From the NCBI GenBank assembly GCA_022705745.1, contig JAKJDW010000002.1, positions 1 to 64,000 on the forward strand: a DNA stretch of 64,000 nt. Reading direction: 5' to 3'. This document shows positions 1 through 64,000 of this stretch, one piece after another. The notes below the pieces were generated by a model. The model was not told the origin of the DNA. It saw only the letters and a program-made list of their open reading frames with translations, and made no database searches. Numbering within the stretch: the stretch's first letter is position 1; every line of letters starts with the position of its first letter. Origin of the DNA: Patescibacteria group bacterium (lineage in GTDB: Bacteria > Patescibacteriota > Gracilibacteria > Absconditabacterales > Absconditicoccaceae). Made by a program: the position numbers and the translations under genes.

Positions 1-182
1 GAGCACATTGATCCTTAGAATGACAATCTCCTTTTAATTTTACAAAAAATTTGTTACCGAATTAAGTAACTTGTACACTTCCCCCAAGGGAAGAACTTTT
101 TTATCATAAGGTTTATAAAGTGTTAGCCCTTAGTAAGGGAGATAACCATTGACCTGCTATTTTTAACTTGTAACTTCAAAGG
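1..182. other. Intergenic, no gene seen
   Basis: No open frame is convincing here on either strand. It contains fragments of the AT-rich 'tttataaagt' and 'aacttgtaactt' words that recur in many intergenic gaps of this window, plus a short run of the 'cccccaaggg' type. It lies downstream of the CoA-binding protein gene. Confidence 0.5.
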
Positions 183-548
183 CTACCTATTTTGAATCAT
201 AATACAAGCATTTGCCACATACTCAATTCAGTTTCTAATACAAAATTCAATAGCTTCATCACTTTCAGCACCAGGTTGGAACCATATTTTTTTGATTCCT
301 AATTCTTTTATTTCTTCCAAAACTGGTAAAGAGAATTTTGGAGATAAAACAAATATTGCTACATCTATTTTTCAATCATAATCTGATAGCTTGCTATAGC
401 ATATTTCTCCCAAGATTTCAGTTTCATTTGGATTGATAGCAATTGTATTAAATCATTTATCAATAAAATCTTTGAAAACCTTGTATCCATATTTTTCAAT
501 ATTATTTGATGCTCATATCACAGCATAAGTTAATTTTGAATCAATCAT
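183..548 (-). CDS. CoA-binding domain protein (YccU/CoA_binding_2 type)
   Basis: The gene encodes 121 residues with UGA read as Gly. The start AVIGASNNIEKYGYKVFKD matches the Rossmann-type CoA-binding fold (loop GAS-N, then a helix with YG). Further family signatures are INPNE, the aspartate-rich IDVAIFVLSP, and KKIWFQPGAESDEA near residue 90. UGA supplies the Gly of the nucleotide-binding loop. Members are small cytosolic proteins that probably bind CoA; the exact role is unknown. It starts with ATG, ends with TAG, and is complete for a family of about 120-140 residues. The neighbour upstream on the same strand is a transposase, so no operon role is implied. Confidence 0.85.
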
Positions 549-616
549 TGTTGTTATTAAAAATAAAGTAGGTGCGATTGTTGTGTTATCTGAATAGTAG
601 CGGTTAGTAGTTGTTT

Positions 617-1129
617 TTATCTATAATATTCATCATTCTCCCAAGCATATGGATTCAGTTCAATGTATTCAATTATTCTATTCATATCGTTTTCATTACG
701 GATTATGTGATCATAAAATGATTTTTGTCGTTTGAATGATTTTAATCATAATTTATGAATTAATTTAGACGATGTTGTTTTAAATGCTCATACAACGGAA
801 GATAATCATTTTTTTTGTAAGGAACGGTCGCGACCGTTCTCTACGAGGTTCTCTACGAGGTTCCCTACATTTTCAATTTCAATTATTCAATGAAAATGAT
901 TTGGCATAATCGCATAATGATATAATTTTATATTTTCATACTTATTTAACCATAATCGTTGTTTTTCTACAATTTCACCATATTTATTTAAAATCATTTT
1001 ATCATCAACGACTTCTCCAAAAACTTTTTCATGATTTTGGACATTTACAGTTATAAAAAAGTATCAATCATTGTAATGAAAAGCGTCCAATCTATTTTTT
1101 TTGCGAGTTTTTAAGTTATTTTTCTCCAT
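617..1129 (-). CDS. REP-associated tyrosine transposase (Y1_Tnp/RAYT)
   Basis: The 170-residue product is a HUH-type single-strand transposase. It shows the histidine pair in MPNHFHGIIEI (about residue 80) and the C-terminal SFYDHIIRNENDMNRIIEYI followed by ELNPYAW, typical of RAYT proteins; the tyrosine in SFYDH is the likely nucleophile region. Early residues DGYFFITVNV fit the family start. The middle carries an in-frame insertion, residues NLVENLVENGRDRS, encoded by a palindrome plus a 12-bp direct repeat (821-862). Such proteins mobilise or maintain REP-like palindromes; in this window GC-rich palindromes are common. The gene ends 7 bp after the helicase stop, so the two may be co-transcribed. 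Confidence 0.85.
821..862. repeat. Palindrome plus 12-bp direct repeat inside the transposase gene
   Basis: An 18-bp perfect palindrome GAACGGTCGCGACCGTTC (822-839) is followed by two copies of CTCTACGAGGTT (839-862). It is GC-rich unlike its surroundings and keeps the reading frame. The word 'accgttctctac' occurs again near 4903-4914 in an intergenic gap, so this looks like a small dispersed element that landed in the gene. Confidence 0.7.
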
Positions 1130-1135
1130 TTTTTA

Positions 1136-3565
1136 TTATATTATCGTCAAAAATCTTATTTCCATCTTTCTTGTTCCTATTTTTGGATCCTTGAATCTCA
1201 CTACAGCCAAATGATCCCGCACTTCCAAAACATAACCATTACCAAACAATTTGTGATTTACATTATCTCATTCATTTATATTGATTTCTTGTCTACTTGT
1301 ATTGTAATAAGAAACAAAATTATCTTGACTGGAATAAGAGTCGGCTCTTGAATTTCTATTCCCTCCAGATCATAGATCATAATGTCTTGTAAGTTCTTCT
1401 GGGATTTCTCAAATGAATCTACTAGGAGGGTTGTTTCTGACTTGTCACCAAGTCATTCTACTATTTGTGTAAGATAAAAACAAATAATCTTTTGCTCTAG
1501 TAACTCCAACATACATTAATCTTCTTTCTTCTTCCAATAAATGTGCTTCCATAGTAGCATTTGTCAGGGGGAATACATTTTCTTCTACACCAGCTATAAA
1601 TACATAAGGGAATTCTAATCCTTTACTACTATGGATGGTCATAAGTTTTATCACATCAGCATTTGCATTTTCATCATTTACTACATCAGTCATCAAAGTC
1701 ACTTCTTCTACAAATTGTTTTATTGCTTCTTTTCATTTTTCTACATGACTCGATGCCATATTTATTAGTTGTCATACATTTTCAAATCTTTCTTCTGCTA
1801 CTTCATTATTTCAATGAATTTTTTCTAAATGTTCTTTATATTTTATGGATTTTATTATTTTAGAAATAACATCAGCAGGTCAGTATTTGTCCCAATTATC
1901 AGTGATTTCGTGTATTATTTTTTTGAATTCCAAAACCCCATTTTTTGCATTACTGGTAATATTTACAGGCACACTATCTATATTTTCCAAAACATCGTGT
2001 AGTGTCAATCCATTGATAGTCGCATAATCTTCCAATTTTGATAAACTATCTTTTCCAATTCATCTTGTAGGTAGGTTGATAATTCTTTTTAAGGAAACAG
2101 AATCTCCACTATTTGCTAAATATTTAATGTATGCCAAAATATCTTTTACTTCTTCTCTTTCAAAAAATTTATATGCTCATCGTATTTTATAAGGAATTTT
2201 TTCTTGTACCAAGATTTGTTCAAAAGTAGAAGATTGGGCATTGGTCCTATATAATATCGAAACATCTCATAGTTTTTGAATTTTGCCCTTATCTTTCATT
2301 TTCATAATAAAATCTATTATGTTAGCAGCTTCATCTATATCAGAATTGTGGCAAAAAACAGTAATTTTCCCATCTTCTTTTCTATGAGAATGCACATCTT
2401 TATTGTATTGTTTCAAATTATTTTTTATAATATAGTTTCCAGCATTTACAATATGTGGGCGAGAACGATAATTGATTTGAAGTTTGAACATTTGGATATC
2501 TGGCCAATATTTTTTTACATTCAAAAAATTTTCCATCAAAGCTCATCTCCGGCCATAAATACTTTGGTAGTCGTCTCATATCAAGGTAATATTTCCATCC
2601 TTTCCGCTGAGCATCATCATCAGCTCAAATTGTATCCAGTTTGTGTCTTGAGCTTCATCTACCATAATATACAAAAACTTTTTTTTCCATTTTTCTAGTA
2701 TATCAGCTCTTTTCCTAAAAAGCAAATAGGGTAGTAACAATAAATCATCAAAATCCAACATATTTGATCTTTCTAATTCTTTTTGGTATTCCACATAAAC
2801 TTTCCCCATATTTTGCTCATAATCTGTAGTGATTTTTGATTGATACATTTTGGCATCATATCAATTGTTTTTTTGATTGCTGATAAATCATTTTACCTCA
2901 TTTGGTTTGAATACTTCATCTAAATTAAGCTTTTTCAAAAGATCTTTTACTACTTTGTTGCTATCATTTGAGTCTATTATTGTAAAATTTTTATCATATT
3001 TCATCTCCAGTTTATCAATATCTTCTTTTAATATTTTCAAAAAAATACTATGAAATGTTCCAATCCATTTAAAGTCTTTTTCGGTATATTTCACATTATT
3101 CCCACCTGTACTTGGTTTAGTTTGTTCTATAAAATTCAAAAAATCATCAATACTGTCTTCTGGGGATTTCTGACGATTATCATCTGGGGACAATGTCTGA
3201 CGATTATCATCAATATCAGACGATTTATCGTCTGATATCTTCTGATAGCAATCGTCAGAAATTGTCCCTATCTTTTGAGAAAAATCGTCAGAAATTGTCC
3301 CCCCCATCATCTGAGAAAAATCGTCAGAGATCTCCATCAGTCTTTCTTTCATTTCATTGGCCGCCTTATTTGTAAAAGTTACAGCCAAAATATTGTTTGG
3401 ATTGATTTTTAGCCCAAACATCAAATATCATATTTTATATGTCAAAGTCCTTGTTTTACCAGATCCTGCTCCAGCTAAAATTAAACTAGAAGTGTCGGTA
3501 TGTAAGGCTGCTTTCAACTGCTCTTCGTTCAACTTTCAAGCCAAATATTCTTTTACTTTCTGCAT
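1136..3565 (-). CDS. pcrA: UvrD/PcrA-like superfamily 1 DNA helicase
   Basis: The 809-residue product is an ATP-dependent 3'-5' helicase of DNA repair and replication restart. Motifs in order: Q-motif region [13 protein letters not shown], Walker [10 protein letters not shown] (about 33), motif Ia [16 protein letters not shown], motif [12 protein letters not shown] (about 300), motif IV INYRSRP (about 362), motif [14 protein letters not shown] (about 645) and motif [15 protein letters not shown] (about 690). Residues about 76-125 are an unusual insertion of SDDFSQ/SDDNRQ-like repeats between motifs Ia and Ib. The C-terminus carries a small Tudor-like stretch ([18 protein letters not shown]) as in PcrA. 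ATG 3565 is chosen because it gives the usual short N-terminus; upstream in-frame TTG codons are possible. UvrD versus PcrA cannot be decided. Confidence 0.9.
3190..3335 (-). repeat. Degenerate tandem repeats encoding SDDFSQ-type peptides in the helicase
   Basis: On the + strand the word 'aaatcgtcagaaattgtccc' and relatives such as 'tgacgattatcatc' recur several times. They encode an acidic/polar low-complexity segment (SDDFSQ, GTISDD, DDNRQ). The repeats keep frame through the helicase gene. Confidence 0.8.
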
Positions 3566-3782
3566 TCATTTTTCAAAATTAATTAAATTATTTACCAACT
3601 TATAGATACCCAATTATTTTTCAATCACAAAAATTTTTTTTACTTGCTTTTTTGTCAAAACTATATTTGACAAAATTATTCTGTTAGACAAAAACTATAA
3701 AAAAACAATATAATCTATATTTTTATAACATTTTTTTCTTCTCAATATCCTTCTTGTAAAACATATTTTCCTCTTCAAAAAA
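3566..3782. other. Intergenic between the dnaE fragment and helicase
   Basis: AT-rich spacer, about 215 bp, with no supported frame. It presumably holds the promoter of the helicase gene. It also contains the place where the rest of dnaE would be expected, but no polymerase sequence can be read in any frame. Confidence 0.5.
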
Positions 3783-4721
3783 TTAGTTTGAAATCAGCTT
3801 GTTTTTTACTTTTCCATAGAGTTCTAAAATATGTGGTGGAGTAGAGTAGTTTGGGAATAAAGTTTGTCCCATAGGAATTTCTATTTTTATAGTTTTAGCT
3901 ATTTCATTGTTATTGTTTATCCAATTTTTGGCTTGTTCTTCACTATATCAATTGTCTATCATCATGGCAAAAACTTCTTGTCCAGACATCAAGTGATATT
4001 TTTCTTTTGGTTTTCTTCTGTGATCATCATACATTTTATTCCCATCTTTTATCGCTAGGGCCATTTCCCAAGCTTCTTTGTCGCTTTCATTGATATACTG
4101 ATAAATATTGTTTACAATACATTTGATTCCCAACTTTTCTGATAGTTCAATTATCTTACTATTTATTTTTTTCAAGTTTTGGTTTTTCAATTCATCTTGT
4201 GCTATTATTTCCAAAAACACATTTTCTTTTCAGATTTTATCTTGTATCATATTTATTATTTCAATAATTTTTTCATCAGCTTCAGACCTAAAAATCATTT
4301 TTCCAATCCAAGACTCTTCTCCTCACATAAATGCAATCAATCATTGATTGTTTTCTTCCAATGTTTTTATATCAAACTTAGCTTTCCCAGAAATTCATTC
4401 TTGATTTGCGTGGGAAACTATTTTCATTAGACTGCTATATCATTCTCCATTTTTTGCAAGTAAGCACATATTTCAAACATCTTCAATTCTATTGTAGCCA
4501 TTGATATCTAAAACAAATCCCAATTCTGTCCCAATAATAGGATTTATTCAATTTTCTCTAGCACTGTCATAAAAAGCAATAGCTCCATACATTCCACCAA
4601 GATCAGTCAAAGCTATATTTTCAAAACCTAATTCTTTTGCTTTTTGGATTATTTTTTTTGGAGTTCATATAGCTTCCAAAAATGAAAATGTACTATGTCC
4701 ATGTAAATGAGTAAATTCCAT
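3783..4721 (-). CDS. dnaE: DNA polymerase III alpha subunit reduced to its PHP domain (truncated)
   Basis: The 312-residue product matches only the N-terminal PHP domain of bacterial DnaE. It has THLHGHSTFSFLEA at the start (metal-binding histidines), ALTDLGGMYGAIAFYD, NPIIGTELGF, NMCLLAKNGEGYSSLMKI and, near the end, EIPMGQTLFPNYSTP. In full-length DnaE (about 1100 residues) the PLFPNY motif leads straight into the polymerase domain; here a TAA follows 22 residues later. No palm or fingers residues are readable downstream. Either a true DnaE lies elsewhere and this is a decaying or exapted copy, or the polymerase is split. The PHP active-site histidines seem kept. Confidence 0.8.
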
Positions 4722-5248
4722 ATTTTCAAAAAATTAACTAAAAACCATACTTATATAATAAGTATATAGTTTTTTCAAAAAAAGATTCAATGAAAAATAA
4801 ATCATTTAATTTACTTATAATAATTCACTTATTGCAGGGCTACGGGCACACTTACATTTTATAATAAATATGTAATAAAGAACTCCGCATAATTCTGCGG
4901 TGGACCGTTCTCTACAGAATATCATTTCTTTTGATACTCAGGTTGTAAATAAAAAAGTTCTTCCCTCGGGGGAAGTTGGGCACCCGCCCCGCCCGCAGTA
5001 TTGCGGGGCTACGGGGCGGGGTAGATGGGGGTTTGTAGTTGGGGGTTAGATTCCCCTTAGTCCCCCTTGATAAGGGGGATTTTACCTCCAACTAGCTATG
5101 CAAACCGCCTCAAGGGAGGAACTACCAACTTTACAAACTTGTAACTTTATAAACTTTTAAAGCTTCTTTTACTATTAGTTGAAAATAAAAACTTATTCAA
5201 TATAAAAAAGAGGACAGATTTTTTACAAATATAAAAAATACCATTATT
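4722..5248. repeat. Intergenic repeat region with GC-rich palindromes
   Basis: No coding frame is supported. The first part has a palindromic AT stretch near 4748-4766 that may hold the promoter of the dnaE fragment. Around 4880-4920 lies a word shared with the transposase insertion (accgttctctac). Around 4980-5050 lies a GC-rich island with 'cagtattgcggggctacg' and 'ggggcgggg', followed by 'ttccccttagtcccccttgataagggggat', written here in pieces as a CCCCTTA/TAAGGGG inverted pair. Similar islands occur at 10.3, 17.1 and 19.1 kb. Confidence 0.7.
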
Positions 5249-7249
5249 ATGAAAAAACAATTTAAATTAATTTTTTTCTTGCTATCAATTTTTTCTGTAT
5301 TTTGATTTTCATTTATTTACGCAGGAGCACGAAACTTACCATGAATCAAAATTATCACTCGTGATCAACGATGAGCAAACGAAGCTTTGAGATATTCTGA
5401 TATGTCAAGGACTGAAAGAAGTAAAGTAAATGCCGAAAAAAATGAGCAAAAAATGAATGAACTCAGAGAAACAGATGCAGAAAAGTATTGGTCAATCAAA
5501 GAAAAAGAGTACCAAGAACAAATGGCAAATGATTATTTGAAATCAAATTATTATTCCGAAATAGATTTGGATTGGACCAAATACGAAAGCAATGGGAATT
5601 ATCTTTTTTGGCCAGAATATATCAAAAACAATAAAACTAAAATTATTGTACACCATACAGCATCAGACAATACAATTCTAAAAAATAAAGCTGATGTTTT
5701 GGAATATCTTAGTGGAGTTTATCGATATCATACTGTTACTAATTGACGAGGGGATATCGGTTACAATTTTTTGATTGATCCATTTGGGAATATTTATGAG
5801 GGTAGAGCAGGATGAGAGTGAGTAGTTTGAGCACATGCAAAACGAAACAATACTCCTAGTATCGGAATTTCATTAATTTGAAATTTTGAAAATGTAAAAC
5901 CAACAAAAGAGGCATTGGAGTCTCTTATTAGATTGTCAGCAGCTTTGGCAAAAAAGTACAATATAAACCCTTTTTCTAGAACAGATTATCATAAAGATTC
6001 CAAAGAAGTTCCGTACATAGTTTCAGCTGAAAATTATGTGATAGCATGACACAAAGATGCTGGGATTACATCTTGTCCTGGTAAATATTTATATCAATTA
6101 CTTCCCTTTGTTAGAAACGGAGTAAAAGATCTTTTGGAATGAAAAACTCTAACAAGTGCTAGTGGTTTAAGATCAGCAAAAGAGACTAATACAAATCCAA
6201 GAGCTCAAAGAACTAGGCTTACTTACAGTTATTTTGAGTCTATGCAAAGCAAAATTGCACCTGCAGTTAAAACAATCAAAAACGACTATATCACAAAAAA
6301 TAATATTACATTCTCAAATGAGAATATAAGTAGATTATCATGAAAAATAGACAAAATCCAGGCAAAAATTTATTTGAATCAAGATATTTCTGTTCTTCTT
6401 TATGAATTAACTCAAGATTATTCAGAATATAACTTATCTTGTGAACAATGATGTATTTTCTCCTTTAATCAAAATAAACTTGAAGCAAATAATGCTACTA
6501 TAAAAGTTTCTGACAAACTACAGTTGAATTTGTGATGAAATACTTACAATGTAGATAGATTGTCTGTTGTACCAAAAAACAGCCTTATCAGTATAGATAA
6601 TTACACTAGAAAATCTTATGCTGGTATAGCTTGGAATACTTTTCGTGGTTCTTTGATTTTCAAAAAAGATTATATGAAAGATCTAAATTGAGTAGAACAA
6701 AATAAATATGTAGTTATAAACAAGCTTCCTTTTTGAGATTATATGAAGTGAATAGCAGAAACCAATGATACAGAATCAGCTACAAAAAATGAAGTTATGT
6801 CGTTGATATCCAAATCTTATGCTTTATTTTATATGAATCCAAAAAATATTCATCCAAATATACCTTCACAAGCTACCTACAATGCTGTGGATGATTCTAG
6901 GATTTTCCAAAAATATGTGTGAGCATGATTAGAAAAAACTTTGACAAAATGGTATACAGCCCTAGAAAAAACAAAAGATAAAATTGTTCTTTACAACAAT
7001 AATGTTCCATTGTTACCATACTTTTCATGTTCAGCTGGATTTACTTATTCAGCAAACGAAAAACGATGACGAAATGATACTCCTTATCTAAAATCAAAAT
7101 TTGATTTGTGAATATGCCAAGATAAAAAATTCTCTGGACATTGAGTCGGACTAAGCTGACTTGGAGCTGAAAGATGGACTCAATTCGGATGGAGTTATAC
7201 AGATATACTTCACTACTACTATCCTGGAATAGTGATTGAAACCCTTTAG
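5249..7249 (+). CDS. Secreted N-acetylmuramoyl-L-alanine amidase with SpoIID-like domain
   Basis: The 666-residue product starts with a Lys-rich head and hydrophobic segment (residues 5-23), a signal peptide or anchor. Residues about 125-300 are an amidase_2/PGRP-type domain: KIIVHHTASDN (first zinc His), RYHTVTNGRGDIGYNFLIDP, NIYEGRAGG, and AGHKDAGITSCPGKYLY (last His and Cys/Asp). The C-terminal part from about residue 420 resembles SpoIID/LytB lytic proteins: INKLPFGDYMKGIAE, PYFSCSAGFTYSANE, GHGVGLSGLGAE. It likely cleaves peptidoglycan at the cell surface. Many of the motif glycines are UGA. The three genes 5249-10305 run in one direction with short gaps and may be an envelope operon. 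Confidence 0.88.
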
Positions 7250-7335
7250 TTGCCGTCTTCAACAATGTTTTTTACAAGAATATTTAAAATATAATCTTGT
7301 CAAAAATAAAAACATTTTATTACTAAATATAACAC

Positions 7336-8163
7336 ATGGAAGAAATTTTACAAAAAATATTTCCCAACAGTGCTGAAAAAGCTGTTGATAGTGTCTTGAA
7401 TTTATACGAACAACAATGATTTGTAATATCAAATTTCATTTATTTTGCTATTATCAAAGAACAAAAACTTTTTGAATCCACAAAAAAAACTACTCTTCAA
7501 AAAGATTATTACAAAGCTATCACAAAATGAGATTTTCTTTTGCCAGATGGTATAGCTTTACAAACATTTTATCGTTTAGCAAACCGTAGATTTTCTCTAC
7601 CAACGAAAAATCTTTCAAACTTAAATGGTACAGATTTTATCCCTTATTTTTTAGATGAAATCAAAAAAAGATACGGTAGTCAAAGAATTTCTATATCATT
7701 ATATTGAGCAAAAAAAGAAATAGTTCAAGAAGTGAAAAACACTTTTTCTTACAAATGATTCGAGGTTTCTTATATTCAAGATTGATATTCAGAATTTGAT
7801 CGAGAGAGTTTCAAAAAGTCTAAAAATAATAATGAAGAAGTTCTAAACATTTTGTTAGTAGCTAGATCTACTCCAACAAACCCAATTCAAGAATTGCGAA
7901 CTATGAAAAATTATTATAAAATCAAAGAAAGTAATTTGATAGTTTTCACAGTATGATGACTATTCGATTTCTTAGCATGAGAAAGCCCAAATAGTTCAGT
8001 AAAAAAATGAACACAAAAAAGAGCTCCAAAATTTGTCAGAAAGATAAAATTAGAGTGGCTTTGGAGGTTTATTACAGATCCCAAGAGAAACTACAAAAAA
8101 GTAAAAAATAGTTTTTCATTATTTCCTTATATTTTTAGATATTTACTATTGAAAAAGGATTAA
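7336..8163 (+). CDS. WecG/TagA/CpsF family glycosyltransferase
   Basis: The 275-residue product matches the WecB/TagA/CpsF fold that transfers N-acetylmannosamine(-uronic acid) or related sugars to lipid-linked acceptors. Signatures are DFLLPDGIALQTFYRLANRR (about 60-80), NGTDFIPYFLDE, SISLYGAKKEIVQE, ILLVARSTPTNPIQE, and the C-terminal TVGGLFDFLAGESPN followed by RAPKFVRKIKLEWLWR (about 230-250), the most conserved block of the family. Glycines of GG-LFDFLAG are partly UGA. The length is as expected. Its position between an amidase gene and a membrane protein suggests cell-surface glycan synthesis. Confidence 0.88.
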
Positions 8164-8232
8164 ATTTTGATACCTTAAAAAAGTAAAACATTTTTGTGAA
8201 TACAATTTTTTATATGATTTTTCCCCAAAGAT

Positions 8233-10305
8233 ATGCAAATTAAAGAAAAAAAACATAATTATTTAGCGGACAATCAGTCTTTTTCTTTCAAAGAAAAATT
8301 AGCAAATTGAGTAATCATAAATGCTTATGTTGTTTTTGATTCAGATAAATTTTTGGAATACCAAAAAGATCTATTACAAGATTTTTTGGCAGAATTTATA
8401 GACAAGTCAAATACTGATATTTATGATGAAACAGATCTCAAAAACAATTTAGAAGATGGCCTTCAATCCCTAAATACTAATCTTAGAAAGTTTTCTGATA
8501 AAGTTACAGATGTAGATCGTTTTACCATCAAATGATACATTCAAATTATAGCAGGCACCACTATTATGGCTTCTATGATATGAGATATCTCTTTCATTAT
8601 GTTTAGAAACAAAAGATTAAATTATCAGCTACACAATTGATTCAATAAAAAATCTAAAATAGATATATTTTCAGATTTTATAGAATGAGACATCCAAACT
8701 TGAGATGAGTTATTGTACATTGGGACCAAATTATCAGATGTTTTGGATCAGTCAGATATCAATGAAATGGAAAATATCCTTTCAGCTCCAGAAACTTCAT
8801 TTATAGAATTTATAGAAAAACTTGTTACTGCTAGAGTAGAAAAAGAGAATATAGCTCTGATGTCCAATTATCATATCTATGGAAATGTTATAGAAAAACA
8901 AAGCACCAGTAGGTTACCAAAAATCAAAAATCCTATAAAAATTAATACAGCTTGGACCAAAAGAATACTAGCAAATAAATATTATATTACGATTTTAGTT
9001 TTGAGTATCGTTATTTTGGTCATGCTATATAGTGTTTTATCTCAGCTATTAAATACTTCCAAAGATTCTGTATTTAAGACATCAGATTGAGTAATTGTGG
9101 ATATTACAATAGATGATATCAAAAAAGATATTTTACTTTTCAAGCAAATGGATCCAAGTTCAGATCAAAAATGAGTAAAATATAGTCAAATAGTAGAGAA
9201 ATTAAACTTATTAGAAAGTAAAGGAAGATGGCTCGAAGATGTTGAAAATTTGAAGGGAATTATAGAAGATGATTATTACAAATGATTCAATATTATTAGA
9301 TTGGAAAGTTTATCAAAACTGGACGATCCAGCCACTGGTATAAAAACTAGAGTATTATCATTAAATAGTACAGAAAAAACTAAAGTCGGTGATGTTTTGT
9401 TCATTGATTTTCAAAGATGATTAAATATTTGAGGGACTAAATGAGCTATGATATGAGTGGTAAATGACGGTTCTAGATGATCTTTAGTAGAATTTAATAT
9501 TGATTCTGATATCCAATGATGTTCAAGTAATTTATTGAGAGATGGTTTGTATTGTTATACAAAAGATGGTCGTATCTTTTCTGTAAATAAAGCTGGAGTG
9601 GAACCACTTATTACTTCAGATCCAGCGGGATTCCCAGACACAATTTGATGAGTAGGAGTATATTGAAAAGCAAACTTATATGTATTTCAATCCAACTTAA
9701 ACAATTCCCGTGATTGAGCATTTGTTACTAGATATAGAAATATTGTATGATCCCAAGTTTCTTACCAATGATGAGAAAACTATTCTCTTATGGCTGGCTA
9801 CGAAAGTTGAGTTAGTTTTTCTTGAGATTTTGGAGATGTCGCAATAGATTCTACTTTCCTTACTTGGAATGCTTGAAAATTATATCAGCTACGAAGACCT
9901 GGTTATGGAGTTTCTTTGGATGTTCGTGAAATTAAATTATTATGATGAGACACAATTACAAACAAATATTCCGATGACATCAAAGTTATTGCATACCTAA
10001 ACTCCAAGTATGTCTATTTATTTGATAGGATAAATAAAACATTTACAATATACACATCCAATCCTCTAAAAACAAACGATCAGTACAATACTCAATTCAA
10101 GCTATATTACTTATTTAGTTTCAAGTTTGATTTATCTAATGAGAAGGTTCTGGATATATCAATATCTGAAAATTCTTGAAATAAGCCTGAAATGTATATT
10201 TTGACTAATGAATGAGTAAATAAAGTTAACTTATACGAATATATAGATAGTTTAGTAAACGATGATACTCTAAAAGCTATCTGATGATGAGAGGCCCCAC
10301 TTTAG
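8233..10305 (+). CDS. Large membrane-anchored protein of unknown function
   Basis: The 690-residue product is not recognised. Residues about 100-124 (YIQIIAGTTIMASMIGDISFIMF) and about 256-276 (YYITILVLSIVILVMLYSVL) are hydrophobic and probably membrane spanning. The part after the second segment (about 410 residues) is rich in Gly, Asn, Ser and aromatic residues (for example VVNDGSRGSLVEF, DGLYCYTKDGRIF, KLYQLRRPGYG, YLNSKYVYLFDR) in a spacing that suggests repeated beta strands, possibly a propeller. The N-terminal part is charged with no signal peptide. It follows the WecG-like gene by about 70 bp. An extracytoplasmic sensor or scaffold is a guess only. Confidence 0.7.
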
Positions 10306-10606
10306 TTATAAGTTACAAGTTAAAAGCCTGCCCCGCCACGTAGCCCCGCAATACTGCGGGGCGGGGTTTGTAAAGTTACAAGTTGAAAATCCTTCCCTTG
10401 GGGGAAGCTGGGCCCCCGCAGTATTGCGGGGTAGATGGGGGTTGTAGTTTAGGGGTAATACCCCCACCTACCCCGCCCGTAGCCCCGCAGTACTGCGGGG
10501 CGGGGCGGGGATTGCAACCTCCCCCAGGGGAGGAATCTTATTTCCGAATTTTACCAAACCCTCCTTTTCATAAACTTTATTTATTTCAGCACTAAATCCT
10601 GATTTT
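10306..10606. repeat. GC-rich palindromic repeat cluster
   Basis: No gene. At least three GC-rich hairpins built on 'ccccgcaatactgcgggg' or its variants stand in an AT-rich genome (near 10342-10362, 10415-10435 and 10480-10510). They alternate with 'acaagttgaaaa' and 'tccccaggggagga' words. A short + strand frame through it (10383-10595) has a proline/glycine-rich translation that merely reflects the repeats. Confidence 0.75.
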
Positions 10607-12187
10607 ATGGATTCCCAAACATTAAGAAAAAAACGAAGCGGATTTTGGACTTCAAAACAGCATGTTCATTTGCCAGAAGTTTCACTTATTGCAGATAAAT
10701 CATCTTCTACTGCACTTTTTAATGTTGCCTGAATGCAACCACTTATCCCCTATCTTGCGGGGAAAAAACATGCACTTGGGCCTAGGCTTTTTAATATACA
10801 AAAATGTATAAGAACAGTTGATATTGATGAAGTGGGAAATGATTCTCATCTTACCTTTTTTGAAATGATGTGAAATTGGTCGCTTGGGGACTATTTCAAG
10901 GAAGAAGCAATTCAACGAAGTTATGAATTTCTTGTTCATGAACTTGGTTTTGATCCCCGTAAATTAGCAGTAACAGTTTTTGAATGAAATGAAGATGCTC
11001 CAAGAGATGAGGTTTCCTTTGAAGCTTGGAAGAGAACAGGAATTCCTGAGGAGAAAATTTCATTCCTTAACGCAAAAAACAATTGGCGAAGTCCTGGGCC
11101 AGTTTGACCTTGTGGTCCTGATACTGAAATATTTTATCGAGTAGGTGAGTCAGAATTCCCTCCTGTTGCTTCAAATGTAAAGGATGATGAAGAAAATTGG
11201 CTTGAAATCTGGAACAATGTTTTTATGGAGTTCTATCGTGATGAAACCTGAAAGATTTCTAAACTTCCTCACACGAATGTAGATACGGGTATGGGATTTG
11301 AAAGAATGTGTAAAGTTCTTCAAAACAAAGATAGTATTTATGAAACAGATCTTTTTGCTCCATTTTTAGAACTTCTAGAAAAAACAACAGGTTTGAAATA
11401 TATAGAGCATAAAAGAAAGTTTAGAATTATTACTGATCATATCAGAACTGCTTTTATGCTAATCAATGATGGTCTAACACCTTCTAATGTTGCTGCAGGC
11501 TATGTTTTGAGAATGATTATTAGAAGGAGTTATTACAACCTCTTTTTACTCAAGAAGTTATCAAGTGAAGAATTAGCTCATTTTATTGATCAAGCTTTTA
11601 TTGCTTTCAAAGGTTTGAGAGAGTTTAATGAGCCTGTTATTAAAAAAGTTTGGCTTAACGAGATTTCACAGTTTGAAAAAACAATCCATAATGGAGAAAA
11701 AATATTAAATGACTTTTTAGAAGAAATTCTTTCTCAAGGGAAGAAAGTTCTCGCTGGGGATAAAATTTTTATGCTTTATGATACTTATGGCTTTCCACTC
11801 GAAATTACCAAAGAAATTGCAACTGAGCGTGGAGTGGAATTGGATTTACCAGGTTATGAAAAAGCATTGGAAATAGCAAAAGAAAAGTCTCGCCAAGGAA
11901 GTAAGGCAATGTTCCAAAAAACAGCAGATTGGTCTAAATATTTGGAAGGACTTTCTGAAACTGAGTTTGTAGGTTACGATGATTTAAAAAATAGTGGTGC
12001 AAAGCTTTTGAAAGATGTTCAAACTGAAGATGGAATCAGATTCTTGATTTTTGATAAAACTCCGTTCTATCCTGAAATGGGAGGGCAGGTTTGTGATACA
12101 GGAGTGATTAAACTAGAGAGCGGTGAAATTGTGCAAATTGTTAATGTTCAAAAAGTCGCAGGAGTGATTTTGCATTTTGTAAGGTAG
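10607..12187 (+). CDS. alaS: Alanyl-tRNA synthetase, short form without editing and C-Ala domains
   Basis: The 526-residue product carries the class II catalytic core: [40 protein letters not shown] with [18 protein letters not shown] (motif 2), [34 protein letters not shown] (motif 3), then the tRNA-recognition helices ([15 protein letters not shown]) and [17 protein letters not shown]. It stops inside the start of the editing domain, just after [13 protein letters not shown]. The HxxxH editing motif and the C-Ala domain of the usual 850-residue enzyme are absent. Five UGA codons sit in the first 228 codons and none in the last 298. The ATG is the only plausible start after an upstream TAA. 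It may be functional without editing, or decaying. Confidence 0.85.
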
Positions 12188-12212
12188 ATTTTTATTTTAA
12201 ATAAAATAGTAA

Positions 12213-12755
12213 ATGTGGATAGCAGAAAATATAGCAAAACTTTTTTCTCTTAAACAAATTACTTCGGTACTTGATCTTGGTGCAGGGAATGGAAAGCGAA
12301 GTCTTTTTTCTGCAAGTTATGGAGCTAAAGTGATAGCAATTGATAACCAGTCTATGCCACTTTGGCAATTCCCAAAATATCTTAAAACTCATCCTTCAAT
12401 AACTTTTTTACAAGCTGATATTAGAGACTTGAATTTAAATTTTAATCAGAGCTTTGACCTTATTTTGCTTTTTAATGTTATTGTTTTTTTGAAAAAAAAG
12501 TTCTTTTTAGAGCAAATACTTCCTTATTATTTAGAAAAATTAAATAAATGAGGAGTGCTTTGCTTAAGTTTTTTTTTCGATGATGACCCTACAATGAGCA
12601 TAAATCAAAAACTTTCTTTTTATGTGTTTAAAGACTTTAAACTGCCAAAAGGATATATTATTCAAAAGCAAGAAGAAAAAACACTACAAGATAATCATAT
12701 TCCTGATGGCGAACATGAGCATCATGTCTGATATATAGAAATAATAAAGGTGTAA
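12213..12755 (+). CDS. Class I SAM-dependent methyltransferase (TehB-like)
   Basis: The 180-residue product has a Rossmann SAM-binding core: SVLDLGAGNGKRSLFSAS (motif I), AKVIAIDNQS (acidic residue binding the ribose), FLQADIRDLNL, FDLILLFNVIVFL and later GGVLCLSFFFDDD. The C-terminal EHEHHVGYIEIIKV resembles the end of TehB/methyltransferase_11 members. The substrate is unknown. It starts 25 bp after the alaS stop on the same strand, and like alaS it uses mostly GGN glycine codons, suggesting shared origin. Confidence 0.8.
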
Positions 12756-12790
12756 AAAATAAGAGAGATTTATCTCATATTATTTATAGT

Positions 12791-12913
12791 TTATTTTGGG
12801 CTTTCTTCATCTTCAGCAAGTAATTTTTCAGGTTTTTCTTTAAAATTTTTTGCCGCTTCTTTTTGGGTCAGTGACACACCATATGGAGTTGAAATTAGAA
12901 ATCCAGTCGATTT
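12791..12913 (-). pseudogene. Possible gene tail without start
   Basis: On the minus strand an open frame reads STGFLISTPYGVSLTQKEAA and ends KLLAEDEESPK then TAA. No start codon lies within it and TAA closes the frame upstream. The composition is protein-like, so it may be the remnant of a lost gene. The rest of 12756-13106 is AT-rich with nothing else recognised. Confidence 0.3.
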
Positions 12914-13106
12914 TTAATTTTTTTTATTGTTTTAGATGTCGGGAAAATCGCGACAGTGTAAAAACTAGATATATGTTTTAATAACTGATATGATTAATAA
13001 GTTTTTATGATACAAAAGTGATAATATTGCCACTTTTGACACTATGTATTGATTTTTATTTTTATTTATTTATTGTGTATTTGTTTATCTTTATTCTTTA
13101 TTTTTC

Positions 13107-13739
13107 ATGGTTGTTGATAATAAAATACAACTTATAAAAGAAAAGCTAGATTTGTACAATCATCCATTCGTTGAAATTAGTTTTCTTGACAAAATAATGG
13201 ATAAGTTTTCTATAAATTATGAAATTAAAGAACTATCTAGAAAGTGAGTAATTACTCCAGTAATTAACTGAAAACTTTATATTAATAATTTATATCGTTG
13301 AATTATTTCAGATTATGCTATATTGTGACAATATATGAAATGAAAAACTTATATGATCTGATGATTATTCCTTTATAATCAATATTGATATTCTACGCAA
13401 CTTGCCAACTGGATAACTGTTTATAATTTATCATATACTTGAGAAAAGAGGATTAACAATTCATATTTTATTTTTAAAAAAGTTTCTCCTAAGTTTTTTT
13501 GGTGAAAAGAAAGAAAAGAAAGCCAATGACAAAAATATTATTGTATGAGCAGAGAAAGAGCATTAATTGAGTTAATAATTGAAAAAAAATGAAAATTAGA
13601 ATTTTGAGATAGAGTTGCATATGAACTTAACCATAATATAGATATCTGAAAACTGTTAAGTTTGGCTGAAAAACATTTAAATAAGAAAAATTTTTATATT
13701 GTAGAATCTTATATTAATGAATGTCGCAGGGATCAATAG
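13107..13739 (+). CDS. AbiEi-like antitoxin (type IV toxin-antitoxin)
   Basis: The 210-residue product has a winged-helix-like N-terminus (NYEIKELSRKGVITPVINGKLY), a middle segment YMIGGLFLYNQYGYSTQLANW similar to the AbiEi family 'sAL.lhG' region, and YYCMSRERALIELI, matching the family's 'SpERAllD' block, followed by a helical C-terminus. Its gene overlaps the next one by 23 bp, which carries an AbiEii nucleotidyltransferase domain, so the pair is a bicistronic abiE-type module. AbiEi family antitoxins bind their own promoter and neutralise the partner without forming a complex. UGA is used throughout, so the module is adapted to the code. Confidence 0.75.
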
Positions 13740-14619
13740 CGTTTTAGGTATAAAATTACCTTTAATTGAAAAAGGTTTACCAAAATATTTTGAAAGATAT
13801 GCTAAAAAATTTTGATTTAATAAATATAAGATAGAAAAAGATTTTCTTTTGACAGTTCTTCTTATCGATTTTTCAAAAAATTATCCTCAACTTGTTTTTA
13901 AATGATGAACTTGTTTAAATAAACTGTATTACGATTATTATAGACTTTCTGAAGATTTGGATTTTTTCATTATAAGTGATGCAGGACAGAGTGCTAGGTG
14001 AAATATTTTTAGTAGGCTCAAATCTGCATTTCAAGAAGATAAATACAAGAAAATCTGACTTGAATATACAGATTCTGAATACTGAACAACTCATAAGAAA
14101 AAACGTCAATGAGGATATCTTTTCAGATATAACTCAGTTTTTGACTGATCTGAACAATGGATACAAATAGATATTAGAATAGAAAAAGAATCATTATTTG
14201 AACCTATATCAAAAGAGATTTGATCCATTTATATGGATGATATTTTAGAAGAACCTCTATTTCCAAAAATACAGATTAAAGCTATGGATCTTAGAGAAAT
14301 AGCGTCAGAAAAAGTTAGAGCAACTCTTACACGCCGACCAGATCTTGCAATAAGAGATTTCTTTGATATTCAATATATGATAACTAATTGAGTTAATTTT
14401 GATGATTTAAAAGATCAGATTTCTCGAAAAATAAAAGATTATAGAGATAATTGGCAAACTGAAGATAAATTATATACCGATATTTCAATAGATAAATTAG
14501 CTATGGATATAGATACCGATCTTATACCTGTACTTTGTACGTTAAAAAATAAAAAGATATCTTTTGATAAAACAAATCTTGAGAAAATATGTGAATTTAT
14601 TGAGAAATTTAAGGTCTAA
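13717..14619 (+). CDS. AbiEii/AbiGii-type nucleotidyltransferase toxin
   Basis: The 300-residue product shows the DNA polymerase beta-like signature: QLVFKGGTCLNKLYYDYYRLSEDLDFF (about residues 60-86) with the GGT..K and the catalytic D-x-D in LSEDLDF. Further family features are the acidic WIQIDIRIEKE (third acidic residue), and IKAMDLREIASEKVRATLTRRPDLAIRDFFDI (K-R/RD motif). Known AbiEii/MenT-type proteins are GTP-binding or tRNA-nucleotidylating toxins in phage defence. The start overlaps abiEi by 23 bp. An inverted repeat at 14742-14774 lies downstream. Confidence 0.85.
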
Positions 14620-14741
14620 GAGTTTATTAACTGATCTCTCCATAAGCCAAATCCATCATTATTTACAAAGAACTCTAATCAAATATCTACAATAATTAAA
14701 TTATTGCTTATATTCCTAATATAGCATAGTTTTTAAAAATC

Positions 14742-14774
14742 AAAAAAACCTGAACTTTTTATAGATCAGGTTTC
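14742..14774. terminator. Inverted repeat between convergent genes
   Basis: The stem AAACCTGA (14746-14753) pairs with TCAGGTTT (14766-14773), with a 12-nt loop and A-rich and T-rich flanks. It sits between the abiE pair (+) and the next gene (-), so it could stop transcription in both directions. Confidence 0.6.
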
Positions 14775-14821
14775 TTCTATTAATAAAGGTGAAATATTTT
14801 CTCTTGAGTTCAATAATGAAA

Positions 14822-15352
14822 TTATGATAGCATATCTTTTAGAAAAACTTCTGATATTTGACTAGGTTGCAAAGCGGTAATATCCTTAACTTCTGATGTA
14901 ATGGTTTTGATGTCCTCTTCAGAATATTGTTTTTTATTTTCTTCAATAATTTCATTCATTTTTTTCCAAACTCAAATTGATTCGTCAGATCTTTTATGTT
15001 TGATTATTTTTTTGTTTTTTACTAAATTTAGCATTTCCTGCTCTTTTTTTCCAATTTCTTTATCATTTTTCAATGCAAGTTCAAAATTGTGTAAAAAATC
15101 TGAACTTGGATACATATCATCATCAATATAATCACCTAAAAGTTGTTCTAACAATAATTGTTGTTTTAGAGAAAGCTCAGAAAAAATTTCCATAAATTGT
15201 TTTTCATTTTGTTCATATTCTTTTTGCTCAGAACTCTTAAAAATTTTTACCATTTTTTCTTTCATTTTCTCTACCATACTAGTAGTAGGTCTTTCTTGGT
15301 TTGTTAATTTTCCTTTTTCAAGGGAAGTTTCATCAATCTTTATAATAGCCAT
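14822..15352 (-). CDS. Hypothetical charged helical protein
   Basis: The 176-residue product is Lys/Glu-rich and predicted helical, with no signal peptide or membrane segment. One UGA (SIGVWKKMNE, about residue 128) joins the two halves that a standard reading would split. Segments such as QFMEIFSELSLKQQLLLEQLLGDY and DIKTITSEVKDITALQPSQISEVF look like amphipathic helices. No family is recognised. It is convergent with the abiE module. Confidence 0.65.
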
Positions 15353-15453
15353 TAGTATAATTGGTTAAAAAATAAAATGTTGACAACTTAATTATAACAA
15401 AAATTTTAAATTTTGCAAATTTCAGGGTGTGATTTTTTGATTGATTGTTGTTA

Positions 15454-15651
15454 AAGCATCCCAATGATACTCTTTTGCTTGTGTGACATCACCAATTTAA
15501 TAAGGCTTTGGTTGCTGTAATCACAGGAAAAAAACCTAAAGATATTGAAGGAATGGAAAAACCCCATAATACTAGCATTACTATATTTGAAATTGATGCA
15601 AAGAAAAATTACAAAACACTTCTTTTCAATTGCAAAAAGCATTTGGATTAG
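15454..15651 (+). pseudogene. C-terminal remnant of a histidine phosphatase (phosphoglycerate mutase-like)
   Basis: A + strand frame ending in TAG at 15651 reads HPNDTLLLVGHHQFNKALVA and then VITGKKPKDIEGMEKPHNTS, ITIFEIDAKKNYKTLLFN. The VGHHQFNKALV block resembles the second histidine region of the phosphoglycerate mutase/SixA fold and the rest its C-terminal strand; the Gly of VGHH is UGA. There is no start codon and the RHG motif half is missing, so it is a decayed fragment. Confidence 0.5.
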
Positions 15652-15855
15652 TTGTATTGAATTATTATTTTCTTGTAAATTGTAAGATTTTATAGTTTGT
15701 GACTATGTTTTGTCTAATTGTTTCTATGGAATTCGGTTTTCCCTGGTGTTTTTATTTTTTTTAGAAATTATAATTTATCTCTTGAAATGTTGGTAAAAAT
15801 ACCTATAAATATACCCACAAAAATACTTAGATTTTATGTTTTTAAGATAATCAAA

Positions 15856-16125
15856 ATGATTACTAAAACAAGTTTTGCTTCAATTTCTGAATTAAGAGAT
15901 AAGACAGCAACTATTGTAAAGCAGGTCAATACCACAGGGAAAAAAATTATCCTTTCCCAAAATAAGCCTGTTGGGGTTTTATTGAGTATTGATGAATATA
16001 ATGCACTTCTTAAGTTAAGTTTCCCTGCAGAAAAAGCAAGTCTTGAAGACATTAGAGCATATCAACAAAGCTCTCACTGAAAAGATGGAGTGGAGGCTTT
16101 TTCATTTTTAGATGGTTTAGAATAA
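15856..16125 (+). CDS. Phd/YefM-type antitoxin
   Basis: The 89-residue product opens with TSFASISELRDKTATIVKQV, KKIILSQNKPVGVLLSIDEYNALL, the typical Phd/YefM DNA-binding fold, and ends in an extended tail (EDIRAYQQSSHGKDGVEAF) that would wrap the toxin. Just 4 bp separate it from the RelE-type toxin gene. Only one of its glycine codons is UGA. The upstream in-frame ORF extension from 15718 lacks conservation, so ATG 15856 is preferred. It probably represses the shared promoter. Confidence 0.85.
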
Positions 16126-16129
16126 GAAA

Positions 16130-16399
16130 ATGTATCAAATCATCTTAGAAAAAAAAGTACAGAAATTTTTGCTTAAGCACAAAGGACAGCCTTTAGTGGC
16201 TCAATTTAGACAGGCATTAACTCAGCTTGCACTCAATCCTTATCAAAATAATTTAGATATTAAAATACTTGTTGGATTACCACATTCCTATAGATTAAGA
16301 ATTGGGAAATGGAGGTTTTTGTACGAAATTATTGATGAAAAAATTATTATTAATTTTTTTGATGCCGGAGCTAGATGAGATGTGTACAAATGAGAATAG
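16130..16399 (+). CDS. RelE/ParE-superfamily toxin
   Basis: The 89-residue product MYQIILEKKVQKFLLKHKG has the RelE fold: an N-terminal strand and two helices, PYQNNLDIKILVGLPHSYRLRIGKWRFLYEI (the central sheet with basic Arg-x-Arg) and the C-terminal FDAGARGDVYKGE, where 'R-gdVYk' is typical. RelE family toxins cleave ribosome-bound mRNA; ParE relatives target gyrase. Two UGA codons encode Gly near the end. An inverted repeat follows at 16427. Confidence 0.85.
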
Positions 16400-16426
16400 G
16401 TGTTTTGATTTTTTTAACAACAACAA

Positions 16427-16472
16427 AAAATCGTGAAATTTCACTGTTTTTGCTTTTTTTCACGATTTTATT
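16427..16472 (+). terminator. Rho-independent-like hairpin after the toxin gene
   Basis: AAAATCGTGAAA (16427-16438) pairs with TTTCACGATTTT (16458-16469), a 12-bp perfect stem with a 19-nt T-rich loop and an AT-rich exit. It lies 27 bp after the toxin stop. Confidence 0.7.
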
Positions 16473-16557
16473 ATAGGATCTTTTTTAAAATTGCAATTTT
16501 TTATACTAAAAAACCTTATTGTCATCCCAATAATTTAACATGATTCTCCAAAAAAAA

Positions 16558-17025
16558 TTACTCACTTTCTACTAAGTTTAGTCTAGGGAAATATGTGTAT
16601 ACAATATTGTAAAAAGATCATATTACTTTATCCAATCCCTTTTCTTGTTCTAGCATTTTTTCAGTTAAAATTCATTCATATTTAAATAACTCTGCTTCTA
16701 TTTTTCTCCCTAATTCATGAAATTGTTTAGTTTGTGCAAAATTATCATCACAATTCATATCTCTAAATCTCCAAAAATCATCTTCATTTACTTCAAAAAA
16801 TCTCCTAAACAACTCTCATCATTTTGTTTTGTATGAGTTTAATTTTTCTACAATACATTCATCTATGATTTTTTCGATATCTTCTTTTTGTTCTTTTTCA
16901 AGATTTTTAAATAATGGTCAAAACATAGGATGTGTTTCCAAATCTATTAGATATGGGAAAAATCCTTTTGCTTCCAAAAAGTTGTTGATTACACTACAAA
17001 CTTGTTGTCTTTCCTGTTCGTTCAT
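16558..17025 (-). CDS. Hypothetical soluble protein
   Basis: The 155-residue product is rich in charged and aromatic residues (LFRRFFEVNEDDFWRFRDMN, GLDKVIGSFYNIVYTYFPRL) and is predicted helical; no signal peptide or known motif is seen. UGA is used for several glycines (TKGGELF, KYEGIL, KVIGSF). The ATG at 17025 is preceded by in-frame codons with no better start. Function not recognised. Confidence 0.65.
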
Positions 17026-17363
17026 TCATAAAGTTTATTTTATAAAAGTTTTGATTGTTTCCTTGTTCACATTTAGAACCTAATTGGTAACACCACCACT
17101 TTTGCAGCCCCGCAATTCTGCGGGGCTACATCAATTTGTTACTTCAACATTTTATCATTTTATCAATTCATCATTTTATCGCGAACACCGTGAGCATTCA
17201 TCATTTTATCACTTTATCGCGAACTACGGTGCGGGGTAGAGGGATTTAACATCCTCCCTAACATTGCAGGCGCGAATTCGAATTCGCGCCTACAGGTTCA
17301 AGTGTATTGTTTTATCATTTTATCATGAGCGAAGCGAATATTTATCGTGAGCAGAGCGAACTA
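17026..17363. repeat. Intergenic repeats including a 24-bp perfect palindrome
   Basis: No gene. It holds a GC-rich hairpin 'gccccgcaattctgcggggc' (about 17105-17124), several 'atcattttatc' and 'gcgaac' words repeated in tandem (17150-17225), a 24-bp perfect palindrome at 17268-17291 whose half is AGGCGCGAATTC, and 'gagcgaagcgaat'/'gagcagagcgaac' words just before the recJ stop. The GC-rich palindromes contrast with the AT-rich surroundings. Confidence 0.75.
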
Positions 17364-19037
17364 TTATTCAATTAGTTCCAATCAATTCACATAATATCCT
17401 CAATTAAAATCATCTTTTTTTATTTTTCATACAACATTAATTTTACTATTGGTATTTATATTTTTTATCATATCTCCCTTTCATCGGAATAAAAAGTTAA
17501 TCTTTTTATCTCCAAATACTCAATGTATTTTCATATGTCCATTTCCATTTTTTCATACTTTTTCAATTTTTTCTATATTTACATTTTCAAACAAAAGTTG
17601 TGGTTCTTTATTTCATTCTCCAAATGGAGCAAGACCCTCTAATCCTTGTATCAATTCATAATCCCACTCATCATCATATATTTTTGTATCAATATACAAT
17701 ATTTTTTCCAAATCATCATCATTGATTATTTCATTGCAATAAGTTTCTACACTTTTTTTGAATTCATCTAATTTATCTAATGAAACTGTTAGTCCTCAAG
17801 CTTGTTTGTGCCCTCCGGATCTTTCTAACAAATCGGAGTGCTTTTGTAGCATTTCTATTATATTAAAATATTCTGGTCCTCTTAAGCTAGCTACAGCAAC
17901 TCATTTGTCTCTATTAATTTTGAAAACAATACTCGGCTTATTATATTTTTCAGTAATTTTTCACGAAACTATACCAACTACTCATTCATGAAAGTCCTCA
18001 TGTTCCGCAATTAAAATTTTTTGATCCAAATCCAACATCTCTTCAGCGATTTTAAAATCATCTTCTTGTAATTTTTTTCTGTCAGTATTTATTTCATCTA
18101 TTTTTTGTAAAGCTTCCAACTGCTTGTCTCATGTAAATAAAAGTGTATTCAAACTGTTATAAGGAGAGTCAATCCTTCATCATGCATTGATTCTTGGTCA
18201 AATGATAAATCCTATATGAAAAGTATCCACTTCTTTTAAATTGAGATATTCTAGAAATCACTGTAGTGATTCTGGTATTTGGTCACGATGATTATTAATT
18301 AAATCTAGTCACTTTTTCACTAACAATCTATTTTCTCAAGTTAAGGAAACAATATCAGCAACTGTTCAAATTGCTACAATTGGTAAAAAATAATTAAAAA
18401 TATTATTTTTCTTTTTTTCACTCCAAGTTTTTGTACTATCCAATAATGCACACAATAATTTAAATGCGACACCAACTCCTGCTAAATGTTTAAATTCATA
18501 ATCCTTTGAGATCAATGGGTTTATTACAGCAATAGCATCAGGAAGTTTTTCTAAATTTTTGTGATGGTCTGTGATAATCATGTCCAATCAAATTTCTTTT
18601 GCATATTCTACTTCTTGGATGTTTGTAATTCAGTTATCTACAGTAATCACTAGGCTTACTCATTTTTCTTTCATCTCATCCAAATGAGAATTTTTGATTC
18701 CATATCATTCTTCTATTCTATCTGGGTACATAATACTAATATTTCTATATTTCAAAAATTTTGTAAAAAACTTAAATAATATAAAACTGGAAGTTATCCC
18801 ATCTACATCATAATCCCCAAATATCATAATTTTTTCCTTATTTTTCAAGGCCTGTATTATTCTATTTACTGCTTTTGGCATATCATTTAGTTTCATGGGG
18901 TCCAACCGATAGTCCTTTATTTTTGGATTTAAAAAAATATCAGCATTTTCATCTATGCCTCTAATTTTCAATAATCTTTCGACTAAATTTAGATCTTTAT
19001 TTTCATACAATATTTTATACTTCACCTTAATTTTCAC
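17364..19037 (-). CDS. recJ: Single-stranded-DNA-specific exonuclease RecJ
   Basis: The 557-residue product has the DHH phosphoesterase motifs: MIFGDYDVDGITSS (about 70-83), SLVITVDNGITN, LDMIITDHHKN (about 155-165), then FIIGPRINAGGRID, and the DHHA1 domain with EGVVGIVSGKITEKYNKPS and SGGHKQAGGLTVS (about 405). It degrades single-stranded DNA 5'-3' in recombination and mismatch repair. The length fits RecJ of about 560-580. The start is GTG at 19037 because TAA precedes it in frame. Many motif glycines are UGA, for example in GVVGIV and SGGHKQAGG. Confidence 0.92.
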
Positions 19038-19176
19038 TTAAGTTTGTAAAGCCTGCCTCGCCCCGCCCCGCCCCGCAGTATTGCGGGGCTGCGGGGCGGG
19101 GCGGGGTTCATAAAGTTTGTAAAGTATTAATAACTTTATAACTTGTAACTTTCAACTTTTAACTTTCTGCTAATTT
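19038..19176. repeat. GC-rich palindrome with AT-rich direct repeats
   Basis: The centre is a GC-rich hairpin based on 'ccccgcagtattgcgggg' extended by 'ggggcgggg'/'ccccgcccc' arms (about 19055-19107). It is flanked by 'tttgtaaag', 'ttcataaagtttgtaaagt' and 'aacttgtaacttt' words. No gene is seen. Confidence 0.75.
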
Positions 19177-19401
19177 TTATGTTTCATAAAAGTCACTATC
19201 CCTTTTTTCGTTTTCCAACTTATCAAATATTTCCCTATCTTTCTCATCTAAATCTTCATAATCTACAAATCATAAATTTATCAAATCATCTTTTAAATTC
19301 CCACTTATCTTTGATTCTTTTTTACTTTTTAATTCTATTAACTCTTTTTTATCTACTATCGTAAAATCAGTTTCACCGATTACTAATTCCTCATCATTCA
19401 T
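19177..19401 (-). CDS. Small acidic hypothetical protein
   Basis: The 74-residue product MNDEELVIGETDFTIVDKKE is strongly charged (Asp/Glu/Lys) with no cysteine and no membrane segment. One UGA codon (LINLGFVDYED) splits it in a standard reading. The family is not recognised. It lies between recJ and clpP on the same strand. Confidence 0.55.
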
Positions 19402-19430
19402 TTATCAAAATTTTACTTTGTAAAATTTTT

Positions 19431-19502
19431 AGTCGTTAGTCTGTAGTCTTTAGTCTAAAGCAAAATAGTTTATAATTTGTTAATGACTAAAGACTAACGA
19501 CT
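19431..19502. repeat. Inverted repeat of 'gactaacgac' minisatellite words
   Basis: 'agtcgttagtc' with 'gtctttagtc' (19431-19454) is complementary to 'gactaaagactaacgact' (19485-19502), leaving a loop of about 30 nt. The same words form clusters around the four-helix-bundle gene at 49.5-50.7 kb. It could fold as a hairpin downstream of clpP. Confidence 0.6.
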
Positions 19503-19541
19503 AGTGACTCTAGAGCAACGACTCTAAACCAACGATCGCCT

Positions 19542-20126
19542 CTATTTTATTATTTTATCAATTATTCAATATTTCAAAGCATCTTCTGGAGTCATCCAAT
19601 TGTTTCTTTCCATATCTTGTTCTACTTTTTTAACATCTTGTCCAGTATGTTCAGACATTAATTTAATAAACATCTTTTTTACTTTCATCATTTCTGCTGC
19701 TTCAATCTGGATGTCTGTAGCTTGTCCTGTAATTCATCATCCACTAATTAAGGGCTGGTGAATCATTATTTTACTATGAGGTAAAGCATATCTTTTTCAT
19801 TTTGTCCCTCCAGCTAAAAAGATAGATCCCATAGATGCAGCTAATCAAGTAGCGATAGTTACAACATCGCATTTGATATGTTGCATAGTATCATAAATAG
19901 CCATACCACTATAAACCTCTCATCCAGGAGAATTTATATACATGACAATATCTTTGTCTGGATCTTTTTTTTCTAAATACAACAATTGAGCTACCACAGT
20001 ATTTACTAAAGGAGTAGTAATGGTGTCTCATACAAAAATAATTCTATCTTCCAACAGTCTAGAATAAATGTCGTAAGCTCTTTCGCCAGCTTTGCTTTTT
20101 TCTATAACACTAGGTACTAAGGTCAT
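19542..20126 (-). CDS. clpP: ATP-dependent Clp protease proteolytic subunit
   Basis: The 194-residue product is a complete ClpP. Signatures are [59 protein letters not shown] (catalytic Ser about 99), [14 protein letters not shown] (catalytic His about 124) and the acidic residue in the C-terminal third (EDALKYGIIDKII). It forms the tetradecameric serine protease chamber fed by ClpX/ClpC. Glycines in FVGDT, SPGGE, ATGLA and ISGGIT are partly UGA. No Clp ATPase lies nearby. The upstream 690-bp gap holds its promoter. Confidence 0.95.
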
Positions 20127-20813
20127 TTATCTTTTACTCAAAAAATAAAAACAGAATAAACAAACTTTATCATTAAACCTTTTATATTTATCATAAACAA
20201 AATCAACTTGAAATTTTTGGATATAATAATAAATAGTAGTTAGAAAAAATACAATCAATAATCCTTTAAAACAAGCATCTTTATCACGCAAACATAGTTT
20301 TAAAATATTAGTAATTTAATATCAAATAGTTGGGATAATACATGTTTTAAAGCTTGATCAGTATCATATATTGTAATACTATTTGAATTTTAAAATTGTG
20401 TTTAGATAGCAAAGAATTAGTACCGTAGCCTTTTTAGGAGAAAATATTTTTATCCAATGTTACCACCATTCTATTTATTTTTTTTCTTAATATAATTTGT
20501 TGTTAGATTTTAATGATGAATTGATGGGATTTGTGACTCTACAAACTTAGGTTAAAATACAGACAAAGTTACTAGTAAAAAAAATCTCTATTTAACTATT
20601 TAATTAGGCAGAATATTTGTTGAATCTCAAATCAAATTTAAGAGCGAATATTTATTGATATAGTTCAAGGGTTAGATTACAAATACAAACATGCTTCACA
20701 AATCCTAGTTCTGACTAAAAAAATTTAAATATACTAGCTTTTTATCTTCAAATATTTAAAGTATTCATTAGTTGGCGACTATAAATTAAAATTTAATTTC
20801 TAATATAATATTA
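20127..20813. other. Long intergenic gap between divergent clpP and lysS
   Basis: No coding frame, tRNA or GC-rich repeat is recognisable in about 690 bp of AT-rich sequence. Scattered 'tataat'-like hexamers (for example near 20223 and 20485) could be promoters. The length is unusual for this compact genome and could hide a structured RNA, but no conserved core of tmRNA, SRP RNA or RNase P could be identified by reading. Confidence 0.5.
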
Positions 20814-22421
20814 ATGAACCAAAACAATCAATTATCCGAGAGAGATGTTAGAATCCAAAAAACCAAAACAATGTCTAAAATGTGAGTAGTGCCATATGCA
20901 CAAAGTTTCGAAAAAACTCACCTTATTTCTCAAGTAATTTCAGAATTTTGAGATAAAAAACATAGAGACATAAATGACATTATTCCCAATCCTAATATCC
21001 AGATAAAGACAGCAGGTAGAGTTATGCTCCATCGTAGTCATTGAAAATTAGCATTTTTGAGATTACTTGATTCTACATGACAAATACAACTTATGTTCCA
21101 TAGAAACAATTGTAAAATAGATGTTTCAATATCAGATGATCAACCAAAATTATTAGAAACATTGGATACAGAGGGTGAAGAAATGTCAGCATACAAATTT
21201 ATGGAGAAAATGATAGATGTTTGAGATTTTATTTGAGTTAGAGGAGAGGTCTTTACTACTCATAAATGAGAACTGACCATTTTCGTTTCTGAATTTAAGT
21301 TTTTGGCAAAGGCAATTAGACCATTGCCAGAAAAATTCCATGGACTAACAGATCAAGAAGAGCTATATAGAAAAAGATATTTGGATATGACTATGAATCC
21401 AGAATCTTATGAAAGATTTTTATTCAAATCCAAATTCTATCATACTTTGAGAGAGTTTTACTATAAAGAATGATTTACTGAAATCCAAACATCAATTCTT
21501 TGTAACGCAGCTTCTGGAGCCGCAGCAAAACCATTTATCACACACCACAACGATTTTGATACTGAATTTTACCTTAGAATAGCGTTTGAAACCGCTCTTA
21601 AAAAAGCAACAGTTTGAAGATTTGAAAAAGTTTTTGAAATATGACAGGACTTTAGAAATGAATGATCAGATCCTTCTCATTTACAAGAATTTACTCAAGT
21701 AGAACACTATGCAGCATACCGAAATTATGAAGACAATATGAAGTTTACTGAAAAAATGTTTGATTATATATTTGATAATATGTGATTAAATAGAGTAATC
21801 CCTGTGAAAGATAAAGATTGAAACATAAAAGAAGTGGATTTTAAAACACCTTGGGAAAGAATAGACTATACAAAAGGTATTTTAGAAGCTAGCTGAATAG
21901 ATATCACTCAATATTGACAAGGAGATGCTGACAAACTTAGAGCAGATATCAAAGCAAAAGGAATAGAGTTTGAAAGAATGGATACAATGGGAACAACAAC
22001 ATTGATAGACTATTTATATAAAAAAGTTCTTAGACCAAAAATACTTTGACCTGCCTTTATCTACAATTATCCAGTAATTATGCAACCTTTAGCTAGGATT
22101 TCAGATAAAGATAAATGAATTGTTGAGCAATTTCAGCTTTTGGTAAATGGACGAGAAATTTGTAAAGCTTATTCAGAATTAGTAGATCCAGTATTACAAC
22201 AAGCAAATTTTGATGCTCAAAAAGAAGCTGCTGCTCAGTGAGATGAGGAAGCAACAGCAGAAGATAAGGATTTTGTAACTGCTATGGAATATTGAATGCC
22301 TCCTCAATCTTGATTTGGTATGTGATTGGAAAGGATTTTAGCAATATTAACTCAACAAGATAATTTAAGAGATGTTGTTATGTTCCCAATTATGAAGCCA
22401 GAAACCGATGAAGAACTTTAA
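20814..22421 (+). CDS. lysS: Lysyl-tRNA synthetase, class II
   Basis: The 535-residue product charges tRNA-Lys. The N-terminal OB-fold is readable (IKTAGRVMLHRSHGKLAFL, IGVRGEVFTTHKGELTI, KFLAKAIRPLPEKFHGLTD), then motif 1 region RKRYLDMTMNPESYERF, motif 2 KVFEIGQDFRNEGSDPSHLQ (about 270) and motif 3 YGMPPQSGFGMGLERILAIL (about 500), with VNGREICKAYSELVDP between. Nearly all motif glycines are UGA codons, which makes this one of the clearest proofs of the code. It is complete and starts with ATG. Confidence 0.95.
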
Positions 22422-22435
22422 TAGTTTTTATGGTT

Positions 22436-22540
22436 TATAAATATTGTAGATATGTGGGGAAATGTCTCCTAGCTGTCCAGTTTCGTACTATTGGGGCAGG
22501 TAAATCGGGCTACAATAATAGTCCTACACATTTTTGTTAC
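22436..22540 (+). ncRNA. Possible structured RNA (unidentified)
   Basis: A GC-richer block of about 100 bp sits between lysS and an antitoxin gene. 'ctgtcc' and 'ggggcag' (near 22475 and 22494) can pair, and outer arms 'atgtgggga' (22451) and 'tcctacacat' (22522) can pair imperfectly, giving a stem enclosing an inner hairpin. No coding frame is present. It could be a small RNA, a terminator-like 3' UTR or a leader. No known RNA family was recognised. Confidence 0.3.
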
Positions 22541-22637
22541 TATTAAAATTTCTCTATATATATAATAAAAAATTTTACTAAGGTGTGTTTTTTTTAAATT
22601 AATAATTTATTTGCATTTTAATAAAAAATAACTAAAC

Positions 22638-22668
22638 TTTAACTAGTTTAATTATTTTAACTAGTTTA
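22638..22668. promoter_or_regulatory. Twin operator-like repeats before the AbrB/RelE-type pair
   Basis: TTTAACTAGTTTA occurs twice (22638-22650 and 22656-22668), each nearly palindromic around CTAG and 18 bp apart, ending 11 bp before the antitoxin ATG. This is the arrangement expected for autoregulation by a dimeric AbrB-type antitoxin. Confidence 0.6.
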
Positions 22669-22679
22669 ACTAAAATAAC

Positions 22680-22973
22680 ATGAATGCAGAAGCTATATTA
22701 AAACCAATAGGTAAATGACAAATTACTATTCCTCTATCTCGAAGACTTCATTTATGAATAGACCAAAAAGAAGTTAGAGCATTTTTGAGATGAAATCAAA
22801 TTGTTATAGAACCACTTAATCAAGAGAAAATAGATCGAGATGTAAAGCAAATTTCAATTGGTGAATTAAATGATGAAACACAAAAAGCAATAGAGCAGTC
22901 TCGTAAAGATTATAAAGAATGAAAAAAAGAAAAATTTATGTCGTCAAAACAAGTGCGAAATGACATCTTATAA
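22680..22973 (+). CDS. AbrB/MazE/SpoVT-type antitoxin
   Basis: The 97-residue product starts EAILKPIGKGQITIPLSRRL, the swapped-hairpin AbrB fold (k-GQ-tiPk.vr), with HLGIDQKEVRAFLRGNQIVIEPL following. The rest is a charged tail (KQISIGELNDETQKAIEQSRKD) suited for toxin binding. UGA encodes key glycines in GKGQIT, HLGID and FLRGN. It overlaps the toxin gene by 14 bp. Two operator-like repeats lie just upstream. Confidence 0.85.
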
Positions 22974-23247
22974 AATAATTTTTGATGTAAATCCATTATT
23001 AAAAAGAGATTTAAGTATTTTGAAAAAAAATAAAAAACAAATTTTTCATATAAAAGATAAGATAGAAAAATATGCACAAGATCCAAATAAATTTATTTCT
23101 CAAACACAAAAACTAGCACCAAAACAAGAGTGATTATATAGGATGAGAGTTGGGAAATATAGAATAATTTTTTCAAAAGATGATTGAAATAAAATACTTA
23201 TTATTCACAGAATTGGAACAAGATGAGATATTTATAAAAAGTTATAA
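22960..23247 (+). CDS. RelE/ParE-superfamily toxin
   Basis: The 95-residue product has the RelE layout: KIIFDVNPLLKRDLSILKK, helices, QKLAPKQEGLYRMRVGKYRIIFSKD (central strands with Arg-x-Arg) and IIHRIGTRGDIYKKL at the end, matching 'i..ig.RgdvYk'. ATG 22960 overlaps the antitoxin gene, indicating translational coupling. UGA codes four of the glycines. Expected to be an mRNA interferase or gyrase toxin. Confidence 0.85.
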
Positions 23248-23437
23248 AGTAAGAAATAGTATTATTCATGATTATTAATTAAAAACCCTTTTTATAACAA
23301 AATTATTGTTGATTATAGTTATGTTTTCCATATACATAACTCTATAGGATAGGGGACTTATTACGGCGACTGCCTCTATAAGCACAATCACAAATATATA
23401 AAGCTTATATGCCATTTTACTTATTACTTTCAAAATT

Positions 23438-24748
23438 ATGCTTTCAACACAACCAGCAAAATGAACACAGGATCGATATCCACAGGAATTTCAAATCCGT
23501 AAATACATTTTTGATTCTTGGAGAAAAGTTTGTCTGAAATTTTGATATCAAGAATACTTATGACCTTTGGTAGAAAATGCTGAAATTCGAAAAGCAAAAT
23601 CTGGCGAAGATGTTTGATGATCTGAGCTTACGATGATTACAAATAGGGAATGAAAAATATCAGAACTTGCTCTTAGACCAGAAATGACACCTACAGTGAC
23701 TCGTATGGTGGCTAAAAATTATGCACAATTGGCAAAACCTATTAGATATTTCAGTATAGCCAATTTTTATCGTAATGAAAGACCTCAGAGAGGTAGAAAT
23801 AGAGAATTTCGACAATTAAATGTTGATATGTTTGGATCAGACAGTATTTATGCTGATGTTGAAATTCTTACTTTAGCTATATCTTTGATGTTGGAATTTA
23901 ATCCACCAAAATGATCTTGGAAACTAAATATAAACAATCGTTTCATCATAGATTCAATACTATCAGAAATTTGATTATCTGGAGATATAAAACAAGAAAC
24001 GGTTAGGTTAATGGATAAGCGAGAAAAGTTGCCACAAGAAGCAATAAGTGAAATATTATTGGAAAAATGATTAAACCAAAATCAAGTAAATATGTTAGTG
24101 GAATATATGAATTCAAGCACAATCCAAGACCTAATAAAAAAATTCCCATCCATTCAAGACTCTAAATGAATTCAACAAACAAACTTTATTATTCAATCAT
24201 TAAATAATTTATGATATTCTGAATATTTAGAGTTTAAACCAAGCCTAATAAGGTGATTTGACTATTATGATGGAGTTGTTTTTGAAATATTTGATACCCA
24301 TCCAGATAACAAAAGAGCTTTGTTTGGAGGATGAAGATACAATTGATTATCAAAAATATTTATAAAAGACGATATTCCAGCTGTTTGATTTGCACCTGGA
24401 GATGAAACTACAAAATTATTTTTAGAATCTCGATGACTAATTGATTCTATTTTAAATAAAACACAAATCGAAAAAATATATATCCCTGTGTTGGAGGACT
24501 CCTTGCAAGATGAGGTTTTCAAGCTAGTAATGAATTTTAGGAATTATTGAAAAAATGTTATTACAGGATTAGAAACACAAAAGATGATCAAAGCTATTCA
24601 ATATGCAGATAAGCAAGATTATAAATTTATTGTAATTTTTGGAGAGGAAGAAAAAGAAAAATGAATTTACAAAGTAAAAAATCTAAAAAGTTGAAAAGAA
24701 AAAGAGTTTAAATTAAACGAAGATTTTTCGGTTGAAGAGTTAAATTAG
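23438..24748 (+). CDS. hisS: Histidyl-tRNA synthetase
   Basis: The 436-residue product is class II HisRS. It has AKGTQDRYPQEFQIRKYI at the start, LRPEMTPTVTRMVAKNY, motif 2 FYRNERPQRGRNREFRQLNVD (about 110-130), the HisA signature RGFDYYDGVVFEIFD (about 271; usually R-G-L-D-Y-Y), and motif 3 RALFGGGRYNGL with AVGFAPGDE. The C-terminal anticodon-binding domain (about 345-436) follows. UGA fills many of these glycines. The 190-bp gap upstream holds no gene. Complete. Confidence 0.94.
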
Positions 24749-24883
24749 TAAAATTTCTTAATAAAAGATATATAAAAGATATTCAAAACACCTATTCTAA
24801 AGTAATTTAAGACTTAAGACTTGAAATTGGTCTCCAAGTAGTTATATTTTCCTCACCTATTTTTTTATCTGTTAATTTTTGTT

Positions 24884-25948
24884 ATGGAAGAGCAGAGTAG
24901 ATCGATACTCATTACTTGATGATTGGGATATATTTGATCTCATACATCTACGGTATTTTTGGAAGAAGCTTATGATATTATTATCGTAGACAATCTATCT
25001 AATTCAGACATTTCTGTTTTAGACAAAATTCAGACAATCACATGAAAAAAACCTAAATTTTATAATATAGATATTAGAAATTTAGAAGAACTTGAGAAAG
25101 TTTTCAAAAATCATCCAAATATAGATTGAGTAATACATTTTGCTGCCAAAAAAGCAGTAGGGGAGAGTTGTCAGGATCCATTTTTATACTATGATAACAA
25201 TGTAATTTGAACAAACAATTTGCTAAAACTTATGCAAAAGTACGATAAAAAAAATATTGTTTTCTCTAGTAGTGCTACCGTTTATGATTCCCCTAAATTA
25301 TTACCTCCTTTTAGTGAAAATGACCGTGTAGGTACTTACAATCCTTATGGAACCACAAAACTTATTATGGAATATATGTTAAAAGATTTAGCTACTTTCA
25401 AGTGATTTAATGTTGTAAATTTGAGATATTTCAATCCAATATGAGCGCATCATTCTTGATTAATATGAGAAGATCCTAAATGAATTCCAAGTAATTTAAT
25501 CCCTTATATTCTAAAGGTAGCAAACTGAGAGATAGAATATGTACAAATATTTGGAGATGATTACGATACTCCTGATGGTACAGGAGTTAGAGACTATATT
25601 CATGTAATGGATGTAGCAGAAGCTCATTTGAGCGCATTCAACCAAATTTTAAAATATCATGAATATTTATTAGAAAATAAAATTGATCCAGATAAATGAT
25701 ATTTTGATGTATTCAACATTTGAACTGGTGATGGAAAATCTGTAAAAGAGATGATCGAATTAGTAGAAAAAGTTACTGAAAAAAAAATTCCTTACAAAAT
25801 AGTTTCTAGAAGATCTGGAGACATAGATACATCTATTGCAAATGTTCAAAAAGCAAAACAGGTTTTGGGACGAGAGTATAGTAGATCCATGTATCAAGCG
25901 ATAGAAGATGCTTGGAGATTTACACAAAAAGGTAATTCTAATTCTTAA
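24884..25948 (+). CDS. galE: UDP-glucose 4-epimerase
   Basis: The 354-residue product is a short-chain dehydrogenase-type epimerase interconverting UDP-glucose and UDP-galactose. ILITGGLGYIGSHTS (residues 8-22) is the NAD-binding loop, with three of its glycines encoded by UGA. Also seen: [30 protein letters not shown], the catalytic YNPYGTTK (Tyr about 151, Lys four later), LRYFNPIGAHHSGLIGEDP, and [17 protein letters not shown]. The next gene is a glycosyltransferase, so it may supply nucleotide sugars for surface glycans. Complete. Confidence 0.95.
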
Positions 25949-26131
25949 CATATTATAATAAATACAAAAAATATAGGCAATTTGAGTCTACATTTTTTAA
26001 CTGGATTTTGTATTTTTAATTAGTATATTGACTTTATAAAGTTCATAAAGTTCTTGAGTACCCCTTAATAAGGGGGAACAGCTTATAAACTTGCAACTTT
26101 ACAAACTTTTTAACTTTTCAAACCATATCTC
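25949..26131. repeat. Intergenic with AT-rich direct repeats
   Basis: It contains 'actttataaagttcataaagtt' (shown in pieces: ttataaag, ttcataaag), 'ccccttaataaggggg', a CCCCTTA/TAAGGGG inverted pair near 26063-26077, and 'aacttgcaactttacaaac' words. No gene. Confidence 0.6.
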
Positions 26132-27226
26132 ATGTCTTTGTTACAATTTTTCATCATTATAGTTGCAATTATATTCCTATTTTTTGGAATAGACTTGTAC
26201 AAACGCAAAAGAATGAATATTCTACATTTCTTTGTATTTTTATTATGATCCTTAGCAATAATTGTTTTTGCAATAAACAACGAATTATTAAATAAATTTG
26301 GAACATTTTTTGGATTAGCAAGATGAGCAGACTTAATAGTATATGCTTCTTTAGTAGCATTGGCATATTTTTATGTTACATTATTTAATAAATATACTAA
26401 AGATAAGCACGAACTTACAAGATTGATTACACATCTTTCAATAGATAAAACATATGAATTGGAAAAAGAAAATATAAAAAATTTCAAAAATAAAACAGAA
26501 AAAGATGATTTTGTTTTTAATATTAGAGTCTATAATGAGTGAAAGGTGGTTGGCTCTGTAATTGACGAAATTATAGAAGCGTGATTCAAAAAAATGGTTT
26601 TTATAAATGATTGATCCAAGGATAACAGTTTAGAAATTTTAAATGAAAAAAAGAAACAATATCCTGACTGTTTGTTTATTATTTTATCTCATACAATAAA
26701 TAGAGGAGGGTGAGCAGCAAATCAAACTTGATATAAATTTATTCAAAAATATTCTGATGAGCTCAAAATAAAACGATTTGTTTGATTTGATTCAGATGGT
26801 CAAATGGACATAAAAGACATGGAAACTTTTATTTCTGAAATTCAAAAGGATAGGTGAAAGTACGAAGCATATTTGGGTTCCAGATTTATACAATGATGAA
26901 AAGCAGAAAATATTCCATTTTTCAGAAAAATGATATTAGTTATTTCTAGGTTGGTGACCATGATTTTTTATAATGCAAAAGTATCCGATCCCCATAATTG
27001 ATATAGGGTAATACATATAGATTCTTTCAAAAAGATTAAAATTATGGCCGATGGGATGCACTATGCCAATGAATTAAACGAACAGATCAAAAAACATAAA
27101 ATTAAATACAAAGAAATACCCGTACATATTCGTTATACAGAACATAGCCTAAGAAAATGACAAAAAAATTCTAATAGTATAAAGTTAGCTGTAGAAATGA
27201 TTCATAAAAAAATATTTTTTAGATAG
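26132..27226 (+). CDS. Membrane-bound family 2 glycosyltransferase (DUF2304 fused to GT2)
   Basis: The 364-residue product begins with two or three hydrophobic helices (residues about 4-22, 33-55, 72-86; LLQFFIIIVAIIFLFFGIDL), like DUF2304 small membrane proteins. This is followed from about 130 by a GT-A fold: VYNEGKVVGSVIDEII, MVFINDGSKDNS, SHTINRGGGAANQTG (H..N.G.G.A), VGFDSDGQMDIKD (DxD) and SDPHNGYRVI. This resembles dolichol/polyprenyl-phosphate sugar synthases. The fusion of the two parts, normally adjacent genes, is noteworthy. It likely builds a lipid-linked sugar at the membrane. Confidence 0.87.
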
Positions 27227-27400
27227 GAACTTAAGTTAAAAGGTTCGTAAAGTTTATAAAGTTCATCAAGTTCATCAAGTTCATCAAGTTCATAAAGTAT
27301 TAATAACTTTATAACTTGTAACTTTACAAACTTGTTACTTTACAAACCTGTCTGCCCGTAGTACTGCGGAGCAGGCTTTCAACTTTATAAATTCATTTTT
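27227..27400. repeat. Short tandem repeats and GC-rich hairpin
   Basis: Tandem 'ttcatcaag' units (27263-27290) follow 'gtttataaag', then 'gcctgtctgcccgtag' with 'gcaggc' makes a GC-rich hairpin (27345-27378). A reverse-oriented 'gcctgcgggcagacagg' occurs near 51806, so the element is dispersed. No gene. Confidence 0.7.
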
Positions 27401-27856
27401 TTACCGCTTTTTCATTTCTCTATCCATATCTCTTTTGATATCTTTTTCCTTTAGTATTTGCTTTTTTTCTATTTTTCTCATAAGTTTCCCAATACCAATT
27501 TCTAACTTAATTAGTCATTTATCGTTTATATAGATTTTTAAAGGAATTATTACATTTCATGCTTGGTCAGTTAATGCTGAGATTTTAGCTAATTCTCTTT
27601 TATTTATCAATAACTTTCTATCTCTTTTTGCTTGATATCCAGGTGCCAAAATTGGAGAAGTTTTTTTGTATAAAGGAATATCCATGTTTTTGATCCATAG
27701 TTCTTTATTTTGTATTCTTACTATCGCATCTTTGATATTTATCTGTCATATTTTCACTGACTTTACTTCATGTCACAACAAAACTATTCCGACTTCATAT
27801 TTTTTTTCGAAACTATAGTCATGATATGCTATTCTATTTTTTGAAATTATTTTCAT
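27401..27856 (-). CDS. smpB: SsrA-binding protein SmpB
   Basis: The 151-residue product shows SmpB signatures: KIISKNRIAYHDYSFEKKYE, VGIVLLGHEVKSVKIGQINIKDA (the G-x-E-x-K-S block), LWIKNMDIPLYKK, and the basic tail RDRKLLINKRELAKI, IYINDKGLIKLEIGIGKL, KKQILKEKDIKRDMDREMKK. It binds tmRNA for trans-translation and ribosome rescue. UGA supplies glycines in LLGHE and KIGQ. No tmRNA gene was recognised in the window. Complete. Confidence 0.93.
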
Positions 27857-27933
27857 TTTCACAAAAAAATTAAATTACAATAAATATATAATTATTCTAA
27901 ATAATAATAACAGAGAAAATAAAAATTACAACA

Positions 27934-29390
27934 TTATTTCAATCAAATTCAGTCGTATAAGGACTTTTCTCATTCAATTAAATCGTTTAATTCAAGTTCT
28001 AAAATTTCTTGAGTAATGACTTTTCAATTTAAGATATTGTTTTTCAAAACTCTATTTATTAATTTATCCAAAAATTTAACATTCCTATACTGTCTATCTA
28101 AACCATTCAATGAAATATTTCAGATATTATGTTTTATATTTAGTTTTTTTAATTTTTTTTGTAACATTTCCTCAAATAGTCTTTGATAGTTTTCTTCGAT
28201 TCAATTAAACTGGAACACCCTATCAATTCATAATTTAAAATCACCATGATTGATTCCCAAACCGTTTCCAGCCAAAACAAGTATTACATCATAATTCTCG
28301 CTCTTAATATCATTTATTATCATTTTAACGGGTCACAATAATTCTCATTTTTCATATTTTGATGACTGTATTATACGATCTAGATCGTCTACATAAAGTA
28401 CACAAGAATCTTCAATAGAATCTATAGTATGTTTTATATTATCGACAAAACCTTTTAATTTTAACAAACATCATGATTTTCACTTTTTTGTCCCTATATC
28501 AAAAGTATAACTATTTCATTCTCAATCTTCAATTTTATAGATATTGACTTTTGCAAGTGTTCAATATTTTTTTTTTAAATTTGCCTTAATAACTTATTAT
28601 ACTGTTTAATTTGTTCGTTTTTTTCTTCTCTCTGTTGTCTAAGATAAGAGGTGATCAATCAAAAAATAACATACAGTCATTCTTCATCAAAGTAGTCATC
28701 ATATTTTATTCTAAATATAGGGCGATTTAGTTCATTAGCAATCGCTTTAACTACTGAATGTTTCCCTGTATTTTTATCTCCCTTTAAAAAAATAACTTTA
28801 TCCAAAAGGTCTTTTGGAAAATCTTCATTAAGATATGAATTTACAAACTCCCTAAGTCATTCTGGTTTTATTGTTAAATCATCGATAGTGATATCAGTAG
28901 AAACCTCTCTAAAATTAACTAATTGACTCATGTATAAATAAAATATTTTATCTTTTATCTCTTGATTAATTTCATTTTCTATACCATCTATTTCTTTAGA
29001 TATAGCATCTAATCTCTGAGATAATATCTTATGCTTGTCTCCATTAATCAGTATTTCATTTTCTTTTTGTTTAATCAAATCTTTTTTTTTCTGTAAATCT
29101 ATTTTTAAATCAAGGTTTGTGTTTAATAATATTGTGCAAATTTCATTTTTAATTGAATTTATTTCCACAGTTAGGCGATCATTTGCTACCTCGAGATTAA
29201 AAATTTGTTTTTTAATTCTATCAAAAATATCTTTATTTGTTTTGTTTAGGCTAGTTAAATAACTAATATTTTTACTAATTACATTCAAATTTTGTTTGAT
29301 ATTGTATATTTGTTGAGATTTTTCACTTGTACTAGTATTTATTTTGCCCCTTTCTCAACCATAATTTAAGTTAATTGAATTATTATTCAT
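27934..29390 (-). pseudogene. P-loop (KAP/AAA-like) ATPase split by a frameshift
   Basis: The first open part (29390 to TAA at 28575; 271 residues) has a long coiled coil (about residues 35-135) and a Walker A-like loop VIFLKGDKNTGKHSVVKAI, in which His follows the Lys. The second part (about 28600-27934, another frame) reads KKKYGTLAKVNIYKIEDGEG, then SCVLYVDDLDRIIQ (Walker B), VILVLAGNGLGINHGD and RVFQFNGIEENYQRLFEE. Together they make one ATPase of about 485 residues. The break lies at a run of ten T (28567-28576, + strand). One extra base there would restore YNKLLRQ-ILKKKYGTLAK. Sequencing error, true loss, or frameshifting are all possible. Confidence 0.75.
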
Positions 29391-29779
29391 AAAAAAAATT
29401 AAAATCTAAAAGATTGGTCTTAAATATACATTTAAGACAAGAAATGTCAATATTAATTTTCAATAAAGTTTTCAATAAAGTTGTTTTTTGTGGGAATTAC
29501 TATTTTTGTCAGTATGGGAATTACTATTTTTGTCAGTATTTTTTAATTTTTTTAAAGTGTGAAAGTAATAAGTAGATAAACCAGTATATGGCTCATATTA
29601 TAATGTACAAAAATCCTGTATTTATCAAAGCTGTTTGCCATGGTGCAGAACATCAATTGCAATTGAGCATCGCTTGAATGTTTATAATTGTATTAATTGT
29701 TCATACAATTAAAATTGTTCCTAATCCAATAAAAAGTAACTTTTTGTTCATTTTTTTGAGAAATTATAAATGTCTCCTA
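29391..29779. repeat. Intergenic with a 24-bp tandem duplication
   Basis: Two identical 24-bp units stand head to tail at 29491-29514 and 29515-29538 (starting TGGGAATTACTATTTTTGTC), ahead of a T-run. The remainder up to 29779 holds only a + strand frame that is the shadow of the MazG-like gene. The repeat could be a binding site for the regulator of one of the flanking genes. Confidence 0.65.
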
Positions 29780-30109
29780 TTAATTTTCTTTTTCAAATCT
29801 TTCTCTCAGTATTTCTATTTTTTGTTTGAGAATTTTATCCATATCTATATTGAGCAATCTTGCCAATCTTACAGTAGTTAAAATCACATCAGCTAATTCA
29901 TCTCCCAACTTTTCATCAGAAAATTTATCTACTTTGTCCAATCTTTGTCATCAAAACTTTCAAGATATTTGTTCACTTAATTCTCATACTTCTTCACTTA
30001 TTTTTAGAGTTTGAGCAAAAACTCTTTCTCTAATTGAGTAATTTAGAGCTGGATATCTTCCTTTTGTTAAAGTTCGATCAATAAAATCTGATAGTTCTTT
30101 TACTTCCAT
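29780..30109 (-). CDS. MazG-like nucleotide pyrophosphohydrolase
   Basis: The 109-residue product begins MEVKELSDFIDRTLTKGR and carries the all-alpha NTP pyrophosphatase pattern: TLKISEEVGELSEQI (E-E-x-x-E) and KLGDELADVILTTVRLARLL (E-x-x-D), the metal-binding residues. Such proteins hydrolyse non-canonical NTPs to NMPs. It is complete for a single-domain form. UGA encodes Gly in EEVGEL and SGKFGGQ. Confidence 0.82.
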
Positions 30110-30173
30110 TTTAAGATATTATTTCTTATAAAATTACCATTTACACTCCTTTTTATACTAAATACCAATTGTA

Positions 30174-30512
30174 TTAAATGTGCTTTCCCATTTCTTCATC
30201 GATTTTCTGGTTTAATTCTTCAACATCAATTCCAGTTAAATCTTCTACAACATAGTTTTCATACTCTTGTATGTCATTCCAAATATTATCCTCATATTCT
30301 TCAGTAAAGACATTTTTCCCATCCCAAATATCCTTTACTTTAGGATCATCACAACATTTTAAGACTTGATGGATTACCTCATCAGAATCATGCGCATCTT
30401 TTTTATAAAAATCATTTACAATATCAGCCATAATTCAATAAATAAAGTTTCCTATTGCTAAACTCTTTAATAGTGCTTTGTAATTTTCTTCACTGAGTTT
30501 AATTTCTTTCAT
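30174..30512 (-). CDS. Hypothetical small acidic protein
   Basis: The 112-residue product starts at ATG 30512 (MKEIKLSEENYKALLKSLAI); a UGA in IYGIMADIV joins the part that standard translation would start at MADIV. It is acidic and helical (DFYKKDAHDSDEVIHQVLKC, VEDLTGIDVEELNQKIDEEM). No family is recognised. It lies 44 bp downstream of a RelE-type toxin gene on the same strand, so it might belong to that transcript. Confidence 0.65.
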
Positions 30513-30556
30513 GATTGCATATTAGAATTAAATATTTTTATAATTTATTTTTTCAC

Positions 30557-30799
30557 TTATAGTCATTTATAAATATTTCATCTGTTTCAAACTCTAATTA
30601 CTTGTATTTTATTTCATAGTATAGAAAAAATAATTTTATATTTTCAATATCTACATCTATACAAATTTTGTTTTCACTGTATTTTTTTTATATCAAGACT
30701 TACAGTTCTTCAATCTCTAATAAGACATGCTATTTTTAAAATTTCATCTCTTCAAGCCTTTGATCTTTTTTCCAGATCCTTTTTTCGTTGTTCAACCAT
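30557..30799 (-). CDS. RelE/ParE-type toxin
   Basis: The 80-residue product reads RKKDLEKRSKAGRDEILKIA at the start, then LIRDGRTVSLDIKKIQGKQNLYRCRYGKYKIIFSIL and ends VIRVGNRGNIYKGL. The last block is the RelE/YafQ 'gnR.diYk' signature, preceded by 'lyR.R.GkyRiif'. UGA encodes most of its glycines. It follows the RelB-like gene with only 1 bp between, an antitoxin-toxin pair. The N-terminus is short for RelE, so the first strand may be missing or reduced. Confidence 0.75.
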
Positions 30800-30800
30800 T

Positions 30801-31031
30801 TTAATCTATAGATTTTAAATATTCTATAACATCATCAATAGGTGCTCATTTTTCTCAAAAATCGATTTCAAATTCTTCATCATCTATTAAGCGTAATTCC
30901 TTATTATTAACAAATTCTCTCAATTTTACATTAATAACAGAACTTAAACTAAGTCAGTTAAGCTTAGCTATTTTTTTTACAGCTTCTAAAACATTTGAAT
31001 CAACTCTAACTGAAATTGTTTGTGTAGTCAT
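30801..31031 (-). CDS. RelB/DinJ-type antitoxin
   Basis: The 76-residue product TTQTISVRVDSNVLEAVKKI has a ribbon-helix-helix N-terminus (beta strand TISVRVD, then helices with LNGLSLSSVINVKLREFV), as in RelB/DinJ. The acidic tail DDEEFEIDFGEKGAPIDDVI would bind the toxin. An AT-rich near-palindrome just upstream (about 31032-31072) could be its operator. The gene is adapted to UGA = Gly (LNGLS, DFGEKG). Confidence 0.82.
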
Positions 31032-31164
31032 TTGTAATACAATTTATATATAAATACATACATTGTAATAAATATTAAATCATTTTCAATAGATTTAAAC
31101 TTACATTATTTCTTGATTCAAATGTCGTAGATACCAGTCTACAAGCGAATATTTAGCAAGTTGA

Positions 31165-32589
31165 TTATCCCATAAATCATTCTAATTCTTCAATTTTTAC
31201 CCTTTTTTGTTGCATGCTATCTCTATCTCTAATAGTCACAGTTCAATCTTCTACACTTTGTGGATCTACTGTAATACAGAAGGGAGTCCCTATTTCATCT
31301 TGTCTACGATATCTTTTCCCGATAGCGCCTCAATCATCATATTCACATTTAAATTTCTTACTTAAATCTTTGAATATCTTTTCTGCAATTTCTACTTGTT
31401 TTTCATCTTTTTTTACTAATGGCAAAACAGCAAACTTCACTGGAGCGAGCTGTTTTGGAAATCTGACAACTACACGACTTTCTCCATTTTCTAAATTTTC
31501 TTCATCATAAAATTCTAACATAGTTACCATTACTGATCTTCCCAGTCACCAAGAGGCCTCTACACATCGTGGGATATATCTTTTCCCAGTAAATGGATCA
31601 GAATATTGCATATCTTTTCCACTTGTATCTTGATGTTGTTTGAGATCAAAATCAGTTCTACTGTGTACTCCTTGAATTTCTCCAAATCATCGTGGATATC
31701 TATATTCTATATCTACTGCATCAGCAGCATAGTGAGCTAACTTTTCGTGATCTTTAAATCTTAAATTTTCAGGATTAATTTCAATCACTTTAGTTCGATA
31801 TTCCAGAGAGTCTTTTTTTCGTTGTTCATAGGTTTCCATTGCTTTATTTTCATCATTTTCTACAAAATATTCTATTTCCATTTGTTCAAACTCTCTCGTT
31901 CTATACAAAAACTGACCTGGAGTGATTTCATTTCTAAATGCTTTTCATGTCTGAGCTAATCAAAACGGTATTCTCATTCTAGTACTATCCAAAATAGACC
32001 TAAAATTTGTAAATAAAGACTGACAGGTTTCAGGTCTCATGTATACTTTAGAACTGTCGTTTGCTACTGGTCATAAATGAGTATCCAACATTAAATTGAA
32101 ATTTCTACATTCTGTCCAATTGGCTGGTTTTCAAGTCTCAGGATTGTTTGTAATATTTTTTACAATAAAATCTCTCATTCACTCATTTCCCCAAGATTCA
32201 GGAGATAAGTTAGTTACTCATAGTTTTTCAGCTAAATCTTCATCATTTACTCATTCTCTATTTTTTTCAAAAAAATCTTCAATAATTTTGTCTGCACGAA
32301 ATCTTTGACCAGTATTTTTGTCATCTATCAAAGCATCAGCAAAAGAAGCTAAGTGTCAGCTTGCTTGCCAAGTAGTGGGATGAGCTATAATTGCTGTATC
32401 CATAAATACAATATCATCTCTTTCTTGCACAAAATGCTTGATCCATAGATCAGAAATATTTTTTTTGAGTAGAGATCAGTAGGGACCAAAATCCCAAGCA
32501 TTTGCAAGCCCTCAATAAATTTCAGAATTTGGATATACAAATCATTTTCTCTTCGCCCAAGAAACAATGGTTTCTAATGAAAATCACAT
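31165..32589 (-). CDS. glyS: Glycyl-tRNA synthetase (class II, single-chain type)
   Basis: The 474-residue product is the alpha2-type GlyRS. It reads [77 protein letters not shown], motif 2 [54 protein letters not shown] with VEASWGLGRS (motif 3), and a C-terminal anticodon domain ([16 protein letters not shown]). It ends EELEGFMG. In this organism it must charge the extra tRNA-Gly(UCA) that reads UGA. UGA itself encodes many glycines, including those of the first block. GlyQS-type subunits are absent here. Confidence 0.94.
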
Positions 32590-32815
32590 AAATTTTATAT
32601 TAAATTATAAATAACTCTTATAAGTTACGTTTTTCTCATTAAAAAACAACCAGAAATTTCCTTTGTTTTACAAAAACTTTAATTTCAGATTTTTTTACGA
32701 ATTGATGTTTTTAGGGAATATATAAGTAATTCTGTTGACTTTAGTATTGATTTTTTTCATAAAATATTTATGTTCTTTACTATAAATTGTATGAAATTTT
32801 TCAAATTATAAATTA

Positions 32816-34606
32816 ATGAACAATAATAAAATTACCAAGACAAATTATAAGAGAGTTTTACAATTCGTACGAAAAACTTATCGTCAATTCCCTTGACTTG
32901 CTATAGGAGGATTGATTTTTAGATTACTGTGAACTCTTGTTTCCTTAGCCCCTCCTTTATTTTACAAAGAGATAATTGATATTCTTTCTTCTACAACAGG
33001 GATTCAGGGTGAACTTATGCTTAATGCACTCTGAGTTTTGTTAATTATTTTATGGATTAAAGTTGGGGCTTTTATAGTTTTTAGAGGTTATGATTTTTTT
33101 GGTATTACTTTGGAGATGAATATTCAAGAATGGCTCAATAATGCTTTTCTCAAAAAGCTTCAATATCACTCTTATAAATTTTTTACGGAAAATATGAGTG
33201 GTTCACTCATCAGTAAATTTAGAAAATGAGTTTCAGCTGTTGAAAAATTAACAGATATTTTTGCTTGGCAGATTTTACCCTTTGTAACTAACATAGTTAT
33301 CATCTTAATTGTTATAGGACAACAAAATATTTGGATCAGTCTTTGAGTTTTAGGAGTTGTCATTGTTTTTTCATTTGTGCAATATCAACTCTATACTTAT
33401 ATTCAACCCTATCAAGATAAAGCAAATGCTTTGGATAGTGAACAGGGAGGATTGCTGTCTGATTTGATTGTAAATAATTATACTATCAAGTTTTTTGCAA
33501 CTGAGAAAAGGGAAGAAAAAATTTATGGAAGTCTTAACCATGAAGCAGCATCTGCTAGGAAAAGACAATATTATAAATCGATATGGATTTGGGGAACGGC
33601 ATGATTTATGTCTATTTTTCTAGAAATTGGGATTATGTATTTTGCAATTCGTATGCGGGGAAATGGAATTATTTCGCTTGGTATGATAATTCTTTTGCAG
33701 GCTTATATCCTCAGAGTAATTGATTTTTTGCGAGGTATTGGGCCAACACTTCGTCAGACTTTTGTTGCTATGAGCGAGGCTTCTGAAATGCTTGAAATTA
33801 TTGATACTCCTCACGAAATTCAAGACAATAGTTCTAAAAGGCTGAAAGTCACTAGTGGAGCAATTTCATTTCAGGGTGTCGACTTCTCTTATGGGAAAGA
33901 AGTTATTTTCAAAAATCTCAATTTAGATATTAAACCATGACAAAAAGTTGCAATTGTGGGGGAGTCAGGAAGCTGAAAATCGACGCTAACTAAACTTCTT
34001 TTCAGATTTTATGATATTCAATGATGAGAGATTCTTATTGATAATCAAAATATTGCTGAAGTAAGTCAAGAATCATTAAGGTCTTCGCTTGCAATGGTTC
34101 CTCAAGATCCGATTCTTTTTCATAGAAGCATTAAAGAAAATATCGCCTATGCTAATCCTCAAGCCACCGATGAACAAATTATTGCTGCTGCGAAAATGGC
34201 AAGATGTGACCACTTTATTCAGCATTTTCCTGACGGTTATGATACTTTAGTTTGAGAAAGATGAGTAAAACTTTCAGGTGGAGAGAGACAGAGAATCGCA
34301 ATTGCTAGAGCCATACTTGGAAATAAAGATATTATCGTGATGGATGAGGCAACATCTTCACTAGATAGCGAATCTGAAGCTTTAATTCAGGAAGCAATGG
34401 AAGAAGTTATGAGAAATAAAACTACGATTGTGATTGCTCATAGACTTTCTACTGTGATGAAAATGGATGAAATTATTGTAATGGATAAGGGACAGATAGT
34501 TGAAAAATGAAGTCACAAACACCTTTTATCACAAAATGGAATATACAAAAAATTATGGAACATTCAATCGTGATGATTTTTAGGTAATATTTTACATAAA
34601 ATTTAA
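32816..34606 (+). CDS. ABC transporter, fused membrane and ATPase domains (exporter type)
   Basis: The 596-residue product has six predicted membrane helices in residues about 20-310 (for example [50 protein letters not shown]). The ATPase follows: [20 protein letters not shown], Walker [12 protein letters not shown] (about 380; the last Gly is UGA), Q-loop [18 protein letters not shown], signature [15 protein letters not shown] (about 485), Walker [14 protein letters not shown] and switch [10 protein letters not shown]. It is a homodimeric MsbA/multidrug-type exporter half. The substrate is unknown. A 226-bp gap upstream carries the promoter. Confidence 0.93.
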
Positions 34607-34650
34607 AAAAAAATTGGTTTTTGAAAAAAAGTTGTTAATTAATAATGAAA

Positions 34651-36402
34651 TTAATTATCAATAATAATTACTCCTTCTGCAGTTATTCCTTTTTGAAACA
34701 ATGGTTTTGAAAGATCTGTAGTAAAAAGAACATCACAATCTCAATCAAAGTATTTTTCTTTTCAATTCAGATCTATATAAGTATAAGTTGAATTATTTTC
34801 ATTAACAACTGCCTTATGAGTTTTTCTTTGATTATCTCTAATAGTTACCTCTTGGACCAAATTCTGATTTCCTAAATGTTTTATCCCCTGTGTTGCATGA
34901 AGCACAACTTCTTCCTTTCATTTATTTAACATTATTACTTCTCAATTTCTATTGAGACAATAATTTTCTACTTTCCCTAATTTATTCCTGATAAAAACAT
35001 TTTGTAAACTTATACCACCTATTAAATCCATGCTTTTTTGACCAATACCACAAAGCTCAAACTTTTTATCTCAGATTTTTATTTCAACAATTTCTTTATA
35101 TTTATTAATGACAACATCTCTCTCATTTCATTTTTTACTTCTAATTTTCACTTTTTGTACAGCCTCACCGTTTATTATATTTTCTTCCTTTTCTCTATAA
35201 AAATCACAAATCTCAAAAATTTCCTTTCATTTACTTACTTCCACAATTTTTTTCTTTTTATTAATGACAACATCTCTCTCATCTCATAGCATATCTGATG
35301 CTTTTATTTTTTGTACTTCCTCTCCACTTATTAAAGTTTCAGTCCCATAATAAACATAAGAGAGGGTAAGCTCTTCCTTTCATTTGGTTATTTTGATGGG
35401 TTCCATATACTTATTAAGGAAAACATTAGAAATATTAGCACCTCTAACAGTAATGTGCTGTAATATTTCATTACCAATTAAATCTTCAGTACAAAATCAA
35501 GTAGCTTCAAATTTTTCATCTCAGATTTTTATTTCCACAATTTCTTTGTTTTTATTAATGAAAACATCTCTTTTTTCCCCCTCGTTATTTCTGATTGTTA
35601 CTTTTTGTACTTTCTCACCATTAACTAATCTCACTGTATTATGGTCTATGTTTCCACAAATTTCAAATCTCTCCTCTCATTTACTTACTTCCACAATTTC
35701 TCTGTTAGTATCCCAATAAACATCCACTTCATTTCCATTCTTATCAAGAACATATATTTTTTCAATTTCACCATTATCTATCAGATTCACTCTACTATCA
35801 ATTAAAACCCAACTAATTTCGAATTCTTGATTTCTTTTTTTTGCTTTCACTATTTCTCGATTTTTATCACGCCAAATTGCTTTTCCTTTTCCATGAGATA
35901 GACCAGTCTGGATTTTTTGTAGTCTTATTGCTTCACCATCCATAAGAATAATTGGGTCGTCCTTGGATTTGGACATGTAATTATATTGTCCGCAAAGCTC
36001 CAAGATATCAAAATCAATTCCTGTGATTTCTAGATATTTTTTTAGGTAATCACCAAAATCTATAATATTTTCTTTTTTGGAAAAAATTACTTTCTTATTG
36101 TAGATATTTTGTATAGCTCTAACAAGATCTCAATTTTCGCTTACCTTTCTCATCATTTCTTTTTCCTCTTCAGTTAAGTTTTTCGGCTCTTCTAATAGCT
36201 TTGTAACTATAACTGGAAGATTTTTATAGGTATTTTGGAGATTGAGTGTATCCAATGTTATACTTATAATTCTCTGAATACAACCTGAACTGTATGGATA
36301 TTTCTTTTTTTTATCCAAAAACTTCTCTTGATACCTATCTGGATAAATAAATTGCATTGAATCTTTTGACTTATTTTGATTCATTTTATACAATAAAATC
36401 AT
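34651..36402 (-). CDS. Tandem-repeat protein of unknown function
   Basis: The 583-residue product has no signal peptide. Residues about 185-520 are built from roughly 60-residue degenerate repeats of the form '[IV]NGE-VQKV-IR---G-ERDV-INK-KEIVEI--G---FE-CG'. Clear copies begin at VRLVNGEKVQKVTIRN, ETLISGEEVQKIKASD and NIINGEAVQKVKIRS. The pattern of short turns and alternating hydrophobics suggests stacked beta strands. The DNA is repetitive too (for example 'attaatgacaacatctctctc' near 35105 and 35260, written as its first 20 bases). The N-terminal 120 residues are helical. ATG 36402 gives the longest form; an in-frame ATG at 36384 is possible. Confidence 0.72.
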
Positions 36403-36578
36403 AAAATTAGCTTTATAATAACAAAACTTTAATCAAAGTCAACTAGTTTTTATATAAAAACATTGTATCAAAAAGCTCATCTTGCAAAAAATTTTCCTCT
36501 TGATTTTTGAAAGCATAATATTAGACATATAAAGAATGCTTTTCGGCAGTTTTTTGGTTGTTTTAATATGTTAAATTC

Positions 36579-36651
36579 GCTCCTGTAGTTCAGCTGGATA
36601 GAACAGCCCTCTCCTAAGGGGCAGATACAGGTTCGAGTCCTGTCGGGAGTA
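36579..36651 (+). tRNA. tRNA-Arg(CCU)
   Basis: A cloverleaf is readable: acceptor GCTCCTG/CGGGAGT, D arm GTTCAGCTGGATAGAAC, anticodon arm GCCCT-CTCCTAA-GGGGC with anticodon CCT, T arm ACAGG-TTCGAGT-CCTGT and discriminator A. The 3' CCA is not encoded. It lies about 105 bp before rpsO. Confidence 0.9.
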
Positions 36652-36756
36652 TTTTTATACCATAATACATTTTTGTATTATATTCTCAACATTCTAAAAC
36701 GGCTAACATCTGTGTAGTTTGTTGAACAATTATTTTATTTTTTAATCACCAATTTT

Positions 36757-37011
36757 ATGGCAAAAAAGAAAAGCGAAAACTTTTTTCAAAGACATGAAAA
36801 TGACACAGGATCTCCTGAATTTCAGATTTGAACTTTGACAGAAGAAATCAATATGTTGCAATGACATATAGAAATCAATCCAAAAGATTTTGATGCCAAA
36901 AGATCTTTATTAAAAAAGGTAGCAAAAAGAAGAAGACTTTTGAAATACATCAAAAATCAAGACTTGGACTCTTATTCAAATGTATCTAAAAAAATTTGAG
37001 TAAAGGTATAA
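36757..37011 (+). CDS. rpsO: Ribosomal protein S15
   Basis: The 84-residue product contains the S15 core ENDTGSPEFQIGTLTEEINM and LQGHIEINPKDFDAKRSLLK, KVAKRRRLLKYIKNQDLDSY. It binds 16S rRNA in the platform of the 30S subunit. The helix-turn 'DTGSPE-Q' block and 'RR-LL-YI' are diagnostic. Glycines in QIGTL and LQGHI are UGA. A strong hairpin follows the stop. Complete. Confidence 0.94.
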
Positions 37012-37012
37012 T

Positions 37013-37043
37013 AAATAATAGTTTTGTCGACTATTATTTTTTC
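37013..37043 (+). terminator. Terminator after rpsO
   Basis: AAATAATAG (37013-37021) pairs with CTATTATTT (37031-37039), a 9-bp perfect stem with a 9-nt loop, followed by a T-run. It overlaps no coding sequence and lies directly after the rpsO stop. Confidence 0.75.
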
Positions 37044-37114
37044 ATGCTTGTTATTAATTTTTTTATAATAACTAAGCTAAAGTAAAATTTTTATTTTTTA
37101 ACTTTTATATCATA

Positions 37115-38515
37115 ATGGACCTACAAAAGTTTACTCAACAACTGCAAGGTTGAGAAGTTTCTATACCCTTAATCAAGGAAGGTAACAAAATAAGATGAAT
37201 TATTTTAAAGAAAATAGAAAACGGCATATTGGTAGAATGTGATAATGGAGCCTTTACATGAGTAATATTATCAAAGGAAGTAAAAGAGTTAGTCAGAAGT
37301 GGTTATGATTTGGCTCCTGGTAGAGAAATTGAATTGGAAGTAGTAAATACAAATATTAGACATGAAGATGGATACTACATTGTTTCGGTAACAAAGTTAT
37401 TACAATATGATGTTCGAAAATCGATATTAGCAAAATTTGAAAAAGATGAAATTATTAAAGTTGTTCCTACAGAGGCAAATCTTGGTTGACTATTAATAGA
37501 TATGCATGGAATTAAATGATTTATACCTCTATCACAATTAGCTCCAATTCATTATCCAAGAGTAGAAGATTGAGATCAAGAAGCGATTTTTGATAAATTA
37601 TTAGAGCTGATTGGGAAAGAAATATCGGTAAGAATTATAAACATTGATGAAGAAGAAAAGAGAATTATTTTATCAGAAAGAGAAGCATTAAAAGAAGAAA
37701 GAGATAAAGTTTTGAAGGAATTGGCCGTTGGAAAAACATTTGATTGAATTGTTTCAGGGGTATCCTCTTATGGACTTTTTGTTACAATTGGGGGCACCGT
37801 AGAATGACTAGTTCATATTTCAGAAATTACCTACTGACATGTAACAAATATTGATAGACTTTGAAAAATTGGAGATAAATTACAAGTAAAAGTAATTGGA
37901 TTGGAGAATGGAAAAATCTCTTTATCCAGCAAAAAGCTAAAAGAAGATCCACGATCTGCTCTTCCAAAAAAATACAAAGTATGAGATATTATAGAATGAG
38001 AGGTTGTGAGATTTGTTCCTTATGGGGTATTTATCAGAGTATTTGAAGATATCAATGGATTAGTTCATCTTAGTGAGCTATCTCAAAAATCTGTACAAAA
38101 TCCAAATGAAGTAGTAAAACTTTGAGAAGTAGTAAAAGCAAAATTGATATTATTAGATCCAAAAAATAGAAAAATCTGATTGAGTATGAAAGATTCCACT
38201 CCAGGCATAGATGAGGATGGAAAAATTGCCAAAAAAATCATAAAAAAGCCATCAAAAGGTTTGGAAGATGTAGTTAAAATGCTGGAAGAAGAAAAAGCTG
38301 AAGAAAAAATCAAAAAAATAAAAGAAGAGGAAAATAGTAAGCAAGAATTAAAAAAAGAAGAAAAGAAGGAAAAAAAGGAAAAGAAGGAAAAAGAAGAAAA
38401 GGAGGGAAAAGAGGAAAAAAAGAAAAAAGAGGAGAAAAAGGAAAAAGAGGAGAAAAAGGAAAAAGAAGAAAAGAAAGTAAAAAAAGAAAAAAAAGAGCAA
38501 GAAGAAAAAAAATAG
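37115..38515 (+). CDS. rpsA: Ribosomal protein S1-like, four S1 domains with KE-rich tail
   Basis: The 466-residue product has four OB-fold S1 repeats: about 28-90 (NKIRGIILKKIENGILVECD), 105-180 (degenerate, GIKGFIPLSQLAP), 205-275 (FDGIVSGVSSYGLFVTIGGT then EGLVHISEIT) and 290-360 (IIEGEVVRFVPYGVFIRVFE then NGLVHLSELS). Residues about 395-466 are almost only Lys and Glu (repeats of KKEKEEK). S1 recruits mRNA to the 30S subunit; six-domain forms are usual in large genomes and four-domain ones in several reduced lineages. UGA gives glycines such as FDGIV. The extreme tail is unusual and may bind RNA or ribosome. Confidence 0.9.
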
Positions 38516-38713
38516 TAAGATAAGATTTAACAAAAAGTTTGTAGAGCTATGTAGATTTCCAATTTTACAAACTTTTGGTCTTGCGAATTTTTTTGTCTTG
38601 AATTTATTGAGCAATTATAGATATTAGAAATGGTAAGTTCATTAAGTTTATAAAGTTGCAAGTTCGTAAAGTTTATAAACTTGTAACTTTATAAACCTTT
38701 AACCGAATTTAAT
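38516..38713. repeat. Intergenic AT-rich repeat words after rpsA
   Basis: It contains 'aagtttgtagag', 'gttcattaagtttataaag' and 'acttgtaactttataaac' words of the family seen in other gaps. No gene. A short minus frame is only a low-complexity Phe/Leu shadow of the S1 tail. Confidence 0.6.
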
Positions 38714-39096
38714 GCTCAGGTGGTGCTCCAAGATTGTGTTGATTTTGCGAGCAAAGCGAGTAAAAATCAAAAACAAGATTGAAAGTCCCCACTGTATAGC
38801 GGGAGAATTGTTCCAAGATTAAGTGAATTAAATGAACGAGGTGAGAGTAATTGACTTAAGATTGAGAATCCCGCTGAACAGTGGGAGTACACACTTTAAA
38901 ATAATGCTCAGGTGGTGCTCCAAGATTGTGTTGATTTTGCGAGCAAAGCGAGTAAAAATCAAAAACAAGATTGAAAGTCCCGCTGTATAGCGGGAGAATT
39001 GTTCCAAGATTAAGTGAATTAAACGAACGAAGTGAGAGTAATTGACTTAAGATTGAGAATCCCGCTGAACAGTGGGAGTACACACTTTAAAATAAT
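38714..39096 (+). repeat. Two 191-192 bp tandem units, each starting with the 5' end of tRNA-Leu
   Basis: Unit 1 runs 38714-38905 and unit 2 38906-39096; they are nearly identical. Each begins GCTCAGGTGGTG, the first 12 bases of the tRNA-Leu gene that follows directly at 39097, and is preceded by 'aat'. Within a unit, two about 90-bp halves resemble each other: 'ccaagatt', an inner inverted repeat ('gcgagcaaagcgag' or 'cgaacgaagtgag') and a closing small hairpin 'cccgctg....cagcggg'. No coding frame fits. This is a recently duplicated element targeted to or copied from the tRNA head. Confidence 0.85.
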
Positions 39097-39178
39097 GCTC
39101 AGGTGGTGGAATTGGTATACACATACGCTTGAGGTGCGTATGCCGTAAGGCTTGGGGGTTCGAGTCCCCTCTTGAGCA
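39097..39178 (+). tRNA. tRNA-Leu(GAG)
   Basis: Acceptor GCTCAGG pairs with CTTGAGC allowing one G-T; the D arm is GGTGGAATTGGTATACAC, the anticodon arm TACGC-TTGAGGT-GCGTA with anticodon GAG, a long variable arm 'TGCCGTAAGGCTT', the T arm GGGGG-TTCGAGT-CCCCT and discriminator A. The long variable arm is right for tRNA-Leu. CCA is not encoded. Confidence 0.9.
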
Positions 39179-39242
39179 AAAAAGATTAGACTTTTAACGG
39201 AATATTATTATAAAAACTATCGTTTATATTTTGAAATTACAA

Positions 39243-39695
39243 ATGAGCTTACAAGAAAAACTATTCGCAGACTATATGCAAGCTATGAAAGATAAAGATG
39301 TTAGCAAAAAAGCGATATTAAACTATGTAATCGCACAGATAAAAAATAAAAAAATTGAATTACAAAAAGATTTAGAAGACGGAGAAGTAATTAAAATTTT
39401 GAAAAAAGAAATTAAAGCTTTAGTAGAAGCAATAGGATTTCTGGGACAAGCAAATAAGCTGAAAGAATTAAAAGAAGAACAAGCTAAAAAACAAGTATTA
39501 GAGCAATATTTACCACAAACGAAATCAAAAGAGGAAACCAAAGAAATAGTTCTAAACTTGATCAAAGAATTGGGTATTACGGAGCTTACAAAACAAAGAT
39601 GACAAGTGATGTGAGCTATCAAATCTCAATATTGAGAAGTGGTTGAATGATCTCTAGCAAATGAAGTAATCAACGAAATTTTGAAATGATCGTAA
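39243..39695 (+). CDS. GatB/YqeY domain protein
   Basis: The 150-residue product matches the YqeY family: LQEKLFADYMQAMKDKDVSK, LNYVIAQIKNKKIELQKDLE, KKEIKALVEAIGFLGQANK, KKQVLEQYLPQTKSKEETKEIV, and the end LTKQRGQVMGAIKSQYGEVVEGSLANEVI. Stand-alone members resemble the tail of the GatB amidotransferase subunit; their role is not fixed. The last 30 residues depend on four UGA codons. ATG 39243 is preferred over an in-frame TTG 12 bp upstream. Confidence 0.88.
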
Positions 39696-39730
39696 TATAT
39701 AGTTTATTATTTTACTTATAAAAATAATCT

Positions 39731-41065
39731 ATGAAAAAAATCGCTATCAGAATATGCCTTTCTATTTTTGTTCTATGATTTTTTTCTTTGTGATTAACTA
39801 TTGTTTACGGGGAAGATTATTCGAGTTCTGATATGTGTTCAAGTATACCAAACTACTCAAATAATTCCAATAGTGGTACGAGTTATGCTACAAACAATAA
39901 CATATATGCATGGTATATTAATAGTCCAAGTGCAATAAGTTTAGCAACAACTCACCCATGAAGTCCAAATGTTTGTTCAGACATTGAACTTGCAACTTCT
40001 AGAGTTGAACGAAAACAACAACTATGTACAAACAATTTAGATGAATTAAAAACTTATCAAGAAACCCTTTTATGAAAGTATAAGATCCATAGAAGTTACC
40101 AATTTGAACGATGATTTGATTCTGCAAAAAAAGTTTGGGGGTTACAAAACTTAATGAAAGAGGCCGATTGTCAAGATCATAGAGATTGTAAATTATGAGT
40201 TGTAACTATATGAGATTTTCTTTTCTGTAATATCTGTTCAGCTATTGACCCAGATCGAAAAGAACCAACTTCAATTAGTCCACAGGTATCATGTCCTGTA
40301 TCATATGAGCCAATTTTAGACAACTTATGCTGTGAAAAAGTAGAAGCTGGACTTGAATGTCAAATTAAAAAAAATTGGGGACAATGTACTAATTCAGACA
40401 CTTTCTGATTAGAGGTTTGAGCAACAGATTTAAGTAAGTTAAATGAATATACATGCGAACAAAGTTTAGAAGAAGAGTCGTTACCTTTTTGTGCTTGATG
40501 TGATAAGATCCCAGAAAGTTCAAAATCTTGTGAAGAATCTTATTGAGAATGATGGTATGATGATAATGATGGATGCTGTGTCAATTGTGGTCAAAATAAA
40601 CAACGGAGTGCAAATGAAAATAGCTGTACATGTACTTTATCAGAAGATGACTGTATAAATAAATGAAAAAAATTAAATAGCAATACTTGTAAATGTGAGT
40701 GCGACCCAAGCAGAGAGTGTTGTGGAATACTGTTAAATACAGTAGTCCCATTTATTGGAGATTGTATAGAGATGACAAGTCAAGATGACCCTTGATCATC
40801 AAATGCTCCCAACACAACTACGATTAATCAACTAAATGCGTTTCCTTTTTTAATGATGGGCCTGAGTAAGATTTTAGTTACTATTATTTTAATATTTTCA
40901 TTTTTAATCATAATTGTAGCTTGATTGATGATGACTACCTGAGTATATAGTGAATCAAATTATAAAAAAGGAATGGAACGAATACAAAAAGTTGTGGTTT
41001 GATTGATACTACTTTGAGCATCTGGGCTAATATTAAAACTAATAAATCCAAGTTTCTTTGGATAA
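39731..41065 (+). CDS. Cysteine-rich secreted protein with TrbC/VirB2-like C-terminal membrane helices
   Basis: The 444-residue product begins with a signal peptide (KKIAIRICLSIFVLGFFSLG). The middle (about 80-340) is rich in Cys and Asn (for example SCPVSYEPILDNLCCEKV, CGQNKQRSANENSCTCTL, CKCECDPSRECCG), suggesting disulfide-bonded extracellular modules. The end has two hydrophobic helices separated by a charged turn: KILVTIILIFSFLIIIVAGL then SNYKKGMERIQKVVVGLILL, a layout common in pilin-like TrbC/VirB2 proteins of Patescibacteria. Function unknown; possibly a surface structure subunit. It follows yqeY by about 35 bp. Confidence 0.72.
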
Positions 41066-41097
41066 TAATAACCTTTTAATTTTATAAAATTATTACA

Positions 41098-41559
41098 ATG
41101 GTGAATATTAAACTAGAATCTGAATGATATTTAATTGAAAACAAAATTCTTTTTGGAGCGAGTATTCCAAATAAAGAATATATTAATTTAGCAACAGAAA
41201 TTTGAGAAGATATAGTGATAGAAAAATTGCCTTATTCTATCGTAGAGTACCCAGGGGAATATGATATTGATGGGGTATTTATTAGATCTTTTTGATCAAA
41301 AGATGGGAAATTAAATTACATTATTACAATAAATAATAAAACAATAGGACTCGTTCAATCAGCCAAAATTTTAGAAGAAGACGATGTAAGATCTTTGGAT
41401 GCTTGGCTATACTTAGACGATGCTGTAGAAAAAAAACTTGAACAACTAGAACTTGAATGAAAAAAATTTAAATTAAATCTTGAGGACTGAAATTTAAGAA
41501 TAGAAGAAAAAGAAAGTGAGCATGCAGAAGTAATGATTGATGAAAGTGAAGATGAGTAA
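41098..41559 (+). CDS. Hypothetical protein with metallo-beta-lactamase-like fragment
   Basis: The 153-residue product is mainly beta in the first 90 residues; the segment SIVEYPGEYDIDGVFIRSFG resembles the 'PGEYEi.gi.i' strand region of UlaG-like metallo-beta-lactamase-fold proteins, but no HxHxDH metal site is present. The tail is acidic and helical (KKLEQLELEGKKFKLNLEDG to the end). It lies 32 bp after the Cys-rich protein gene on the same strand. The relation to MBL proteins is weak. Confidence 0.6.
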
Positions 41560-41668
41560 AATCCCCTAATTTAAGGCTAATTTCTTTTTTAGTTATAAAT
41601 GAAGAAACGGTTACGAACAAACAAGATTGAATAAAAATAAGTGAACATTTATTCGAAAACAGAAAAAA

Positions 41669-42211
41669 CTATTCTTTTTTTATTAACAAAACTCAATCTC
41701 ACTCCTCTGTATTAATTTCATCATAAATTATTTGCTTTTTTTCTAAAAATTCGTATAATCAAAACATCTTAGTTTTGTATTTAATTACATCATCACACAC
41801 CAAAATACTTTTGGTGCTCAACATATCAAAGATATTCATTAGATAATTAGCATACTGACTTTTTTGTCAATCTACAAACACAAAATCTAAAGTGTTTGGA
41901 ATTAGTTTTTTTATATCTATTTTCAAAAAATCAAAAGGATATACAGTTAAATTTTTCAACTCATACTTTCAAACATTTTGTATGCCTTCCAAGTAGTCGT
42001 TATACGATATTTCAAAGGAATATAAAATTCCATCTCGCTCTTTGATTTTATTTGCTATAAAAATAGAACTATAGGCTACTGCTCATCCTATTTCCAAACA
42101 AACTTTGGGCTTATGCTGTTCCAAAAGTTTTGATAAAAAATCTTCAGTTTCTATGCTAATTATTGGAATGTTTCTATCTATGCAAGATTCTCTGAGTAAA
42201 GAAAGATTCAT
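41669..42211 (-). CDS. O-methyltransferase-like SAM-dependent enzyme
   Basis: The 180-residue product has SAM-binding motifs of the caffeoyl-CoA/COMT family: KVCLEIGGAVAYSSIFIANK (motif I, lacking the usual third Gly), ILYSFEISYNDYLEGIQNV (acidic residue for ribose), NTLDFVFVDGQKSQYANYL (the D-G-x-K block) and ILVCDDVIKYK. It misses the first about 20 residues of longer family members. Substrate unknown. UGA encodes IGGA and VDGQ glycines. It is convergent with the previous gene and divergent from the RNase J gene. Confidence 0.78.
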
Positions 42212-42267
42212 AGGATAGTAAAACAATGATATAAAATTTTTATTTTAATTTTAAACAAACAAAAACA

Positions 42268-44205
42268 ATGATGAGTGAAAACAACTTATTTTGAAATCTT
42301 AATATTGATTTCAGCAAAAAAAACAAACAAAAAAGATGAAGACAAAATCAACAAGTAAATTGAGCATTGGATAAGGATTTGACATCCGAAGCTTTTTTAC
42401 GCCATTTATGAAAAACTGAACTAGACGACATTAAGGATCCTCATAAACTCATAAAAAAATGAGAAAAACCAGTCAAAATTTGAAGTTTAATGTGATTAGA
42501 ACAAGTATGACAATGTATGTTTGTAGAATATGAAAATGATCTGATTATTATTGATGCTGCTATGGAGTTTACCACACATGCAAATTTCTGAGCAGACTAT
42601 ATTATTCCAGATATTAGCTATGTTAAAAAAAACATCAAAAAACTTAGGTGAATAATTATTACACACGGTCACTTAGATCATGTTTGATCTTTGAGAGATA
42701 TACTACCAGAACTTTGATATCCAATGATTTATACTACACCTTTGAGTCTTGGGATTATCAAAAAAACATTTGAAAATCCAAAAGATTCAGAAAAAATAAG
42801 ATACAAAATTATAGATCCAGATGTTGATATTTTAAAATTATGATGTTTTACTCTGGAATTTGTGCCAGTAAACCACAATATTCCCGAAACACTAGCTGTA
42901 TCTATACATACTCCCAAATGAATAATTTTTAATTCTGCGGATTTCAAAATTGATCATACTCCTGCTATTGACAGACCAGCAGACCTAGCAAAAATAGCTA
43001 GGATTGGAGCGGAATGAGTGAAACTTTATATTTGAGATAGCTTGGGATCAAACAAAAAATGACGATCTATTTCAGAAAAAGAAATATGAGAAAATTTGGA
43101 TGAGCTAATACAAAAAACAAAAACAAGGATATTGATTGCTACTTTTGCATCTAATGTTTGAAGAATTATTCAAATTGTAAATAGTGCTATCAAAGCAAAT
43201 AAAACTATTTTTCTTTCTGGTAGGTCTATGGTAAATAATATAGAGATTTGTCAGCAACTTGGATATATTAAAGTACCAAAATGATACATTCGTAAACTAA
43301 ATGAGGAGGTAGATACTTTTCCAGATGATCAAGTTTTAATTCTTTCTACTGGAGCACAGGGAGAGGAGTTCGCAGCACTTACTAGAATGTCCAGAAACGA
43401 GCATAATTTCTTACAACTTAGAAAATGAGATACAATATTGATGTCTGCCACTCCAATCCCAGGGAACGAATGATCTGTAAACACAATGATAAATAATTTA
43501 ATTTTCAAAGATATCCATCTAATAACAAACGATGATATTGATGTTCATGCTAGTGGTCATGGTTGTATGGAAGACCATAAATTAATGTTATCTTTATTGA
43601 GACCAGAATTTTTCTTACCGTATTTCATGCCAGCAAAAGAAAGATATGCTCACAAAAATTTAGCAATGGATATGTGAATGCCAGAATCTCGTATTTTGAT
43701 GCCAATGAAAAACGGAGAAATAATTGAAATGTATGATGATGTAGTTTTGATTTGAAAAGAAAAATTGAAATTAGATACTGTGATGGTGGATTGAAAATGA
43801 AAATGACATATGTCTGGGGAATATGTAATAAAGGCTCGTAGTATTATGGCAGAAGACGGAGTGCTTGCTCTTATTTTCAAGGTAGATGCAAAAAGCAAAG
43901 AATTGGTTGGAAACATTCAAATAGAATCTAGAGGTTTTGTATATTCTTCTGAGGTAAAAGATATCCATACAAAAGTAGTAGAATTTGCTAGAGCTAAATA
44001 TGTAGAAAATTCAAAAAGAAAAATGCCAGTAAAAGATAATCTAAAAATTTTAAAAGAAGATTTATGAGAATTTATTATGCAAATTATCTGAAGAGTCCCA
44101 ATGATTATGCCAATGTTTGTCTATATCAATAAAGATTCCAAAGATGATGTAAGTAGAGATGAAGCAATTCTCGGCATGACTTTAGATGAACAATGAGGTG
44201 AATAA
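42268..44205 (+). CDS. rnj: Ribonuclease J
   Basis: The 645-residue product is a beta-CASP metallo-beta-lactamase ribonuclease. After a basic tail (residues 10-70) come FVEYENDLIIIDAAMEF, GIIITHGHLDHVGSLRDIL (metal site HGHLDH, about 130), VPVNHNIPETLAVSIHTP (His), IIFNSADFKIDHTP, KLYIGDSLGSNKKGRS, and the beta-CASP motifs TFASNVGRIIQIV, IFLSGRSM, VLILSTGAQGEEFAAL, SATPIPGNEGSVN and DIDVHASGHGCMEDHKLML (last metal His). It performs 5'-3' exonucleolytic and endonucleolytic mRNA decay and rRNA maturation. Divergently placed from the methyltransferase. Complete. Confidence 0.94.
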
Positions 44206-44280
44206 ATTAACGAATTAAAAAAAGTTAACAGATAAATACTCTGTCTTTTCAATAAAATATATATTGTGCATAATGTTTTA

Positions 44281-44350
44281 TGAGAGAATGCCACAAAGAT
44301 AAAAAAGTTTGGTCACTTATAATTATTTTATACATTCTCTCTTTTTTTTC
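44281..44350. terminator. Inverted repeat with T-run after RNase J
   Basis: GAGAGAATG (44282-44290) pairs with CATTCTCTC (44333-44341), followed by eight T. The 42-nt loop is AT-rich and may fold further. It lies 75 bp after the RNase J stop, between convergent genes. Confidence 0.55.
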
Positions 44351-44368
44351 GTTTGCACTTACATATTA

Positions 44369-44734
44369 TTATTTCTTATTTTTAATTTCTTTTAGTTCTT
44401 TTCATAAAAAATATGCTATTGCAGTTCTTATTATTACTATAATACCAAGAGAGTAGAGTTGCTGTATTTCAGTATTAATTACAGAATGTACTATATCCGC
44501 AATTATTATAAAATCTAGTCAAAGTAATGTATAATTCCCCAAAAACATTCTTATTTCATTTTTATGGTTGTATGAATCGGTGTTCTTTGTAAAAATTATT
44601 CTTATAAATTTAAATAATGATTTTATAAAGCCAATTATTATTACCATAATTCAAGAAACATAGATAATAGTAATGATTATCTCCAATAAAAACCCAATAT
44701 AATGTCAGAAAGGGAGATTTGAAAAGTTTCACAT
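44369..44734 (-). CDS. DUF1622 family membrane protein
   Basis: The 121-residue product has three hydrophobic helices (about 15-40 GFLLEIIIITI-type, 68-85 LLGLDFIIIADIV and 95-112 SLGIIVIIRTAIAYFLGKEL). The spacing of 'LG-YTLLGLDFIIIADIVHSV' and 'IVIIRTAIAYFLGKE' matches DUF1622, whose role is unknown. UGA encodes four glycines, so standard reading sees nothing longer than a fragment. It lies 28 bp before secA's stop region in the same direction, downstream of it. Confidence 0.78.
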
Positions 44735-44763
44735 ATTTTTTGTTGAAAAAAATAAAACACTTA

Positions 44764-47700
44764 CTAATTTTCATTAATTTTAATCACCTCACACTTACCA
44801 GCTAAAACATCATCTTTTACTTTTTTGTACTTTATTGAATATTCCATTTTCCCATCTTTATACTTTACAGTAACCTTATCGTTTGGTCTAATTTTGGTAT
44901 TTTCAATAGGTTTCCCACTATCATTTTTTGTTTCTCACTTTTCATCACCTACTTCAAAAACTTCAAAACCATCTTCGTCTTCAAAAATCATTTCTCTTTT
45001 TATGTTTTCAGCCCTTTTTACTTCTTCTTGTTTTGCCAGCTTAATTAACTCTTGTAGGTTTCCACTAACTTTTGATAGCTTAGATAAAAACTCCTTATCT
45101 CCTGACTTTTGTTTTTCCAAAATTAATTTTGCTATTTCATCCTGTTTTTGTATTGCATCAAAGTCCAAATTCAAGATATAACTAGTGGTAGTACTTTTGA
45201 ATGTATATATTAAACTTTGAAATTTTTCAAAAGACTCTTTTTTGTAGACTATCAGAGGATCCTGTTGAGCATATCACATAAACCCTACCTTATCTCTAAG
45301 ATATTGCATTTCATCAATATGGTCTACCCATAGTTTATCTAAATGATGCAACAAAACATCTCTAAAAATATCATATAGTTTGTCATCATCAAGTTTTTTT
45401 AATTTTTCTTCTAAATACTTTCCAAGAGTTTCAATTGTTTCTAGCTCTAAATCATTAAATCCCATTGCTTCCCATTTATCAGCAGTTTTCTTGTCTAATT
45501 TTATATTGAACTCTTTTATCAATGTTTCCAAAAATTCTATATTAGTTTGTTTTAAATTTTTTGCTTCATTGATTTTTACATTAATTATCAAATCAATATT
45601 GTCTCTAAGATCCTTCTTGGTATTTTTTACAAACTCTTTTTTTAATTCTTCATCCAATTCGCTGGCAAGTATTTCATCTCTTTTTTTATAAATTCTTTGC
45701 CTTTGTTTATCTATAACACTATCATAATCAAAAAGATGTTTTCTGATACTAAAATGCCAAGCTTCTATCTGTTTTTGCGCTCTTTCTATAGCACTTGTAA
45801 ATTGTTTTTGAGTAAGCTCAAGATTTTCCAATTCTTCCTTTTTCATTAACATACTTGCAATTCACATAATTTTTTCTCATCACATTTTCCTCATGATTAG
45901 GTCGTCCAATGCTACATAAAAAACAGACTTTCCAGGGTCTCATTGTCTTCAAGACCTTCATCTTAATTGGTTATCTATCCTTCTAGATTCATGTTTTTCT
46001 GTACCCAAGACAAACAAACCATATTGTAGGTCTTTTGTAATGTTGGGTAGACTCGGTCATCAAACTAGTGTAAAATATATTTTTGCAAAAACTTCTGTCT
46101 TTCTTTTTCTGCTAGTATTAAATTTGGTACTAATTTTAGTTTGCTTTATTTCTATTCAACCATTTCACATTTGTCTAATAGCTTCATCATCTATTCCAAA
46201 AATTTGTTTTATAGCCTCCAATGTTAATTCTAGTTCTTTACTTGAATAAATATTATATTCTATATCCCAGTTTTTAACATTTTTTTCTGCTCGTTTTACA
46301 TAATTATTTGCTAATTTTTCATTTAGTCATTTTTCCAACTTAATATCTGTTCATCTTCCGGCCATGTTGGTAGCTACGACCACAGATTTAAATTTTCATC
46401 CATTACTCACAATATGAGCCTCTTGTTCAAAAAATTTAGCATTCAAAACATAGTGATTGATTCACTCCTTTTCTAAAATTTTACTCAAATATTCAGAGGT
46501 AGCAATGTTGGCAGTACCAATCAACATTGGTTGCCCCATTTCATGATAAAATTTTATATCTTCCTTTACAAATTTTCGTTTGGCATTTTGATTGAAGTAT
46601 ACTTTATCGTGTCGGTCTACTCTTATAGTTTCTTTATTTGTAGGGATTTCCAAAACATCTAAATTGTATATCTTGCTAAATTCTTCTCATTCTGTTACAG
46701 CAGTACCAGTCATACCAGACAACTTTCCAAATTGTTTGAAAAAATTTTGATATGTAATGGTTGCCATAGTTTGAGATTCTCTTTTAATTTCAACCATTTC
46801 TTTTGCCTCAATAGCCTGGTGTAATCATTCGCTAAATCTTCTACCTGGCATAGTTCTTCATGTATGTTCATCTACTATCAAAACTTCTCAACCTTTTACT
46901 ATATATTCTTTATCTCTTTCATATACCGCTTTTGCTCTCAACGCATTTTCTATATGATGAATTTCCTCGTATCATATATCTTTATAGAGATTTTCTACGC
47001 CAAGCATTTTTTCTAATTTTTGAATTCATTCTCCACTCAAAGAAACAGTTTTTGTTTTTTCATCTATATAATAATCTCCGTCTTCCACAGATTCTTTTTT
47101 TGCATCCTCATTCATTAATTCGTACAAAAGTCATTTACTTACCCTTTTTTTACCACTACATGGAGTAAGTGTTTGTACAATTTTTGCATAATATTGGTAC
47201 TTTTCCGTTGCTTCTTCTCTAGCTTCAGAAATAATCAAAGGGGTCCTAGCCTCATCGATTAAAATTGAATCTATCTCATCTATTATTGCATAATTTAGAG
47301 GTCTTCGAGTTAAAACTCTTTGATTTATAGATTTTACTAAATTGTCTCTTAGATAATCAAACCCAAGCTCACTATTTTCTACATAAGTAATATCTTTTTC
47401 ATATTCTCATCTTCTATCTTGAATGGCTACTCATTTTACCACACAACCGACACTTAATCACAATCGCTGATACAAATGTCACATCCATTCAGTATCACGA
47501 GAAGCAAGATAGTCGTTGACTGTAACTACATACACTCATTTTCATTCTAAAGCATTTAGATAAACAGGTAAAGTAGCTACCAAAGTTTTTCCTTCTCAAG
47601 TTTTCATCTCAGCAATTTTACCTTGATGAAGAACTATTCATCAAACAAGTTGAACATCGTAAGGTATCATATTTCGCAAAACTTTTTCTCATTTTACATT

Positions 47701-47952
47701 AACTGTTTGTCCACACATTCTTTTAGCAGCTTGTTTTACCACAGCAAAAGCTTCTGGCAAAATACTATCCAAACTTTCTCATTTTTCTTGAACTCTTTTT
47801 TTGAATTCTTCAGTTTTTGCCTTTATTTGTTCATCACTTAATTTTTCATATTCTTGAAAATACTGATTTATTTCTCTAACAACCAGCTTTAATTTGTTTA
47901 TTTCTTTTTCGGTATAGTTCATTCCAAAAAGTTTTTTAATCCGATCTAACAT
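44764..47952 (-). CDS. secA: Preprotein translocase ATPase SecA
   Basis: The 1062-residue product powers Sec secretion. Order: helical start, [20 protein letters not shown], Walker [21 protein letters not shown] (about 125), [36 protein letters not shown], Walker [21 protein letters not shown], the crosslinking domain, [86 protein letters not shown], and the wing/scaffold part with [21 protein letters not shown]. The C-terminus replaces the usual zinc tail by an [17 protein letters not shown] domain, a short beta segment. It is about 150 residues longer than E. coli SecA. Complete. Confidence 0.96.
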
Positions 47953-48278
47953 AATTAAAATTTATCAAAATAAAAAAATCTCCTTCAAACATTCCTTATA
48001 ACAATATTCTTTAATAAAACAAGCAAAAAAATTTTGAGTTTACTATAATTTAAAATTTATACTAAATAGATATGTTTATTTTTTAATCTTGTTATATCAC
48101 AATATTACTGTATTACAGCATCTTAGTTCTTATCCATCAAAACAATCTATTTAAAAGTTCACAAATAAAATATTTTTGTTTGTAGATTTTAATAATTAAT
48201 TTATTAAAGATTAAATTAGTGTAAATTTACCTATGACTATCTCATTTATTCATCATGATATTAATTACAGTATTTTGT
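47953..48278. other. Intergenic upstream of secA
   Basis: AT-rich with no gene or repeat recognised. 'tataat'-like and poly-T stretches probably include the secA promoter and the 3' region of the downstream glycosyltransferase gene. Confidence 0.5.
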
Positions 48279-49448
48279 TTATTTTTGAATAAAATGAGAA
48301 AGTGTTTGTATTTTTTTTGGATTTATTTGATAAGAATCAGATACTATTTTTTCTAGAAAACTGGATGGCACTAAATGAAAATCTATCGACTCTTTCAAAT
48401 TCTTGCTAAGTAATCTAACGGAACAATATTTAAAACAAATTGCTAAGATTTTGAATGGATTTTTTGTGTTAGCAGATTTCACGAAATTTTTCAAATTCAA
48501 AGGAGTTTTTACCATATTTTCTTGTGTTACTAGACTTGGATATGGGTGGAAATATCACAAATCATGGTACATCATAATTTTTTTGGAATCATGAGTATTT
48601 AACTTTTTTATCGCTAATCGCCCTAAAAACCTCAAAGTGCTATGATACCAAATTATTTTTGGTTTGAATTTTTTGGATACAATTTTTATGCGAATAGCAT
48701 CTACAAAGTTGAATATTGCAAAAAACAATCCAAAATATTTACATAATTGTCCCAACTTTCAGCTTGGGATCTTGGCTCAGTAGATTTTGATTTCATATCC
48801 TTTTGATTCCAAAATATCTTTTACATCATGTATATATGTTTCTATTCATCATAGTTTATTTCTAAAATCTGAAACCATTAGTATTCTTTTTGGCTTTCAG
48901 ATGATTGGCGTTATGTTTTCAAGCCATTTTTCTACAGTATATTTGTTCGCTAATGTTTTAGCTTTTTTTCTTTCAGCTTCTATATTGATTCCGCCTTTAT
49001 TGTACTGATCTATAATCTCTGACATTTTATTATAAAGTTTTTCTGCATCTGTTTGTCATTCTGCTTTGGAAATATCGTATTTACTTTGGATAAATTGAGT
49101 CAATCATCATTTGGCAAATCCAATAACAGGTATTCACATAGATAGTGAATTTACCGCAGTCAGCCCAAAAGTTTCCAAAAAAGTAGATGGCATCAGACAA
49201 AAATCGCAGTTTTCTTGATATCTTTGAATTGTAGACAAAGTTTGCCATCAAAAAAAGTGTACAGAACTATGATCAGAGGCTAATTCTATCAGGTCATTCA
49301 CATACTTTCATTTCCCAAAAACATAAAAGGAAAAAGGAATAGCTCCGTGTTTTTTTATAAAAGCTTTTAGCATATCCAAAATTAGTCAAAATCATTTTTC
49401 ATCATCTAGTCTACCAAAAAATAATATTCATAATTTTTTGTCTTGCAT
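48279..49448 (-). CDS. GT4 glycosyltransferase with its two halves in swapped order
   Basis: The 389-residue product starts directly with the C-terminal half of a GT-B fold: LGILFFGRLDDEKGFGLILD, VHFFGWQTLSTIQRYQENCD, LMPSTFLETFGLTAVNSLSM and GIPVIGFAKGG (about 1-205). After a short linker comes an N-terminal half: KPKRILMVSDFRNKLGGIET, YIHDVKDILESKGYEI, KPKIIWYHSTLRFLG, DFHLVPSSFLEKIVSDSYQI and IQTLSHFIQK, where it stops exactly where a normal enzyme would enter the second half. The EX7E motif reads EX7N. Nothing resembling an N-terminal half precedes the start (in-frame TAA upstream). It is a natural circular permutation or fusion of two partial genes. Confidence 0.8.
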
Positions 49449-49515
49449 AGGTGTTTTTTAAGTATTTAAAGTCACTAGTCGTTCGTTAATAGAGTATTAG
49501 TAGTTAATGGTTCAA
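49449..49515. repeat. Left flank words of the four-helix-bundle gene
   Basis: 'agtcactagtcgttcgttaa' (from about 49468) resembles the reverse complement of the 'gactagcgactaacgact' cluster on the other side of the gene (49931-49952). No coding frame. Confidence 0.55.
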
Positions 49516-49875
49516 TTAGTGCTTACTTAATTTTTGAATTAGTCCGTTAATCATTTTGTTTATATTATCTATATCAGCACATAACTTATCACAAATTGTT
49601 TTTTCAATATAAGCTATTTCTTTAGATATGATCAGTTGCGTTTTTAGCTCAGAACAGCTTCATCTAGCAATGTATAAAAATCTTATAAACTCTTTGTCTG
49701 TTCACCTATTACATCATTCTGCAATATTGCTCGCAACACTGATCGCACTTTTTTGTAATTGCTCTTTAAGTCAAAAGTCTCTTTGTATATTAGGATTATC
49801 TTTTATTAAAAAATATATATTTTTAGCTAATTTTATAGAACTATTCCAAACTTTTAAATCTTCAACATTTCACAT
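49516..49875 (-). CDS. Four-helix-bundle protein (23S rRNA intervening-sequence family)
   Basis: The 119-residue product has the S23/IVP signature: VEDLKVWNSSIKLAKNIYFL, DFGLKEQLQKSAISVASNIAEGCNRGTDKEFIRFLYIARGSCSELKTQLII (the 'SiaSNIAEG..r.t..eF..fL.iA.GS..EletqL' block). Related proteins are found in rRNA intervening sequences and near retroelements; the function is unknown. The gene stands between imperfect inverted minisatellite clusters, and a decayed copy of its 5' end lies at about 50600-50690. ATG 49875 precedes a UGA Gly. Confidence 0.88.
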
Positions 49876-49949
49876 TTTAGTTATTGTACCAAATAAAATA
49901 TTTTCGATCATTGACTATAGACTAATGATTATTGACTAGCGACTAACGA
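49876..49949. repeat. Minisatellite of 'gact(a/t)' words before rdgB's end
   Basis: 'cgatcattgactatagacta', 'atgattattgactagcgact', 'aacgactatt' are strung together. The last unit overlaps the rdgB stop. The block 'aaataaaatattttcgatca' through 'ttgactatagac' is shared with 50644-50678. Confidence 0.7.
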
Positions 49950-50546
49950 CTATTCTCTTGTTTTCATTTTTTCAATCAAATTAGCAATAGCTCTTCATCT
50001 ATGTGAAACTTTGTTTTTTTCTTCATCACTTGCTTCTCAGAAAGATTTATGTAAATCGTCGGATAAAAAAATACAATCATAACCAAAAGATTTATCTCAT
50101 ATTTCTTCCTTCAATATAGTTCAATATGTTTTTCATTCACTATAGATATATTCTCAATTTGGAAACATTTTTACTAGACAGCAAACAAAATAAGCAGATC
50201 TATCATTTTTTCATTCCAATTTTTTTAATAATTTAGCTCTATTGTCTGCATTATTGCCGTGTCATCAAGCATATCTAGCACTATAAACTCAAGGTTCTCA
50301 GTTTAATGCATTTACACATAAGCCACTATCATCAGCAATAACATCCGCTTCAATTCATTTTTCTTTTAAGAATTCACGAACAGCATTGCATTTTATTAAT
50401 GCATTCTCCAAAAAAGTTTCTCCATCTTCAACGATATCATCACAATATCAAATATCATTCAAAGATAAAATTTCAGCATCAAAAAATATTTCTTTAAATT
50501 CTTTTATTTTATGTTGATTATTGGAAGCAAGTATAATTTTACGCAT
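49950..50546 (-). CDS. rdgB: Non-canonical purine NTP pyrophosphatase (RdgB/HAM1)
   Basis: The 198-residue product cleaves XTP/dITP to monophosphates, keeping non-standard purines out of nucleic acids. Signatures are [69 protein letters not shown] (the D-S-G-L block), RSAYFVCCLV, FGYDCIFLSDDLHKSFGEAS and KNKVSHRGRAIANL (S-H-R). UGA encodes several conserved glycines. The stop TAG is made by the adjoining minisatellite. Complete. Confidence 0.93.
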
Positions 50547-50727
50547 GATGCTTATAAGATAAAAAACGGTAAATAATTCTAATTTTAAATCTAAATGCTA
50601 TTACAAACTTTTAAATCTTCAATATTTAGTATTTCAAGTGTGTATCAAATAAAATATTTTCGATCATTGACTATAGACTTTTGACTGTTGACTATCGACT
50701 ATAAGACTAACGACTATTGACTATTGA
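50547..50727. repeat. Decayed copy of the four-helix-bundle gene head plus minisatellite
   Basis: 50600-50690 repeats 'acaaacttttaaatcttcaa' and 'aaataaaatattttcgatca' from 49850-49930, with the ATG replaced. Then a 'gactattgactaacgacta' minisatellite runs to 50737, overlapping the end of trmD. This implies duplication of the element followed by loss of the gene. Confidence 0.7.
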
Positions 50728-51405
50728 CTAACGACTATTTTCTTGTTTCCATTTTTCAATTTCCTTATGATTTCAATTTAACAATACTTCTGGTACAGAA
50801 TATCATTCTACCTCTTGAGGTCTGGTATATTGTGGATGTTCTATATTTTCCATATTTTGGGAGATGGAATAGCTTTCTTCTTGTCGACTACTTTCTTCTT
50901 TGATTACTCCAGGGATTAGGCGAACCACAGACTCTGTCATTGTCATCGCTGGCATCTCTCACCCAAGAGTCACAAACTTTCAAATAGATATTTGATGAAA
51001 ATTGTCAGGATATTTGTCTTGAAAATATTGTACAAAACGATGATCTATCCCTTCATACCTAGCACATACAAAGATTAAGTTTTCCGTTTTTGAAAAAGAA
51101 TGAGCTGATTTTTGATTTCGAAATATATTGCTAGGATTTGGAAAAATAATTTGGAAAATTTCCTTACTTTTAAATTTCTTAATTATTGAATTTATTGAAT
51201 CTATAACAGGTTGTGCCATCATTAACATCCCAGTCCCTCACCCATAAATTTCATCATCTATTTGTTTGTGTTTATCTGCACAAAAATCTCTTGGATTGAT
51301 TATTTCGAAATCCAAAATATCTTTTTCTTGAGCTTTTTTGATCAATGAAGTTTCCAAAAAACTATCAAAAATCTCTGGGAATATAGATACATAATAAATT
51401 TTCAT
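50728..51405 (-). CDS. trmD: tRNA (guanine-N1)-methyltransferase
   Basis: The 225-residue product methylates G37 next to the anticodon to prevent frameshifting. Signatures are [53 protein letters not shown] (YGGG.GM block), [19 protein letters not shown] (c.rYEGiDeR), [28 protein letters not shown] (the SAM-binding knot), and [34 protein letters not shown] encodes GGG, IGKFV and VEGYS glycines. The last codons come from the minisatellite (QENSR). The usual neighbours rimM and rplS are absent. Confidence 0.95.
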
Positions 51406-51436
51406 AATAAACTTTGTGTGATATAAATCCCTACAA

Positions 51437-51742
51437 CTAACTTTTTATCAAGTGCTTTTCAACATTCAATAAGATGTTTTTTTTAACTTTTTCTATATTT
51501 TCTGGTGTACAGATTACAAACAATTCTTGTGCAGTAGATCCTTTACTCATAATACATTTGAAGCCACTATTTGTAGGTATTGTTATTCTAAACATAAGCT
51601 GACTGCTTCCTTTTTGCTGTCTAGAAATTCTACCTGGAATTATTCTATCTATATTTGGGTCTTTTTCAACTTCAAGCAAAAATTTAGTAAACTCAGATAA
51701 GATATTATGTTCTGTCTTTACTTTTTGAAATTTAACTCTCAT
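51437..51742 (-). CDS. DUF2103-like protein
   Basis: The 101-residue product MRVKFQKVKTEHNILSEFTK, with DPNIDRIIPGRISRQQKGSS (IIPGRI) and CIMSKGSTAQELFVICTP, matches the pattern of DUF2103, small predicted metal-binding or RNA-related proteins. No UGA occurs in the gene. It sits 31 bp upstream of trmD on the same strand and may share its transcript. Family assignment is from memory of the IIPGRI block. Confidence 0.6.
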   Translation of the reverse strand: MRVKFQKVKTEHNILSEFTKFLLEVEKDPNIDRIIPGRISRQQKGSSQLMFRITIPTNSGFKCIMSKGSTAQELFVICTPENIEKVKKNILLNVEKHLIKS

Positions 51743-51958
51743 ATTGAAAATATGATTAAATAAAGTACAAGTTACAAGTTAAAAGTTTATAAAGTTGCAA
51801 GTTATAAGCCTGCGGGCAGACAGGTTTATAAAGTTACAAGTTAATTAATACTTTACGAACTTTATAAACTTTACGAACTTTATAAACTTTACAAACTTTA
51901 TAAACTTTACAAACTAATAAACTTATAATTTTAAATCTATAACATTCAACTAAATTAT
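51743..51958. repeat. Tandem 'actttataaactttac' repeats with a GC-rich hairpin
   Basis: The hairpin 'gcctgcgggcagacagg' (about 51808-51825) lies among 'gttacaagttaaaag' words. From 51853 to 51920 the unit 'aactttataaactttac' with a/g variants repeats four times. No gene. It holds the promoters of the divergent trmD-side gene and prmC. Confidence 0.75.
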
Positions 51959-52810
51959 ATGAAGATTCAAGAATTATTACAAAATCAAGAATATACACAG
52001 AAAAGAGTTTTGGAAAATTTGATATGCTATTTTTTGGATATTAGTAGAGAAAATTTACGGATTTCTTTAGATCAAGATATAGAAGAAAGTGTTATAAACA
52101 AAATAACACAAGCTTATGATGATTTTGTTGTTCAAAAAAAACCTTTAGAGTATATTTTATGATATGTAGCATTTATGAGAAATAAATTCAAAATAGACCA
52201 TAGAGCCTTGATTCCTCGCCCAGAAACAGAGTACATGATACAAGCAGTAAATGAACATGTTTCCACATTAACACCTTGAAACAACATATTATTCGATATT
52301 GGGACAGGTTGTGGTGTTTTATGATTGTCTGTTTTATTGCACAATCCAAGTTTTTTTACTGAAGCATATTTAAGTGAATATGTAGATTATACGCTTTCTC
52401 TAGCTCAAGAAAATTTTGAAATATTTAAACCTAGACTTAGTAAAACAAAAGTAAATTTAGTACAATCAAATCTATTAAATTTTGTGAAAGACATTTCGTT
52501 ATCAGACTCAAATTTAATTCTAGTTGCAAATCTTCCTTATATCCCTGAAAATACTTTTGATCAAAATGTTTGAGAAAATGTAAAAAATCGAGAGCCAAAG
52601 CCAGCGTTTGTGTGATGAGAAGATTGACTAGATTATTATCGTGAAATGTTTCAACAAATTTTTGATTTTTGAATCAAGCCCACAATGTTTTTAGAAATGA
52701 TGACACGGCAGGTAGATGTTTTACGCAAAGAATTTTGAGAAAAAATAAAATTCCAAGAAACAAAAACCTTTCATTTCAATATTAGAATAGTCAAGGCTCG
52801 GATAAAATAG
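51959..52810 (+). CDS. prmC: Peptide chain release factor glutamine methyltransferase
   Basis: The 283-residue product is PrmC/HemK-like. The N-terminal helices (1-75) lead to PLEYILGYVAFMRNKFKIDH, RALIPRPETEYMIQAV, the SAM loop ILFDIGTGCGVLGLSVLL (about 110), LSEYVDYTLSLAQENF and the substrate motif LVANLPYIPENTF, a variant NLPY of NPPY. It methylates the Gln of the GGQ motif in release factors. In an organism where UGA is sense, only RF1 should be its target, since RF2 would be harmful. Glycines in ILGYV and TPGN are UGA. Complete. Confidence 0.93.
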
Positions 52811-52845
52811 GTTTTTGTGTAATATGGGGATTTTTTATATAAATT

Positions 52846-55800
52846 TTATTGCAAAAATTGTCTTATATTTTCTGGGATAGTTTCACTATATATTGTAGTC
52901 ATACCAAAATCCCAAAGAATAGCTTTTACCTTATCTTTTATATTTAGGTCATTAGCAAAATCCGAAAAATTACAAGGACAAGAAAAGCACTCCTTTGCCG
53001 TTATGTTAGCTTCTTCATCATTAAGTTTATCAACATCAATTTCAGGACATCAATCAGAGTCTTCTATTCCATTGTAATTTTCCGGTATAGTAGGGCAGGC
53101 ATCCAAATGATCTGGTATTCAGTCTCAGTCTTCATCATCAAAATTTATTCCTCCTCAGATTCAAGTTCCCCCTCAAATTCCTCCTCAGATTCAAATTCCT
53201 CCTCAAATTCCTCCTCAGATTCAAGTTCCCCCTCAAATTCCTCCTCAGATTCAAGTTCCTCCTCAAATTCCTCCTCAGATTCAAGTTCCTCCTCAAATTC
53301 CTCCTCAGATTCAAGTTCCTCCTCAGATTCCTCCTCAGATTCCTCCTCAGATTCAAGTTCCTCCTCAGATTCCTCCTCAGATTCCTCCTCAGATTCAAGT
53401 TCCTCCTCACCCTCACCCTCATCCTAAATTATCATTTAATATGTTCGTTATAAACTCATCACATTCGTCTCCCCATCCATTGTTATTCAAGTCCATTTGA
53501 TTTAGATTTACATGAAACGGACAATTATCGAGACCATTATTATTATGCAATAACAAAATTTCTTCGTTTATATTGTCTGATGTAATGGAGCAATCATCTA
53601 ATTCAAACTCAATCAATCATATCAAATTTGGTAATCCATCTCCATCTATATCATCATCACAAATATCAGGAATTCCATCACCATCCATATCACATTCAAA
53701 TTGATCTAGTGTACCATTAAGATTAGCCTCCATACAAATATCATTTTGTGTTACCGTAATAGTAAACACGCTTTCCAAGGATATGTTTCAATCCAAAAAA
53801 ACGATATTTTTAGGTAAATAAACTCATTCTTTTATATATTGATGTTCAAATTTTTTTGGCCAAATATTCAATCAATTAGTAATTTTATTACTATTTCAAT
53901 CTCAATACTTATTAACAATTAGTATAATTTCAGGTAGAACTCATATTTTATTCATAGTAAATTCTACAGTATCAAAAACAGGGAGTATTGTTTTGTTAAC
54001 TGTTGTTATAATAGCATATGAGCTTTCCAAAGAAGCATCTCTAATATTTACTGTTAAAAAATTTTGTAGTTTTCTTCAGTTTTTTAGCAATATATTTTGT
54101 ATTATCACATAAGTCCCCACTTTTTTATAAATATAACCCATATTCAACAAACCATTTTTTATGACTTCTCAATTCCCCATATTCCACTCTATAGAACTTA
54201 TATCCTTTTCCTCAAATCCAAAAATATCTGTTTGCAAGTTTATTGTTTCTCATTTTTTTGGCATAATAGGATTTGCTCTTAAATTACTTCCAATCTCCCC
54301 ATCATCTCCCACCGCAATAATCACATTTGCAACAGAAAGTACTTGATTATTTTTTATTCACTTCAATGTAACCATATAAGATCATTGTGTTTTATATATT
54401 TTTATAACGGGACCTTTGTCAGTCCTTTCTATAATATCGCCCTCTCCCAAATTCCACTCAAATTTGTCAAAAGATCATTTGGTAATTGCAGTAAATTTAA
54501 TTTCAACAGGGGCCATTCACCCTAATTTGTTTGTAGCTATTTGCACACTATAATTTTCTGATGCATTTTTTCCAACAACAATAGTTATCACAGCATGAGC
54601 ATTATTATTAATTCACTCCGCATTGGCTTGAACTTGATATATTCATTCTTCCAAAAAAGTGTTACTTACTTCGCGTCAAACAGCATGATTTCAATCTCAA
54701 AAATCTCGAGTAATTTCTCATTGAACAACTCCTTCCGTAATAGCTTCAAAATTTACAGTCAAAGGGGCATTGGAAGGAATAAAATCACTTTTTATATACA
54801 TTCCCAAATTACTTTGATTTGCTCTACATGCATCTCCTATTCCTTTATTACCCGTATCTTTTTGGTCTGGATTTTTAATGAACAAACAATTATCTATTCA
54901 GCTTTCCCACTTTGATATAATAACTTTTCATAAATCATCTACAATTCCTATGGGGTTTCAAACACCGTCTCAATCAATATCAGAATCACACACATCTCAA
55001 ACTCCATCACCATCAGTATCTTTTTGACTTGGATTATAATGATTTGGGCAATTATCTTCAGCATTTAGTATTCCATCCTTATCATAATCATCATCGAAAT
55101 CACAATCAACTATTTTAAAAACATTATATAAAGTTTTTAAAACATATTCTCAACTTACCAATTCGTGAATTTGTCAGTCTTTAAATTTTTCATGTTCTAC
55201 TATATTATGATCATACAAGATATTCAATTCTCACACAGGCCAATATCATTGTTTGATGGCACCAAAACTCTGCATGCCACATTTGTTTAAGTTGAACATA
55301 CAATACTTGATATATGCTTGCAAAGATTCTTTGTTTGGTAAGATTCAAGATAGTCAATTTTGAGCGTGCATATTTATTATATCTCTGTCGTTTTTATTCA
55401 AATATTCATAAGGATAAGTTCATTTAGTCAATCAATCCATCCATTTTTTTATCTGTCACCAATCAGCTAAATATCTGTTAAATATATATTGATCACTAAT
55501 ATTCAAAACTACTTGTAAAAATTCTCCCACAGTAGTGTTTCTATGTCAACAAAATTTTCAATCACATACAGGGCTGATTCATTGAGGATATCATCTCATC
55601 CAATTATTATCACCAACATATGCTACACAGTAATAATATGGTTTTCAGTTGTAGTATGATGAGCCAAAAATAATATCATCAAAATCTTTTCCTGGTGTTT
55701 CAATAAAGTTCAACCGCCAATTGTTTGTATACTTTTCTATCATCCAATTTGGTGTGTTCACACAATCTTGACAGGAAACGGTATTCAAAAGTCTAGAAAG

Positions 55801-55944
55801 CTCGTATCTGCTTATTTGGTCGCTTTCTAATATCCTATCTACCTCTACTCCTGCAGTTCTTAAATCATTCAAAAATATTTCATAATTTCCCAATGAAATT
55901 CATAAAAATACAAAAAACACAAACATTAAGCATATTTTTTTCAT
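52846..55944 (-). CDS. Large secreted protein with PKD-like and calcium-binding repeats and Gly-rich array
   Basis: The 1032-residue product starts with a signal peptide (MKKICLMFVFFVFLGISLG). Then come about 250 residues without known domain, TSP3/EF-type calcium repeats (DFDDDYDKDGILNAEDNCPN, SQKDTDGDGVGDVCDSDIDGDG near 300), several PKD-like segments (LTVNFEAITEGVVQGEITRDFGDG; VEIKFTAITKGSFDKFEWNLGEG; SSIEWNMGNGEVIKNG), a second calcium repeat (FECDMDGDGIPDICDDDIDG near 760), a Gly-rich stretch of about 90 residues and a third calcium repeat before a Cys-containing end. Likely a surface adhesin. It is in one frame only if UGA = Gly, and the stop is TAA. Confidence 0.85.
53147..53422 (-). 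repeat. Minisatellite encoding (G-G-G-[I/T]-G-[I/T])n with UGA
   Basis: On the + strand units like 'cctcctcagattcaagttc' and 'cctcctcaaattc' recur about 18 times. On the coding strand they read as runs of Gly with Ile/Thr, the glycines written as TGA and GGA/GGG. A standard-code reader would see stops on this strand and instead a false Ser/Asp-rich frame on the other. Confidence 0.85.
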
Positions 55945-56129
55945 TATTTTTTTGATATATATTTGTACCATAACAGTTGTCATATCTGCTTTATAATATA
56001 AATATATGATACAATATTTATTATAAATAAAAAAATTTTTTTTTCAAAATCTTATGACTTTTTTCCAAATATGGATTGACTTTATCGCTTATTTAGTTTT
56101 TGTTTGTCAATCTTTTACCCTAACTCCCG

Positions 56130-56966
56130 TTATTTATTTTCTAGTTTACTAGAGTCGGCCAAAACTTCATCATAATACTCAAAAATTGCTACATTGTCAA
56201 ATGTGGTTTTTTCTAAAAATTCGCATAATTCTTGAAAATTTTCCTCAGTTTCTCCAGGAAATCATACAATAATATTTGTCCTAACAAACCTAGTTTCAAA
56301 GTTTTTTTCGATGAAATTTAATAGATTCTTTATATGTTTTTGATCATAAAATCTTCACATGTTTTTCAAAATATTTTCACTAATATGTTGTAGTGGAATA
56401 TCAAAATACGGAATAAATTTTTTAAATTTTTTTAATTTTTCCAACTGTTTCAGAGTTAAAACATCTGGATATAGATACAATATTCTATACATCCAGTCTC
56501 ATTCTATTTTCTCCAGTTCTTCCAATAATTCAAAAAGCATCGCTTTGCCATATAGATCTACTCAATATTTATTTGTGTCTTGAGCTATCAAAATAATTTC
56601 TTCTATCCCAGTATTTAGCATGTTTTGCACCTCTTGTACAATTTCTTCTATTGGCAAAGATTTTTGTTTTCATCTAATTTTTGGGATGATGCAAAAAGTA
56701 CATTTGTTGTTACATCACTCAGCTATTTTCAAATATTCAAATTTATATTTAGCATTTGTATAAGCTCTAACTCAGCTATATAAAACACTTTCTTTCAACT
56801 TTTCACCATCATATCAATCAATCAAATTTTCTATTGAAATATTGTTCCAGTCACTTCGTGAAAGAAAATGTATATTTTTGTTATCCAAAATATTTTTCCA
56901 TATTTTTTTTCTTTTTCATCCATCTGAGTAGTATCCAAATTTTCAAAGTGATACATTCTGATCGTC
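56130..56966 (-). pseudogene. Radical-SAM methylthiotransferase remnant (RimO/MiaB-like)
   Basis: The readable frame has the radical-SAM core [20 protein letters not shown] (Cys-x3-Cys-x2-Cys), SLPIEEIVQEVQNMLNTGIEEIILIAQDTNKYG, YRILYLYPD, FDIPLQHISENILKNMGR and RTNIIVGFPGETEENF. Only the last about 90 residues before the core remain of the N-terminal UPF0004 domain, and no ATG, GTG or good start is found; a TAG closes the frame at 56967. The end (VAIFEYYDEVLADSSKLENK) stops at the 'ft YS.e.gT.A..l' position, so the TRAM domain is missing. Both ends are therefore lost, though the core may still be translated from a TTG. Confidence 0.7.
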
Positions 56967-57053
56967 CTAAAAAAAGAGGATAAAAGCACTTTATTTTGAT
57001 CTTTTTTTCTTTAGAATGGAAGAGTAGAAATTTTACTATCCTATTTTTTGTAA

Positions 57054-57971
57054 ATGCAAATTCTTATAAAAACTCCTTTTCACAATAATAATAAATATTT
57101 ACCACATCTCTTGGAGCATTGTGTACTTCATGACCAAAATATAGAAATCCAATTACATTTTTCAGACATATATGCTTATACAAGTACAGGATATACATGA
57201 TTTGAACGAGAACATATTCCTATAAAAAAGATTGTGGATTTTTTGGAAACTCCGATAACTTACGAAAGTTTTGTATTACATCAAAAAGTTATAAAAAACG
57301 AGCTTTGTGCTCCATCTTTTTGACAAAAAGTTTATGAAAAAACACTTCAAAAGATTTTTAATAAAAATATTTTTACAAATACTGTTGATGATATTACTTT
57401 TGATGAAGTGCTTGCTTACCAAAAAACTCGATATCAAGAATCTAATATGATTTTTATCAAAGAAAATTGAATGATAGATACTACAGGATGAAAATGAAAA
57501 AACCTTCAAACCAATGTTGATATGTCCAGTTTCTGTTATCCAGAATATTGTTCATTTAGTTATCAAAAAGAAAAACAGCATGTGCTAGTCCTTAAAAATC
57601 AATGTCCAAGTTCTATTTTGATATTAGATTTTTTTTGAGCCTTTTGTGAAGAGCTTTGTTATATTGAAGAAATAAAAAAATGAAAATATTTTTCGGAATG
57701 ATTCCAGTATTCTTTTACTGATCAGTGATTTTTGATATCCAAAGAAGATGGTTTTCCTAAATTTACAAAAATAAAATTGAAAAATTTTTTTGATGTTTTC
57801 AAAAATTATTATTGTGAGAAAATCGTAGTGTGAGCAAAAAGAGCTTTTATACCACATATTGCACTTTTTTTTGACCTTTATATTTCAGAAAAAGAACATC
57901 AAAATCTAATCCAATCCCTTGATTTTTCAAAAATTCTTGAATTGGCAAAAATATTTAAGCTATTGAAATAA
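57054..57971 (+). CDS. Diverged M16-like (insulinase family) protein
   Basis: The 305-residue product begins MQILIKTPFHNNNKYLPHLLEHCVLH; HLLEH at residues 18-22 is the inverted zinc motif HxxEH of M16 peptidases, and the C-terminal glutamate region might be ELCAPSFGQKVYEK. Residues about 105-150 (YEKTLQKIFNKNIFTNTVDD with EVLAYQKTRYQESNMIFI) resemble the M16 'l...d..afh.k.Y.psNm.l.v' segment. The rest is diverged. M16 enzymes are usually 400-450 residues, so it would be a short form. No signal peptide. UGA is used throughout. Divergent from the RimO/MiaB remnant. Confidence 0.55.
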
Positions 57972-58044
57972 GTTCTACTATATAATCAGAAATATTAATT
58001 CATCCAAATCACATTCAGTAAATATTGTTATTATTGATTTTTTA

Positions 58045-58284
58045 TTATTTCAGTTCCTTTAATTTACCATCGTCTATTAGTAATAAAAGAACTCAAATCG
58101 TTGTAGAAAAAATAGCACTAACAAATGGAAGTGTAGGGAAAAGGTAAAGATCCAACATTGTCCAAACTCCCCTCCAGACCATAATAACACTAATACAGGT
58201 GATAAAAAGCGCAAAGTTCTCTCTTTTTGTCCTAATTTGTATGAGTTTTTTTTTAAATATTTGCCATTTGGTGTTATTTTTCAT
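58045..58284 (-). CDS. Small two-helix membrane protein
   Basis: The 79-residue product has two hydrophobic helices (about 25-42 ALFITCISVIMVWRGVWTML and 48-70 LFPTLPFVSAIFSTTIGVLL) after a basic cytosolic head (KWQIFKKKLIQIRTKREN). A UGA (TTIGVLL) joins the halves. 'VWRGVWTMLDLYLF' is a pattern seen in small CPR membrane proteins; no function is known. Confidence 0.65.
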
Positions 58285-58544
58285 TTATTATAGCTAACAC
58301 AGTAAAACTTTTTTGTTATAAGTAGTCTACCTTAAATAAGCATATTTAATAGAGTCTATCTAGATATCCAATTTATGCAAACTGCTACTATTGCTATTGT
58401 GTAGACAACCTAATTATATTTAAAATTTTTTTTTGTCAAATTTAAGAGAGGAGTTTTTTTATTTTTTTATAAAACTGTTGTGTTGATTTTTTAGTTTAAA
58501 TTTATAATCTATTTTTCATATTTTTTATTTTCAAATCCGAACTC
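58285..58544. other. Intergenic, AT-rich
   Basis: About 260 bp with no coding frame or repeat recognised. It lies between divergent genes and presumably holds both promoters. Confidence 0.5.
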
Positions 58545-59750
58545 ATGATCGGAGCATTTATTCTATTAATAGTTTGATTGCTTATACTATGATTTGCTGC
58601 AAATCATTTGATCAATTCAAGTGTTAGAGTGGCAAAGTATTTCAATGTATCTGCACTATTTATCTGACTCACAATAATAGCGACATGAACATCAGCACCA
58701 GAATTATTTTTATCTGCTATGGCGGCTTTAAACTGAAATGGTGCACTTTCCGTTTGAAATGTAATATGATCAAACATCTTCAATCTTTGATTTATATTAT
58801 GACTTAGTGCGATTATTGCTCCAATATTGATACAAAAAAAATTGGTATATAGAGATTGAATTTTTTTGTTATTTATCACAGGATTAATTTTTGTGATGCT
58901 TCGAGATCAAACAGTTCTACGACGAGAGTGAGCAATTTTATTATGACTGTTGGTAGCTTACAATGCTTATTTATGGATCAAAAGAGATGCTCCGACAGAA
59001 GATGCAGAAGTTCCAACTTTACCAAAACTAAAAAATTTTATTAGTCTATTTGTGTCTATAGTCATACTGTCAGTTATTAGTTCTCAAGCTTTGGCAGATT
59101 GAAATCCCGATATCTCTTTTTGAATTTCTTTTTACTCAAAAATATTTTTATGATTTTTAGTTTTGTTGTTTATATTTACAGTTATCAAAAAAAATATCCC
59201 ATGTTTCAATAAAAATACAAATGGAATTTGGCTTACAATTCTAAAGCTAATTGCTAGTTTGTGACTACTAGTTCTCGCTTCTCATCATGTTGTAAATGCT
59301 GCTATTTATATAGCACAAGTATTTTGATTATCAGAACGAGCTATTTGAGCAACTATCGTTGCTGCAGGTACAAGTCTACCAGAAATTGCTGCTACAGTAG
59401 CTGCAATAATCAAAAAGAATTATGATATGGGAGTTGGAAATGTGATCTGATCAGATATTTTCAATATTTTATGAATCATCTGAATTAGTTCTATTATTTC
59501 ATCACCGCTAACTCTTAAATCTACTTGTCTATTCAATTCAGACTGTAATGCAGGATTCCTTTCTATGTTATTTAGAGACAACATATTTTCAGTATTAATT
59601 CTTTTTGCTACATTAATTATCACACTGATTTTTATGAGAACAAAATGGAGATTGTCCAAAACAGAATGAATATTTTTGTTTCTTTTCGCCTTATTGAGAA
59701 TGGTGTTTGAAATCAATCCAAATTTCTTTGCTAGAATATTTGGAGGATAG
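58545..59750 (+). CDS. Cation/calcium exchanger (CaCA superfamily, YrbG-like)
   Basis: The 401-residue product has ten or more membrane helices and the two inverted alpha repeats of the family: LTIIATGTSAPELFLSAMAA followed by GNVIGSNIFNLGFIL (about 45-90), and ATIVAAGTSLPEIAATVAAI followed by GNVIGSDIFNILGIIGI (about 265-310). The G-T-S-x-P-E and G-N-x-x-G-S-[ND]-x-F-N motifs carry the ion-binding Glu and Asn/Asp. It likely exchanges Na+ or H+ for Ca2+ across the inner membrane. Many motif glycines are UGA. Complete. Confidence 0.93.
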
Positions 59751-59905
59751 TTGCATAGGTCATATTAAACCTGTAGGGTAACATTTTAATACAGAATGGT
59801 TTTTCTACAAATAGTTTTTTTGGAATAATAGCACTCAATGATAACGATATTGTACAGTAAACTCTCTCCTCCTTCTTGCTTCTTTATAAAAGAAACTTAT
59901 GGAGC

Positions 59906-59939
59906 ATAATCCACAAATTCACTTGATTTTGTGGATTAT
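59906..59939. terminator. 12-bp perfect inverted repeat
   Basis: ATAATCCACAAA (59906-59917) pairs perfectly with TTTGTGGATTAT (59928-59939) around a 10-nt loop. No T-run follows, so it may be a weak terminator of the exchanger gene or an operator 40 bp before the next gene's ATG. Confidence 0.55.
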
Positions 59940-59979
59940 AATCTATATAATAAAACTGCATTTATTTTTTTTATAAAAA

Positions 59980-61104
59980 ATGGAATTTACAAGAATAATT
60001 GAAAAAGAGCTTTTGGAGAACTGTTTTAAGTGAAAAGCTATTATTATTTATGGTGCTAGGCAGGTTGGTAAGACAACATTATGTAAAAAACTTTGGTGAA
60101 ATTATGCTAAAACTTTGTATGTTACGGGAGATGATTTTTCAGTAGTACAATTTTTAACAGGTATTTCTCTTGTTAAACTTGAGCAATGGCTTAAAGGGTA
60201 TCGTATTTTAATTATCGATGAGGCACAAAAAATTAAAGAAATTGGTAATACCATTAAGCTTATTGTAGATAATATCCCAGAAATACAAGTAATAGCAACA
60301 GGCTCTTCTGCTTTTGATCTTGCAAATAATATACAAGAATCTTTAACATGAAGGGTTAAAACTTTTCATTTACATCCTTTGAGTTTAGAAGAAATTTGGG
60401 CTGAAGTGCCAATTCATCAACATAAAGAATTATTAGAGCAAAGGTTGTTATATGGTATGTACCCTCGTAGTGTAATTACTAATGATGCTCAAGAACTTTT
60501 TGAACTTGTTCAATCTTACGCATACAAAGATATTTTTCTTTATGAAAGTCTAAGAAAACCAGATCTTATTGTTAAATTACTTCAAGCACTCGCTTTACAA
60601 ATTGGATCTGAAGTCTCTTTTAATGAATTAAGTCAGCTTTTAGCAGTAGATGTTAAAACAGTACAAAAATATATAGGGCTTTTGGAGCAGGCTTTTATCA
60701 TTTTCCGTCTTCCTTCATTTGCTCGTAATTTGAGAAATGAACTTAAAAGAGGACAAAAAATTTATTTTTGGGATATAGGGGTAAGAAACGGAATTTTGAG
60801 AAATGTACAAGCAATAGCGAGTAGGACCGATCTTGGACACCTTTGGGAAAACTTTATTATTGCTGAAAGGATAAAATTCCTTCAAAATCACCGTTTGCCC
60901 TATCATAGTTTTTTTTGGAGAACAACTAGTGGATCTGAATTAGATTATTTGGAAACAGACTTTGCTAATCTTATTGCTAGCTATGAGATAAAATGGTCTC
61001 CTAAAAGACAAGCTAAACTTCCAGTTAGTTTTCAAGAACAATATCCTGATGCGAGCTATCGTGTTATTAGTCCAGATAATGCTTATTCGTGGGTTTCTAA
61101 TTAG
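59980..61104 (+). CDS. AAA_14/DUF4143 family ATPase
   Basis: The 374-residue product has Walker A IIIYGARQVGKTTLCKKLWG (about 20-38), Walker B RILIIDEAQKIKEIGNTIK, sensor VIATGSSAFDLANNI, a winged-helix part (LSQLLAVDVKTVQKYIGLLE) and the DUF4143 nuclease-like domain: KIYFWDIGVRNGIL, LGHLWENFIIAERIK, FFWRTTSGSELDYL, ASYEIKWSPKRQ. Family members are common in accessory regions and function unknown, possibly defence or toxin related. Only three UGA codons occur, all in the first 125 residues, against about 17 GGN, unlike most neighbours, which suggests recent acquisition. Confidence 0.9.
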
Positions 61105-61479
61105 ATGTAGATGTTTTTTTTTAAGGGATTTTTCAGCTTCGCTCGAAATGATAGGTTAATAAATCCCTCTATCTCTTTAAAAAGAGAAACAGTTTTTTTG
61201 TTCCTCCCACTTATGGTTCAAATCTCCCTTACTCCCTGACTTCTTTGTCGGGGACTCCGCTTCGCTTTGCGAGGAAGGACGGCATTGTTGCATTTCTTGA
61301 GAGGTTGTTGGCTCGAAATGATAGTTTGTAGTGTCCGTTTTTCAAGGACTTTTTTCAATAAACTAACTGAAATGTTTCTTATACTATATAATTTATTACA
61401 AATCATTAAAAAACCAACTCTCTTCCCTTTCATTTAGCATAAAAATATATAATATAATAAAACATTTTACCATAATATA
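61105..61479. other. Intergenic with higher GC, no gene recognised
   Basis: It contains 'cagcttcgctcgaaatgata' and again 'ggctcgaaatgatag' (repeat near 61135 and 61311), and 'ctccgcttcgctttgcgagg'. No frame is convincing. It looks like degraded foreign sequence next to the AAA_14 gene. Confidence 0.5.
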
Positions 61480-62262
61480 ATGTTGTTTATGACAAAACAT
61501 CCCAATCTAAAAGACTTTTTACCAAAAAATAAGGATTCGAAACCTTTACCTTTTATAGATCATCTTTTATCAAAACTGGATGAACATATTTCCAAAAATT
61601 GAAAAATTTTGATTTTAACTCTTACCAAAAAGTCTAGTGAGGAAATTACAAACTATCTCGTTTCCAAATGATACAAAGCCTACTATTTGCACAGTGAAAT
61701 AGTAACTATGGATCGTTGGGAGATTCTAAAAAAGCTCAAAACTTGAGAAATAGATATTATAGTATGAGTCAATTTATTGAGAGAATGAATAGACTTGCCC
61801 GAGGTTTCTTTTCTTGCTATATTAGATGCTGACAAAGAATGATTTCTTCGTTCTTCGACTTCTCTTATCCAAATCATTGGTCGTGCCTCTAGAAATCCAA
61901 ACTCTGAGGTTGTCCTTTATGCTGATCAATTCACTGAATCTATGATTAAATCTCTGCGAGAAACTTATCGTCGTAGAAAAATTCAAGACGAGTTCAATAA
62001 AAAATATAATATTACTCCCAAAAAAGCTACATCAAATATCAAAGATTTAGAGTCAGTAAGGACAGATCAAGACTTAGGTCAACATTTTTCTGCTATTACA
62101 AAATGAAAGGTTAAAAGACTCAAAAGAATGACAAAGAAAGAAAAAGAATTTATCTCCAAAAATCTCAAGAAACAAATGGATTTGGCAATCAAAGAATGGA
62201 GGTTTGAGGATGCTACCGTTATTCGTGATCAGATCAAAGAGCTAGAGGAGGGGATTGTTTAG
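61480..62262 (+). CDS. uvrB: C-terminal half of excinuclease subunit UvrB
   Basis: The 260-residue product corresponds to the last part of UvrB: the second helicase domain ([95 protein letters not shown]) and the UVR motif at the end (LKKQMDLAIKEWRFEDATVIRDQIKEL). Motifs I-III and the beta-hairpin of the first about 400 residues are missing; upstream no such sequence can be read. It starts at ATG 61480 (a second ATG is at 61489). Either a stand-alone derivative or a remnant beside another uvrB copy. Confidence 0.82.
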
Positions 62263-62396
62263 ATACATAATTTAACAAAAAAGAGTTTATACATAAATTT
62301 TATATGAAAAATTAATGGAATAGGTTCATAGAAATAAAAAACAGTAGATATTGTTATTGTTTTTTATCACATAAATATTTTAATATCAAAAATTTA
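62263..62396. other. Intergenic between convergent genes
   Basis: AT-rich spacer of about 135 bp with no coding frame or strong hairpin. Confidence 0.45.
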
Positions 62397-62882
62397 TTAA
62401 GAAATAAACATACTTCGAATTATTCTCACTATAACATAGGCAAAACTTATTACCAATATTCATGTGACAACCTTTCATATAGTTGAATTAAATTTAAGAT
62501 GTTCTGTAGCTTTTTTGTATCCATAGTAAATTATCATAAGGGCTCACACCAGCAAAGCCAATTGTCAGACAAATTTTACAAGATATACAGCATAGTCCAA
62601 AATAGTATCCCAAGTCATTACCCCAGTCGCAAACTGTTCTCCTATCTTTAAACTTCATCATACACGAACTCTTTTTCAATCTACTATATTCTCTGGTCAA
62701 TATGCAGTATCTTTGTATTTTTTCCATACACTTCATCACTCTCTAATATTATCAACAACAGCTCCTACGGCAGATGCAGATGATTCCGTTTCTGGTATTA
62801 CTTCAAATCAAACTTGAGCAATAGCAATAGTGCTAAATCCAGCTATTATAACTGACAATAGTGCAATAATTTTTTTTATCAT
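62397..62882 (-). CDS. TrbC/VirB2-like pilin or membrane protein
   Basis: The 161-residue product has a signal peptide (MIKKIIALLSVIIAGFSTIA), an extracytoplasmic part, then two hydrophobic helices: WDTILDYAVYLVKFVGQLAL then LVGALMIIYYGYKKATEHLK, and TIGKVVTGILVISFAYVIVRI. The layout signal-TM-short charged turn-TM matches TrbC/VirB2 pilin-like proteins widespread in CPR. Eleven or more UGA codons fall in it. It sits 26 bp downstream of another secreted protein gene, so the two may form an operon. Confidence 0.75.
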
Positions 62883-62908
62883 TTTAAATTTGTTATATTA
62901 TAAATTTA

Positions 62909-63799
62909 TTAGCTACAATTTGGTGTTAGTTCTACAACAGCTTTATTTATTTCAGCAAAAGTAGTTTTCATATTAAATATCAATTGTTGTAATTCTAGTA
63001 TCTTATTTTGTAAAAAGTATTTGCTTAAATAAGAATTAATATTTGTATGTAATAATATTCATCACTTTTGTGATATAATTATATTAGTATATTCGTATTC
63101 GTTTTTAATTCTTTGATCAACTAAAGATTTGCACTTGTTATAAGCATCATAAAGTTTGCTGTAATCTAATTTGTCATCGCCACTTATTTTATTTATATAG
63201 ATAAATATACTACTTTCGCATACTCAATTATATCTTTCCTTTAAAGTTCGGTCTTGATAATTTTCAAATGTTTTTTCACTTCGTGGTATATTAGAACTAG
63301 CTGGTAATCTAGGTAATATACTATCGTTATTTACAGTCCAGTATTTTTTATATTGATTTACAATATTCAAAGGTATACTTCATTTAGTTAGATTTCCTTG
63401 TTCCGTTATAAAATCTCTTCGTTCCTTACCAATAGGATCAGGTTCCAATCCATAAATTAAATCTTCTCCATTTTTATTTTTTTCCTTGGCATCAAGCCTT
63501 CTTAGTGAAACATCTAATATGTGATCAAGTAAATATAAAGATGATGGAACTCCTGTAGTTCGATTTATATTATTGCAATAATTGTATTTTCATTCATCAT
63601 TAATTTTACAGCAAAAAATCTGCAAATTTTCCACGGCTTTTTCAAAAGCTTTTTTGGGCAAAATATTGTCAAAATTTCGTTTTTTTGTTATCATTGGAAT
63701 TCAATCGGTACCATTAATTACTGCATTACAGTCGTTTGCACTACTTATTCCAACGAAAGCAAACATAATCAAGAATATAATAACTATTTTTTTCATCAT
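62909..63799 (-). CDS. Secreted protein of unknown function
   Basis: The 296-residue product has a signal peptide (KKIVIIFLIMFAFVGISSAN). The mature part has several Cys (NDCNAVI, IFCCKINDEGKYNYCNN, VCESSIF, YNKCKSL, TPNCS) and a long helical C-terminal half (KNEYEYTNIIISQKGGILLH to the end). No family recognised. Two in-frame ATGs exist (63799 and 63796). It is the first gene of a possible operon with the pilin-like gene; the region upstream is AT-rich. Confidence 0.68.
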
Positions 63800-63893
63800 T
63801 ATTTTTTAAATTAAAACTTTATATCTACTATTATTATAATATATTTTTTGTTTTTTGCAAATTTTTCACCAAATCAAATAATTCATTTTTTTA

Positions 63894-64000
63894 TTATTCG
63901 GATAATAAATCTTGTATTTTTATTTTTATTGTTCACAAATTCTGCCCCCAATTATTGGTCCTAAAAGAATATACTACACTTTCGCTATCGTCGTCAAATC
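63894..64000 (-). CDS. C-terminus of a gene cut by the window edge
   Basis: An open frame from the window end reads FDDDSESVVYSFRTNNWGQN then LGTIKIKIQDLLSE and TAA (63894-63896). It contains a UGA as Gly. The piece is only 35 residues, so the identity is unknown. Confidence 0.4.

Follow-up and report, generated by a model that had tools for sequence, protein, structure and literature searches.

The 64-kb window (the whole stretch of DNA analysed, 64,000 nucleotides) encodes a GT4-type glycosyltransferase of 389 residues in which the donor-binding half precedes the acceptor half. GT-B is among the largest enzyme folds, and its acceptor domain nearly always comes first. The swapped order is confirmed as a real, conserved feature of the gene, far beyond chance. 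Both halves are complete, and each is homologous to one part of a single parent enzyme, with their order exchanged and the termini at the old joint. We consider it very probable that the protein arose by natural circular permutation of a retaining GT4-type GT-B glycosyltransferase and was passed down through Absconditabacteria and Gracilibacteria.

Reading frame, domain order and predicted fold

The gene lies at 48279–49448 on the minus strand, with its ATG at 49448–49446 and its stop codon at 48281–48279, and it is colinear in relatives. The reading frame is open only when TGA is read as glycine (code 25), and 15 TGA codons lie inside it. Gracilibacteria read TGA as glycine. The same code has been described in Absconditabacteria (PMC8080830). 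Two other readings of this interval were ruled out, as table 11 gives no ORF and the plus strand has no ORF of such length; gene calling with table 11 would fragment the permuted gene at its TGA codons. An in-frame TAA (49458–49460, minus strand) lies upstream of the ATG, and no second GT4 half besides this gene was found in the 64-kb window.

All parts of the protein described here are encoded on the minus strand. The donor-binding half, which is C-terminal in canonical enzymes, comprises residues 1–185 (48894–49448), and the acceptor half, canonically N-terminal, comprises residues 188–389 (48282–48887) and ends at the former inter-domain linker (residue 389). Two Pfam donor models matched residues 3–149 above their cutoffs: Glycos_transf_1 (9e-16, 58.3 bits; cutoff 26.4) and Glyco_trans_1_4 (7e-18, 65.7 bits; cutoff 27). 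There was no match to the GT28 model Glyco_tran_28_C in the Pfam search, and the donor domain is of GT4 type. The Glyco_transf_4 match at residues 200–302 (7e-6) scored 26.6 bits, slightly below the cutoff of 28.5; a homologue in canonical order (L035) scored 32.1 bits. A PDB sequence search with the acceptor-half profile gave no significant match. The acceptor-first order of canonical GT4 enzymes is not found in the window protein, so we describe it as a permuted GT4 derivative.

The sequence motifs follow the same order. The GRLDDEKG motif (49392–49415) contains the donor diphosphate-binding residues Arg13 and Lys18, and R13, E17, K18 and G19 are invariant in 47 sequences. The sequence ETFGLTAVN (49149–49175) corresponds to the EX7E motif; its first glutamate, E92, is kept and likewise invariant, and the second position is asparagine. 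Among relatives this second position is N, T, E or D, with glutamate present in, for example, L017, L018, L021, L023, L024 and the canonical-order L035. The acceptor half carries the glycine-rich loop GGIE at residues 200–203 (48840–48851), in which G201 is invariant and G200 and E203 are conserved in at least 90% of the 47 sequences.

The AlphaFold model of the window protein, built with 47 relatives, has two domains (pLDDT 96.0, pTM 0.91). At the predicted new junction (residues 184–187, 48888–48899), the C-terminal helix of the donor half (172–183) is followed by the first β-strand of the acceptor half (188–195), and these two blocks have pLDDT values of 97 and 94. Model residues 1–178 align with the C-terminal halves of 2bis (242–417) and 3c48 (220–389), with Z scores of 18–20, and with that of 7vfo. 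Because whole-model searches with Foldseek and VIA returned the donor half only, the acceptor half was folded (pLDDT 91.7, pTM 0.87) and searched alone. It matched the N-terminal parts of GT4 enzymes, namely 6tvp (−1 to 175, Z 13.0) and 3c4q (1–199, Z 12.9), as well as the N-halves of 4xyw (1–165), 2bis (−2 to 221) and 8dqd; among the rows listed, Z ranged from 13.0 to 10.2. Within the same solved GT-B enzymes, the donor half matches the C-terminal end and the acceptor half the N-terminal end, and the modelled structure is supported as GT-B-like half by half. The coordinates and the upstream TAA given in the preliminary description were exact, the gene being on the minus strand and dependent on TGA as glycine. 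Its account of a donor half (FFGRLDDEKG...ETFGLTAVN) leading into an acceptor half that stops at the usual joint between the domains agrees with the Pfam order, and the comparison with canonical GT4 folds that it proposed gave a GT-B-like prediction for each half, not a non-GT-B structure.

Distribution of the permuted gene

Protein and alignment-profile searches found the donor-then-acceptor order in one gene in 41 of the 49 genomes of Absconditabacteria, the window's family. The exceptions were G005 and G011, with split halves, G017, with the acceptor half only, and G021, in canonical order; no match for the permuted gene was found in G018, G026, G029 and G068. In a second family that reads TGA as glycine (f22, Gracilibacteria), 24 of 27 genomes had a match, and 21 had the permuted order in a single frame, including G292, whose start is incomplete. 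The positions of the halves were confirmed for 20 of the f22 loci. G206 gave a weak donor-type match only, and G128, G250 and G293 gave none among the 27 genomes searched. Near-complete genomes without the gene include G128 (100%) and G026 (91%). In two further f22 genomes the permuted gene is broken, by an in-frame TAG in G247 (L212) and by a frame change in G295. A frame change was also observed in the gene of L100 (Gracilibacteria). The TAG in L212 and the altered frame in L100 may each reflect decay, true fission or a sequencing error.

A scan of about 85,000 species genomes yielded 56 loci, nearly all from SR1/Absconditabacteria and Gracilibacteria, and half-specific profiles placed the donor before the acceptor half in practically all of them. 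Permuted homologues in independent assemblies share 24–61% identity, the complete genome RAAC1_SR1_1 (CP006913.1, L065) carries the gene, and the donor–acceptor junction is kept over some 30 genera. Other families in the class and phylum yielded no permuted order, and their GT4 genes found by these searches were all distant and canonical. Canonical GT4 paralogues in the same genomes were scored as canonical by the same profiles, which shows that the method does not create the swapped order. The dN/dS ratio of close pairs was 0.05–0.18; the permuted gene is under purifying selection. One locus, JAISMG010000037.1 (L074), is labelled Peribacteria yet holds the permuted gene, and this label looks wrong.

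Origin of the swapped order and alternative explanations

The Absconditabacteria family holds permuted, split and canonical arrangements. In G005 (L031), the donor gene is followed after about 10 bp by the acceptor gene in another frame. In G011, the halves lie on separate contigs, and the acceptor gene has no obvious start codon. A donor-half remnant upstream of this lone acceptor gene was hinted at by a profile but proved unconvincing on inspection. The end of that contig (L032:1–330, G011:C31) translates to YTLSLHDALPI, which resembles a sequencing adapter, joined to the coding end. In G021 (L035), a single ORF has the canonical order, and its donor half falls within the family clade (support 100/97). 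The donor halves of L035 (428–1663, G021), L031 (4443–5970, G005), L084 and L095 have an insertion of variable length between FGxG and (Y/F)FG, which splits their profile hits in two; perhaps these donor halves mark a subclade that spans both families.

Circular permutation is commonly explained either by duplication with trimming or by fission and fusion (PMC3320104). If tandem copies had fused and lost their outer halves, exactly the present junction would be predicted, and this classical model needs no fission and re-fusion. We give it slightly below an even chance: neither a tandem nor a partly trimmed intermediate was observed, and split halves exist in G005 and G011, though these split forms may be secondary. 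The two routes, duplication with trimming and fission with re-fusion in the other order, are equally viable, and the split members make us lean towards fission and fusion. As split and canonical relatives are still alive, the two can be tested against each other on one natural family.

The best topologies of the rooted trees place G021 nested within permuted and split members, a position that would imply reversion to the canonical order; the tree of the donor half also nests it in this way. With G021 placed outermost, AU tests gave p = 0.012 for distant outgroups and p = 0.118 for closer ones, and p = 0.387 and 0.166 for the two halves alone. A clear reversion in G021 was therefore rejected as a conclusion, as the tests leave G021 viable as the outermost, ancestral form. 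We put forward only tentatively, and with some doubt, a scenario in which the gene was permuted in the TGA=Gly ancestor, split again in some descendants and rejoined canonically in the G021 lineage. If true, circular permutation would have run both ways within one enzyme family.

Another explanation concerns function: the protein may have lost catalysis and serve a binding or scaffold role. The asparagine at the second EX7E position and the absence of the gene from a few near-complete genomes (e.g., G128 and G026) would fit such a loss. Several relatives, however, retain the second glutamate, and the glycine-rich loops as well as R13, K18 and E92 are invariant or nearly so across the 47 sequences, which makes a loss of catalysis improbable.

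The donor and acceptor halves were searched separately against 380 genomes of the phylum. The nearest relatives, which are standard-code Patescibacteria, have the canonical order. The best three canonical matches of the donor half (G315:C6, G403:C109 and G389:C78) are also matches of the acceptor half, as are two more of its first eight (G416:C39 and G537:C10), and G389:C78 is the best acceptor-half match of all. The same canonical genes are thus nearest to both halves, which indicates that both come from the same GT4 subfamily and that one gene was permuted rather than two mixed. A two-gene hybrid, in which a deletion joined the donor half of one tandem GT4 gene to the acceptor half of a different one, would yield the observed order, and donor halves, being rather generic, match many GT4s; nevertheless, the five canonical genes shared by independent searches and the junction conserved over so many genera make it quite unlikely. 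The preliminary description had offered a natural circular permutant or a deletion between tandem GT4 genes. The former is borne out by same-order homologues in independent assemblies of two families and by the fold of each half; tandem GT4 genes were found at this gene's place in no close relative. The deletion does not hold as a local event, because the order is conserved, and survives only as the ancient duplication-plus-trimming model of origin. Although metagenome-derived assemblies can be mis-joined or collapsed, an artefact or a recent rearrangement in this one genome has practically no probability, because the order is conserved across the TGA=Gly lineage, in independent assemblies that include a complete genome, and under purifying selection, which points to a natural permutation.

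Proposed function and comparison with known enzymes

In an ordinary GT4 enzyme, the last helix runs back onto the N-terminal domain and stops close to the N-terminus. In the permuted enzyme, the donor Rossmann domain would come first, and its last helix would be joined via about four residues to the first β-strand of the acceptor domain; the linker that normally connects the domains would be cut and supply both termini. The two domains are expected to lie face to face in the usual GT-B manner; Arg13, Lys18 and Glu92 would hold the nucleotide sugar, and the other half would take the acceptor. GT-B domains are able to combine into active enzymes when expressed separately (PMC10937113). We infer glycosyltransferase activity, the substrate, the mutual arrangement of the halves in solution and the route of origin. 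The C-terminal crossover can evidently take the place of the inter-domain linker, a property of use in glycosyltransferase engineering.

Canonical GT4 enzymes such as MshA, BshA, PglA, WbnH and archaeal glycogen synthase resemble the permuted enzyme in having two Rossmann halves, the GRLxxEKG donor motif, the first EX7E glutamate and the acceptor glycine loop, and each half of the permuted enzyme aligns structurally with the corresponding canonical half. Unlike them, the permuted enzyme has the donor before the acceptor half, termini at the inter-domain joint and, often, a replaced second EX7E glutamate. PglA and WbnH act on undecaprenyl-PP-linked sugars. In Gracilibacteria an O-antigen ligase (Wzy_C) gene usually precedes the permuted gene or overlaps with it, and FtsW and a Mur ligase are encoded close by; in two loci of Absconditabacteria (L083 and L173) a WecA-like phosphoglycosyltransferase gene lies directly downstream, and MurG is found near the gene in other relatives. 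These neighbours, together with the acceptor-half matches to PglA and WbnH, suggest a step in lipid-linked envelope glycan synthesis as the best guess, with a polyprenyl-linked intermediate of cell-envelope glycans as the most likely substrate. In Absconditabacteria and Gracilibacteria the permuted gene would also serve as a nearly universal envelope marker.

The closest precedent is the reversed Alg13–Alg14 fusion, a GT1/GT28-related enzyme of the amoebozoa Entamoeba histolytica and Dictyostelium discoideum (PMC8993221). As here, a GT-B enzyme has the donor before the acceptor domain, and split and canonical-order members also exist. The fusion differs in being eukaryotic, in belonging to a GT28-related family and in deriving from a split pair, whereas the present enzyme is GT4-type and bacterial, and its permuted single gene prevails in two families. 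Natural circular permutants are also known among GH70 versus GH13 barrels (PMC11046441) and transhydrogenases (PMC3320104). These share with the present case a permuted gene, retained active-site motifs and relatives that are split or in the other order; they have other folds, whereas here the cut falls exactly between two domains. The literature searched yielded no report of a permuted GT4 enzyme, an absence that does not prove novelty; the present one is of GT4 type, and its permuted form prevails in a lineage of bacteria.

The neighbours in the window itself, SecA, ITPase and trmD, are uninformative on sugars. The trmD gene (tRNA m1G methyltransferase; 50728–51405, minus strand) is a conserved neighbour in Absconditabacteria, near the permuted gene in 21 loci. 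A gene for a 23S rRNA-intervening-sequence/four-helix-bundle protein (PF05635, 4e-36; 49516–49911, minus strand) stands alone between the glycosyltransferase gene and the ITPase (Ham1) gene. Further along, the ORF at 52846–55983 (minus strand) encodes a 1045-residue protein that combines calcium-binding-like DxDGDG repeats with a long glycine array (GGGIGGGTGI); many glycines of the array are encoded by TGA codons, of which the whole ORF has 71.
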